DNA of 64,000 bases from Leptobrachium leishanense (taxonomy: Eukaryota; Chordata; Amphibia; Anura; Megophryidae). The position numbers and the translations under genes were made by a program. The notes beneath the pieces are model-generated. The model made no database searches. It was given only the letters and a program-made list of their open reading frames with translations, and was not told the origin of the DNA. Shown here piece by piece: positions 1 to 64,000 of the stretch; position 1 is the stretch's first letter; each line of letters begins with the position of its first letter. Where the stretch lies: contig CM019068.1 of NCBI GenBank assembly GCA_009667805.1, positions 9,674,182 through 9,738,181 of the forward strand, in the 5' to 3' direction.

Positions 1-237
1 GGCGCACACACCACCACGTGCAGGATATCTCCAGGGCAGACTGATCCAGGCGCACACACCACCACGTGCAGGATATCTCCAGGGCAGACTGATCCAGGCG
101 CACACACCACCACGTGCAGGATATCTCCAGGGCAGACTGATCCAGGCGCACACACCACCACGTGCAGGATATCTCCAGGGCAGACTGATCCAGGCGCACA
201 CACCACCACGTGCAGGATATCTCCAGGGCAGACGTTC
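1..237. repeat. 48-bp minisatellite upstream of BBIP1 coding exon
   Basis: Almost five head-to-tail copies of a 48-bp unit containing CACACCACCACGTGCAGG and ATATCTCCAGGGCAGAC. The copies are virtually identical, so the array is young or kept homogeneous. It ends about 40 bp before the first BBIP1 coding exon, so it probably lies in the intron or 5' UTR just upstream. The array is cut by the window edge and its full size is unknown. Confidence 0.95.
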
Positions 238-275
238 CACCATCTCTCCGCTTCTGTACAGACCCCGAGGTCAGG

Positions 276-321
276 ATGCCAGAGGTGAAATCCATATTTC
301 GGGAGGTGCTTCCCAAACAAG
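276..321 (+). CDS. BBIP1: BBIP1 first coding exon
   Basis: The exon encodes MPEVKSIFREVLPKQ plus the first base of a glycine codon and ends at a consensus donor (CAAG|GTGAGA at 322). These residues match the conserved N-terminus of BBIP1 (BBIP10), the smallest BBSome subunit, which is needed for BBSome assembly and cilium formation. A likely acceptor is the CAG ending at 261 or at 274. The start codon at 276 is the conserved methionine. BBIP1 is tail to tail with PDCD4, as in mammals. Any upstream non-coding exon lies outside the window. Confidence 0.9.
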
Positions 322-527
322 GTGAGACATCACTATACGTTCAGTGTTTTGTAACCAAAGCGAAGCAGTCAGTAAGAGGGTCTAGTAGCCACATCTTCAG
401 GAGCCAGGTGGTGTATATGGATTTGTGAGGAACAATCCAGACATTTTGGACCCAGAGCTTACAGTTGTAGGAGACCTTGGGTACAGGTTTGATGGAAATC
501 TTAATGCTTATTTCATCACCCTTTCAG

Positions 528-694
528 GTCAGCTGTGTGTGGAGGATCTGCCCACGATGGTCCTCTGCAAACCGAAGCTGCTCCCCCTGAAGTCCGTCAG
601 CCTTGCCAAGCTGGAGAAGATGCAGCGTGATGCCCAAAACACGATCCGGCAGCAGGAGCTGTCACAGAGCGAGCAGCCCTCAACGCAGGCCTGA
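528..694 (+). CDS. BBIP1: BBIP1 terminal coding exon
   Basis: The exon follows the acceptor CTTTCAG ending at 527. It completes the glycine codon split by the intron and continues with [22 protein letters not shown] and AQNTIRQQE, the hallmark segments of BBIP1, to a TGA at 692-694. Joined to the previous exon it gives a 70-residue protein, close to the short vertebrate forms. The intron is only 206 bp. The C-terminal tail after the conserved block is variable, as expected. The reading frame is open. Confidence 0.92.
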
Positions 695-1309
695 GAGGTC
701 CGATGCGTCCATCTGTAAGACTGGAATAGAGACGCTAGCTCCACAAGTACTTTCTTACACCCCATCCGTCGGGTATCGCTCCCTGCCCTGCGGTGTGACA
801 CATCCCTACGCGTCAGAGAGCAGAATTCTTTTTTATTTAGCTGTTGGAGTCTTGTAAAGAGCCTGGCTTTGTTCAGCCTGCCGCTGTCTATAGGGAATCC
901 CTCAAGAAAGGGGCTTTATTCTGAATTTTCAGCAGTTTCTCCGTCCACTCGTATAGCAATAGAATAATGCACTTTATTTTTACAATAACTTCATGCAAAT
1001 CGACGCTTGGCATGAAATCCTGGCGGACTGGTTCTTGTGCACGGATTCCTCACGGGTCAGGCTGTTTATCACATCGGCAATGTCAGGTTTGATATCTTCA
1101 TCTTTCCATCCGCTGCACCTTCCCTTCAGGCTCAACTGCAAACGAGCCGTCACCATAAGCGTCCGCGAGTCAGAGATTCAGGTGGTTTGAGAAGCGATGA
1201 AAGCTCCAGAGATCCCAAGATTGGCTTAAAATACTGTATTTTAATATTACAAAAAGCAGAAGTGCAGGTTGCCGAAAAGTTACGATTTATACCACTGCAA
1301 AGAAATGGT

Positions 1310-1315
1310 AATAAA
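1310..1315 (+). terminator. BBIP1: Probable BBIP1 polyadenylation signal
   Basis: AATAAA lies 0.6 kb after the BBIP1 stop codon and is the first canonical signal I see downstream. No obvious competing gene feature lies between. Transcript evidence is lacking, so the 3' end is inferred. Confidence 0.45.
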
Positions 1316-1330
1316 AATAATAATCAATGA

Positions 1331-3558
1331 ACACACACCTTTCTTGAGAGCCGATACGCATTGTCCAATCAGATGCTTCACATAAACTGCGAACATGAAT
1401 TTTAAACCTATGCGAATGGAACAAAAAACATTCACTCATACACCTTTATCATATGTAGAGCTGCCAGATCAGCCATGTTTTCCTGGACACATATCATTTA
1501 TTCATGCTGATGGTCAGTGCATGAAAAATCCCACCTCGCAGCATGTAGAATCCATACACTGTCGATAAAGAATCCCAGGTGACCGACTTTGATTTCCTTC
1601 CTGCAGCATATGAATTATACATGTGGCAGGGCACCATTTTTCCCTGTGCTCCCTTGGCATGAAATTGTGATTCATGTCCAGGAAAACATAGCCGACCTGG
1701 CAACTCTAATCATACGGACACATTTCTTACAAATCCATTTAATTGGGCACCAGATCCTCGTCTTCCTGGAGACATCACTGCTTCATGCAGAGGGGAAGCA
1801 CAGCCAAGATGCTGACCTTCCCAAAGACTTAGGTTTACCCAAAAACATGTGGTTTGCAGTTGCTTGATCTCTGAGAGCAGAGTGTGTTTGTGTAACCTAT
1901 AAAAAAATTTTTTTAAAAAGTGGCACTGTGTGCAAACACACGTCTCGTCCAAATAGTGATTGTATATAGCCTATACTTAAATATTGTTTGCGTCCTTATG
2001 GTCTATAGATTCATACAAAGCATTACATTACAGTTTAAATATAGGAGGATCAAAAAGACCGGCTCCTAGACACTGGATAAATTACTTTAATGAAATGCAT
2101 TTGGAGGAAAAGCTAAAACATCGAGCTTAGTTATGCAGCAGGTTAACTTAAATGCTAGATTTCAAGGCTGTTTTGAGTGAAATACATCTGTACCAAACCC
2201 AAACTGAGAGGAGGCGCAAGGTTCAGTTGTTTTTTTAAAGTATTTATTTTTTGTTTAACCACTTTCATTAAGCATTGATGTTTAACCCCTTTCTGCTGGG
2301 CTGGTTGTGCCTGGTAGGAGGGCGTTAATGCGGGGGGGGGGGGTGTCTCTGGTGGACCCTTCCTCCACCCTGCCTACACAGCTGACACACTGCTGGTCAT
2401 TGGCTGCCAGGGGACAGCCCAGGTTTAGGCAGACCAATGGCAGTGAATGTGGGCGGGCCTGACGTTAACAGGGTTATTCAGAGAAAGGTGAAAATCAGGG
2501 GAACTGGCAGAAGAGAACACTCTAGACCACATGAGAGAATTGGGTATTTTGACCTAGAATTTTCACTTCTCCAGTCATTCTCCTGAGTTTCACCTATCTT
2601 TGAATAGACCCTTAAATAAAACAATAAAGTAGGGCTGCAACTAACAATTATTTGCATCTATTAATCTGATAACAAATCAACCCCTAGTGTACATTAATAT
2701 CATATGAAGATATGCAATAGTGAAGGGGGTCACTCCACGCAGTCTGACCACTTTGATAAGCTAAAGTGGTCAGGGTGCGTAGAGTGTCCCTTTACAATAA
2801 TCTCATGAACAAACGGAGTGGAAGGAGGGTCCAGCGGTGGAAGTGAGTGAATTTGGGCAAGGGATTTGATCAGAGTATGAGAGGGAGTAGGATTGGGCAA
2901 AAGACCTGACCTGAGTGTGGGAAGGAGTTTGTGGGAAGGGACCAGGCGAAAGGGAGAGAATGGCAGCTCCAGACCAAAGAGGGGGTGCCAGACAGGTTGG
3001 GGTGGTGGCACAGGACTCCAGCTTCAAGTAAGTATAAAATACCAGCGTTACAGCGCTCATACCCAGCGGCAGCATCCCAGGGTTTGTGTTCGAACGCTGC
3101 TACAGTTGTAAACTGAATAAAAACAAACTGGTTGTGTCTGACATAACCCTAGAACTAAATCATCCAATCAGCTCCAGAGTCAGAGGTTATAACGTTTATC
3201 TCTGTCGGACTCTAATCGTTTTGTGTACAGCACACACTGTTTAATGAAAATAGTTGACAACCATTTTCCCTATCATTTAGTTGTTTCAGCCCTAAAATAA
3301 AGTAGGTCTCCAAATATGAAGGATTAACCGATTTGAATAAAATCAATTCTGGTCGACGCTAGAGCCGTTTTACTAATCAGATTATTATTCTAGATAATAT
3401 GTGTCCAGATGAAGACTTCCTAACGAATATGACCAGCAAGCGTAGGGGTCTTTACGTTTAGAAATGACTTAAATCAAATCCACGCTGGTCCTGGGATAGT
3501 AAAAACGGTCTCCTCGTGACGGGATCAGAGCAACAGTATGCGATCTGTTCGTCTAAAC
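1331..3558. other. Intergenic DNA between BBIP1 and PDCD4, left part
   Basis: No coding signal is seen. The stretch holds simple AT-rich sequence, a poly-G run near 2332-2342, and a pair of short near-complementary GTC(A)CTCCACGC-type segments near 2730-2790. Short ORFs here are unconserved in appearance. Confidence 0.6.
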
Positions 3559-3617
3559 CAGGGGTCAGCAACCTTATAGTTCCCAAAACATCGGGGAGCC
3601 AAGGTTGCTGACCTCTG
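3559..3617. mobile_element. 59-bp miniature hAT-like element
   Basis: A tiny palindromic element begins CAGGGGTCAGCAACCTT and ends AAGGTTGCTGACCTCTG, giving 17-bp terminal inverted repeats with one mismatch. It is flanked by a perfect 8-bp duplication GTCTAAAC (3551-3558 and 3618-3625), the size expected for hAT transposons. It has no coding capacity. Longer relatives occur near 28.33 and 30.85 kb. Confidence 0.85.
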
Positions 3618-4271
3618 GTCTAAACGGAAAAGACTGCTAAGGCGCGTTTCGCTGTGCTAGGATGCGGCTTCTCCAGAGCCCTTTCACTCTCGCCGGAGAC
3701 CGCGCGCAGCAAACAGCGCAGATTATGCTCTGTTTGATCTATTCAGGTTTTGTGATGCATGAAGTACAAAACCAGACTCCTCCTGCTCGGAAAGAACATG
3801 TTTTCGCCAACAAGCTCCAGTGAAGTCGAAGGCTATACAAGGTGTTTGATGGTGAGAGAAGACGTTTAAGACAGGGCAGGAATACACAGAGCTATAAACC
3901 CGTGTGTGTCCTTGTACGGGAAGACGCAGGTTTTGTAACGTTACATGTGGCCACGATCCGGCAAAATCTCTCAGTGAGGAACACTACGTGCCGGGGGCCA
4001 ATAGTTTATTTCCCCTTGAACAAGAGGCGTTCATGGTGAGAGAAAGCACCAGATTTCTTTTCTAAAACCACAACGTATGCAACTTGACTGGCCGCCTGCA
4101 TCGACACTGATCTCTTCTCGGGATGAGGTGAGAATTAAAGCGGTGTGAGTAGCGTCGCGTGGATAAACGGTAGCGAGTGGGTAAGGCCCATCTGCAAATT
4201 GAAGAAAGATATTGTTGCAGCCATAGATTCTGCTAACGCGTTGTTGGGGCAGCGAGAGGGTCTCTTTCAAT

Positions 4272-4410
4272 TAACCCCTTCACTGCTGAGCCATTTCACC
4301 CATGTGCGGAGCTCATTTTTACCGTTTTGGTTTCATGTTTAACCCTGTCGCTGCTGAGGCATTTCCCGCCCCTGTGCTGAGGTCATTTTTACCGGTTTTG
4401 CTCATCATGT
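4272..4410. repeat. Two diverged ~68-bp tandem units
   Basis: Two adjacent copies share TTAACCC, GCTGCTGAG, a GTGC-GAG segment and TCATTTTTACCG. They begin near 4272 and 4339. The function is unknown; they probably belong to the repetitive block that runs to 5.46 kb. Confidence 0.6.
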
Positions 4411-4901
4411 TTAAACGTGTTTTGAAGGCTTATTTTAGTATATGACCCAGACATATTATATATCGTTCTTTCCGTCAGACTCGGTAGAGTCATAATATGT
4501 CATTATTATATGTATACGTTATGTCATGTCTGTATATTATAACAAAAAATGCAATAAAATATGTATTTTCAATAATTTACAATGTGTAAAGTGTTTTTTT
4601 TCACATTTTAACATGCGAGCAATTGCGGTTATATTTTGTATGGGGTGCGCTTGTTAAAAAAATTAGAGATGGGGTCTCGTTACATTTTTTTTTGGGGGAA
4701 ATTACACTTTTTAACAAACGCACCGCATACAAAAATCGTTAGTGCAGCATCATTGTTCACATGATAATTGAAATGGGAACAATATTGCTGCATTAACAAA
4801 ACAAAAAAAAGAAAAAAAAAGTGTTTATCTTTTTTTTTACAACATTTTTCACAGTAGTGTTTGGTATCGTTGGAACGGCCATGCTCTGGCCGATCCAAAC
4901 A

Positions 4902-5320
4902 TTAACCCCTAACTGCCACGGATCGGGAGATAGGGAGTTCATTGGAACTCCCTATCTCCACAGTTGGTGGCAGTTAGGGGTTAAGTCCAGGACTGGCGTC
5001 ATCGTGCGTAGCCCTCAGGGGGAGTTCCCGGAGGCTTGGCCGACATCCAAGATGTCGGCCAGCTCCGTTAAAGGATCGCGAACCGGCGCTTTTCAGCGCC
5101 GATTCGCGATCCAGCTCCCCAGGGGTTAATGCCAGGCACCATTTGGAAGGGCAGGCTGTGCCCTTCCAAATGATGCCTGGGTTAACCCCCGCAGAGCCGC
5201 CGATCGGGAGGGAGAGAGGTCCGAAGGACCTCCCCCCCTCCCTTTCAGGCGCCTCCTCCGCACATGCGGGGGGGGGGGGGCGCCTGAATTAGGTGTCATC
5301 GCGCCCCCGCGATGACACCT
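4902..5320. repeat. Cluster of six consecutive hairpins
   Basis: Six inverted repeats follow one another. Arms are 4902-4919/4967-4984 (with a nested 15-bp pair 4925-4939/4945-4959), 5038-5047/5051-5060, 5073-5090/5095-5112 (one mismatch), 5132-5152/5160-5180, 5244-5253/5279-5288, and 5291-5303/5308-5320. The arms are almost perfect and unrelated to each other. The block is GC-rich and CpG-rich compared with its AT-rich flanks. It resembles the core of a fold-back DNA element. No protein is encoded. Confidence 0.8.
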
Positions 5321-5685
5321 AACACCGGCGGCTGCGGTTCCGGATGCGCTGAGCGCGTCCTCAGCATCGAAGTGGTTAAGCCACGTTTTATTATACGATC
5401 CAGACAAATTATATATTGTTATTAAAAAAAAAAAAAATGAGATTATGAATCTGCAGGCGATATGTACACATCATGTCCTGCCAGAATGCTAAAACAAAAA
5501 ACGGGAAGAAAAAGTGCATTTCCATTAAAAAGTCAATCCTCTACAGCGTGCAAAGTAATTTCTTCATATTTTATCATCCGAGCCTTGGCGGTTATATATT
5601 CTATGGGGTGCACTTGTAAAAAATATAATATCATTGGAAAGGCTAGATCTAGATACCAAACATGACCAGGTTTAGTGTAACCACC

Positions 5686-5800
5686 TCTCCAGTAAGTGTC
5701 CTTGGGCAAGACACGTAACGGTACAGACTCGCCACCCAGGACTTACTGAAAACGAGAGAAATCTCAATGTATCTTTCCTGGGAAAATCCTTCTCAAAAAT
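5686..5800 (+). mobile_element. SINE 3' fragment interrupted by Tc1
   Basis: The segment shares with the SINE at 34.2 kb the motifs CACCTCTCCAGT, TTGGGCAAGAC, GTACAGACTC and CCACCCAGGA, followed by the LINE-derived tail ATCTCAATGTAT-TTTCCTGG. The tail is cut by the Tc1 insertion at a TA dinucleotide (5800-5801). Confidence 0.7.
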
Positions 5801-5801
5801 A

Positions 5802-7414
<1,613 letters not shown>

Positions 7415-7640
7415 TAAATAAATAATAAAACATGTATTTTTCTTTATTGCAGCACTTCACATTTATAAATGTGAACAATAGTGCTGCATGAATGAAAAAA
7501 TACAAAATTATATTTGAATGGGAACCGGTTACTGTATTTTTCTGAGAAGTCATTTTTCACATTTAGAATTGAGAAGTGAACAATACTGCTGCATTAACAA
7601 ATTAAAACACATAAGGTTACACTAAACCTGGTCATGTTTG

Positions 7641-8150
7641 GCATCATTGGAAAGGCCAGAAAAACATACATTATGTATTTTGTTTTAAAAGAAAGCAAAA
7701 AGAACGGCTTCTTTCTGCAGATGAAAAGAAAAAACTAAACCTAGCAAAAATATTTTTTAGATTGTCCCTTAAAGAACCCTTAGGATTCAATTTCCCTGCT
7801 GTCACACGGTGGTATAACTATACAATTAATCTCTATTTCCATGTAAATTGTACCAGATCGTCCGATCCTCTGACAAATCCCTTTCAAAATGGGTAAGATC
7901 GATAGCCTGTTGTAGTCGCAAAAATCGTCGGAAGTCGGAGGCAATGGAAGAGGACAGGTGTCACCTCCATGTTGTGGGATTGGTCGGACGACGATGACAG
8001 ACTAGCAGATGATCACACCATCGCACGGTACGGACCCAGTGGACGGCCAGCCTGAGTCTCTGGATCCTCCTCGGCTCACGCAGAGGAGACGGCTGGGAGC
8101 GACCTGCTTGTATGGTACCAGGAGATCGTACAGACCACGACCAGGCACTT
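7641..8150. other. Intergenic DNA before the PDCD4 3' end
   Basis: No gene is supported. AT-rich DNA at 7641-7800 gives way to GC-richer unique-looking sequence at 7860-8150. A short ORF here (7961-8158) has no recognisable similarity. Confidence 0.5.
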
Positions 8151-8167
8151 TGCACCACTAAACATGT

Positions 8168-8173
8168 TTATTT
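8168..8173 (-). terminator. PDCD4: Probable PDCD4 polyadenylation signal
   Basis: TTTATT on the + strand reads AATAAA in the PDCD4 direction, about 0.6 kb past the stop codon. Another AATAAA-type signal lies near 8664-8670 and would give a shorter 3' UTR. I saw no perfect match to the miR-21 seed target known in mammalian PDCD4 between 8151 and 8776. Confidence 0.45.
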
Positions 8174-8775
8174 AAACATTTTTTCAGGTACACACTCGCA
8201 CAGTCTAACAGAACTCGTTCACATTCCCAGTTACCCTTTTGTAGAAAAATAGGATGTTCCAGCCACCGTATTCTGATCTTTCATGTCAAAAGTAATATTT
8301 TCTCTGGAAAGATGAATAAAAATATTTTCAATTTGCCCCATCATTGCTTCACGGGAGCAAAAAGCACAGTCGCACCCCCCCCCCCCAACCGCCTTGGGCA
8401 AGTAGCCCCGTTACACAAAATAAATCACTTTGCCGTTGCCCCCCACCCACCCACAAAAGCAAGAATATTTTCTTTAGGTCTCGCGTATCCGGGGATCCTA
8501 AAGCTTTGTGTGAACCAGTGAATTTACTACCAAAACACTGACCGTGAAGGGTAGGAGCTGCAGGTGGGCACCGACCGACATGTTCACTTCCTCCGTTCCC
8601 CGCTCGCTTCTGGATTTTCTGCCCCCCGCCCCGCACTTACATGTGGAACCGAACATAGAAAACGATTTATTTTTTTTGAAAGGCCCAGTATCCGCGACTA
8701 TATATGCAACGTATAAAACATGAAACGGGCTTCTTCAATTCCTGTCACGTCGGGTAAGGACGATCCCTTTCAGCG

Positions 8776-8836
8776 CTAGTAGCTCTCGGATTTCAGACGG
8801 CCGCCGTCCCCTTCACTCACAAAACGCTTTCTTCCT
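8776..8836 (-). CDS. PDCD4: PDCD4 last coding exon
   Basis: After the acceptor TTTGCAG the exon completes an arginine codon and encodes GRKRFVSEGDGGRLKSESY, ending with TAG at 8778-8776. This is the conserved PDCD4 C-terminus. The RKRFVS motif is the basic Akt/S6K-type site near the C-terminus of mammalian PDCD4, and it is intact. The exon is joined in phase to the one at 10492-10631. Confidence 0.95.
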
Positions 8837-9019
8837 CTGCAAAACCAGAAGAAAATAAAAAAAATGTTAATTTATAAGCCATTTCCTTTAAAAGAAGGAC
8901 AGACCGTTGCTGGACGGCTTGTGTGAAAGAACGCAGAGAGATATTTCCACGCTGTGGCTGCGCAGTTCAGCAAATGTCGAACCTGACCCCCCCCCCAAAT
9001 AAGTAAATTTAAAAAAATG

Positions 9020-9181
9020 GGCAAGCTGGGCCCTGTGAGAAGGGCTCTTAGATTGTAAGCTCGAGCAGGGTCCTCTCTCGTACGGTTCTGTGTGTTTAAC
9101 GTGTATGTACATTTGTTGTTCTGTCTCACCCGTTGTACAGCGCTACGGAACTTGTTGGCGCTTTATAAATTGCTTGTAACT
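9020..9181 (+). repeat. Dispersed repeat with GGCGCTTTATAAAT tail
   Basis: TAGATTGTAAGCTCGAGCAG, then TTGTACAGCGCTACGGAA and TTGGCGCTTTATAAATTG, form a pattern I recognise as a very common interspersed repeat of frog genomes. Related pieces in reverse orientation are at about 14275-14405 and 54540-54690. The family assignment is from recognition, not a search. Confidence 0.6.
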
Positions 9182-9718
9182 AATTTGAGAATGGGAAACA
9201 TCTATCTCCAGTGCACCGTGCAAACCCTCCTTTAGACCATGGACAGGGATGTGATGGCACCGTTAGATGCAGTGCAGGATGCCATCTATGAAGGGGCAAG
9301 CCAAACACGGACACGAGAGATCACAGGTGGGGGAGCATATTTTTGGAGGGTGCATGCTTGCCCTCCCACACCTTTGTGCACAGCAAACTCCACAGCACAC
9401 GAGCAGCTGGAATAGAAAAATCATTCTGTGATCAATCAAGCGATGGTCGGAACCGGAGCTCCAGCCACCGGTGACCCGATGTGAAGCAGCTTTACGTCAC
9501 TGGGGCTTTAGCAGTAAACCAGGCAGGATACTCCTCTAGCAAGCTCAGGCACAGAGTATCACAGAAGTCCATGTACAGCTGATCTTTGACCACAGCAAGG
9601 GCCTCTGGGTATTTTACTTAGTTCGGTTTTCAACTCTTAAAACCCCAGGGTTTACAGCTCAACACCAAGACCGAATGTGAAAGGATTAGGTAAGAGAGAT
9701 TTGGCGCAGGGTAAATAG

Positions 9719-9925
9719 TGATGCACCGAAATGAAAATTTTGGACCGAAACAGCAGGCTGAGCTCGGCCAAAAAAATCAGTGATCCGAACCTGGGACTGG
9801 AGGCCCGGCCGAGCCAGGGGCTCAACTGAGCATCTCCAGCTCGGCTGGGCCTCCAGGTTCGGATCACTGATGTTTCGACCATTTTTTACTTTCGGCTGAA
9901 AGCACCATTTTCGGATAATGTCATT
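9719..9925. mobile_element. hAT-like MITE fragment with internal palindrome
   Basis: The sequence starts with GATGCACCGAAA, a terminal motif common to a group of hAT MITEs, and holds an imperfect hairpin with arms about 9780-9813 and 9839-9869. It lies in the PDCD4 intron before the last exon. It has no coding capacity. Confidence 0.6.
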
Positions 9926-10491
9926 GGCTGAAATTTCAATGCAGTTTTTTTTTTTAAAATTCTTGCACTTGTGGTTTGGTTTTTGCTACAAGACAGTATC
10001 TGCAGGGAGCCCAGAGACAGGAAACCTCAGTAGAGACTATATCATCCCTTAGCATTTATAAAATGCCCAGCTAAGAAACAGATTGGTTATTTCAGTTGTC
10101 ATGGTATTAAAAAAAAAAAAAATCAGGAATAAAATCTGTAGCACAAAATCGGGCACGGAAAGGGTTTCTTAATCCAGAATGACACTCGTCTCAGCTTTAC
10201 CAGGGTTAAAGCCAGCTCTGAGCAGTGAGACATTGCTGAAAGGAGATTTTTTGGAAAAACACTGGACCCGTTTATGTTATTTGTGAATGGAGGAGACACT
10301 TTAACGGCATTTAGAATAGTTTTATTAATCTAGGAGAAATTAATCGGCTTTGGTTAGAGTTTGAGATCGCACAATTTAAAATCATAAAAAAGTGATTTGC
10401 GCTGACAGAGGTTTAGGTCACATCTTCAGAATATATCTAGATAGAATAGAAAGCCATTATAAATCTGAATAAAATGGATAGAAAGGGTCAC

Positions 10492-10631
10492 CTGGAAGGA
10501 CACATGTCTTGGATGTGTTTGGTGATCATGCCGGCCTTGAAGCAGTCTTCTACAAATCTTTCCAGCACAGAGTATGCATGTGGCACATCCAAATTAATGT
10601 CAGGAATTTCACTATAAATGCGATCATAGCC
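10492..10631 (-). CDS. PDCD4: PDCD4 coding exon 10
   Basis: The exon lies between the acceptor ATTACAG and the donor CCAG|GTGACC. It encodes GYDRIYSEIPDINLDVP, SVLERFVEDCF and the end CPSR. This is the C-terminal half of the second MA3 domain, which helps bind the N-terminal domain of eIF4A and block translation initiation. The 140-bp length and phase fit its neighbours, and no break is seen. Confidence 0.96.
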
Positions 10632-10942
10632 CTGTAATGGTTACAACAAAAAAAAAAAAAAGTTACAAGAAACACATATGAAAGTATCAGATATCAGCTT
10701 TTATTTTTGGAAAGTGCTGCAGAACCTCGTTTGCCTGCAGGACGCGCCCATACAGGTGCATCTAAGTATCAGGCACATGGGAAATGCTAATCTGTTACCT
10801 GCACACTGGGGGCCTGATCTGGTCCTTGCTAAAACGGGGACGCCAACGGGAAAAACTAAGTTACTCAGAAAGTGCAGTGCTGCAAAAGTGACAAGCTCTG
10901 GATGTTTCTTCTGTGAATCATTAAACAGTTGCAGAAGAAGAT

Positions 10943-11213
10943 ACACAAGTGAAGCTTCTCCTGCAGTTGTTTGGATTCTTTTAAGAAGTGCCAATAGTTT
11001 TTCTTCTTCCAGTATTTATCACCTGCACTTTCTAAATAACCTATGGAAAGAAAACAAAACACATACATTGAATTTATGAGAGTTTCGTCCTTTCTGGAGG
11101 TCGTTTAGAAAGTGACAGTGTTGATTACCAGGATAAAAAAAAAAAAAAAAACACACACACAAATCAGTGCTTCCCAGAAGAAGAATCCAAACAGCTGCAG
11201 GAGAAGCTTCACT
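10943..11213. repeat. Intronic inverted repeat
   Basis: Arms at about 10943-10981 and 11179-11213 share AAGCTTCTCCTGCAG and TGTTTGGATTCTT in opposite orientation. The right arm carries a second, shorter internal palindrome. It is probably a MITE in the PDCD4 intron. Confidence 0.7.
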
Positions 11214-11646
11214 TGCACAGCTTCTCCTGAAACATCAGAGGTTGCCCCTTTTGCAAAACCAGCGATTTCTAAAACTCCTAAAAGAAAGAAACGCTTAAAT
11301 TCAACGTAACTTTTCCATGAAAGGTCAGTGACTCTCCTAGGTTTTATAAGCCTGGGATTCATGAGACTCAAGACAGGAATAAGGGGAAGAAAATACAAAA
11401 CAAGGATCGGAGAACAGGATCGAGCAAAGAACTTACTGCTAGGAGGAAAGGCCACAGAAATTGAGTGACTAAAGCAGAGACAAGGTTTCATCAATACATT
11501 AGTAGTTACAGGAAATAAAAGTTCAGGTAGTTTTGATTAAAATGTACAGGAGACAAATAGAGTATGTAAATAGTGCTAAAACAAAAAAACAACAACAAAC
11601 ATATCCTTCCACACACATTGTCAACAGGGTGTAAATAAATACAAAC

Positions 11647-11757
11647 CCTTTTCATCTGGTCCAAAGTAATAACCCCCGACTTCCACAGGGCTTCCAATAG
11701 ACTCAGCATCAGTTTGTAGGTTGTGCCCCCAGTCGCCTCCAGGACCATTAATACTGC
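11647..11757 (-). CDS. PDCD4: PDCD4 coding exon 9
   Basis: A 111-bp phase-0 exon of 37 codons encoding AVLMVLEATGG, SLLEALWKSGVITLDQMKR. It starts after an AACAG acceptor and ends at AAAAGG|GTTTGT. This is a helical part of the second MA3 domain. It is well conserved with vertebrate PDCD4. Confidence 0.95.
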
Positions 11758-12743
11758 CTGTTAAAAAAATATATATATTGTGATGAGGCACAAGGGATTA
11801 TCTGCAATGGTAGGTAGGCTTCCTTTGTATTTTAAGGGGAAAAAATAAAATAATGGGGCATTTAACCTCACTAGGGGGATGCAGTAGGTATTGCACAGAT
11901 ATATAGGAAGCCTGGATGGTTTGAGCATCGCTCCACCTGCAGGAGAAGATCCAGAGCTTTCTGTTCTACCCCAGGCTCCGCTGAGTTGGAGGGGATCAGG
12001 GCAGTAAATAGATCCTGCCCGAGACAGAGACTGAGCCCGGGAGCAGCTGGTTAAACTACAGAGATCAGAAGGTTGGAAAAGCAGATGGATTTTTATATAT
12101 AATTATTATTTTTTAGTTTTCCTGAAACAGTGATGCTTATTGGTTAGTTGGATCTCACGAGCTGGGCCTTTATTTTCTGTTTGCGTTTTAATAGGTTTTA
12201 TTTTGCCATATTTCCCATTAAAACGCAGACTGTTTCTTGTGAAGGGACAGTAGGACCTTTACAAAGGCTTTGGTGAAATGAACGCCCCAGGAGGACTGTG
12301 CCTGCAGGTTCGGGAATCATTTTAAACTTCCTTAGCTTGATGTGTGGTGCCAAGCAAAAAATATACAATTACCAGGCGTACTTCCACTCGCCCTTAACCA
12401 CACCAGTGTCTCCCAACAAGTTCTACAAAATAGCTACTATTAGTGGTTCGGCGCTTTGAAAATAAAGATTTTCTCTTCTGGAAACAACCACCTGCACACG
12501 AATAGACAAAGTGAAATTACTTATTTTGGGAATAACTTTAATATTTATTTATTTTTTTTAAATTAAAAATCCCCTGTACTCACAGACTTGCAAAATAAAT
12601 AAAGCGATGTTTCAGCTTTCCATTGCAGCTTTCATTAGGGTATAACCTCCAATAGAGAGCTGAAACCATCTTAAAAACACAAAAAATCTTTATTATGCAT
12701 TTAAGTATGAGACCTTAGAGTGCTAGCTCTTTTTCTGTTGTAT

Positions 12744-12749
<6 letters not shown>

Positions 12750-12778
<29 letters not shown>
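12750..12778. repeat. (AC)n microsatellite
   Basis: An almost pure AC dinucleotide run in a PDCD4 intron. Confidence 0.9.
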
Positions 12779-12779
<1 letters not shown>

Positions 12780-12974
12780 GGTGATCCCCTGCACAAACCG
12801 TGGTGGAGGCCGACGTAAGGGGTTAAATAGACATGTGGGCATATTTTTTAGTTATATGAGCACCCGCTATTGATGTGGAGGCCTTCTAAAATAAATTCAC
12901 TCAGAGGCCACAGGAAAGACAGACGTGAATCTTAAATGAGGTTTGGTTTTAAATGCAACAATAAGTCGTCTTAC

Positions 12975-13082
12975 TTCATACACCAGCTCATGATGGAAGT
13001 GCGGCACCTCCAGCTCCTGCAGGCATCGCTCGGCTTCAGACACATCGCTGGAGAGAAGATATTCTTTCAGTAACATGTCAAT
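12975..13082 (-). CDS. PDCD4: PDCD4 coding exon 8
   Basis: A 108-bp phase-0 exon of 36 codons encoding [18 protein letters not shown] and [11 protein letters not shown]. The acceptor is GTGACAG and the donor GAA|GTAAGA. It is the start of the second MA3 domain, including the conserved [10 protein letters not shown] motif. There are no breaks. Confidence 0.96.
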
Positions 13083-13881
13083 CTGTCACAGAAAGGGAAG
13101 AGGTGAAGACCAATACATGGTGTAAATAAATGCTTCCCAGCAGGAAGAAACGCTCACAAAATTACAGTATTAGTACAGAGGTGGGAAGGGAAGCAGGTCA
13201 TGAGGATTTATACAGTGGTACAGTATTTAAATTCCAGGCTACAAGACCCACCTCTGATGGTGCCAGCCCATCTCTATGCCCACATCACCCTATTCAGTCG
13301 CGTAATTATCCCCAGACTAAAAGATACTTTGCATTTCACTGGGGAGCCGAGTTTTAGACTATGCATGACATGCACACAAATAGGTCAGGAAAGAGACGTC
13401 CTCACACTTTAAAATAGTAAGTTAATAATTGATTAAATTGAAAATAAATGCTCATATCTGCACACTGAAGAGATTTTGGTAAAGTTGAAACATGACAAGC
13501 ATGTCCCTTTAAAGCCAGTGAGCAGTATCCCTGCTCCAGCCAGTAATACTCGTGTGTAACCCTGGGGCTGTCTGTGTAAACCTGTTCATTAAAAGCTATT
13601 AAATAAAACATCAGGCTGCAGTGAGAGAAGATACAGCCGCAATATTACAGAGAGCCCAGGCAGACAAAAACTGACAGTTCACCCCTACATTTTCACCAGA
13701 GGATGAGACGACAGACTCCAATGGGTACATACATACCTCGCCCGTCACCACCCCATGCCGAGTTATGGAAAATGTGACTTGGGAAACCCCTGACCTGAAT
13801 TAATCAGGTTAAGATTTTGTGATCATCCAGTGGTAGAGACCAAACCATACATCATTTAGCGCATATAAAAAGGACACGTAC

Positions 13882-13996
13882 CTCTTTAGCCAGTTTCTTT
13901 ACCGGCTGCTGCCCGCCTCCTGACCCCCACACACTGTCAATATTCTTCCCACCTTTACGCAGGCTCAGTAAAACTGCTGCTCGATTCAATGCGGAC
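13882..13996 (-). CDS. PDCD4: PDCD4 coding exon 7
   Basis: The 115-bp exon completes a split arginine codon and encodes SALNRAAVLLSLRKGG, then DSVWGSGGGQQPVKKLAKE. This is the end of MA3 domain 1 and the characteristic Gly-rich linker between the two MA3 domains. The donor is GAG|GTACGT. A GC-rich minisatellite begins only about 50 bp upstream of its acceptor. Confidence 0.95.
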
Positions 13997-14048
13997 CTGA
14001 GAAGCAAACATACAGAAACCCAATGACAAACAAGCCCAACAGCCATCA

Positions 14049-14262
14049 CAATGTGCACGCTGCCCAGTGGGACGCACCCTGCACGCTGTCCAATGGGACG
14101 CACCCTGCGCACGCTGCCCAGTGGGACGCACCCTGCCCAGTGGGACGCACCCTGCACGCTGTCCAATGGGACGCACCCTGCCCAGTGGGACGCACCCTGC
14201 GCACGCTGCCCAGTGGGACGCACCCTGCGCACGCTGCCCAGTGGGACGCACCCTGTGCAGTG
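14049..14262. repeat. GC-rich minisatellite next to PDCD4 exon 7
   Basis: Seven or eight units built from CAGTGGGACGCACCCTG with a variable GCACGCTG spacer. Units differ by the presence of the spacer and by GTCCAAT versus GCCCAGT. It lies in the intron, close to the polypyrimidine and branch-point region of the exon at 13882-13996. ORFs through it are repeat artefacts. Confidence 0.93.
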
Positions 14263-14274
14263 GAATTGTGAAAT

Positions 14275-14405
14275 TATTCTATTGATCATTTATATAGCGT
14301 CAACAGTTTTGGCGCGCATTGCAATAAAACAAACAATGGTAACGAGACAAAAATAAACAAGAGGTGTAGAGGGCCTGGCTCAGCGGAGTTTACAATCTAG
14401 AGGAA
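14275..14405 (-). repeat. Dispersed frog-type repeat fragment
   Basis: ATTTATATAGCGTCAACAG, GCAATAAAACAAACAATGG and GAGTTTACAATCTAGAGGA match, in reverse orientation, the same interspersed family as at 9020-9181. The copy is diverged. Confidence 0.55.
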
Positions 14406-15024
14406 GAGCACCCCAGTATTGTCAATATTTAATTACTCATTTCTTGATCACAGCCAACTCAGCTTTTTTTAGGTTCAGTAATAAAACAGTCGTCATTGGA
14501 CTTTTTATAATTAGGAGCTCCGCTCTCACTCCGAAATGCTGAACCATAACACTTTGCAATTAGGCAAAACAGGCTGCAATCTGCAAACTGACAGAAAAAA
14601 AAAAAAAAAAGGAAAATGCTTTTACTGGAGATCACAGAAATCCCAAAAGACAAAATCCTGTAAAAGTCCTTATCAGCTCCTGATATCCTTACAACATCCA
14701 GGAAGGCTGTCGGGGTCCATGCACCGCTTTATAATAAAGACACCCGGAGCGTAAACAAAGGGGTTAACCAACTACAGCTTGTATTTGTGAATAACCACCT
14801 GTCAAAGGGCCGGTATTGCAGCGCCGATAAACCCCAGCATTTCACAAAGCTACAATCCAAAGCGCAACAAGATGCAGGAGGTTCTACTTTGTGAATTGTC
14901 AGTGTTTGCCGACGCTGCAATACGGGATATTTCTGCCACTGGTTACATTGCAAGCACTTCGTGGATTACTCCCAACGTTTCACCCCTACAATTGTTTGTG
15001 CGTGTTTCCCCCCATAGAACGTAC

Positions 15025-15122
15025 CGAGCATGATCACAATCCACTGTGCCTTTGTAGCTTTCTATGTAAGTCTTGTTTAGGATCCCATCTCCAACTGCTC
15101 GAGCAATGAACTGCCCCACCAA
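15025..15122 (-). CDS. PDCD4: PDCD4 coding exon 6
   Basis: The 98-bp exon encodes LVGQFIARAVGDGIL, then ESYKGTVDCDHA and two bases of the next codon. The acceptor is TTTGCAG and the donor CTCG|GTACGT. It is the C-terminal part of MA3 domain 1. Confidence 0.96.
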
Positions 15123-15368
15123 CTGCAAAGAAAAAACGTTATTGCACAGGTACATGTAAAGACAAAGAAGAAAGATTACCCCCAAAATAACGACATTAAA
15201 AGGGAGACTAGCTATTAAGATAGTTTGTGACGGGAGAACTGTGCAGGCCAGGAACCACAACGCATTTCCACAAATCAAAGCTGTGAGGGTGAAGGGGTTT
15301 CTAAGAAAGAAAGGTAAAGGATGGGGATGAACAGTTAAAACATCCATTCACTTGCCACTGCATCGTAC

Positions 15369-15590
15369 CTGTGGCGCTTTTGGGGTGTCCAAAACCAGTT
15401 CCGGAAGGTCCTGAAGGAGTTGGCTGAAAGACTTCTCTACGTCTGCTGCGCTGAGGAGGGTCCCGCACAGGTCAGAGAGGAGCTTGGAGGTCATTTCCCT
15501 GTGACTGGCTTTTCCTTCCAGCGCCAAGGACACGGCTAGCACCGGGAGGCCACACTTCAGCTCCCCGAGATTTAAATCCCTCAGCATCTC
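15369..15590 (-). CDS. PDCD4: PDCD4 coding exon 5
   Basis: The largest internal MA3 exon, 222 bp and 74 codons. It encodes EMLRDLNLGELKCGLPVLA, SLALEGKASHREMTSKLL and LPELVLDTPKAPQ. It is the core of MA3 domain 1, which contacts eIF4A. The acceptor is TTGTTCAG and the donor CACAG|GTACG. It is open throughout. Confidence 0.97.
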
Positions 15591-16649
15591 CTGAACAAAA
15601 CAATAATAAAACACACACAAAAATAAAAGACACTAAAAAATATCAACAATCGTGCAGAATGGAAATACAAACTGCAATCCAAAGGATTATACAGATTTTA
15701 GAGTCACCAGCGGCTGGAAAATAGGTTATATCCAGGTTTAGGAGGCTGAGGTCTTTTTAAACCAGTAAGAAATCATTTGTTCTAGAAGCTGGTGGATTTG
15801 CGGGTCCTGCTTCGCTGCATCTTTAAATAATATTATTTTGAATAACATCGCACACTTGCTTATAAAAAAAAAAAAGATAACAAAAACCAAAAAGGGAAAC
15901 GGAATGGCTGCATGTGACTTGCATTTTTCATATGGTGCCTCGCTGCAGGGTCTATTTAACCCTCGCACCGCAGGAGCATGCATGTCTCAAGTGGGTTAAT
16001 CTCGTAAAATCAGTCATTAGGGTGGAAAGGATGGGACACATCAGCTTTTTGGCTTCTTGTAATGAAATCCCCATAATTTACGCTTTAAAAAGATTCTAGA
16101 AAATGCTCATTTAAAACCATTAAATTGGGGCAAAATAAAAAAACAGCAGTATGTAGTGATACTTTTTTTTTTTTTAATTGGACCAACAATAAAAGATAAT
16201 CGGCTGGAGGCAGCATCAAAGCCTCTACTGCCCGGCGGCCGCGTCACAGCCCTGCGACCGGACCCACTGCTGGGTAAAGTAATGCGGCCCGCCAGAGGGG
16301 GAATGCTGGCCAAATGCTTTTCATGCATGCAGCCAGCTTCCCCAGCGTTTGGTCGGAGATTATATATATGTATGTAATATGTATGTATGTCTGTCTGGTC
16401 TGTGTAATTATATATTACACACATGTATATGTATGTAGGCAAATCTGGTATGATGTCTGTATATTAGGGATGCACCGATACCACTTTTTTAAGAGCGAGT
16501 ACTGATACTTTTTTTCAAGTACTCACCGATACCAAGTACCAATACTTTTATTTTAGGTCATGTGACCGCTTTCCAATAAGAACAGACCTCATATAAAAAT
16601 GCCCCCCAGCTCTATATATATATATATAAAATCGGGGGGATATATACAT

Positions 16650-17190
16650 GTACAGAATGCCCCCAAGCTCTCATGGATACTGCCCCAGCTCATGGATATA
16701 CTGCCCCAGCACATGGGTATTTGCCCCCCCCCCAGCTCATGGATATATGCCCCCAAGCTCATGGATATATGCCCCCAAGCTCATGGATATATGCCCCCAA
16801 GCTCTCATGGATAATGCCCCCAAGCTCTCATGGATAATGCCCCCAAGCTCATATGGATAATGCCCCCAAGCTCATATGGATAATGCCCCCAAGCTCATAT
16901 GGATAATGCCCCCAAGCTCATAGATATTGCCCCCCAGCTCATGGGTATTTGCCCCCCCAGCTCATGGGTATTTGCCCCAGCTCATGGATTCATGCACCCA
17001 AGCTCTCATGGATATATGCCCCAGCTCATGGATATATGCCCCCAAGCGCTCATGGATATATGCCCCCAAGCGCTCATGGATATATGCCCCCAAGCGCTCA
17101 TGGATATATGCCCCCAAGCGCTCATGGATATATGCCCCCAAGCTCTCATGGATTTATGCCCCAGCTCATTGATTTATGCCCCCAAGCTCA
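16650..17190. repeat. Minisatellite inside the hAT-like element
   Basis: About 22-bp units combining GCCCCCAAGCTC and ATGGATATAT. Variants include GCGCTC, CTCTC and CATATGGATAA. The same motif recurs in the array at 55.69-56.26 kb. Long ORFs across it are artefacts of the unit length. Confidence 0.93.
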
Positions 17191-17314
17191 GACCCCAGAC
17201 CAGACATGGGGCGGCTGTTCGAATGCTCAATTGGCATTCGGACAGCCACCCCTGGAGCTCTCCGGCATACTTACCTTCCCGAGCGACGCCGACAAAGTCT
17301 TTGCGCATGCGCTC

Positions 17315-17377
17315 GTTGAAGGACCCCAGCCGCGATCACGTGGGACTCCCACGTGATCGCGGCTGGGGTCCTTCAAC
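17315..17377. repeat. Perfect 63-bp palindrome
   Basis: 31-base arms (17315-17345 and 17347-17377) are perfect reverse complements around one central base. They include GATCACGTGGGA and its complement. It sits in a wider imperfect inverted repeat (about 17207-17480) whose arms contain GGCTGTTCGAATGC. Confidence 0.93.
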
Positions 17378-17849
17378 GTGCAGAAGCTTTCCCAGCGCCG
17401 CTCAGGTTGTAAGTATGCCGGTGAGCTCCAGGGGCGGCTGTTCGAATGCCGATTGAGCATGCGAACAGCCGCCCAAGCCCCTCGGATGCCGGCAAGCTGG
17501 CTCAATGCCGGCTTCCGGTATCGGGGGAAAATATCGGGGGTACTGCACGAGTACCAAGTACTCCTGCAGTACCCGGTACCGATATCGATACTAGTATCGG
17601 TGCAATCCTACTGTATAGGATATATGTATCTGAGTGGGTATACATGTATCTGAGAAGAAGTATGTGCAGTGGATAAATATAAACAAACTGGACAGGCTTT
17701 CAGCAAAATCCTAAATTATTTATTGGTAAGCGTCACATGACCTTAAATAAAAGTATCGGTTCCCCGGTATCGGTGAGTACTTTAAAAAAAAAGTATCAGT
17801 ACTTGCACCGATACCACATTTTTAGGACTGAGTACATCCCTACTGAGCA

Positions 17850-19200
17850 CCTGAAAGAAGAACCACTAATGTAGTTTACAAAGAAGTAAGCAAACACTTT
17901 TTTTTTATGTTCCAGATTCCAAAAACAATAAAAAAAAATTATAAATTGGTCTGTATTTACAAAACAAAAAAAAAATTTTCATGGACGCATTTCAATGAAA
18001 CAACTTTGCAATAAACATTACTTAATACTTTAAAGACTCAACCTGTAAATTATTTTTCGTACAGTTTATAAAAGAAACATGAGGTTTTTGCCCAAAGAAT
18101 TGTAACAAATAACAAAATCCACGCGAGCGAAGCCGCTGGCAAAAGCTAGTAAATAATAAAAAGAAAGTCAAAGCAAATATGTGCCTCTGAGTTTTGTATT
18201 TAAAGTCCACCCTCAGAAGTGAAGAGAGAAAGCCTCTTGGAAGCCGCACTTCATCTCCCCAGCAGGCTTTAAATCCCGTATAATGAGGTTTTAAGGAGGG
18301 GGATTTACAGACTATTATGATCTTCCGCGTGCAGAGACCAACCTGAAACTTGTACCAAGCCGCTCGACAACTTTCAAGAGACACTGATCAAAGGACGCCA
18401 AGGAGACAGGCATTTGGAAAGGAAGCCAACAGGTCACCTGTAATGTGATCAATCAGCTGCACAATATTAGGCTTTTTAAATTTGTCCAACATTACTGGGC
18501 TTACAACGTCCTCTTGGCTCCACAACAAAGCTCGGCCTGTATCCTGACAAATGCTTTGTGTGTCAAGTTATATGCTGTGCAAGACATTTTTCACTATGCC
18601 AAAAGCGAAGACAAAAAGCCAAGTGTCATTGGCTGCAGAAATCCATTATTCCACAGGTTAACGCAGGGTCTCCCTTTACTGCTCCTCCAGATCCCTATCC
18701 GATCCGTCAGAAACAGCATGTAGCTGCAATATTCCAATACCAACACACGGTGGCGCCACCTCACACGCTGCGTGCGCCCCGCGAGAATCAGACACATGGC
18801 AGATTATACATACTTCAATAAGTTGCAGAATGCTCACTGCGCCCTTCCAATACCAGGGTTAAACAGTGAACCTGTCACCCCCTCTACAAGCTTGTAAGGG
18901 TCCTTCACATTCAGCATTTTTTCATACTTATTAAAAGTGGAGAAAACGAGTAGAATGAACAGATTAATCTGAATTTGGCATAGAGCGTGCACAAGAAGGG
19001 ATTTGGCTCCTAAGTAAGAGTGGACAGAACATAGACATTCTATATACACACAATACTGCATAACAATCCTGTGTATTCATAGAATCTTAGAATTATTGAG
19101 GAGAAAGACATTGTTTGCAAATGAGGATTTCAACAGCAAACCCAGCGACAAGATGTGAGGAAATGCAGATTATAGTTCCGTACTATTACAGTCAAAGGAT
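17850..19200. other. PDCD4 intron sequence without a recognised feature
   Basis: AT-rich intronic DNA with poly-T and poly-A runs. I see no gene, exon or clear repeat boundary here. Confidence 0.5.
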
Positions 19201-19231
19201 TATAGAAAATAAGGAATAAAAGGGAACATAC

Positions 19232-19345
19232 TGCAACTTCATTGGTGTCTCCATGCTCAAAGTACTCCTGCACAATTGGTGTGACAGACTTTTCAAAGGT
19301 CCTCTCGTCCAGAGGGAGAACAGTTGTTTCATAAACACATTGCTC
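19232..19345 (-). CDS. PDCD4: PDCD4 coding exon 4
   Basis: A 114-bp phase-0 exon of 38 codons encoding EQCVYETTVLPLDERTFEK and VQEYFEHGDTNEVA. The acceptor is TTCTTAG and the donor GCA|GTATGT. It opens the first MA3 domain. Conservation with vertebrate PDCD4 is high. Confidence 0.96.
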
Positions 19346-19387
19346 CTAAGAAAAAATATCAGACGAGGGATAAAACAGAAGCATTAG

Positions 19388-19465
19388 AGGACATACTTGA
19401 AAACGAGAGAAATCTCAATGTATCCTTCCTGGTAAAATCCTTTCTAAAAAAAAAAAAAAAAAACA
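19388..19465 (+). repeat. LINE/SINE 3' tail fragment
   Basis: AATCTCAATGTATCCTTCC and GGTAAAATCCTTTC followed by a poly-A run match the tail of the LINE at 27.34-27.40 kb and of the SINE at 34.3 kb. Confidence 0.75.
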
Positions 19466-19689
19466 GTACAAAAGTAGTGGCTCTCAGCTTAGCCCCCTTA
19501 AACCCCACCCTGCAAGAATAGCAACATCCTGTTCATGAGAAATGAGCAGCGCATAGTGCAAATCCACACAACGCCAGAGGGTTTAAAGAGAAAGACGCCC
19601 TCACGGCTTGAAGCACAGAGAGGTTGCTATGTCTCGAAAAGGAAAGGGCCGGCTCTGCCACAGGTCAATCAATTTGGGTTCCTCTAAAG

Positions 19690-19800
19690 CAAGGATCTCA
19701 AACTCCAGCCTCCCAGATGTTTTTTAACTACATCTCCCATGATTCTCTGGCCAGTTGCTGCATTCAAAGAATTCTGTGAAATCTAGGCAATAAATATGGG
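19690..19800. repeat. hAT-type MITE fragment
   Basis: ACTACATCTCCCATGATTCT and the neighbouring CATTCAAAGAATTCT recur at about 33.96-34.04 kb. The ACTACAT-CTCCCATGA core also occurs near 28.36 and 30.87 kb. It is a non-coding dispersed repeat, followed by a poly-G run. Confidence 0.6.
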
Positions 19801-20311
19801 GGGGGGGGGGGTGTCAGAGTTTGTTGTGGCCAGGCTGTGGGTTGTGTTTTACTTTCATTGCCAGCGCACCGGCTAAAACAGATTTTACTGGCAAAAACAA
19901 ATAGAATTGTTCATGATCTGAAAACCTGTTTATTCAATACGGTTACAACATGTAAGCCCCAGTGAGGTGTGTATAATAACATGACGAGCGGATGGGATCC
20001 AAGCTGCAATACAAGTAAAAACACCATGAGGCAAGGGCAGACATAAGTGGCCATGGTGCTTTGAATATAAAATCATGCATAGATCATATTGGCTCCATGC
20101 AAACATCTCGCCAGGCTCTGTGTATCTGAACATAGAAATGATGGAAACAATGTAGTATCTATGAAGACGTGAGGAGCCTGGAGATCGCACATACGTCCCC
20201 TCCCAAATAATAAATACATTGCTTCAGTTTTATAAAACATATGGATGAGAAATTCTGTATTTGTGAAAAGACACACATTGCTGCATTATCTTTCCACAAA
20301 CAGTCACTAAC

Positions 20312-20406
20312 CTGATCCTCATCATAATTCGGGTCTTTGATATCAACTTCTTCTACATCGTACACTTGCCCAGGTTGACCCCACACCCCTTTACCTCCAG
20401 CTCCTC
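20312..20406 (-). CDS. PDCD4: PDCD4 coding exon 3
   Basis: The 95-bp exon completes a split glycine codon and encodes GAGGKGVWGQPGQVYDVEE and IKDPNYDEDQ. The acceptor is CTACTCAG and the donor CAG|GTTAGT. It is the linker between the basic N-terminal region and MA3 domain 1. The next exon upstream is 7.6 kb away because a DIRS element and a LINE lie in this intron. Confidence 0.96.
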
Positions 20407-20543
20407 CTGAGTAGGAAATATGTCAAAAATAAAAATGATTAAACAATATACACAGTAATGGGCAACTTTATTGCAGTTAATATTATAAAGCCAGGGCAAA
20501 TTAGAACACAATAATTTCATTTGACCTGGCCTCTAGGTATACA

Positions 20544-20725
20544 CAATTTTAATTCATGACTTGGAGGCGAGTATTTTGCATCTCTTTCTTAGCATTTATT
20601 TAACAGCAGCATAAAAAACTTTAACAGGTAAACTTGCCCCTCCCTTCCCACAGTCCTTGCAACAAGCACCCTCCCCTCTCTATAAACAGGCTCTTCCCGC
20701 CAAAATGACCCTCTTTCTTAGCTGC
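20544..20725. repeat. DIRS left inverted terminal repeat
   Basis: Reverse-complementary to about 25498-25710, with a shared core from GGAGGCGAGTATTTTGCATC through TTGGCGGGAAGAGCC (read on the right arm). The right arm has extra sequence outside the core, and the internal complementary region copies both outer ends. Confidence 0.85.
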
Positions 20726-20987
20726 TCGTGACCAGATAAGTACCTCTGCGTAGCGCTCCTCCTTCTGGTCGGTATTCTGGTCCCGGCGTCCCGATTTTAA
20801 CACGGGCGCCGGCCGAGTATCGGCTATTGTGCTTCGCCCTTAATATATTCTAACACCACTGGTTACGATGCGCTTCCATTACAGCCGGATCTACTTCTCT
20901 CGCGGCAGCGGCTCACGTGATCGGCGCGTCGCGCGCGCGGGAGCTCATTCGGCCGTTTGCCTGCCACAAGCATAGTCGAGTTCCACC

Positions 20988-22110
20988 ATGCCTGCGAAAG
21001 GAAAACGCAAGTCACCTCCTCCCTCGGTGGAATCGGAAGGTTCGGGGGACAGCGATGCTGAGCTTCAGGTCACTCACTCTCCCGCGGGAGACCCGGCACC
21101 TCCTTCCCTGACGCTATCCTCAGACATGCAGGCCTCCATTGCCTTGGCAGTCAAAGCGGAGGTAGCCAATTTATCCTCCACCTTCTCTAGCTCCCTCCTA
21201 GAGGTTTTGACGGCCGTTCAGGGCTTACAGCAGTCTGCCATACCCGCGACTCCGGGCTCCAGCCCTGCGGAGGGCCCGTCTTCCAGCCCGGCAGTAGTTT
21301 TGCCCCCCGATGGGGTGGGCAAAAACTGCAGTGCGGAAGACAAAGCACTTGGCTCAAGGGGCTGGCATCCCTGCAGCACTGCCACCACCTAATGAAACAC
21401 CCCCTCGTAAAAGGGCCCCAGTTACCCAAACACCAGCAGCTACTGCTGCAAAACGGCCCAAACAGGTGGATAACTCCCCTCCAGCGGAGGCGGATGGTGA
21501 GGACGAAGACACCTCTCACTCAGATGATCACGATGGTCTGTCGGCCGGGGATGATGAAGTGGTGCTCCACGCTCCCTAGCTATTTGAATTGGGAGACACG
21601 GTGACCTATGCCCCTACTGGGGATAAGGCGATAATTTGTGACCCACAAGGGGACCCCCTCTTCTACCCTGAGGATCTGTCCCATCCCCGATCTTCAGCCT
21701 GGTCACCAAGGCCCCACGTGGAGAAGTGACTGGACGACTGCATGCGGCACCCGTTAGGATGCGAGCTGAATGCCCACGTCCCACCACTCTGGGGAAGACC
21801 TGCCTGACTCCCCTAGTGGACAAGGACTTCCAAAAATATGTCACACAGGATTGCCTACTGGACACTGTGGGCCCCTTAAATCAAGCTGTTTGATGTCGCG
21901 GAAGGGGCAAAAGCCCAAGGGGACACCCTGGATCCCTTCATGTGAGGGGCTGGCTCCAACGGGCCATCTGTTTTTTTAGCTAATGCTAATTCCGCCATCT
22001 CGGCTGAGAGGCGCAGATCTATCCTGTTAAAAGTGGACAATCAGCTCACGGAGAAAGCTGACTCAGATCTCGGCAGTGAAGCCCAAGGGCTACTGTTTGG
22101 CGAATAGTTC
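20988..22110 (+). pseudogene. DIRS gag-like ORF1, frameshifted
   Basis: Starts MPAKGKRKSPPPSVESEG, a low-complexity basic and acidic protein with coiled-coil-like ALAVKAEVANLSSTFSSS. The first frame stops at about 21390, and another frame carries PPRKRAPVTQTP and the acidic stretch GEDEDTSHSDDHDG to about 21579. Further degraded coding follows. DIRS ORF1 proteins are presumed Gag counterparts. The start is chosen as the first ATG of the coding-like frame. Confidence 0.7.
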
Positions 22111-22170
22111 GTCCGAGACCTGGGCAAATATGCCAATACGTTCACCTCCCTTGACAAGGTCTCGACCTCC

Positions 22171-24443
22171 ATGAAAAAAGTATTCAAGGGGCGTGTTTTT
22201 GGCAAGGCCGGTAGAGCTAGGGGGAACTTTACCGGCCACCCAGGACCAGGTACCAAACACGGCCCAACCCTTCGACTCCCACTGCCCCGCAAACGCAAGG
22301 CAGTGAAGCGCCGTATTACAACACGGGATTCTTCCCCTCGCGTACCCGCGGTAGAGGCTTCCGTGGCCCCCGGGGGTTCTTCAATTCCCGTCGCCCACCA
22401 GGTAAGACACCATTTGCGCTCGCAGACTTTACCACGGGTGGGGGGGCGCATAGCGTGTTTTCTTGCCAATTGGCAAACCCTGACCTCGGACCCCTGGGTC
22501 CTACAAACAGTCACAGGCTTCCACCTGGACTTCGAAGCCGTTCCGTCACAGATGGCCCTTCCTACGCCCCTCCGATTCTCCTCAGAGTGCTCCACGATGG
22601 TAGACGAGGAGGTGCGGAGTCTGGCTCGGAAGGGGGCGATAGAACGAGTTCAGTCACACAAACTGGGGTTTGTAAGCAATTTATTCCTGGTGGCCAAGAA
22701 AGGCGGGGGCTCAAGACCCGTCATAAATCTAAAGGAACTAAACTCCTTCATAGTGTATCGTCATTTCAAAATGGAGGGCATGAAGGATCTCCCTCCCCTT
22801 CTCCTGCTGGGGGATTGGCTAGCAAAGGTGGATCTAAAGGACGCCTATCTATCCGTCCCCGTGACGACCGAACACAGAGACTTCCTGCAGTTTTATTGGC
22901 AGGGGGAGCTCTGGCGTTTCTCCAGTCTTCCCTTCGGGCTCTCCTCCGCACCTTGGTGCTTCACCAAACTGCTGAGGCCGGTGATGGCGAATTTGCGAGA
23001 ACGAAGTGTTCGCCTCATCGTGTACCTAGACGACATTCTGCTTCTGTCATCCACGAAAGAGTTGCTTTCTCTGCACTTGCAGTGGACCCTCTCCCTCCTG
23101 CAGGGGCTGGGTTTCGTGGTGAATGCGGAGAAATCCATTCTTCAACCAACCTTGCGGCTGGAATTCTTGGGCCTAATAGTGGATTCAACATCCATGCGGC
23201 TCACTCGTCCAGCCGACAAGATTTCCACAATAGAACGGGAGGCACGCTCTCTCCTAAGACACGATCCTTCTTCCCTGAGGGCTCTCGCTCGCATGGTGGG
23301 CCTCCTCTCGGCCACCAGGTTAACGATACCCCCCGCCCCCCTGCATTATCGGGCCCTCCAACGCCTGATGGCCCGTTTCCTCCGGGAAGGGGTGCCTTAC
23401 ACAGGGATGATCTCCCTCTCGGACGAAGCTCGCCGGGATCTCGCGTGGTGGACGACGGACCTCCGGTCTTGGAACGGGAAAGCGATCCTTCCGGCCCCTC
23501 CCTGCCTCACGATAGAGTCGGATGCTTGCCGCTCCGGTTGGGGAGCTCGCTGCGGCTCTCTGGAGACAGGGGGCGGTTGGTCGAAGGAGGAGACCCTCCT
23601 CCACATCAATTGCCTGGAACTGCTTGCAGGCTTGTTTTCAATCCAGTGCTTCACCAAGGGACTACGGGATTGCACAATCCTCCTTCGCATGGACAATTTC
23701 CCGGCCGTTCGCAACATCAACGCCCTGGGGGGGTCCCAGGTCCCCCATGCTCACACTGCTAGCTCAACGGTTTTGGGCACATTGCTTCACCTCGGGGCTC
23801 GCGGTTCATGCACAGTTCCTCCCAGGTCTCGACAATGTGGTAGCGGATTGGAACTCCAGATACACGCTGGATTCGGGCGATTGGAGGCTGCTACCCGCAA
23901 TCTTCGCTCGTTTATCGCGTCTCTGGGGTCCGTTAACGACCGATCTGTTCGCCTCGCGTCTGAATCGCCAGCTTCCGAGGTTTTACAGCTGGCGTCCGGA
24001 CCCCGAGGCGCGAGCAACGGATGCATTCCTACAACCTTGGTCCCGGGGACGGCTTTACGCCTTTCGCCATGGTGGCTCGCACCCTGGCCAGGGTCCGCTC
24101 ACAATCGGCGACCCTGGTCTTGGTGGCGCCCCTCTGGCGGAGCCAATCTTGGTTTCCGGCCCTCTTAGAGATGGCCATAGACTGTCCGAGGGTGTTGCCT
24201 TGCCCCCCGGATCTCATCACAGATCCGGAAGGCAGACCCCACCCCCTTATCACGTCTCACTGTCCGTTGACTGCATGGTTGGTGTCCGGGGACCCGGCTT
24301 TGTTGTTGGTGTTTCGGAACGCACTGACGCCTTGCTCCAACGCGCATGGGCCCCCGGTACCCGAGCGGCCTACGGCACTGCCTGGTCCCGGTGGATTCGC
24401 TGGTGTGTGGATGGGGGTCTGGATTCCCTTTCAGCCCCTGTGA
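22171..24443 (+). pseudogene. DIRS reverse transcriptase-RNase H region
   Basis: One long frame (22171-24168) has RT motifs, including RPVINLKELN, FGLSSAPWCFTKLL and the catalytic YLDD at 23023-23034, followed by RNase H residues in IESDACRSGWG and LELLAG. The conserved reading leaves this frame near 23.74 kb. It continues in another frame with DNVVADWNSR and DLFASRLNRQLPRFYSWRPD, then shifts again near 24.06 kb (LVAPLWRSQSWFPALLEMA). These segments belong to the RNase H and methyltransferase-like part of DIRS pol. There are at least two frameshifts. Confidence 0.85.
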
Positions 24444-25205
24444 ATGCCGTGCTGGATTTCATCACAGACCTCTTCGAGCGGGGATTGGCATACCGTACGG
24501 TTAATTTGTTTCGCTCGGCGATTTCGGCAGGCCACCTCGGATTCCAGGGTGTCCCGGCCGGACATCATCCCCTGGTATGTAGGTTGTTGCGTGCCATTCG
24601 CTTATCGCGTCCCCCGTTATTCTTCCACATGGGACGTCTCCGTGGTCCTTAAACTTTCTCACGGCGTGACCGGATAATGATGGCCTGTCGTTACGCCGTC
24701 TGCAAAATTGTTGATGTTGTTTTGCTTGCTCTCAAACGCGTCAGCGACGTTCGCGCGCTGGATTTTGGGGCGCGTTCCTTTCTGCACGATGGTGTACGTT
24801 TTGACGTCTCGCGACGTACAAAAACGTCCATTACCTCAGTCTTCTATCCTATGTTAGCTGATCGCCCGCAGCTTTGCCCGGTTCGCTGCCTGCGCGCTTA
24901 CGAAACACGCACGGCTGCTTGGCGTCCTATGGACATTTCGCCTTTATTCCTCTCCTATGTGATTCCCCATCGCCCGGTGTCATCCACCTCGCTAGCCCGA
25001 TGGGTGATGGCATCGGCCGGTGTTGATGTCTCCACGTTTGGTGCGCATTCTACGCGCAGTGCCATGGCTTCCTCAGCGGTGCTGTCAGGCTGCCGGTTGG
25101 AGGATCTCATGAGGGCGGCGGATTGGTCCAGGGAAAAAATAAAAAAAATAAAATAAAAAAAAAAAATAGACCTTCCGAACGTTCTATTTGAAGCCTGTCG
25201 ATCAT
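24320..25205 (+). pseudogene. DIRS tyrosine recombinase, interrupted
   Basis: The N-terminal core-binding part (RAWAPGTRAAYGTAWSRW, YRTVNLFRSAIS) is in one frame to about 24620. The catalytic part is in another, with arginine at 24752-24754 (SDVRALD) and the HxxR motif at 25046-25057 (GAHSTRSAMAS). An A-rich insertion at 25134-25167 then breaks the frame. The expected tyrosine follows at 25185-25187 in FRTFY. This class of recombinase would insert the circular DNA, so the copy is dead as read. Confidence 0.88.
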
Positions 25206-25244
25206 TGGTCGGCTGCGGTCCTAGACAGGCTTTGAATAAGCAAA

Positions 25245-25345
25245 ATAGGAGCCTCAGAGTCATGAATTAAAATTGATAATTTTCCTAAGTATGACGGGAA
25301 GTTAGAATTTTAAGAAAGACTCGGAGGCGAGTATTTTCCCGCCCG
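25245..25345. repeat. DIRS internal complementary region
   Basis: The left half (GTCATGAATTAAAATTG) is the complement of the left outer end near 20544-20560. The right half (AATTTTCCTAAGTATGACGG through the GGAGGCGAG core) is the complement of the right outer end near 25650-25710. The two meet at an ATTG motif also found at both ends. The region is the template that lets DIRS regenerate its termini. Confidence 0.85.
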
Positions 25346-25739
25346 GTCCCACCCTGGGTTTTGCTCTGCGGCTTGGGCTCGCCGGTTCATGGTTCTTATT
25401 ATTCCTCTTCTTCCCACAGCCTCCTGATTTTCTCCAGTCTCATTTGGATGGTTTCCTCGTTGTTTGGCTCTTCTGCCCGTTGGATGATGACTCGCGCGCA
25501 AGAAAGAGGGTCATTTTGGCGGGAAGAGCCTGTTTATAGAGAGGGGAGGGTGCTTGTTGCAAAGGACTGTGGGAAGGGAGGGGCAAGTTTACCTGTTAAA
25601 GTTTTTTATGCTGCGGTTAAATAAATGCTAAGAAAGAGATGCAAAATACTCGCCTCCGAGTCTTTCTTAAAATTCTAACTTCCCGTCATACTTAGGAAAA
25701 TTATCAATTGTTATGTAACATAGCTTTGACATAATAATG

Positions 25740-27405
25740 CTGCTGAAAATCAGCACCCCCCTGGGAATTGCAAAACCTGTCGCAACCCTAATCAATGAAT
25801 CACTGGATATATACCCAAACTCTGGAAGACTGCGAGAGTGGTACCTCTCCATAAAAATGGAGACAATGCTTTGGTATCCAACTACCATCCAATATCACTG
25901 CTCCCTGTAATGTCAAAAATCCTGGAAAAATGTGTTTACACTCCATTACGCGATTACTATCAGTATTGGAACTATTTAACCCCAGATCAATCCGGCTTCC
26001 GTCCAAATCACTCAACTACAACCGCCCTTTTAAAAAAGTTTCCAATGATATCCAGGCTGGCATGGAACAAGGAAACCTAACTGGAGCATCTTCCTTGATT
26101 TTGCCAAGGCCTTTGACACAGTAGACCATGGCATCTTATTACAAAAACTTAAAGACTCTGGTATTGGTGATCGCACGCTAACCTGGTTCCAATCATATGT
26201 ATCCGACAGATCACAATAGGTGTCAATTTCTGGCAGCCCCTCCCAGTCACATGCGGTGTACCCCAAGGCTCGATACTCGGCCCCCTGCTATTCACAATAT
26301 TCATAAATGATCTGCCCAATGTCTGCAAAGCCTCAACTGTACACATGTACGCAGACGACACTAATCTATACCAGCAAACCAAATCTCCTGCAGCTGGAGG
26401 CAGTGCTGCAAGAACAATTCACAGAGGTAGAAAAGTGGATCAAAGATAACAAACTATAACTAAATACTGACAAAACTGTAACAATGCTCTTTGGAACAAA
26501 CCTAAACTACACAAATTGCAAAATCCCCATCTAGGTGTCAGGACAAAATCAAATGGCACGCTGACCACAGTCACTGCTCTCAAATATCTAGGTATGTGGT
26601 TAGACCCAAATCTATCCTTTGGCCCCACATCAAAAACTCTCATCTAAACTTTACCCCAAACTAGGTGCCCTGTACAGAAACAAATCCTGCCTGAGCCCCG
26701 CGGTAACAAAGCAGATTGTATTCAATAGCCGGCATAAGCATTTGCTGTGCAGCCGCCCCGCAAACACACCTTCAGAAACTTACTACATTGTATAACTCAT
26801 TCTGCCGCTTTGTTCTACAATGTAACTACACGACCCACCATTGTGGCATGTTAAAAGAGCTAAACTGGCCGTCGCTGGAGACTAAACGCACTCTTCGCCT
26901 TTCCAACCTGGTGTTTAAGAGCTTTTCTGGGAAGCTACCACCCTACCTGAATAGGCTGCTTCCCCTAGCAGTTCCCTCGTCCTATAACCTCTGATCCAGG
27001 ACCAGCACCTTACTTACAATACCACAATATAAAAAGAAAGTGGCTCTATCCTCATTTTCCTACAGAGCACTGCAAATATGGAATAACCTCCCAGACACGT
27101 CACATCTTCCCCCAGTCTAAAGTCCCTTAAGAGATCTCTATTAACATACCTCAATAAGGAATGCACCTGTAAACATGTAACACAGTGACTATATACAGAA
27201 TGCACCTGTAAACATGTAACAATGACTTTATTTCCTACATATTTATTTTCTGTTAATCTGTATAGGTTTGTTTTGTGTTAATTTCTTGCATTTTACTACT
27301 TTTGTATTTCTGTAACCATGTTCTTGAACCCAGGACATACAAAACGAGAGAAATCTCAATGTATCCTTCCTGGTAAAATCCTTTATAAATAAATAAAATA
27401 AATAA
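25740..27405 (+). mobile_element. 5'-truncated L2/CR1-like LINE
   Basis: Broken reverse-transcriptase coding includes SNYHPISLLPVMSKILEK, DQSGFRPNHST, FAKAFDTVDH in another frame, and the catalytic YADD at 26348-26359. Frameshifts and stops are frequent. The 3' part encodes NSFCRFVLQCN and LKELNWPSLETKRTLRLS, typical of the LINE C-terminus. The element ends with TCAATGTATCCTTCCTGG and an ATAAATAAA-type repeat. SINE tails at 5.75, 19.4 and 34.3 kb share this end, so such a LINE could have mobilised them. Confidence 0.85.
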
Positions 27406-27979
27406 TGCTCTGTGGTGCCATGTGATGCTTGTGACATTGTCCCACCTAGACAGGAAATCCCTGTGAAAGTGTATGTAAGACCTAGACTTAAAAAAGTGAA
27501 AAGCCCAATTAAAACCACGAAAGCCAAGTAAACCGGTTTCTAAATCAAGAAAGGCCAGAAAGAGGTCAAAAAGAACAATGGAAATGCGAGGAAGAGAGAC
27601 AATGTGAGCTTTGATTCAGACATTAAAACGCCGCAGGAAGCGGTAAGATACTCAAGACGGAACCTGTTTGAACAAAATACACATGATTAAAGATTTAAAA
27701 GTTTCAAAAGAATTATCCAAAGTGTCCCGAAATAATGTTTCACTAGGAAACACCTCAAAATCAGGCGTCATCGCAGGGTCTGGTATTAAAGCGGGTCAGT
27801 TCTGCATCCTCCAATAAAACAAACCAAGGACAGAAGTCGTATGTTGCCTATATGGTGCAGGATTTCTAAGTAGAGCTCTCCACGGTATACGACAGCGATA
27901 TAGAATAAGCAGGCATGCAGCCTTACTGCCCCTGACACACGTAAAGATTATAAACCATGTCCACGTATGGGATACAAAC

Positions 27980-28270
27980 CTTTCTTTGGCAGTCCTCTTC
28001 CTTTTCCGGTTCTGGATTTGCGGTCCATGAGTTTGACCCTCGGACTTGTGGGTGGCACCGCTCGCCCGCTCTCTCCATTATCGCTAACCGAGTCCCCCCT
28101 TCCAGAGTCTCGTGAAGAATTTTTCCTCAAGCGCCGCTTTGCTTTAGCGTGAACTCGTGCTTCGGTAAGTGACACTACGGGCCAGTTCCCGTTTATTTCA
28201 TTTTCGCCTTCCTCTGCTCCGGTTTGATCTTCATTCCCAAAGAAGAGAGAATCGCTCTGCAAGTCTGAAC
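27980..28270 (-). CDS. PDCD4: PDCD4 coding exon 2 (N-terminal regulatory region)
   Basis: The 291-bp exon lies between the acceptor TTGTTCCAG and the donor AAAG|GTTTGT. It encodes SDSLFFGNEDQ, ENEINGNWP, AKAKRRLRKNSSRDSGRGDS and KSRTGKGRGLPKKG. The RLRKNS site followed by DSGRGDS is the S6K/RSK phosphorylation site and beta-TrCP degron that control PDCD4 stability in mammals. Both are kept here. The basic stretches match the RNA-binding region. Confidence 0.97.
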
Positions 28271-28328
28271 CTGGAACAATAACGCGGGATTCTTCATTAC
28301 CGCCACCAAGACAGAGTAATGCACACTA

Positions 28329-28460
28329 GAGGTCAGCAATCATGGCCGCCAGATGGTCTGGAACTACATTTCCCACGAGTCTCCACCAACCTCTTGCGTG
28401 GCTGAGCATCATAGGAGATGTAGGTACGAAACAGGAAGGCCAGGGTTGCTGAGCCCGGCT
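28329..28460. mobile_element. hAT-type MITE
   Basis: Bounded by AGGTCAGCAATCATGG and CCAGGGTTGCTGA, with a palindromic-looking interior containing AACTACATTTCCCACGAGTC and ATCATAGGAGATGTAG. Ends and core match the element at 30.85-30.97 kb, and the ends match the 59-bp element at 3559. Confidence 0.65.
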
Positions 28461-28730
28461 GTACAGCTTTATTAATAAATCAGTCTGCAAACCTAAACCT
28501 GTATCTACATCTCCCCCTCCATCCAATGATCACAACATGCGTCGCTAAGATTCCACATGGCAAACAGATATTAAATCGATTAAAGGAATACAAATCCACT
28601 CATTAAATTGCAATAAAAGAGGAGGTGACCCAGAACTAACCCATAAATACTGAGAACTACAAACACTAAAAGACTGAGGAAACAGAGTTTGGACTATAAA
28701 TCCCTTCTCTATACTTCAGCCAGGAATTAA

Positions 28731-29261
28731 AGGGACACTACCACGTACATAAGCTGTAACTGGAAACAGAAACACATGCTGCTGGTTTTTTTATTTGAAG
28801 TAATTTCATGTAAAAAGGAAAAATAAAATTGTTTTTTTTATCTCCTGTTTCCATTTTATGGATTTTTCCCAGGATGCAACATTTACCAAAATCTTATGAG
28901 GAGTTTTACTTTGTGGCTGTGGTTTATCTCATACAGTATTTAACACTTAAGGCAGCAGAGGGATCTATTGTTCTCCAGGCTACCCAAGATAAGAGCTGGC
29001 AGCTGAATACTCTACCCCCTGGTGATGTCCTTTGAATACATCCCACACAATACAATGATGATATTATGGCCAAAGCCACACAGTGAGGAGCAAGTGATGG
29101 AAATATACAAAATATCACACAATGGATTCACCCAGTGACACATATATTAGGAAAATATTTTCTTAACTAAACATACCAGAGAAAAACAAAAGCACATGTA
29201 AGATATCAGCAACATCACATAAACACAATAAGGACATTTCATTTTTGGTGGTACTGGCCCT
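28731..29261. mobile_element. TTAA-flanked MITE
   Basis: Begins AGGGACACTACCA and ends TGGTGGTACTGGCCCT, with TTAA at both flanks (28727-28730 and 29262-29265). TTAA targets point to piggyBac- or Kolobok-type mobilisation. A second copy in the opposite internal orientation begins at 52414. There is no transposase. Confidence 0.75.
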
Positions 29262-29789
29262 TTAATACAGTGCAGGAAGTGATACAAGCAAAGAGACTTG
29301 ATCAGAGAAATAAGCATGATCTTAGAATTCCAAAAGGGGCACCTTTCCTGCACATAATAATAAAAAGCATGACCTCCTGCCTAGCTTCCCCCTCGGTAAG
29401 CAAACCCAAAATAAAAGGACTCTGAGGCGAGGATTGCAGTCGCTCTTATTAAACAGCTGCAAGTAATTTTAGAAAAGTTTAACAAAAGTTTTTTAAAAGA
29501 AAAAAACATATACAGCAGTGTTTCCCAAACCTGTCCTCAGGACCCTCCGCCTCGCCAGGTTTGCAGGATATGTGAAGCTCAGGTGATATGATATACTGCT
29601 CAGTGATTGCAGGATTCAGTCTGGATTCCCCCAAGGTGATCTGGAAAATCTGGCCTGGTTGCGGGTCCCGAGGACAGATTTGGGAAACACTGGTATACAG
29701 CATATAAAAACAAATGGACTTTTCCACCCCCCCCCCAACCCAAACAAAAAGGAATCTTTTCACAAAGCGCTGAAATGGAACACAATTTC

Positions 29790-30730
29790 GGCATTTCAAT
29801 TCACTATAGAATGGTCACCGTATTTTGCCAAAAATGGAATTGCTTAAGCAGTTATTAGACATTGGCAAAAAAAGTGCCGTAGTAGCCTCGGCAAATTCCA
29901 AATGGAAAAAAGAGGTCTCCCATTTTCCTAATAGGCGTGTAACTCAGTAACAACATAGTACAAAATGTTACGAAATAAAAGAAGTCCTTTAAAACGAACT
30001 TCAAAAAATACAAAAAGGTCTTTTGAAAGAAAAGGGTTTTGTAGAATTAAAATTAAAAAAATAATTCCATTGAAATCTATTGGATTCGCCTGTTTAAACC
30101 GATCTAATTGAAAAGCACTGAAAATCAGTTTTGTAAGAAAATTTCGATGTAATTCAGCATTTTGTGAATCAACAAATTGATACTATAAGGCTAGGGTCAG
30201 ACTAGCGCATTTTTAACGTGCGTTTAGGCGCACTTAATCACGGCCGCAGTAGCAGCAAATGATGGGCAATGACGGCCAATATACGAAGTACGGTCGCACG
30301 AAAGTCCGGCCGCGCAACACAAGTGGAAAATGAACGCATTTTTTCGAGAACGCAGAACCGCTAGTACTGACGTACAGAGTGTGCTGCATCCACTAGCGGC
30401 GTGTGTGCGTGATTTGGAGAGGTCAGACGCTGCTAATGTCCGGCCAACATAACGTCCAGACGCAAAAAGTGTTTTATTGACGATCTGTAAAAAAAAAATT
30501 ACGCACGAAAATGCGCGTCATCTGACTGTTTTCGCACATTCCATGAAAAAATATGTCAATGCGTTCGGACTCACTTTTTGACGGTCGCTGCGAATAATGC
30601 GTTCGTTTGACCCTAGCCTAAATGGGACAATTTCAGTGCTGCTGAACGCCGTTGAACTACGGCAAAATGCACCATATTTCGCCTATGTTTGGCAAATTGA
30701 CAGTTTAGTGAATAGACTGCCACGAAATTA
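29790..30730. mobile_element. Older non-coding element split by a Harbinger-like MITE
   Basis: Left part (TTTTGCCAAAAATGGAATTG) and right part (GCACCATATTTCGCC, AGTGAATAGACTGCC) are typical of a MITE family also seen at 32.34-32.83 and 61.07-62.13 kb. The MITE at 30189-30618 interrupts it. Confidence 0.5.
30189..30618 (-). mobile_element. Harbinger-like MITE, copy 1
   Basis: A 430-bp element with ends GGCTAGGGTCAGAC and TGACCCTAGCC, flanked by TAA on both sides (30186-30188 and 30619-30621). A 3-bp TWA duplication is the mark of PIF/Harbinger. It is rich in CpG and ACG. There is no transposase. It belongs to a family with at least six further copies in this window. Confidence 0.8.
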
Positions 30731-30849
30731 CAGATACGGTGCAATTCAGAGATTGGGTAAAACATTTCCCATGTAACTCGCACAGGCTGTGCAGGCTCTC
30801 CCTCCTTCACAAGACAGTAATGGGTGTCTAGGAATACATGGGGAAGGAG

Positions 30850-30975
30850 TCAGCAATGTTAACCCGTCAGATGTTTTGGAACCACATTTCTCATGAATCT
30901 CTGCCAACCTAACGAGTGACTGAGGATCATGGGAGATGTAGTTACAAAACCATCTGATGGGCCAAGGTTGCTGAT
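30850..30975. mobile_element. hAT-type MITE
   Basis: GTCAGCAATGTTAACC at the left and CCAAGGTTGCTGA at the right, with an inverted pair (GGAACCACATTTCTCATGA versus CATGGGAGATGTAGTTAC) inside. Its right end runs into a (TA)n tract that borders the PDCD4 exon duplication. Confidence 0.65.
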
Positions 30976-30995
30976 ATATATATATATATATATAT

Positions 30996-31593
30996 ATCAT
31001 TATTATTCAACTAGTGCCAGGGTTTGATAAAGTTACCTGAAAATCACCATGGTCACAAGAACGCCAACGTTCCATAAAAAAGAAAAATCCAAATAGTGGC
31101 AGAGAAGCTTCACTGATGTGTTGTGAAATGCCGGCATGTGTCGCTGTTACAAGGGCACATTTTACTGCGGTTGAAGCTTTGGCAAACACCAGCGCATACT
31201 GAATAACCCCCAGCGAGCCAGTGACTCCAGCTGCTCTCCTGACATAACTAGGACCTTGCAGAGCGGATTCCTTTCCGTCTCACAGTCTGTTATGATTTGA
31301 TATTATAAAGTGGTGATTTTTAATCCAGTGATACTTTGTTGTCCCCCCTCAACCCATCACCACAACTTGCCGAGACAATAGAAAAAAAATAAAATACAGG
31401 GAATGAACGAGACTCGATCCACTTACCTACAACGTTAGCATTAATTTCACGCGGTTCCTCTATTTCCATTATGAATTAATCCTGAATATATACGCACAGG
31501 TAAATATCGTACAACTCCTCTCTGCGTCGAGAACACGAACTAACCTAGAAAAAGGACTGAAAAAGACACGAAGATATTTAATAAAAAAATATA
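30996..31593. repeat. Tandem duplication copy A spanning the PDCD4 start exon
   Basis: Copy A is nearly identical to copy B (31624-32226), offset 627-628 bp. The only difference I saw is in an A-rich run. Each copy is bordered by (TA)n tracts (30975-30997 and 31590-31625) that could have promoted unequal exchange. Confidence 0.93.
31427..31469 (-). CDS. PDCD4: PDCD4 first coding exon, copy A (proximal)
   Basis: ATG at 31469-31467 opens MEIEEPREINANVV plus one base, ending at the donor TGTAG|GTAAGT. The split codon gives glycine with the next exon (27980-28270), and the joined N-terminus resembles vertebrate PDCD4. It is the copy nearer the next exon. The exon start is unclear, with possible acceptors TTTTTCTAG near 31545 and CGACGCAG near 31530. 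In-frame TAA just upstream of the ATG supports this start. Confidence 0.85.
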
Positions 31594-31623
31594 TATATAT
31601 ATTATATATATATATATATATAT

Positions 31624-32226
31624 ATCATTATTATTCAACTAGTGCCAGGGTTTGATAAAGTTACCTGAAAATCACCATGGTCACAAGAACGCCAACGTTC
31701 CATAAAAAAGAAAAATCCAAATAGTGGCAGAGAAGCTTCACTGATGTGTTGTGAAATGCCGGCATGTGTCGCTGTTACAAGGGCACATTTTACTGCGGTT
31801 GAAGCTTTGGCAAACACCAGCGCATACTGAATAACCCCCAGCGAGCCAGTGACTCCAGCTGCTCTCCTGACATAACTAGGACCTTGCAGAGCGGATTCCT
31901 TTCCGTCTCACAGTCTGTTATGATTTGATATTATAAAGTGGTGATTTTTAATCCAGTGATACTTTGTTGTCCCCCCTCAACCCATCACCACAACTTGCCG
32001 AGACAATAGAAAAAAAAAAAATACAGGGAATGAACGAGACTCGATCCACTTACCTACAACGTTAGCATTAATTTCACGCGGTTCCTCTATTTCCATTATG
32101 AATTAATCCTGAATATATACGCACAGGTAAATATCGTACAACTCCTCTCTGCGTCGAGAACACGAACTAACCTAGAAAAAGGACTGAAAAAGACACGAAG
32201 ATATTTAATAAAAAAAAATATATATA
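31624..32226. repeat. Tandem duplication copy B spanning the PDCD4 start exon
   Basis: The distal copy in the direction of PDCD4 transcription. It repeats the exon, its donor and about 430 bp of following intron. The near-identity suggests a recent duplication, or an assembly of two haplotypes side by side. Confidence 0.93.
32054..32096 (-). CDS. PDCD4: PDCD4 first coding exon, copy B (distal)
   Basis: Identical coding sequence to copy A with the same GTAAGT donor. It could be used in place of copy A. If both were included in one transcript, translation from the copy B ATG would run into a stop in the 5' UTR part of copy A with either possible acceptor, leaving the copy A ATG to restart. Which copy is used cannot be told from sequence. 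Confidence 0.6.
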
Positions 32227-32339
32227 TTGTTAAAAAAAAAAAAAATATTAAAAAAAAGGCTTGAACTGTCAGCCACACATACATCGGAGTCGAACCGAGT
32301 GACAGAGAGGGGGCGCAGCATAAAGAGAAAAAAACAAAA

Positions 32340-32835
32340 CTATAGGGTCTATTCATAAAGCAGCGATATTGCATGCCATTTCGGCAATTCCATTTTGGAG
32401 TCGCCAAAGCAGTTGTTGGCAAATTCTACGGAACTGAGAAAAAAAAAAAAAAAGGTCTGTTACAAAATAAAAATAACAAAAATGTTGTCTAAAAAAAAAG
32501 GAATAAAAATGTTTTTTTTGCTGGAAAAGAATAAAATTATATAATTTTACTTATCTCTATATTACATTAACCCTGCCGAATTGAAATCACGGAAAATCAT
32601 GGCATTTCTCCGCAATTTTGGCGTTTTGTGAATAGAAGACACTGTAGTCTTCTATGGGGCAATTTTGTATAACAACAGCAAATTGCACCATATTTTGATG
32701 TCAGTTCGCCAGTATTTTTTTATTGAACTGACAGATTCGTGAATAAACAAAATCAACCCAAAATTGCAGCAACCTGTGAAATTCACCGTCTAGTGAAACC
32801 TAGGGCCAATTTGGATTTTAGTAAATAATCCCTTG
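32340..32835. mobile_element. MITE-like element with GGGTCTATTCATAAA end
   Basis: The left end AGGGTCTATTCATAAA and the right end TTAGTAAATAATCCCT are near reverse complements. The inside contains GGCAATTCCATTTTGG and AATTTTGGCGTTTTG motifs shared with 29.8-30.7 and 61-62 kb. It is non-coding. Confidence 0.6.
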
Positions 32836-32839
32836 TTTT

Positions 32840-33950
32840 AGCTTTACTTTGCAAGTATTCTAGAAAGATCTGGCGCGGCATGAAGAGCACGGTCCGCTTT
32901 GTGTGGTTTTAAGGAAATTCATACAGTTAGGATATTTAAGGTCAAGTCATGAGAGCTCCGCGATACGTTCAATGTGTCAGGTATTCTGCGGCATGAAAAG
33001 AAATCAATGTGCAAGTCCCTTTAAAAGAGCCCGTTTAGGAGGCCATAAAAACATTACATGTGGAGGTTTGCGCTTTTGTTATTCATTTTTACACAATTAT
33101 ATTATATTAAAGATAATCCCTGTGGAGCTTGGTAAGGAGCCCATTAAGAGGCACACAACAGGAACGTCTCACCCGCTCATTATTCAAAGTTAAAGCAAAA
33201 TCCAAAACTTGAGAAATAAAAAATAAATGGGGATCGTGTGCATTAATCCATGCAGCCCCATCGAAAAGGCCCGAGTCCTCCTTCCAGCCAGGATTGCGGT
33301 GTGTGGGAGTAAATAAGAGAAAAGTTTAAAAAAAAAAAAGAACCAAAATAATGAATTCAAACCATGAATAGGTTCAGAAACACATGTCTGTTTGAGTGTA
33401 AACAATAAAAACGTAACCAAAATGAAATAATGACAACATGTTAAGACCCTGCAGGAGCTGTAACTCCCCAGGCTTCCTGGAGGCAGCTCTCTCCAGACCA
33501 GGAAGTGGCTCGGCCAATCATGTTAAATCCCCCCCCATCCCATTTTAACAATACGATTACCACAAACGAGGAACAAACAACAAATAAATACCAAGGCAGG
33601 GATCCACGTGCACAGTCTCCATTCAGCTCACAGAGTGATGTCTGACACACACTGCTGTCGACACACCCAAATCTCCACGCGGCAGACAGGCACAAACACG
33701 GACTGTCACCAACGCTGGAAAGGAAAAACACCCACCTGACACAGTAACACACCCATGTGATCCTACAATGACAGATTGTAAAATCTTGGGGCAAAAAGTC
33801 CCCCCGGGCATTTTAGGGAATGTTGCAGGAGGCGGGGCCAGAATTAATGCTATTCGCTGACAATTCAGCAGCAACTGAGGTCACGGGGGATTATCTACTA
33901 AACACTGGTCAGCAGCAGGACAAACACTGACAGCATTGCATTATGATTTT
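32840..33950. other. PDCD4 intron or upstream DNA without a recognised feature
   Basis: No exon or repeat boundary is evident. Sequence near 33430-33900 is GC-richer, but short ORFs there look random. Confidence 0.45.
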
Positions 33951-34139
33951 CATTCTGGAATGCCAAACTCTGGCCCACCAGATGTTTCTCAGCTACAACT
34001 CCCATGATTCATCAGGCCATCTATTGCATTCAAGGAATTCTACACATCAACATGGGGGGGGGGGCTGTAAATTTGACAACCCTGTAATAATGTCAGAACA
34101 GCAGCAGGAGAGGCTTCAGTCAGGATCGCTGAGGCTTAC

Positions 34140-34322
34140 CAGGGTGCAACAACCATGAATTGTTAGAGAGCCTGTGGAGATATGGGTTCGATCCCAGCAA
34201 GAGCACCTCTCCAGTGTGTACTTGGGCAAGACCCCTAACAGTACAGACTCACCACCCAGGACATACTGACACCCAGAAAAATCTCAATGTATCCTTCCTG
34301 CTAAAATCCTTTCTCAGAAAAA
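34140..34322 (+). mobile_element. tRNA-derived SINE
   Basis: GGGTTCGATCC at 34184-34194 is an RNA polymerase III B-box. It is followed by CACCTCTCCAGTGTG, TTGGGCAAGACC and the LINE-type tail CTCAATGTATCCTTCCTG ending in A-rich sequence. The A-box region upstream is diverged. Confidence 0.75.
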
Positions 34323-34349
34323 ATAACCCCTAGTTTAGATGACTCCCCT

Positions 34350-34945
34350 ACCCCAAATATATGGAAGAGGCCACAAAAAAGACACCCACAAACCTTGAAT
34401 ATATGGAGGAGCCCCTAAAAACACACCCTGAATATATGGAGGAGCCCCTAAAAACACACCCTGAATATATGGAGGAGCCCCTAAAAACACACCCTGAATA
34501 TATGGAGGAGCCCCTAAAAACACACCCGCACACCCTGAATATATGGAGGAACCCCTAAAAACACACCCACACACCCTGAATATATGGAGGAGCCCCTAAA
34601 AAGACACCCACACACCCTGAATATATGGAGGAGCCCCTAAAAAGACACCCACACACCCTGAATATATGGAGGAGCCCCTAAAAAGACATCCGCACACCCT
34701 GAATATATGGAGGAGCCCCTAAAACGACACCCACACACCCTGAATATATGGAGGAGCCCCTAAAAAGACATCCGCACACCCTGAATATATGGAGGAACCC
34801 CTAAAAAGACACCCTGAATATATGGAGGAACCCCTAAAAACACACCCGCACACCCTGAATATATGGAGGAGCCCCTAAAAAGACACCCGCACACCCTGAA
34901 TATATGGAGGAGCCCCTAAAAACACACCCGCACACCCTGAATATA
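34350..34945 (+). repeat. Minisatellite with GAATATATGGAGGAGCCCC units
   Basis: About sixteen units of roughly 23-38 bp contain TGAATATATGGAGGAGCCCC, TAAAAA and optional CACACCC blocks. The same unit in opposite orientation forms an array at 54.49-54.96 kb. Peptides such as GVFLGAPPYIQ in translations are repeat artefacts. Confidence 0.95.
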
Positions 34946-35170
34946 CAGGGGGAGGGGATTAAGCCCACAATTAGGCAGTAACCTCCATGAACCTTCAGGC
35001 CTCACTGACACCGAGTGCTGTAAATATCCTCACACTGCGGAGCCGGGCAGGGAGATATAAAACTATATAAAAAGTAAAGTCACACCAAGCGAAGGCATTA
35101 ATATCAAAACAAAGACATTCTGAGCTTCCTGCCGGGAAAAGCAATCAAACTGGAAAACAGAATAAAACTG

Positions 35171-36463
35171 ACACGCCCCCTGCCTGTGTATAACACACTA
35201 TACTGACACGCCCCCTGCCTGCGTATAACACACACTATACTGACACGCCCCCTGCCTGCGTATAACACACACTATACTGACACGCCCCCTGCCTGTGTAT
35301 AACACACTATACTGACACGCCCCCTGCCTGCGTATAACACACACTATACTGACACGCCCCCTGCCTGCGTATAACACACACTATACTGACACGCCCCCTG
35401 CCTGTGTATAACACACTATACTGACACGCCCCCTGCCTGCGTATAACACACACTATACTGACACGCCCCCTGCCTGTGTATAACACACACTATACTGACA
35501 CGCCCCCTGCCTGCGTATAACACACTATACTGACACGCCCCCTGCCTGCGTATAACACACTATACTGACACGCCCCCTGCCTGCGTATAACACACTATAC
35601 TGACACGCCCCCTGCCTGCGTATAACACACACAATACTGACACGCCCCCTGCCTGCGTATAACACACACTATACTGACACGCCCCCTGCCTGCGTATAAC
35701 ACACAATACTGACACGCCCCCTGCCTGCGTATAACACACACTATACTGACACGCCCCCTGCCTGCGTATAACACACACTATACTGACACGCCCCCTGCCT
35801 GTGTATAACACACACTATACTGACACGCCCCCTGCCTGTGTATAACACACACAATACTGACACGCCCCCTGCCTGCGTATAACACACACTATACTGACAC
35901 GCCCCCTGCCTGTGTATAACACACACTATACTGACACGCCCCCTGCCTGCGTATAACACACACTATACTGACACGCCCCCTGCCTGCGTATAACACACAC
36001 TATACTGACACGCCCCCTGCCTGCGTATAACACACACTATACTGACACGCCCCCTGCCTGCGTATAACACACACACTATACTGACACGCCCCCTGCCTGC
36101 GTATAACACACACACTATACTGACACGCCCCCTGCCTATGTATAACACACACTATACTGACACGCCCCCTGCCTGCGTATAACACACACTATACTGACAC
36201 GCCCCCTGCCTGTGTATAACACACACTATACTGACACGCCCCCTGCCTGCGTATAACACACACTATACTGACACGCCCCCTGCCTGCGTATAACACACAC
36301 TATACTGACACGCCCCCTGCCTGTGTATAACACACACTATACTGACACGCCCCCTGCCTGTGTATAACACACACTATACTGACACGCCCCCTGCCTGTGT
36401 ATAACACACACTATACTGACACGCCCCCTGCCTGTGTATAACACACACTATACTGACACAGTA
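35171..36463. repeat. 37-bp minisatellite, about 35 units
   Basis: Units contain TGACACGCCCCCTGCCTG followed by CGTATAACACAC or TGTATAACACAC and ACTATAC. They differ in the number of AC repeats and at the CGTAT/TGTAT position. The array ends just before the predicted PDCD4 first exon, so it probably lies in the first intron. Confidence 0.96.
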
Positions 36464-36479
36464 GGGAATCAGGGCGCAC

Positions 36480-36960
36480 ACAGATCGAAGCCTCCAGCCG
36501 GGTCCGTTGCACAGTGTGATTCTTTCAGTCAGGAACCAAGAGATTCTGCAGCAGCTGAGTTGATGTCTCCTGACAGTCAGCTCGCCGTTGCCCGGGTCTC
36601 ACCCTGCTCGCCGTGCAGCTCCCCGCAGGCCCAGCTCCTCTCAGCCTCCCGCTCCCTCTGTTATTGTTTTGATCCTGCTTTTTCCTGTCACCTCCTTCCT
36701 CAGGTCTGCCCAGTAACAGCGTCACGTGACAGAGGCGGCAACTCTCTCCATTGGCCGAGAAGAAAGGGGTGCGCGAGGGAAATAACCATTGGCAAAGGGG
36801 ATGGGTGGGGTTCAGGGAGTAGAAGGCGGGGAGAGGCGCGTGGGATGTGACAAGGCGGGATTTCATGCGTCGCGTGACAGCCATGGGCGGCCATTTCATG
36901 TACCTGTCAATAGGACCCGAGTCACGTGACGTGCAGCGCGTGGCCACTTCTGGTTTCCTG
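36480..36960 (-). promoter_or_regulatory. PDCD4: Predicted PDCD4 promoter and non-coding first exon
   Basis: A GC-rich, CpG-rich stretch lies upstream of the start exon. In the PDCD4 direction it has CCAAT motifs at about 36746-36752 and 36785-36792, two TCACGTGA palindromes (about 36721-36728 and 36921-36928), and a candidate first-exon donor CAGG|GTGAGA at 36603/36602. The start is likely between 36603 and 36745. No TATA box is evident. All of this is inference from position and motifs. Confidence 0.5.
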
Positions 36961-37069
36961 AGAGACGCGACTCACAGAGCAACAGAAATGGCCGCCAGGT
37001 CCGACATATTCACCTCCCACCGTGTACACAGCTCATTTACCTCACAGGATGGAGCCACGCCTACCTACC

Positions 37070-37549
37070 CTCACTCACCTCACCCCAATAACCCCCTCAC
37101 AACATCTCACACGCCAGTAACCCTCTAGACAGCCACCAACCAATAATGCAACATCACCAACCCCAATATACGACCCTCACACAGGCACCTCTTCCCACCC
37201 CCAATAACCCCCTCACAACATCCTCACACCCCAATAACCCCCTCACACAACATCTCCACACTCCCAATAACCCCCTCACAGCACCTCTCCACCCCCAATA
37301 ACCCACCCCTCACGCATCACCACCCCAATAACCCCCTCACCAGCACCTCTCACCCCCAAAATAACCCCCACAGCACCTCTCACCCCCATAAACCCCTCAC
37401 AGCACCTCTCACCCCAATAACCCCCTCACAGCACCTCTCACCCCAATAACCCCCTCACAGCACCTCTCACCCCATAACCCCTCACAGCACCTCTCACCCC
37501 CAAAATAACCCGCCTCACAACACCTCTCACCCCAATAACCCCCTCACAG
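37070..37549. repeat. CCCCAATAA minisatellite, left part
   Basis: Units of about 28 bp contain CACCCCAATAACCCCCTCAC and AGCACCTCT. The array continues on the far side of the provirus at 46614, so it was split by the insertion. Confidence 0.95.
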
Positions 37550-38224
37550 TGTAGGCGGACAAAAACAGATTCACTTTTCAAGACGGCGCCGACCGGGCAC
37601 AAGTAAGGATTGTCAGAACACGAGTCTCTTCAGAAAGGCAAACTTTATTGTGTCGTCACACAAGTGCCCACACAGGATTGAATCACAAAGAGTGAGCCCC
37701 CCTTTTCACCCGTGCAAGGATCTTATACCCAAAAATACGTAATTAGGTACATCCCAGTTAGCCCACCTCCCAATGACACTTTATTCCACCCCACGTGGGT
37801 TAATACCTCCCTTTGGCTAATACAAAGACATTCCATTAATTGGCTGTACATTGGCAAACTTTGTGTTAGTTTCAGTAAATCATAATTAATTGCTCTTACT
37901 GTTCCGGGGCGCCCTCCTCCCTTGCGCCTACACTCACTTGTTACAGATGGCACCTGGCCTAATCTCTACTCCTTTGTCTTTCTGCGGGCCCCAACGACCT
38001 TGGGGATCTACTTCGCTTTTCTCCTCCGTGCCAGGAACAGCAGAGATCTTTCATAAAGCTTTAATTGCTTTTCTGCTAATCTAAACGCATTCCTAAATTT
38101 CTACGTATACCTCATTCTAGTTTCAGCTACAAACCTGTCAAGTTATATACAAGTGAACCAATATTCTGAACAAGATGGCCGCCTGTGTACAATGGCGGCC
38201 ATCTTCCAGCCTATTTCCACTTCA
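37550..38224 (-). repeat. 3' LTR of the provirus
   Basis: In virus sense it starts TGAAGTGG and ends GCCTACA. It has a TATA-like TATAAG (37722-37727 on the + strand as CTTATA) and the polyadenylation signal AATAAA (37644-37649 as TTTATT). Near its U3 start is a perfect 12-bp inverted repeat AAGATGGCCGCC (38172-38183 and 38194-38205) resembling YY1 sites. It is oriented toward PDCD4. Confidence 0.95.
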
Positions 38225-38236
38225 TTCCCCCTTGGC
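38225..38236 (-). other. Polypurine tract
   Basis: In virus sense AAGGGGGAA directly precedes the 3' LTR, the expected primer site for plus-strand DNA. Confidence 0.8.
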
Positions 38237-38440
38237 TCAAGTGTCAGGATCTTTTCCTGGCACTTGTAGCCATTACACTCACTATTCTGAAACTCCTTGT
38301 ACTGGGGGGGGGGGTTTCTTTCACTGGGAACATACCCTGTGGGATTATCAGTGGTATCTTCTGTGTTTGTGTAGGTGTCAGTGCTGTTTTGCACAGTGGC
38401 CATAAACATAGCCCTATGCGGTATATCAGTATCCCTATGA

Positions 38441-40088
38441 TCAAAAGATCACCACTATCATGAGTATCATGGATCCAATCCGTGAGATAAATCTCAAGAT
38501 GGAACCAAACCATTCTCCCATTGCTCCAAACCCACGGAGCGGATTCCAGCCTTCGGCAGCAATCCTCCTGGCTATACCCTGCAACTGTGCTACCTTCTCT
38601 TGGTGATCTTGAATTACCTGGTAATAATCTGGGACTTCATGTGTAGTGTTCTGATGAAAAGGTGCAACATTCATAGTGCATTGTCATTTCACACAATCCA
38701 TTCAAGGCCGCACTGATCTGCTCAAGCGCCATATCATGTATCATCTGCACCTTTCGTAACTCACGCATTTCCAGATTCAGCAGCTGGATATCCATACTGG
38801 TTCTATTCAGAATCTCATCCATCAAATTGACATAGCTATTCAATCTCCTCATCATCTCTCCTCCCATCCAGTCCATGCTGGCAACCATGTCCATATTCGA
38901 TCCATCTTCGCGAACAACTCTCTCTTTGGTCTTTCAAACACCAGTGGGTACCTAGGGTGTAGTTCTGTGTCTGTGTTTGTGTCTTCCCCCTTAGTCTCTG
39001 GATTGGGACCAGCTTAGCCAAATAACACCATTCCCTATTTGGTGGTACCCATGTGTAACACACCCTTCACAGCATACCTGGTACCCTCCTTTCACTATAA
39101 ATGGTGATGAATGTAGTGTTCCCTTTGATATCTCTATCGCAAGGTGTCTCAGCCGTCTCATCATATCCACTGCACCCTGCCTCCCATTGGTCACATTCCC
39201 AATCACCGCCTCTTGGTCTCTAGTGAGTTGCCTGCATCGTATATATAAATAATTCGCCTTTTGTCCTGTTTTGAATATGTAAATGTATGATGTCCAGTTG
39301 AACTGACTTGAGTTACATAACCCACCCTCGTTATTTGTTTCTTTATCTGGTCCTAGTTGAAAACACCATTCTGGTGGATACACTGGTCCTATTATGGGGT
39401 ACCCGGGACTGAATGATTCTGTCTTTTCCCTTGGTGCATCGACAGCATGTATTGTGACATTCCCTGATACAAACATACTCAAATTCATTGGAACAGAGGC
39501 AAATGGTATATGAATTGTCTCTGGGTGCAGTCTACTACACACCCAGCATGCGGTTTGCCCAGACTTTTTAGCATAGTCATATTTGAATTGCACAAGTAAA
39601 TGTCCTCTTGGGTTGGTTCCAGATAGCGCCTCTCGTTTTTGTCTCCACATGGTACGGTTCTCCATCACCGGGTGCGTACCATTCCAGATATGGGAAATAT
39701 TCACTTTCCCCACATTGCCCGTACAATTAGTGCCTGCTCCACGCGAGAGTCCATAAATCAAATTAGCAAGATATAAAATCAGCACCACAAATGCCCCGAA
39801 TGTCAGAATTCCTTGGGCAATTCTTTTCACAGTCACATAAACCCAATCCCTCCCCACCGGAATTTCAAAAGTAAAAAACATTTCTGGATGATCAAGGGTG
39901 GGGGCCGGGCCCCTAAAAAGCACCCTGTGGGTATCCCCCGTTGGCGGGTGGTCAGGACCTGTGCCCATCAAAACACCCACTTGTTGATCCTCTGTATTAT
40001 CTGGGTTAGGATCATTTAGGTGCTCATGGCTGTGGTCTTTGTCAGCTTCAGCCTCAGCGGGTTGGTCTCGTTGGTAACGACCTTCCAT
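38441..40088 (-). pseudogene. Retroviral env, frameshifted
   Basis: The first frame (38991-40088, 365 residues) starts near the end of pol. It has a long hydrophilic leader and a hydrophobic signal or anchor at about residues 91-113, then a surface region with many N-glycosylation sites and a CWVC motif of the type that links SU and TM. The rest lies in other frames (38836-39063, 38637-38894, 38441-38674). It includes a heptad-rich helix, a C-x7-CC motif and a final hydrophobic segment. At least three frame changes mean no intact envelope is encoded. Confidence 0.85.
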
Positions 40089-40660
40089 GCTGGTTCAGGA
40101 CTGGCTGCAGCTGCTTTCACTCTGGAGTGATGTATCCACGGGACCACCTCGGCAACCTTTACTGCTGTGGGGGTTGATAACAGGACAAGATAAGGACCCC
40201 TCCATTTTGGGCCTAGTGGATCATTTTTCCACTCTTTTACCCATACTGAGTCACCCGGACAATACTTATGCAGTGAAGGATACAGAAAATGCGGTATATT
40301 ATTCCCCACCCAAGTATTTAATTTCTGCATTGATTTACCCAGCATTACTACCTGATCATTTAGTTTAGTTTCTCCCAATGCCCGAAGGTCCCCCCTTAGT
40401 CCATTAATTAGAGGGTTGGCCGTCCAAACATAAGTTCGTACGGACTTAGCTTCAATTGGGGGGTTGGTCTGCACCTAATGTGCAAAAGGACTATCGGCAG
40501 CAAGTCCAACCAGCCTAGTGACGTCTCTTGGCACAGTTTGGACATCAAAGTCTTTAGGGTACGGTTCATTCTTTCAACTTTTCCCGAACTTTGGGGCCTG
40601 TAGGCGGTATTAGCTTCCAGGTGATGCCCAGTAGCCGGGCAAGTTGTTGCAAACAGTTCT
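40016..40660 (-). pseudogene. Integrase C-terminal part
   Basis: The fragment starts within the catalytic core. The region around the third acidic residue is recognisable (GKVERMNRTLK, about 40570-40602 on the + strand) and is followed, after a frameshift near 40.42 kb, by the C-terminal domain with WRGPYLVLLSTPTAVKV. The zinc-binding N-terminus and the first two catalytic aspartates are absent, their place taken by the OGFR-like segment. It overlaps the env start. Confidence 0.85.
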
Positions 40661-41280
40661 GGATACTTTTGGGAAATAGTATCGCCATGCGAAAAATAAC
40701 AAATCTTGTCTGTCTTGTGAATCTCTTACTGCTGGTATGAAAAAGTTCATTGCACTTTTCTTCATTCTTGGCAGTCTGTTCTTGATAAGGATCTCCTTGA
40801 GGAAGAACCTCACCAGTGGGACTTGATATTCTTCTGCTCCCAATTCTCCCAGACTGTGCAGTATTCGTGGGATTCGTAGATTATTGTGAGGATTGATTGT
40901 CAAATTTTCAAAACGTGACGCGAAATTTTCTGCTCGTTCAACTTCGGTTATTTCTTTGTCTTCCTCCTCCCCATTAGTTTTACGCCGAAGAATTTCAGCA
41001 TCATCTTGTAGGCTCTGCGCAGTCTTTGCTGAACTTCTGAGGTGTTAACCATTAGGCGTGTCTCTTGCGGATTTAGGGAGTAGAGTAGAAATTTCGGCCT
41101 TGTGTCCGATGGTTGGGAAAAGCCATTGAATATAATCATGATTGAGTTCCAACAGTTCATAATCATCTTGCCATTTGTGCAGTATTTTGTTCAATGAACT
41201 CGCCGTGGGGTTCAAACTTTTTCAAATTCATATAGAACTCGTAATTTGGCATGGAAGGTTGAGGTTCTTGCTTGCAGATC
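40660..41280 (-). pseudogene. Captured OGFR-like conserved region inside pol
   Basis: In virus sense and without introns, this stretch encodes segments of the opioid growth factor receptor N-terminal conserved region: MPNYEFYMNLKKFEPHGEF, then NHDYIQWLFP (41114-41143), VQQRLRRAYKMMLKFFGVKL, and NNLRIPRILHSLGELG with PLVRFFLKEIL, ending FFAWRYYFP. The order matches OGFR. Three frameshifts (near 41185, 41105 and 40970) break it. It follows RNase H directly and ends where integrase resumes. OGFR in vertebrates binds met-enkephalin and restrains growth; whether the viral copy acted is unknown. Confidence 0.9.
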
Positions 41281-42466
41281 AGTACTTTAGCTTGATCTCT
41301 GTTGGCGGTGGTGGTTTTGCAGCTGCTTTTGCGGCCTGGTCCGCGCGTCTGTTACCTTTTGGAATTTCATCACGGCCTTTTTGGTGGCCACGACAGTGCA
41401 TGATGCTGACAGCACTTGGTTTCCATACTGCTTCCAGGAGGGCCGCGATTTCAGCCGCATATTTGATTTGTTGTCCTGAAGACGTGAGTAGGCCTCTTTC
41501 TTTATAGAGTGCACCATGTGCATGGACTGTCACAAAAGCGTACTTGGAATCTGTGTAGATATTTACCTTTTGCCTTCAGAAATTTCAAGGGCTCTGGTTA
41601 AAGCTGTTATTTCAGCCAATTGTGCAGATGTATGGCCTGGCAGTGGCTTTGCTTCGATGACTTCTTCTGTTGAGACTACTGCATAGCCGGAGACTTTCTT
41701 CCCATCATCCATGTAGCTGCTTCCATCAGTGAATAGCTGTAGATCGTATTTGTCTAGGGGTACGTCTTTCAAATCTGGCCTGCTACTGAACACTTCTTCC
41801 ATAACTTGGAGGCATTCATGATCTGGATCCTCTTCACAGTCAGGCAGTAAAGTAGCAGGGTTTAAGGTAGCGATGAGGTACAAATGAACCCGTGGATTTT
41901 CACACATCATGGCTTGGTACTTCGTCATCCGGCTGTTGCTGAACCAGTAACCTCCTTTGACATCCAGCAGAGCCTTGACAGCGTGGGGCACCTTGACATG
42001 AAGAACCTGTCCAAGGGTCAGCTTGTCTGCTTCTGCTATCAGCATTGCGGTGGCAGCCACTGCTTTCAGGCATGGGGGTAGCCGCAGGCCACAGGGTCGA
42101 GTTGCTTGGAGAGGTAGCCACAGGCCTCAGCCATGAGCCAAAGGTCTGGACCAATACTCCTGTCGCTGTTTGATTATGTTCATGTACGAACAGCTGGAAA
42201 GGCTTGCTGTGATCTGGCAGGCCCAGTGCAGGAGCTTCCATTAGCAGAGTCTTTAATTTCAGGAACGCTGCTGTTTGCTCTTCTTCCCAATGAAAGGGGT
42301 CTAGTTCTCCCCCCTTGGTGGCTTGATAAAGCGGCTTGGCAATATCGGCGAAGTTGGGGATCCACAGGCGGCAGAAGCCTGCAGCTCCCAGGAACTCACG
42401 GACTTGTCTCCTGGTCTTTGGTTGGGGTATGCGGCACACCGCTTTTTCTTTTTGCCCCCAGTGCAC
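41279..42466 (-). pseudogene. RT connection and RNase H region
   Basis: The connection region is in frame 41900-42466 (RREF-type QVREFLGAAGFCRLWIPNF). RNase H is in 41563-42060 with the first catalytic aspartate in LFTDGSS, and its end is in 41279-41533 (MHCRGHQKG). Frameshifts separate these parts. The RNase H end meets the OGFR-like segment at about 41280. Confidence 0.88.
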
Positions 42467-43124
42467 GTTTGGTACCTGTTAACTGGAAGCCCAGATATTT
42501 TACACTGCGTTTACATATTTGTGCTTTCTTTTTAGAAACTCTGTAACCTGCTTGGCTTAGCAGATGTAGCAAGGCTTTTGTGGCGGATAAACAGTCTTTT
42601 TCTGTGGGGGAAGCCAGTAATAAATCATCAACATATTGTAGTAACACTACTTTGTCTGGCTGAGCGTTGAAGGCGAGGAGATCTTGGCTAAGCGCGCACC
42701 CGAAAATCGTGGGCGAATTTTTGAAACCTTGAGGGAGGCGCGTCCACGTCATTTGATGGCGCGCCCCCGTGGTAGACTCTTCCCACTGAAATGCAAAAAG
42801 GGGCTGGCTTGCTGGAGCCAGACGGATGCAAAAAAAAGCGTCTTTTAAATCAAACACTGTGTAATATTTTGTATCTCCGGGAATTAACGCCAGTAAATTG
42901 TATGGATTAGGAACCACAGGGTGTAATGTTACTGTGGCCTCGTTGACAGCTCGTAAATCTTGGACAGGGCGATACTCTTGTGTCCCCTCTTTCAAGACTG
43001 GCAATAGGGGTGTGTTCCATGGTGACACACAGAATTTTAATATGCCGTGATCTTTAAATCTCTGTAAATATATCTGTATATTCTGCTTGGCTTTCTGTGG
43101 GATAAAATATTGTCTTAGAGCCAC
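42396..43124 (-). pseudogene. Reverse transcriptase
   Basis: A 242-residue open frame with the RT fingers and palm. Motifs include FDLKDAFFCIRL, LPQGFKNSPTIF and the catalytic YVDD at 42624-42635. Arrangement and motifs are gammaretrovirus-like. The frame is lost after about 42396. An in-frame TGA at 43152-43154 separates it from the upstream protease remnant. Confidence 0.92.
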
Positions 43125-43151
43125 CGGTGTTGCGCCGGGCTGTGATTCAAC

Positions 43152-43440
43152 TCATCTGGGCGGGTTTTCCTCCGCCCACACCTCAGGAATTCCAAGGAGT
43201 AGTGCGTGCGGATCCGGCGTGGCAGACAGAGTAGGTGCCGTGCGCCATTCTTCCTCCTTTGACATAACTACTGCGATTTTCACAGATTGGGGGTTGTGCG
43301 GGCTGGCTGGGTTATGCTGCCGAGCAAAGCTGCTATCCTCCGGCAGGTCTAATTGAGCGTGACCCCCGGGAAAGAACGTAATTTTGGCTTACAAATTGCA
43401 AAAGATATCCCACCCCAGGAGCTGGGACATTCGGGCATAT
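43152..43440 (-). pseudogene. Protease C-terminal remnant
   Basis: In virus sense the end of a retroviral protease is recognisable (QLLGWDIF) with a stop soon after, then a linker to RT. The catalytic part of protease is missing, because upstream sequence is unrelated AT-rich DNA. Confidence is moderate since the remnant is short. Confidence 0.6.
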
Positions 43441-44128
43441 ACATATACACATTGTATAAACAATATTCTCAGAGATCTTTTCCCGTAGCCCAAAACAGAC
43501 TCTTAATACCACATCCGGAAAAAAAAAAAATCATTCCATTGTCATAAGACCACTCCTAACATCTCATAACAATAAAATAACCATTCCATCAAAAATCAAA
43601 CAAAAACATACCTTTTTTTTAAAAAAACAGTAAAGAAAAACTACTTTTTATTTCTCGAATTATTTTCTTTTAATATTAATTTTCTAACCGTTTCATATAT
43701 TTCAATTTAATTTTAGCTTTGAATAAAACTAAAACTTTCGGAATAATATTAACACAAAATATAAACATATATCTTGCACTCAACAGGCTTCAGACAAATA
43801 TTCTATTGTAACACACATTAAAATTAGCTAAATATAGTAATTCTTTTTTCCTATTCCTCTTTACTTTGAATTCGCTGCACAGATACACAAAGGGTTATTC
43901 TTTCCAGCTATCAGAGAGCAAAGAAAACACACTGACTCCCTCCCCCTCCCCCATTCAAACAGTCTGTCAGAAAGGAGGGGGCCTATACACCAGGGAAGAG
44001 AGGAAAGAGAAAAAAAAAAAAAAAAAACAAGTACGAAGCCCAATCTCACAACCTCTCAGTCATTCCTACTTTTAATTGAACAGTTTAATAGATCAATTAT
44101 AAACACAATCGGACAAAATCAGTCCGAA
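43441..44128 (-). other. Non-coding AT-rich segment in place of capsid, nucleocapsid and protease
   Basis: No retroviral capsid or zinc-knuckle coding is visible in any frame. 43500-43860 is strongly AT-rich. In virus sense a long pyrimidine tract near 43990-44025 is followed by TATAG at 43983-43987, resembling a splice acceptor. The origin is unknown: deletion with filler, or a second acquired sequence. Confidence 0.6.
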
Positions 44129-44800
44129 TCACACACACAAGCCATACAGCACCGCAATCATCTCACTCCGTAAAATATTAATTAATTTATATATGCTCCC
44201 ATCGGGCATCTCAATCTTTTCTGGTGGAGCCTCTCTATCTCCTCCATTCGCTGCGCCCTGCTCTTCTTCCTCAGTCACACAGGACGGAGCAGAGGGAGCT
44301 GACCGAGACACAGCAGCTGCCCGCTCCCCCCTCTCTGCCCGCGCAACCGCGGCACTCAAAACTTTCCTAGCTGCCCTATAACATAATAGATAGGACGGGG
44401 GTAAAACATCACTCTCTTCCGGTTGTTCTACTAACACCTCTCTCTCTCCATTATTTTGGGGGTCCTGCTTCTTATTTCTCCCCGCTATCATTATAAAATA
44501 ACTCTTGTTTTTAATACAATATCTCCATATATCTATATACGGGTACTGTTCAGGATGTCCGTACTGCTCTGTGACTTGGGAATGTACCTTCTGTACCAAC
44601 TCCGGGTCCATTGACCCCTGCTCTGGCCATTCTGGAACTACTAACGGCCATACAACTGTACACATTACTTTTAATTTCTCTTTTTTTAATTCTACACCAT
44701 AGTCATGAGTTTTATATAATGCTTCGAAATTCCGCACCATATTTTCTAGGGGCGTCTCACCCTCCTTCACCTTCTTGGGCTTAGATGACCCGTTACCCAT
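44129..44800 (-). pseudogene. Gag matrix with truncated Gag
   Basis: The ORF starts MGNGSSKPKK, a myristoylation signal. It continues with a matrix-like domain (PEWPEQGSMDPELV, GHPEQYPYIDIW), a PPSY late-domain motif and an acidic tail, then stops without capsid. The start at 44800 is chosen for the myristoylation glycine; the frame extends ten codons upstream. Confidence 0.85.
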
Positions 44801-44830
44801 TATTACTCTTGAAAACAGTACTCTTTGCAA

Positions 44831-45911
44831 TACAGATATATTATTTCAACAACAGTTAAAATCTACAGTCTGATACTTCAGTCAACAATTCATCCGTGTC
44901 TGCAGGCGCTTCCCCCTTCAGTAGCCGTCTGCAGTCGCCTGAGCCGGAAACGTACGTTCGGGGTCAAAACTCGTATTTGCTTCCTCGCGGAGCGAGTAGG
45001 CGCACGTTCACTCACAGCACTCGAGTCAATTCATTCACAACACATACCGTATCAGATGCTTTCATCACATAACAGAACAATAGAACATAGGCACTTCAAC
45101 TCTTTCTAATAGCCGAGGGGTACTCAGTCCCTCCTCTGTGGCTCCTTATACCCCGTAATTTGAACTCTAACTCTTGACTGCTTGTGACTATGTGCACCCC
45201 GTTCTATATCTCTACTGCCGTCTGCAATTCCAATTTGCCTTATGGGTAATCTCACCCACCCGGCACCACTATCTCTGCAGCTACCGCTGGCTCCACTATG
45301 AGCCCTTTTCACTACACGACGTGCACACTAGCACTGACTCAGGCTCTCAGCCCAGTCACAGAAAATCCCTCCTCCTTTCCCTTTTACCCACGTGGCGAAG
45401 CTCTGTTTACAAACACTGACTACTGACTTATGCAACTCCACCTGGTTACCTTCTCCCTCACTTACAGAACTACCCTTTGATTGGCATTCAATTCCCCCGA
45501 ATCCAGACACCCGCTAGCCACTCTGGCTCCTTAGCAATGTCAGTGCTATCAGCGGCGGGCTAGATATGCCAATAGGATGGTGGCCATCGCATCCTCTTAT
45601 CCGTCTATCTCAGTCGGACGTTTCCCTTAGATACCGGTATCTCCTTTAGACATACAAAACATAGAAGACACGTTACCTATCGCCGGCGCTGCTTGCTGTT
45701 TCCTCAGACTCAGTGGTGTCCCAGAGTTCCGCGGTCAGGGGTCCGTTTGGGACGAGACGAGGTCCACTGAACAGAAATCCTGCTTGGCGCCTGCAGATGT
45801 CAGCTCACCTTCAACGGACGCCCAACCATCGGGATTCTCGCACCTGCTGCAGTCAATCTGCCACAGTGTGTTCAGCAGCCGTTACTGTGTGCCCGGAAAG
45901 GGCCCGTATCC
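44831..45911 (-). other. Proviral 5' leader
   Basis: About 1.1 kb between the primer-binding site and gag. It should hold the packaging signal and a splice donor, but I cannot place either with confidence. No ORF here is convincing. Confidence 0.5.
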
Positions 45912-45929
45912 CGGCTCACGAGGCCCCCA
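45912..45929 (-). other. Primer-binding site, proline-tRNA-like
   Basis: In virus sense TGGGGGCCTCGTGAGCCG starts four bases after the LTR. The first seven bases match the proline tRNA end used by many gammaretroviruses, but the rest has extra bases, so the tRNA is uncertain. Confidence 0.5.
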
Positions 45930-45933
45930 AAAA

Positions 45934-46613
45934 TGTAGGCGGACAAAAACAGATTCACTTTCAAGACGGCGCCGGACCGGGCACAAGTAAGGATTGTCAG
46001 AACACGAGTCTCTTCAGGAAAGGCAAACTTTATTGTGTCGTCACACAAGTGCCCACACAGGATTGAATCGCAAAGAGTGAGCCCCCCTTTTCACCCGTGC
46101 AAGGGATCTTATACCCAAAAATACGTAATTAGGTACATCCCAGTTAGCCCACCTCCCAATGACACTTTATTCCACCCCACGTGGGTTAATACCTCCCTTT
46201 GGCTAATACAAAGACATTCCATTAATTGGCTGTACATTGGCAAACTTTGTGTTAGTTTCAGTAAATCATAATTAATTGCTCTTACTGTTCCGGGCTGCGC
46301 CCTCCTCCCTTGCGCCTACACTCACTTGTTACAGATGGCACCTGGCCTAATCTCTACTCCTTTGTCTTTCTGCGGGCCCCAACGACCTTGGAGGATCTAC
46401 TTCGCTTTTCTCCTCCGTGCCAGGAACAGCAGAGATCTTTCATAAAGCTTTAATTGCTTTTCTGCTAATCTAAACGCATTCCTAAATTTCTACGTATACC
46501 TCATTCTAGTTTCAGCTACAAACCTGTCTAGTTATATACAAGTGAACCAATATTCTGAACAAGATGGCCGCCTGTGTACAATGGCGGCCATCTTCCAGCC
46601 TATTTCCACTTCA
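45934..46613 (-). repeat. 5' LTR of the provirus
   Basis: 680 bp and nearly identical to the 3' LTR. TATAAG is at 46108-46113 and AATAAA at 46029-46034 (as complements). It starts TGAAGTGG and ends GCCTACA in virus sense. About ten differences and small indels separate the two LTRs. Confidence 0.95.
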
Positions 46614-49600
46614 ACAGCACCTCTCACCCCCAATAACCCCCTCAGCATCACCAGCCCCAATAACCCCCTCACAGCACCTCTCACCCCCAATAACCCCCTC
46701 ACAGCACCTCTCACCCCCAATAACCCCCTCACAGCACCTTTCACCCCCAATAACCCCTCACAGCACCTCTCACCCCCAATAACCCCTCACAGCACCTCTC
46801 ACCCCCAATAACCCCTCACAGCACCTCTCACCCCCAATAACCCCCTCACAACATCTCACACCCCAATAACCCCCTCACAACATCTCACACCCCAATAACC
46901 CCCTCACGGCATCACACGCCCCAGTAACCCTCTAGGGGCATCACCAACCCCAATAACCCCCTCACAGCACCTCTCACCCCCAATAACCCCCTCACAGCAC
47001 CTCTCACCCCCAATAACCCCCTCAGCATCACACGCCACAATAGCCCCCAACAGCATTTCACACCCCAATAACCCCCTCACAACATCTCACACCCCAATAA
47101 CCCCCTCACGGCATCACACGCCCCAGTAACCCTCTAGGGGCATCACCAACCCCAATAACCCCCTCACAGCACCTCTCACCCCCAATAACCCCCTCACAGC
47201 ACCTCTCACCCCCAATAACCCCCTCACAGCACCTCTCACCCCCAATAACCCCCTCAGCATCACACGCCACAATAGCCCCCAACAGCATTTCACACCCCAA
47301 TAACCCCTCACAACATCTCACACCCCAATAACACCCTCACAGAACCTCACACCCCAATAACCCCCTCACAGCATCTCCCATAACCCCCTCACAGCATTTC
47401 ACACCCCAATAACCCCCTCACAGCATCATTCACACACCCCAATAACCCCCTGACCGCATCTCCCATAACCCCCTCACAGCATTTCACACCCCAATAACCC
47501 CCTCACAGCATCTCTCACCCTCACAGCATTTCACACCCCAATAACCCCCTCACAGCATCTCCCATAACCCCCTCACAGCATCTCACAGCATCTCCCATAA
47601 CCCCCTCACAGCATCTCACATAACCCCCTCACAGCATTTCACACCCCAATAACCCCCTCACAGCATCTTCAATAACCCCCTCACAGCATCTCACATAACC
47701 CCCTCACAGCATCTCACACCCCAATAACCCCCTCACAGCATCTCACCTAACCCCCTCACAGCATTTCACACCCCAATAACCCCCTCACAGCATCTTAAAT
47801 AACCCCCTCACAGCATCTTAAATAACCCCCTCACAGCATCTCACACCCCAATAACCCCCTCACAGCATCTCACACCCCAATAACCCCCTCACAGCATCTC
47901 AACCCCCTCACAGCATCTTAGGCTGGGGTCAGACGAACGCATTTTCACGTTGTCTGTGAAAAAGTGCGTTCGAACGAATGGACGCATTTTTTCACGGAAT
48001 ACGCGATAGCGGTCATACGATGCGCATTTGCATCCGTGATTTTGTACGGATCATCAATAAAACACTTTGTGCATCTGGACGTTATGTTGGCCGTACATTA
48101 GCAGTGTCTGACATCTCCAATTCACGCACACACGCCTCTAGCGGATGCAGCGCACTCTGTACAACCGTACTAGAGGTTTTACGTTCGACAAAATGCGTTC
48201 GTTTTCCACTTGCGTTGCGCAGCCGGACTTTTGTGCGACCGTACTTCGTATATTGGCCGTCATTGCCTGGCACTTGCTGCTACTACGGCCGTGATTAAGT
48301 GCGCCTGCACGCGCGTTCGCACTGCGCTCGTCTGACCCTAGCCTAAAATAACCCCCTCACAGCATCTCACACCCCAATAACCCCCTCACAGCATATCAAC
48401 CCCCTCACAGCACCTTAAATAACCCCTCACAGCATCTCAACCCCCTCACAGCATCTCACACCCCAATAACCCCCTCACAGCATCTCACACCCCAATAACC
48501 CCTCACAGCATCTTAAATAACCCCCTCACAGCATATCAACCCCAATAACCCCCTCACAGCATATCAACCCCAATAACCCCCTCACAGCATATCAACCCCA
48601 ATAACCCCCTCACAGCATCTCACACCCCAATAACCCCCTCACAGCATCTCAAATAACCCTCTCACAGCATCTCACACCCCAATAACCCCCTCACAGCATC
48701 TCAAATAACCCCCTCACAGCATCTCACACCCCAATAACCCCCTCACAGCATCTCAAATAACCCCCTCACAGCATCTCAAATAACCCCCTCACAGCATCTC
48801 ACACCCCAATAACCCCCTCACAGCATCTCACACCCCAATAACCCCTCACAGCATCTCAAATAACCCCCTCACAGCATCTCACACCCCAATAACCCCCTCA
48901 CAGCATCTCAAATAACCCCCTCACAGCATCTCACACCCCAATGACCCCCTCACAGCATCTCAAATAACCCCCTCACAGCATCTCAAATAACCCCCTCACA
49001 GCATCTCACACCCCAATAACCCCCTCACAGCATCTCAAATAACCCCCTCACAGCATCTCAAATAACCCCCTCACAGCATCTCACACCCCAATGACCCCCT
49101 CACAGCATCTCAAATAACCCCCTCACAGCATCTCAAATAACCCCTCACAGCATATCAAATAACCCCTCACAGCATCTCGCACCCCAATAACCCCCTCACA
49201 GCATCTCAAATAACCCCCTCACAGCATCTCACACCCCAATAACCCCTCACAGCATCTCAAATAACCCCCTCACAGCATCTCAAATAACCCCTCACAGCAT
49301 ATCAAATAACCCCCTCACAGCATCTCGCACCCCAATAACCCCCTCACAGCATCTCAAATAACCCCCTCACAGCATCTCACACCCCAATAACCTCACAGCA
49401 TCTCACACCCCAATAACCTCACAGCATCATTCACACACCCAAATAACTCCCTCACAGCATCTCAACCCCCTCACATCATCTCAACCCCCTCACATCATCT
49501 CACACCCCAATAACTCCCTCACAGCATCTCAACCCCCTCACATCATCTCACACCCCAATAACCCCCTCACAGCATTTCACACCCCACTACCCCCTCACAG

Positions 49601-51955
49601 CATCTCAAATAACCCCCTGACAGCATCTCACACCCCAATAACCCCCTCACAGCATTTCACACCCCACTAACCCGTTCACAGCATCTCAAATAACCCCCCT
49701 CACAGCATCTCACATAACCCCCTCACAACCCCTCACAGCATCTCACACCTCAGTAACCCCCTCACAGCATCTCACACCCCAATAACCCCCTCACAGCATC
49801 TCACACCCCAATAACCCACTCACAGCATCTCAAATAACCCCCTCACAGCATCTCACACCCCAATAACCCCCTCACAGCATCTCAAATAACTCCCTCACTG
49901 CATCTCTCACCCCAATAACCCCCTCACAGCATCTCACACCCCAATAACCCCCTCACAGCATCTCAAATAACTCCCTCACTGCATCTCTCACCCCAATAAC
50001 CCCCTCACGGCATCTCACACCCCAATAACCCCTTCACGGCATCGCTCACTCCAGTAACCCCTTCACGGCATCGCTCACTCCAGTAACCCCTTCACGGCAT
50101 CGCTCACCCCAGTAACCCGCGCACGGCATCGCTCACCCCAGTAACCCGCTCACGGCATCGCTCACCCCAGTAACCCGCTCACGGCATCGCACACCCCAGT
50201 AACCCGCTCACGGCATCGCACACCCCAGTAACCCCGACCACCCCCCCCGCAGCATCACTCACCCCAGTAACCCCTTCATGGCACCAGTAACCCCCTCACG
50301 GCATCTCACACCCCAGTAACCCCTTCATGGCCCCAGAAACCCCCTCACGGCATCTCACACCCCAGTAACCCCTTCATGGCACCAGTAACCCCCTCACGGC
50401 ATCTCACACCCCAGTAACCCCTTCATGGCACCAGTAACCCCCTCACGGCATCTCACACCCCAGTAACCCCTTCATGGCACCAGTAACCCCCTCACGGCAT
50501 CTCACACCCCAGTAACCCCTTCATGGCACCAGTAACCCCCTCACGGCATCTCACACCCCAGTAACCCCTTCATGGCACCAGTAACCCCCTCACGGCATCT
50601 CACACCCCAGTAACCCCTTCATGGCACCAGTAACCCCCTCACGGCATCTCACACCCCAGTAACCCCTTCATGGCACCAGTACCCCCTCACGGCATCTCAC
50701 ACCCCAGTAACCCCTTCACGGCATCGCTCACCCCAGTAACCCGCTCACGGCATCTCACACCCCAGTAACCCCTTCATGGCACCACTCACCACAGTAACCC
50801 CCACACGGCATCACTCACCCCAGTAACCCCCTCACGGCATCTCACACCCCAATGACTCCCACTCACGGAATCTCACCCCAATGACCCCCTCACGGAATCT
50901 CAAACCCGAATAACCCCTTCACGGCATCTCAAACCCGAATAACCCCTTCACAGAATTTCACCCCAATGACCCCCTCTCGGCATCTCAAAACCCGAATAAC
51001 CCCCTCACGGCATCTCAAACCCGAATAACCCCCACACGGCATCTCAAACCCGAATAACCCCTTCACGGAATCTCAAACCCGAATAACCCCTTCACGGAAT
51101 CTCAAACCTGAATAACCCCCACACGGCATCTCAAACCCGAATAACCCCTTCACGGCATCTCAAACCCGAATAACCCCTTCACGGCATCTCAAACCCGAAT
51201 AACCCCTTCACGGCATCTCAAACCCGAATAACCCCTTCACGGCATCTCAAACCCGAATAACCCCTTCATGGCATCTCAAACCCGAATAACCCCTTCACGG
51301 AATCTCACCCAATGACCCCCACACGGAATCTCAAACCCGAATAACCCCCACACGGAATCTCAAAACCCGAATAACCCCCACACGGAATCTCAAACCCGAA
51401 TAACCCCCACACGGAATCTCAAAACCCGAATAACCCCTTCACGGAATCTCAAAACCCGAATAACCCCTTCACGGCATCTCAAACCCGAATAACCCCCACA
51501 CGGAATCTCAAACCCGAATAACCCCCACACGGAATCTCAAAACCCGAATAACCCCTTCACGGAATCTCACCCAATGACCCCCTCACGGTATCTCAAACCC
51601 GAATAACCTCTTCACGGCATCACTCACCCCAGTAACCCCCTCACGGCATCACACACCCCAATGATCCCCCCTCACGGATTCTCACCCCAATGACCCCCTC
51701 ACAGCATCTCAAACCCGAATAACCCCCTTATGGCATCACTCACCCAGTAACCCCCTCACGGCATCACACACCCCAATGATCCCCCCTCACGGAATCTCAC
51801 CCAATGACCCCCTCACAGCATCTCGAACCCGAATAACCCCCTCACGGCATCACACACCCCAATGACCCCCTCACAGAATCTCACCCAAATGACCCCCTCA
51901 CAGCATCTCAAACCCGAATAACCCCCTCACGGCATCTCAAATAACCTCCTCACTA
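46614..51955. repeat. CCCCAATAA minisatellite, main part
   Basis: More than 4.9 kb of about 28-bp units containing CACCCCAATAACCCCCTCAC, interrupted by a Harbinger-like MITE (47921-48343). Unit variants form blocks: AGCACCTCT near 46.6-47.2 kb, AGCATCTCA(AATAA) to 50 kb, CCAGTAACCCCTTCATGGC near 50.3-50.7 kb, and AAACCCGAATAACCCC to 51.6 kb. ORFs here are repeat artefacts. Confidence 0.96.
47921..48343 (+). mobile_element. Harbinger-like MITE, copy 2
   Basis: A 423-bp copy with ends GGCTGGGGTCAGAC and GTCTGACCCTAGCC inside the minisatellite. Flanks are TTA (left) and TAA (right), so the duplication is imperfect. The ORF across it is not conserved between copies. Confidence 0.8.
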
Positions 51956-53041
51956 TTTATTCAGCTTTGAAGAACGATTCACCTTGCCATCTGTAACCCT
52001 TTGTCTACCAGAGAGTCACCCTCTGACAGCTGCCAAAAGACCCAGGTCAAAACAACATCGTTATGGCGCTGATGATCCATTGCGCTGGCGTTTTGCATGG
52101 ACTTTAGGCGGTTTGGCTCCCATCCTACAGTACAATGTCCATTATTTTATTATGAAATCTGCAAACATATGACACACATTGGAGTTTTCTAATAAATATA
52201 GAACCGTAAAGATGGGAAATATTATTTCGGGGCAACAGGACATAAATCTCCAAAGAGCAAGATAACACTAATAAAACATGGAGTGCTCGTCCAGACAAAC
52301 GTCCTCCCACTTATATCCTAATAGAAAACCTCATTTACCCAGAAATACTGCTGTGTGTAAAGAGCAAAAAACACTGCAATTAAAGGTATGCGGAGTGTCA
52401 CATTATTTCTTAAAGGGATAGTACCACAAAAATGAAATGTTCCTATTTTGTTTATGTTGCTGATCTCTTTCATGTGCTTTGGTTTTATCATGTTAAGAAA
52501 ATATTTTACTCTCTACGTGCCGCTGGGTTCATCCATTGCGTGATATTTTCTGTTGTAAACTGCCCCCCCTTACCTTTTACATAACTTCTCACTGTGTGGC
52601 TTTGGGCATGAAATGGAGTGAATTGGTCAGAGGTACAGAAAACCGACTCGAAAGGATTGGATTGTGTGGGATGTGTGAAGAACATCACCGGGGGGTGTAG
52701 CATAAAGTATTGTTGGCCCACTATCTGATCTCATTCACCTGCTATCTTACCTTGGGTAGCCAAGACCACTCCATAGATCCCCTGCAGTCTTCTCTAAACA
52801 TTCCCACCCCATTGCCTCTTCACTACCGTTTTATCATATACTGCAGTTGTAAAGACAAACGTGCTGAGATTTTGGTAAATGTTGCATCAAGGGAAAAAAT
52901 CCACAAATGGAAACTGGAGATAAAAAAAAAACCTACTTTATTTTTTCTTTTGGCATGGAATTACTTCAATCTGAGAAAAACCGCAGCATGTGTTTTATAA
53001 TGTGTATTAGAAAGTGTTGTTTGTAATCCAGTTACAGCTAA

Positions 53042-53914
53042 GGCTGGGGTCAGACGAACGCAGTGTTAGGCTAGGGTCAGACGAATGCAGTTTTAACGTG
53101 CGTTTAGCCGCACAAAATCACGGCCGTGCTAGCAGCAAATGACGTCCAATGCCGGGGAACATACGACGAACGGCCGCACGAAAGTTCGTTCGTGCAACGC
53201 AAGTGGCAAACGAACGCATTTTTTCGAGAACGTCAAACCGCTACTACTGACGTACAGAGTGCGCTGCGTCCGCATAGCGGCGTGTTTGCGTGATTGGGAG
53301 ACGTCAGACACTGCACACGTCCGGCCAACATAACGTCCAGACGCAAAAAGGGTTTTATTGATGATCCGTACAAAATCACGGACGAATATGCGCATCGTAT
53401 GACCGCTATCGCGTATTCCGTGACAAAATACGTCCATTCGCTCGAACGCACTTTTCACGGACAACGCGAAAAATGCGTTCGTCTGACCCTAGCCTTAACG
53501 TCCGTGTTGCCGCACATAAGTACGTCCGTGATAGCATACAATTGTGTTAAATGGAGCCCCACACACGAAGTACGTCCGTACAGAAGTGCGGGGGCTGACG
53601 GACGCTGCAAACGGACGCAGGTTAGGCAAGAACGTAATACTGCTAGAACGGACGTGCAGAGTGCGCCACGTCCACAGCGTCCGCATAGCTTTGTGTGTGA
53701 GTGATGGAGGATGGTCAGATGGACTGCATTTATACATCCAGTATTTTTGACGGACAGAATGTTTTTTCATTTTTATTTATTTTCCCTGCTACATCAGTCA
53801 AGAAATCCGTCAGTGAAAAAAACGGACTGTGTGGCCACTACTTTGTCAGTCAGTAAGTACGTCCTACTGCACGGACGCACAGTCCGTACAAAATGCGCTC
53901 ATCTGACCCTAGCC
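53042..53914 (-). mobile_element. Harbinger-like MITE split by another copy
   Basis: Outer ends GGCTGGGGTCAGACGAACGC (53042) and TGACCCTAGCC (53914). After 24 bp it is interrupted by an inner copy (53069-53494) and then continues. The flanks, TAA and TTA, do not match exactly. Confidence 0.7.
53069..53494 (-). mobile_element. Harbinger-like MITE, nested inner copy
   Basis: A 426-bp copy with ends GGCTAGGGTCAGACGAATGC and GTCTGACCCTAGCC, flanked by a perfect TTA duplication (53066-53068 and 53495-53497). It is nested inside the outer MITE. Confidence 0.8.
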
Positions 53915-54489
53915 TTAGGTTAGTGGTAGTGTTAAGGTTGTTTTTTTTCTTTTAAAATCAGACTGGTAATCTTGCTTTATAGTAAATTGTGTAGCACTGA
54001 CAGATACTGCAGCACTGTACAAGGTTGTGAAATTAAACAAAGTTACAAGCAACCAGTCTGCAGGTGACAGAGCCAAGAGGTATTGCGGGCCGTGCTCAGA
54101 GGAGCTGGGGTGATTCTCATTCTGCTTTCAGTATACTGCTTGCTGAATGTTTATTTCAGCCTAACCGGTGGAATCAGACTGTGTTGTTGATACTTGATTT
54201 TATGGTGCAATGTGTGTAATATTTCTCATGAGATAATACACTTTGGTCAGTGGCTGCTTGTGCAGGTAAGTTGCCTTGCCAGTTACAGACATTGAACCCT
54301 ATTCCATCTGTGCTCTTGATAGCGGCTCGCTATCCATTATCTCTTTGCAGCTCACTACTAGCGACTTTATTCCAACAGAGTTACTGGTTTAGTGGATAGA
54401 GGTGGAATATTTGAGCTACTGACTGATACCAGTGCGCATCCGCCTGTATCGGCCGCTTTGTAAAGGAAATATATTAAGAGGGCAAAGGT

Positions 54490-54965
54490 GCATTTTAGGG
54501 GCTCCTTCATGTATTCATGGTGTGCAAGGAGTCTTTTTAGGGGCTTATTATTATTTATAAAGCGCCAGCATATTCAGCAGCACTGTACAATGGGCACAAT
54601 ATAGACATTGTTACAATACATTTTGACAAACCAGTACATGAGGAAACAAAGGTCCTATTCCCGTGAGAACTTACAGATTCAGAATGTACAGGTGCCTTTT
54701 TAGAGGTTTCTCCATATATTTTGGTTGTGGAGGGGTCTTTTTGGTGGCTCCACCATATATTCAGGGTGTGTTTTTAGGGGCGCCTCCATGTATTCAGGGT
54801 GTGCAGTGTCTTTTTAGGGGTTCCTCCATATATTCAGGGTGTGTGGGTGTGTTTTTAGGGGCTCCTCCATATATTCAGGGTGTGCGGGTGTCTTTTTAGG
54901 GGCTCCTCCATATATTCATGGTGTGCGGTGTCTTTTTAGGGACTGCTCCCATATACAGGTAGTTA
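54490..54965 (-). repeat. Minisatellite, inverted copy of the 34.4-kb array
   Basis: Units contain TTTTTAGGGGCTCCTCCATA and TATTCAGGGTGTG, the reverse complement of the array at 34350-34945. A dispersed frog-type repeat (54540-54690, ATTTATAAAGCGCCAGCATA) interrupts its start. Confidence 0.9.
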
Positions 54966-55079
54966 TCTTGTGAGGAGCTCCTCCCATATATTTGGGTTGT
55001 GCGGGTGTATAGTAGATCTGCAAAGCAGTAAACTCCCAGCACCAAATCTGTAAATAAAAGGCTGCTAGAAATAACTCGC

Positions 55080-55360
55080 AGTAAATAAGATATTTTGTTA
55101 TGGATACTAGTATCAGTGCCGATACCGGCATTTGAACGAGTTCTTAGTACTCGTGCAGATGCCTCTGATACCAGAAGCCAGCACTGACCTGGCTTACTGG
55201 TATCCGAGGGGCTGGGGCGGCTGTCAAAATGCTCTAATGGCATTCCGACAGGCCCCTGCGGCTGGCCGCGATCACCTGAGATCTCGAACTGTGCATGATC
55301 TCACGAGATTGCAGCTGGGGGCCTGTCGGAATGTATTTAGATCATTCTGACAGCCGCCCC
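55080..55360. mobile_element. hAT-like element segment related to 17.2-17.6 kb
   Basis: GATACTAGTATCAGTGCCGA, GGGGCTGGGGCGGCTGTC and GCCGCGATCAC, with an inverted partner further on, echo the palindromic core of the element at 16465-17610. The matching right end GTATCGGTGCATCGCTA lies at about 59809-59825, so this whole block may be one composite element enlarged by arrays and insertions. Confidence 0.55.
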
Positions 55361-55600
55361 GTGTGTGTGTTTATATATACCAGCCCTCAGTGGGGTGTGT
55401 GTGTGTGTTATATATACCAGCCCTCAGTGGGGGGTGTGTGTGTCATATATACCAGCCCTCAGTGGGGTGTGTGTGTGTGTGTTATATATACCAGCCCTCA
55501 GTGGGGTGTGTGTGTGTGTTATATATACCAGCCCTCAGTGGGGTGTGTGTGTTATATATACCAGCCCTCAGTGGGGTGTGTGTGTGTTATATATACCTGA
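55360..55600. repeat. CAGCCCTCAGTGGGGTGTG minisatellite, block 1
   Basis: Units of ACCAGCCCTCAGTGGGGTG with a variable (TG)n and TTATATAT. The same array resumes at 56587-56907 after unrelated sequence. Confidence 0.93.
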
Positions 55601-55689
55601 GGGCCCCGGTGCAAGAATCCATGAAGGGCCCCCCCAACCCCCCCCCAAAAAAATCTATATTTTTACATTTTTTTTCCTGCAATATAAAA

Positions 55690-56260
55690 AAGATAGTATT
55701 GCCCCCAGCTGACACGGATATATACTGTATATTGCCCCCAGCTCACATGGATATATATATATTGCCCCAGCTCACATGGACATATATATTGCCCCCAGCT
55801 CACATGGACATATATATTGCCCCCAGCTCACATGGACATATATTGCCCCCAGGCCACACATGGATATTTTTGCACCCAGCTCCTGTATAAATTTGCCCCC
55901 AGCTCCTGTATATATTTGCCCCCAGCTCCTGTATATATTTGCCCCCAGCTCATGATTATTTTTGCCCCAGCTCATGGATATATTGCCCCCAGCTCATGGA
56001 TATACTGCCCAGCTCATGGATACTGCCCAGCTCATGGATACTGCCCCAGCTCATGGATATACTGCCCCAGCTCATGGATATACTGCCCCAACTCATGGAT
56101 ATATTGCCCCAGCACATGGATATACTGCCCCAGCACATGGATATATTGCCCCAGCACATGGATAATGCCCCAGCACATGGATATACTGCCCCAGCTCATG
56201 GATATATTGCCCCACCTAATGGATAGATTTGCCCCCAGCTCTTATGGGTATATAGGGCCC
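55690..56260. repeat. GCCCCAGCTCATGGATATA minisatellite
   Basis: About 21-bp units of the same motif as the array inside the hAT-like element at 16.65-17.19 kb, with CACATGG and CCTGTATAT variants. Confidence 0.93.
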
Positions 56261-56586
56261 CCAGCTCACCTCAGGCTCCTCTGCTGCCGCCGTTCCTCTC
56301 CGCGCTGAAAGCATGCAGCCTGGCCGCTCACCGGAAACCACCTGACCAGCGCAGCCGAGTTCTCGTGAGATCTCGTGCGCTGGTCAGCTAGTTCCCATCC
56401 CACGCGAGCGGCCAAGCTGCAAGCCAGTGGGCCGCTCGCAGGGAGGGGAACAGCCCGCGGCGCTGCTCCCAGATTCCGGCGCTTTTTGCCGGAATCTGGC
56501 GGCGGCGCTGGGCCCCCCTCCAGTGGCGGAATGCCAGGGCCCGGTCGCAACTGCGACCGCTACGACCCTGGTACTTCCGCAACTGC
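56261..56586. other. GC-rich segment between arrays
   Basis: GC-rich DNA with inverted motifs such as GAGATCTCGTG and an imperfect CCAGATTCCGGCGC palindrome near 56470-56505. It is probably the core of the composite hAT-like element. No gene is supported. Confidence 0.45.
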
Positions 56587-56907
56587 CAGCCCTCAGTGGG
56601 GTGTGTGTGTGTGTTCTATATACCAGCCCTCAGTGGGGTGTGTGTTATATATACCAGCCCTCAGTGGGGTGTGTGTGTGTTATATATACCAGCCCTCAGT
56701 GGGGTGTGGTGTGTGTGTGTTATATATACCAGCCCTCAGTGGGGTGTGTGTGTGTGTGTGTTATATATACCAGCCTTCAGTGGGGTGTGTGTGTGTTATA
56801 TATACCTGCCCACAGTGGGGTGTGTGTGTGTTATATATATACCAGCCCACATTGGGGTGTGTGTGTTATATATACCAGCCCACAGTGGGGTGTGTGTGTG
56901 TGTGTTA
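56587..56907. repeat. CAGCCCTCAGTGGGGTGTG minisatellite, block 2
   Basis: A continuation of the array at 55360-55600. The second Tc1 copy inserted in its last unit. Confidence 0.92.
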
Positions 56908-56909
56908 TA

Positions 56910-58521
<1,612 letters not shown>

Positions 58522-58678
58522 TATATATACTCTGAGGCCTGGTGTGCGTACATACACACGCTGTGGTCTGGTGTCTGTTGGGTATACATGTATCTGATGC
58601 CTGTGGGGTATATTATATATAAATAATATACACCTTGGTAAAGGCTCTGAGGAGCCAAAATGTCAGTCCCATCTTTTA

Positions 58679-59126
58679 GGCTGCTGTCAGACGAGCGTAG
58701 TGTTCACGTCCGTGATTGCGCCTAAAAGTACGTCCGTGATAGCATGAAAGAAAGTCCATTGGAGCCTGACACATGAAGTACGTCCGCACTGAACTGCGGA
58801 CGCACAACGGCCGCGGCAAACGGACGCAGGTTAGGCAAGAACGTAATACTGCTAGAACGGACGTGCGGAGTGCGCTGCGTCCACAACGTCTGCATAGCTT
58901 TGTGTGTGAGTGATGGAGCATGGTCAGACGGACTGCATTTATACGTCCAGCATTTTTGACGGACAGAATGTTTTTTCATTGTAATTTATTTTTCCCTCCT
59001 ACATCCGTCAAAAATAACTTCAGTGAAAAAACGGACTGTGTGACCACTACTGCGTCATCCGTACTGACGATGTCCGTACTGCACGGACGTACAGTCCGTA
59101 GAAATCACGCTCGTCTGACCCCAGCC
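58679..59126 (+). mobile_element. Harbinger-like MITE variant
   Basis: A 448-bp element with ends GGCTGCTGTCAGACGAGCG and GTCTGACCCCAGCC and a perfect TTA duplication (58676-58678, 59127-59129). The interior resembles the right part of the outer MITE at 53.5-53.9 kb, in reverse. Confidence 0.78.
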
Positions 59127-59309
59127 TTAATGTTTTTTCAATAAATACAGAATTTTAGAAGACCCAGAGTGCTCCTACCTTCCTTGTTGCTTATATGTGT
59201 GTGTATGTATGTATGGGGTGTATGGCCATACATTTCAATAGTAACATAAACTGGATAGACTTTCAGCAAAATCCTAAATTATTTATTGGAAAGTGTCACA
59301 TGACTTTAA

Positions 59310-59735
59310 GGCTAGGGTCAGACGAACGCATTTTTCACGTTGTCCGTGAAAAAGTGCGTTCGAACGAATGGACGTATTTTTTCACGGAATACGCGATAGC
59401 GGTCATACGATGCGCATTTTCTTCCGTGATTTTGTACGGATCATCAATAAAACCCTTTTGCGTCTGGACGTTATGTTGGCCGGACGTGTGCAGCGTCTGA
59501 CGTCTCCCAATCACGCAAACACGCCGCTATGCGGCCGCAGCGCACTCTGTACGTCAGTAGTAGCGGTTTGACGTTCTCGAAAAAATGCGTTCGTTGGCCA
59601 CTTGCGTTGCACGGACGAACTTTCGTGCGGCCGTTCGTCGTATGTTCCCCGGCATTGGACGTCATTTGCTGCTAGCACGGCCGTGATTTCGTGCGGCTAA
59701 ACGCACGTGAAAAATGCGTTCGTCTGACCCTAGCC
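59310..59735 (+). mobile_element. Harbinger-like MITE with an in-window empty site
   Basis: A 426-bp copy with a perfect TAA duplication (59307-59309, 59736-59738). It interrupts a segment whose uninterrupted version, ATGACCTTAAATAAAAGTAT, lies at about 17733, so the insertion site is confirmed within the window. Confidence 0.88.
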
Positions 59736-59829
59736 TAAAAGTATCGGTACTCGGTATCAGTGAGTACCTGAAATAAAGTATCGGTACTTGTACTCAGTCT
59801 TAAAAAAATGGTATCGGTGCATCGCTATA

Positions 59830-61070
59830 TTTTGCTATTGTTTTAAATTACATTTTATGTAAATTTTCTGCTCATATTTAATTGATATCATGTGTATAAG
59901 GGGGCCAGCAAAGTTGGAAATATTTAGGACATGCTTCTCCTCTCATGCATGTTGCTCATGTAGTGTTTTTTTTTATAAGCGTTCTACAGCTACACCCTTT
60001 ACGATAAATGTGCACATAAACCCTGCATTTACTCCCCATTAACAACAATCCTGAAATCTCCATCAAAACATATAACATGTTTTAACTGGTTTTAACATGC
60101 TGACCCTGATCCGCCCGCGAGCAAAGGGTATTCTCAAGGATGGTTCTCAAAGGTGAATTGTTTGTGCACCAAGCTTTGATTTTAACATAACAGGTTGTGC
60201 CTTGCAACTGCAAAATGAAATATGTGAGTAAACCTGTCAATTTTCATTTAAATTACTATCTATACATGTTTATTTAGGTAGGGCCATTGTGTTTGAAACC
60301 ACAAAGTATCTCTGGAAACATGGGGCTGCTTTTGTAAAGCACTCAGGGACTCTAGATGACTTGAGTACACTATGGTGACTTCTGGATATAGGTTTCATAG
60401 GACGGGCTGACTTGTGCTGCCTTTATAATACAATGTGATGGGACTGGGTCAATCTTTGTACTGTAACATATTACTGTGTTACAATGCGTGAATGGGTTCC
60501 TTTTTAAAATCTGTTAGCTGGCACAATGAAAATAAGTCAGTTTTCTGCAAATTATAATATTTTGCTTTATCTGTCATAACATTAGCAGGGTAAGGCCATA
60601 TTCCAGCATTTGTTTACTCTGAAATGTTTAATCAGCCATGCTGGCCGTGATTATCAGGCTGCCTTTTCTCCTAGTACTCCTAGCTCAGCACTTTGTGGTT
60701 GGTGTAGCTGTAACACAATCATTGTTTCCCCGGTGTGCAAAGTCAGTGTATTTTCACAGGCATAAAGCTGCGGCGCAGAGGGTCAGCACATGCAAAATCC
60801 TCTATACAGCATGCACATCTTCACATAATTCCCACGCACATACCAGGGCAAATTAAAAGCTTGGCAATGGCTTCCTTCTTTTTTTCTGTTATTCTCTTGG
60901 GGTCGAATAATCTAACATAAAGGTTGGGTATCACTTATCCAGAATTCTGACATATGAAATTTTCCAAAATACAACCGTTTTTTAGCACCGACATGACAAC
61001 AAAGTAGAAAATTCCATGCCTGACCTTGTTTGATGAGGGACACCATTATTAAAAATTTACAGGGTTATTT
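59830..61070. other. Intergenic DNA without a recognised gene
   Basis: AT-rich DNA. A short repeat-like piece GGGTATCACTTATCCAGAAT is near 60925. I see no coding signal. Confidence 0.5.
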
Positions 61071-61707
61071 AAAAGAGCACCGGAATTTCGGGGCTCTCTT
61101 GTTCCTCGCACTTCGATGAGTCAAATTCGCCGACCCTGCAGTGAATTTATCATTCTCCTTAGGGTCCCCGAAATGCAGGGAAAAGCTATTGACTGTATCC
61201 GAAAAACTGCTGCAAAACCACCGAACCGAAAGCAAAACCACTGAACAAACATTGGCTCAATCAGGGTAATTCAAAGAGAATCGAAAAGTCACCGCACGTT
61301 CGGTGACTTTTCCTTTTCTTGAATTCGGTTTGATTTGGCGATCCCATTTCGGCGACCCTGCAGTGTATTCAGCAAGCACCACAGGGTCCTGAATTGCAGG
61401 GAAAGGCTGCCGCAAACCCGCCGAAAAGTAACTGCAAAACGAGGGCGAACGTACACCGAAACCCGCAAAAACATCTGGATTAACCCGCCGAAAACACCTG
61501 AGCAGGAACCGATCACACGCAGCGCAGCCGCCGGAAAAAGCCGACACCGCAGAAGAATGCAGTGAATAAATTTAGAAAAACTGTTTGCTTGAATGTTTGA
61601 AAAGTGAAACGCTGTTTCCAAAGAAACTACTGACGAAAATGTCTGAAATTTACATATAAAATCCAATGAATGATAATAAAAAAGGGCTGTTACAGAAAAA
61701 AATCTAA

Positions 61708-61738
<31 letters not shown>

Positions 61739-62130
61739 GCTTAAAATATCCTAAAAAATCTATAAATAAAGAGACTCTTTACTGCAGAATATTATAATCA
61801 ATGGTTTATTAGATATTAAATTAAAACGAGAATATTTTTAACATTGAAGCCTATGGGATTCACCTGAATAGACCTGCCGAATGGCAGGGCATTTCGGGAA
61901 CTTTTCACTGCTGGTTTGTATTCTCTGAATAGACGAAGCATTGCTGCTTCTCTATGGGGATTTCACTGCCCTCGAACAGGCACCGAACAGGCACCGTATG
62001 TGAAGGCAATTCGCCAACATTTGGCGAATTGCCTTCTCTCTGACTAGCCAAATGGCCAGGAAAGGTAACCGAACACTGAATTTCAGCGTTCGGTTACCTT
62101 TCTCCAGCAATTTGGATCTCTTTGAATAAC
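61070..62130. mobile_element. Composite MITE region with repeated hairpins
   Basis: Begins GGTTATTTAAAAGAGCACCGG and ends near GATCTCTTTGAATAACCC, near inverted ends. It includes a perfect hairpin with arms GAAGGCAATTCGCCAA and TTGGCGAATTGCCTTC (about 62001-62035). Motifs such as ACCGAA and GCCGAA recur. It is non-coding. Confidence 0.55.
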
Positions 62131-62336
62131 CCTAAATGTACCCGACGATCCGCCGAACAGAGCGCCGACCAGCTTCCAGGAAAAAGTCGACAAGCCGCCG
62201 ATCGGGGTAAAAAGAAAAACCACCACAACCTTTAAAACGCATTGCAAAAAAACTACTGTCTGAAAATGCTTGGAAATAATATATCAGGTCTTCTGAATAA
62301 TAATAAACATGTCTGTTACAGAAAAAAAAACTCTAA

Positions 62337-62757
62337 GGCTAGGGTCAGACGAACACATTTTTTGCGTTGTCCGTGAAAAAGTGCGTTCGAACGAATGGAT
62401 GTATTTTTTCACGAATACGCAATAGCGGTCATACGATGCGCATTTCCATCTGTGATTTTGTACGGATCATCAATAAAACACTTTTTACGTCTGGACGTTA
62501 TGTTGGCCGGACATTAGCAGCGTCTGACTTTTCCTAATCACGCACACACGCCGCTAGCGGACACAGCGCACTCTGTACGTCAGTACTAGCGGTATCACAT
62601 TCTCGAAAATATGCATTTGCCGCTTGCGTTGCGCGGCCGCACTTTTGTGCGGCCGTACTCCGTATATTGCCCGTCATTGGCTGCCATTTGCTGCTACTAC
62701 GGCTGTGATAAAGTGCGGCTGCATGCGCGTTCGCACTGCGTTAGTCTGACCCCAGCC
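62337..62757 (+). mobile_element. Harbinger-like MITE, further copy
   Basis: A 421-bp copy with ends GGCTAGGGTCAGACGAAC and AGTCTGACCCCAGCC and a TAA duplication (62334-62336, 62758-62760). Confidence 0.8.
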
Positions 62758-62794
62758 TAAAAAAATCAGGGAAAAAAGTTTGCAGAAAAATGCC

Positions 62795-63505
62795 TAAAAT
62801 ACGGAAGCCCAGAAAGGCCATGCATTATTTTTATTTTTTATTTTTTTGGTTTGTTTCATTAACTTTTTTTTTTCTTCATACGCTGAAAAAAAAAAGTCGG
62901 GAAAACAAAATTGTAATTCTGCCTTTTTATTTTTCATCCACTGTTAGTAAGGAAGCCCAGAGAAGCCATTTTCAGTTGGGAAGTGTCATAGAGAGGAAGC
63001 ACACACTGAAAGCAGCTACTTTGATCCTGATTCACAATACTGATCCAGGTAGATCTTGAGGAATAGATTACTGTCTTTACCTAAAACAGCCCCCCTCAAA
63101 TGGCTGCTTAAAAAGCACCCTGAAAAAAAGTCAGGATGCAAAAATCCACAGGGGATCAGAAAGAGACCTGGAAAGATATAGAGGAAGAAGACTTCATAGG
63201 CACTTTAGTGAAGTGAGAGAATTAAGAGTGATCAAGGCAAGGAAATCTATTCCTCAAGATCTACCTGGATCAGTATTGTGAATCCGGATCAAAGTAGCTG
63301 CTTTCAGTGTGTGCTTCCTCTCTATGACACTTCCCAACTGAAAATGGCCTCTCTGGGCTTCCTTACTAACAGTGGATGAAAAAAAAAAAAGTCAGGAAAA
63401 CAAAGTAAAACTATTTTTTTTTCGTGTATGGCAAAAAAAAAGTTCATGAAACAAACCAAAAAAAAAATATTAAAATGCATGGCCTTTCTGGGCTTCCGTA
63501 CTAAA
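62795..63505. repeat. Large fold-back inverted repeat
   Basis: Arms of about 270 bp (62795-63070 and 63240-63505) are reverse complements with small indels. They share GATCCAGGTAGATCTTGAGG, GTGTCATAGAGAGGAAGC and CGGAAGCCCAGAAAGGCC. The loop is about 170 bp. It is probably a fold-back transposon or MITE. The 89-codon ORF in the left arm has no recognisable product. Confidence 0.88.
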
Positions 63506-64000
63506 AAAAAAATCCTAAAGACTTTTTTATTTTAAAAGAATAAACGGTTTAGTAAAAACAGGAATAGTTTTTCACATTGAAACCTATGGAATTTGCCTGA
63601 TTGAACCTGCTGAATGAAACCACCGAAAATCAGGGCATTTCACTGACCTATTGGTGCTGTTCGGTGTCTGTGAATAGATTATAGGGAGTTCACTAGCGTT
63701 GAAGATCACCGTATTTCGCTGGCAATTCGCCAATTTTTTTGAATAGCCGAATGGAATGCAGCCAGATTATTATGCAGTTTTAAAACTATGCCCCCGAATG
63801 TCACTGTCCAGCGTGATTTAGCACTGCACAGTAATAGAAGTAGCATAAATATATATGTAGAAGTGTAACACAAAAATTTGTACTTAGCAGATTTTACTTG
63901 TTTGATACCCCCCCCCCCCCCATGGCAGACTGGTGTGCAGTGAATGGTCCTCAGGTTTTGTGGAAATTTGCCATACGTTGGCAGAATGAGGTGCGTAACA

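What the first reader, a model, noticed from the sequence alone, without database searches (positions are those of the whole stretch)
40660..41280. Retrovirus carrying a captured host OGFR conserved region inside pol
Seen: between RNase H and the integrase C-terminal part, in virus sense and with no introns, several segments match the OGFR conserved region in order (NHDYIQWLFP, RRAYKMMLKFFGVKL, LRIPRILHSLGELG, PLVRFFLKEIL). Known: vertebrate OGFR genes are spliced, and acute transducing retroviruses gain host mRNA while losing viral genes. Inference: this lineage captured an ogfr-like mRNA and lost the integrase N-terminus and two catalytic residues. I do not recall OGFR being described as a retroviral cargo.
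Basis: partly seen in the sequence, partly recalled or inferred. Interest (0 to 1): 0.96.

Follow-up and report, generated by a model that had tools for sequence, protein, structure and literature searches.

The report
Toad retrovirus with captured OGFR domain
The genome read here, likely a moustache toad's, holds a family of retroviruses whose enzyme gene contains, between two enzyme domains, a copy of the host's growth-control gene OGFR, most likely captured as spliced RNA and held under selection; the copy in this window has lost most of its integrase and would have needed intact relatives to move.

Summary
In detail: 41297-40666 (minus strand) encodes most of an OGFR conserved domain (Pfam OGFr_N) inside pol of a provirus at 37550-46613. 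It is not a one-off: all 40 genome copies scored (window included) carry it at 98-100% identity. Other loci in this genome (likely Leptobrachium leishanense) read RNase H-OGFR-integrase without a stop. A sister lineage in the same genome joins RNase H directly to integrase, so OGFR arrived as a clean insertion. Viral copies lack the host gene's introns, and some carry nearly the whole host coding sequence. In one tree the viral OGFRs form a single clade, sister to this toad's OGFR. Between intact lineages OGFR dN/dS is about 0.11 (RNase H and integrase 0.04): purifying selection. What OGFR does for the virus is untested. I favour a decoy that relaxes the host OGFR growth brake; a partner of integrase is the main rival. 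My literature searches showed no earlier report.

The parts
37550..46613 (-). provirus, about 9.1 kb, virus sense on the minus strand
   Evidence: paired LTRs, TG..CA ends, flanking ACAG on both sides
45934..46613 (-). 5' LTR (virus sense)
   Evidence: 674 positions aligned to the other LTR, 2 substitutions, 6 short indel events
37550..38224 (-). 3' LTR (virus sense)
37546..37549 (.). target-site duplication ACAG, left copy
   Evidence: flank sequence printed
46614..46617 (.). target-site duplication ACAG, right copy
   Evidence: flank sequence printed; both flanks lie in the same kind of short-repeat array
45912..45929 (-). primer-binding-site-like stretch next to the 5' LTR; tRNA not identified
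   Evidence: sequence, read by eye
38225..38235 (-). polypurine-tract-like stretch next to the 3' LTR
   Evidence: sequence, read by eye
44129..44830 (-). gag remnant: matrix (Gag_MA)
   Evidence: PF01140 E 1.8e-10; no capsid seen in the fragments between gag and RT (by eye, not scanned)
42396..43124 (-). reverse transcriptase
   Evidence: RVT_1 E 3.9e-32
41900..42466 (-). RT/RNase H connection
   Evidence: RT_RNaseH_2 E 2e-8
41563..42060 (-). RNase H, first part
   Evidence: PF00075 E 1.3e-6
41279..41533 (-). RNase H, end
   Evidence: PF00075 E 1.4e-7
40666..41297 (-). captured OGFR domain, broken by frameshifts in this copy
   Evidence: OGFr_N in two ORFs; tblastn with host OGFR
40665..40666 (-). 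joint of the 619-bp deletion (OGFR tail plus integrase N-terminal part and most of the core)
   Evidence: coordinates of the alignment to IN-retaining stretches L068/L090, same length from L069/L092
40016..40665 (-). integrase remnant, with MLV-type C-terminal domain
   Evidence: 97% to integrase stretch L090 over 40665-40400; MLVIN_C E 6.9e-19 in 40474-40016
38991..40088 (-). env-like ORF, 365 aa
   Evidence: position only; no Pfam hit

Best explanation
The segment is an OGFR domain lying inside pol, between RNase H and what remains of integrase, in a many-copy family of endogenous retroviruses of what is likely a moustache toad, and it was most likely captured once, as spliced host mRNA. Shown: viral OGFRs lack the host gene's introns and form one clade sister to this species' OGFR. 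In relatives the domain is in frame with RNase H and integrase, a sister lineage lacks it, and it evolved under purifying selection. Shown: the window's subfamily has a 619-bp deletion that removes the OGFR tail, the integrase N-terminal part and most of the core. Inferred: the deletion came after the capture, and that subfamily spread with integrase supplied by intact relatives. Inferred: the domain is made as part of Gag-Pol and reaches new cells in the virion, as retroviral dUTPase does. Inferred and least certain (about 0.35): there it acts as a decoy copy of host OGFR that ties up OGFR's partners and weakens the OGF-OGFR brake at G0/G1, so that the infected cell divides, which gammaretrovirus-like viruses are thought to need (recalled). 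The confidence below is for origin and architecture, not for that last step.
For: Domain: OGFr_N at E 5.8e-69 over profile 5-198 of 208 in an unbroken copy. Spread: 3078 first-look candidates, of which 40 were scored and 40 match at 98-100%. Architecture: P0161 holds RNase H, OGFr, integrase zinc domain, rve and MLVIN_C, and 15 of 15 L. leishanense proteins in that list of 49 carry OGFr. Of 62 loci scored with a lizard RNase H-IN protein, 58 have a gap between RNase H and IN and 4 have none; 43 of the 58 have nearly the whole IN, 36 of these without a stop in the IN match. I fetched 20 of the 58 gaps: 20 of 20 encode OGFR, 2 of them only as a remnant of about 30 aa. Six of the 20 (L067-L070, L074, L075) have no stop in RNase H match, gap or IN match. 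Insertion: sisters L084 and L086 read RNase H straight into integrase. Integrase tree, 34 rows: 13 OGFR-positive rows one clade 99/97; with the three OGFR-less toad rows 100/99. Origin: host exon breaks at about residues 31, 62, 87, 111 and 134 (pieced from paralogues); 14 of 20 matches to the OGFR N-terminus at E<=0.001 cross the first break without an intron; of 8 such loci fetched, 4 have RNase H upstream and 2 of these integrase downstream. OGFR tree, 57 rows: ERV clade 100/97; ERV plus L. leishanense host proteins against 22 other vertebrate proteins 98/94. Selection: C7a against C7b, dN/dS 0.11 (bootstrap 0.066-0.183) for OGFR, 0.04 for RNase H and IN; over all 15 pairs of 6 loci OGFR 0.05-0.21. 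Fold: the OGFR part of P0178 has pLDDT mostly above 90, between weakly predicted linkers. Background: OGF-OGFr acts on G0/G1 through p21 (PMC2253554, abstract).
Against: No expression, virion or protein data were available, so virion delivery and the decoy action are untested. OGFR evolves faster than RNase H and IN in the same pairs, and single pairs in the wider set reach dN/dS 0.89. In 10 of the 20 gaps fetched (L071, L072, L076-L083, several picked for odd gap length) part of OGFR or of the neighbouring integrase is missing, so loss happens readily. Among 15 distinct open IN-deleted copies, shared variants are only 6 nonsynonymous to 8 synonymous, too few to show that selection continued there. 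The copies and the loci are the best of capped lists. The host name rests on exons identical to a UniRef protein, not on a label. Host-to-ERV synonymous sites are near or at saturation, so the capture cannot be dated. No reverse-transcriptase tree was made.
Confidence: 0.85

Rival explanations
1. The OGFR domain works with integrase: as the domain next to it in Pol it would guide the pre-integration complex to the nucleus or chromatin, rather than act as a decoy.
Confidence: 0.3
2. Passive cargo: a processed OGFR copy landed in one provirus and was carried along without function.
For: It is intronless, and 15 of 40 copies are broken.
Against: OGFR continues in frame into integrase without stop codon or poly-A in P0039 and P0160. 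dN/dS is 0.11 between lineages with dS about 0.63. It is kept in elements whose OGFRs are only about 50% identical.
Confidence: 0.08
3. One reading: acute transduction in which capture of OGFR replaced the integrase N-terminus in one event.
For: The window and 37 other copies have OGFR joined to an integrase remnant.
Against: Relatives keep both OGFR and integrase. 2 of the 40 near-identical copies keep the 619 bp or so. The sister lineage shows insertion without loss.
Confidence: 0.02
4. Chance similarity or annotation artefact.
For: The window's frame is broken.
Against: E 3.7e-38 against the host protein, shuffles at most 26.6 bits; 5.8e-69 in an unbroken copy.
Confidence: 0.005

Closest known systems
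dUTPase of non-primate lentiviruses (EIAV, FIV and others)
   Same: An extra domain sits in pol between RNase H and integrase and is a proteolytic product of Gag-Pol (PMC4531489, section 8 read).
   Different: An enzyme, in lentiviruses, and no OGFR domain; here an OGFR domain in a gammaretrovirus-like virus, and its release from the polyprotein is inferred.
CrocERV29 (KIT-ligand) and CrocERV31 (nectin3) of crocodilians
   Same: Host mRNA captured by endogenous retroviruses, under purifying selection; [quoted passage not shown]
   Different: There the cargo is an ORF between pol and env, or replaces env. Here it is an in-frame module inside Pol.
Acute transducing retroviruses and Rous sarcoma virus
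   Same: Host mRNA taken up by a retrovirus (PMC4299795, section 15).
   Different: The cargo here is a domain of a growth inhibitor built into Pol; relatives keep the viral domains around it.
Vertebrate OGFR and OGFRL1 (Pfam OGFr_N)
   Same: The domain itself; nearest relatives in the tree are the L. leishanense host proteins P0021, P0023 and P0030.
   Different: The viral copies are intronless, joined to RNase H and integrase, and in the window's lineage lack the host N-terminal region.
OGFR-like protein of Marseillevirus LCMAC202
   Same: An OGFR domain in a virus (BFVD match, E 1.6e-6, TM 0.78 by target).
   Different: A giant DNA virus; the matched protein has 186 residues; no link to this capture tested.

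Membership tests
OGFr_N domain (PF04664) | score above Pfam's gathering cut-off (22 bits) | tested here: met
   30 and 90.5 bits in two window ORFs; 232 bits in an unbroken copy
Class I (gammaretrovirus-like) endogenous retrovirus | 4-bp target-site duplication | tested here: met
   ACAG on both sides; 4 bp is given for ERV1 in Table 1 of PMC4299795 (passage)
Class I (gammaretrovirus-like) endogenous retrovirus | MLV-type matrix and integrase C-terminal domains | tested here: met
   Gag_MA E 1.8e-10, MLVIN_C E 6.9e-19
Class I (gammaretrovirus-like) endogenous retrovirus | place in a tree of reverse transcriptases with reference genera | not tested
   only an integrase tree with its nearest database relatives was made
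Acute transducing retrovirus | host coding sequence without introns | tested here: met
Acute transducing retrovirus | viral genes lost at the capture | tested here: not met
   RNase H and integrase both kept around the insert in relatives; sister shows a clean insertion
Acute transducing retrovirus | replication with a helper virus | not testable with these tools
   the window copy lacks most of the IN core, and no capsid was seen; supply in trans is inferred
Processed pseudogene inserted by a LINE | poly-A tail, stop codon and target duplication at the insert | tested here: not met
   OGFR continues in frame into integrase in P0039, P0160 and P0178 (by eye); an old insertion that lost these marks cannot be excluded
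Extra module in Pol between RNase H and IN (dUTPase-like arrangement) | RNase H-module-IN without a stop | tested here: met
   P0161 and P0160; six of the 20 loci fetched
Extra module in Pol between RNase H and IN (dUTPase-like arrangement) | released as a virion protein | not testable with these tools
   none

The most novel reading that the evidence does not exclude
A retroviral lineage has turned a host growth-control receptor domain into a permanent extra Pol protein, delivered by the virion, that resets the infected cell's cycle or steers integrase, and an integrase-less subfamily carrying it has spread through the toad genome on its relatives' enzymes.
Probability: 0.5. Interest if true: 0.93.

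Novelty: new variant of a known kind. Interest (0 to 1): 0.86.

Why it matters
Capture of a host gene usually costs a retrovirus part of its own genes (PMC4299795, section 15). Here a captured domain became an in-frame part of Pol, persisted through a long diversification of viruses in one host, and is found in many open frames, with the donor gene and an OGFR-less sister lineage in the same genome. That makes the steps of capture, trimming and deletion readable in order. It also gives a natural test of OGFR, whose biochemical action is poorly understood (recalled): the residues that the virus has kept are those that matter to whatever it does.

Tried and rejected
Chance match: rejected. A single late pseudogene insertion in this copy: rejected. 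OGFR as replacement of integrase: rejected. A solved structure of OGFR: none found by sequence at E<=1; Foldseek in the PDB gave no match at E<=0.001 and VIA-align only middling Z, so no function was read from the fold. Viral contigs (IMG/VR): 3 stretches matched a pattern, none encodes a relative of P0008 (records of the window's own genome may be left out there). Literature: ten searches, listings only unless a paper is cited, some cut at 12 to 20 of more papers; joined OGFR with retroviral or transposon terms. None of the titles or abstract starts shown reports OGFR in a retrovirus. PMC10435555 lists L. leishanense among threatened species with its ERVi set (passages and a figure legend seen) and has no occurrence of OGFR or opioid in its main text; nor have PMC13297096 and PMC8672886 (passages). 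Most subscription papers are not in the library. A genome-wide count of IN-deleted against IN-retaining copies failed: the genome tool did not complete. The 6 LTR indel events against 2 substitutions suggest that some frameshifts may be assembly errors; not testable here. Rows left out: of 57 loci given, 2 had no match and 25 were skipped because the match was short or held a stop, leaving 30, 6 identical rows were dropped, leaving 15 of 21, L009-L015 repeat L002-L008 and were not counted; 38 of the 58 gaps were not fetched.

Full report
What is in the window. On the minus strand, 37550-46613 is a provirus. Its LTRs (37550-38224, 45934-46613) align over 674 positions with 2 substitutions and 6 indel events of one or two bases, and are flanked by ACAG on both sides. 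It lies in an array of short tandem repeats. In virus order it holds Gag matrix, reverse transcriptase, RNase H, the OGFR-like segment, an MLV-type integrase C-terminal domain and an env-like ORF. No capsid was recognised between gag and RT (by eye, not scanned). OGFr_N is hit at E 4.4e-7 and 1.4e-25 in two ORFs. The likely host's OGFR matches at 41221-40667 with E 3.7e-38, and 500 shuffles reached 26.6 bits at most.

It is a family trait. The genome holding the window has 3.54 Gb. A DNA search with 40660-41280 gave 3078 first-look candidates; 40 were scored and all 40, the window's own among them, match at 98-100%, 38 over all 621 bases and 2 over 615. All 40 align without a large break through the RNase H-OGFR joint. 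38 of 40 align through the OGFR-integrase joint, and two, L044 and L047, have about 620 more bases there. 18 of 40 copies are open from RNase H through OGFR, 7 have OGFR open less its first few residues, 15 are broken, the window's among them. One open copy gives OGFr_N E 5.8e-69 over profile 5-198 of 208.

The host. A protein search with an open copy returned 46 proteins, 31 of them UniRef entries of Leptobrachium leishanense, several joining RNase H or integrase domains to OGFr. Stretches of this genome match the L. leishanense OGFR protein P0021 at 100% over residues 1-31 and 32-62. So the genome is likely that of L. leishanense, although it bears no label.

The intact architecture. Searching with the integrase part of P0020 gave 49 proteins; all 15 from L. 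leishanense carry OGFr, although the query came from an OGFR-bearing element. P0161 reads RNase H, OGFr, integrase zinc domain, rve and MLVIN_C in one protein. With an Anolis RNase H-integrase protein as query, 41648 first-look candidates were found and 62 scored, giving 120 matches. Four loci match without a gap. The other 58 have a gap between RNase H and integrase; 43 of them have integrase from about residue 225-243 of the query on, and 36 of these 43 have no stop in the integrase match. Six show equal open frames of 1439-1455 aa on their RNase H and integrase rows. I fetched 20 of the 58 gaps: 20 of 20 encode OGFR, 18 over at least about 105 aa and 2 (L078, L079) only as a remnant. Seven gap stretches are open and full-length; 10 (L071, L072, L076-L083) have lost part of OGFR or of the integrase next to it. 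Six loci (L067-L070, L074, L075) have no stop in RNase H match, gap or integrase match. L068 is about 95% identical to the window over 41391-40666 and continues into integrase.

How the window's form arose. Against L068 and L090 the window lacks 619 bp between 40666 and 40665, and L069 with L092 gives the same length: the OGFR tail, the integrase N-terminal part and most of the core. 619 is not a multiple of three, so the integrase remnant is out of frame with OGFR. Since the IN-retaining state is shared with the sister lineage and with more distant OGFR-bearing forms, the loss is secondary (inference). Such copies cannot make a whole integrase; their spread, likely recent given the near-identical LTRs of this copy, was likely driven by integrase of intact relatives (inferred).

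Polarity. Three of the four gap-free loci were fetched. In L084 and L086 RNase H runs straight into integrase without a stop; L085 has two stops. Compared by eye, the OGFR-positive elements have similar residues on both sides with OGFR between, so no RNase H or integrase sequence was lost beyond a few residues at the joint. In an integrase tree of 34 rows the 13 OGFR-positive rows form one clade (99/97), and with the three OGFR-less toad rows a larger clade (100/99).

Origin. The host gene on C12 is split into exons, with breaks at about residues 31, 62, 87, 111 and 134 of P0021, pieced together from tandem paralogues. Of 20 matches to the OGFR N-terminus at E<=0.001, 6 are host exons and 14 cross the first break without an intron. 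Eight such intronless loci were fetched with about 1.5 kb on each side. Four have RNase H upstream and two of these also integrase downstream; the best, L048, is 64-66% identical to host OGFR. So some elements carry nearly the whole host coding sequence; P0039, on the other main branch of the tree, also has host-like residues before the domain (by eye). The window's lineage is trimmed. In a tree of 57 OGFR domains, 32 ERV rows form one clade (100/97) that groups with three L. leishanense host proteins apart from 22 other vertebrate proteins (98/94). One capture from a megophryid host is the simplest reading. Synonymous differences between host and ERV are at 0.70 or more per site, so I give no date.

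Selection. Of 57 loci given, 30 had a usable open OGFR match; 176 of their 435 pairs have dS above 0.08, with median dN/dS 0.15, range 0.05-0.89. For six loci, OGFR, RNase H and integrase were compared in the same pairs. For C7a against C7b, dN/dS is 0.11 (bootstrap 0.066-0.183) in OGFR, 0.04 (0.018-0.072) in RNase H and 0.04 (0.023-0.072) in integrase; over all 15 pairs OGFR ranges from 0.05 to 0.21. OGFR is under clear but weaker constraint. Within the IN-deleted copies the numbers are small: 6 nonsynonymous to 8 synonymous shared variants, 13 to 8 singletons.

Relation to known cases. CrocERV29 carries KIT-ligand between pol and env without significant loss of viral regions, and CrocERV31 carries nectin3 in place of env (PMC4299795). 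Lentiviral dUTPase lies in pol between RNase H and integrase (PMC4531489 section 8). An OGFR domain in that place did not appear in my ten literature searches (listed under tried and rejected).

Noticed in passing
37546-37549 and 46614-46617: The provirus sits inside an array of about 29-bp repeats; the flanks belong to the same kind of array.
   Followed up: partly
about 35117-36590 and 34370-34970: Further tandem arrays with periods of about 37 bp and 41 bp.
   Followed up: no
22171-25156 (+): A long ORF with a reverse transcriptase domain (RVT_1 E 5.9e-18) followed by a 159-aa ORF without a Pfam hit; by its look a DIRS-like element (recalled, not tested).
   Followed up: partly
5992-7046 (-) and 57273-58303 (+): Two Tc1/mariner-like transposons in pieces; 57273-57833 matches HTH_Tnp_Tc3_2 and the Sleeping Beauty HTH, 5995-6549 matches DDE_3.
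   Followed up: partly
window 41790-41926 compared with loci L005, L018-L021, L023-L025, L032, L034, L035, L038, L039, L041-L043, L046: 17 of the 40 copies lack about 150 bp in the RNase H region that the window has, with a short overlap at the joint: a second internal deletion that may mark a subfamily.
   Followed up: no
G000:C12:9486001-9516000 (L060-L062): Host OGFR is a tandem group of paralogues in this genome.
   Followed up: partly
L050, L055, L057, L058: Intronless OGFR copies with no RNase H or integrase match within about 1.5 kb; plain retrocopies or decayed elements.
   Followed up: no
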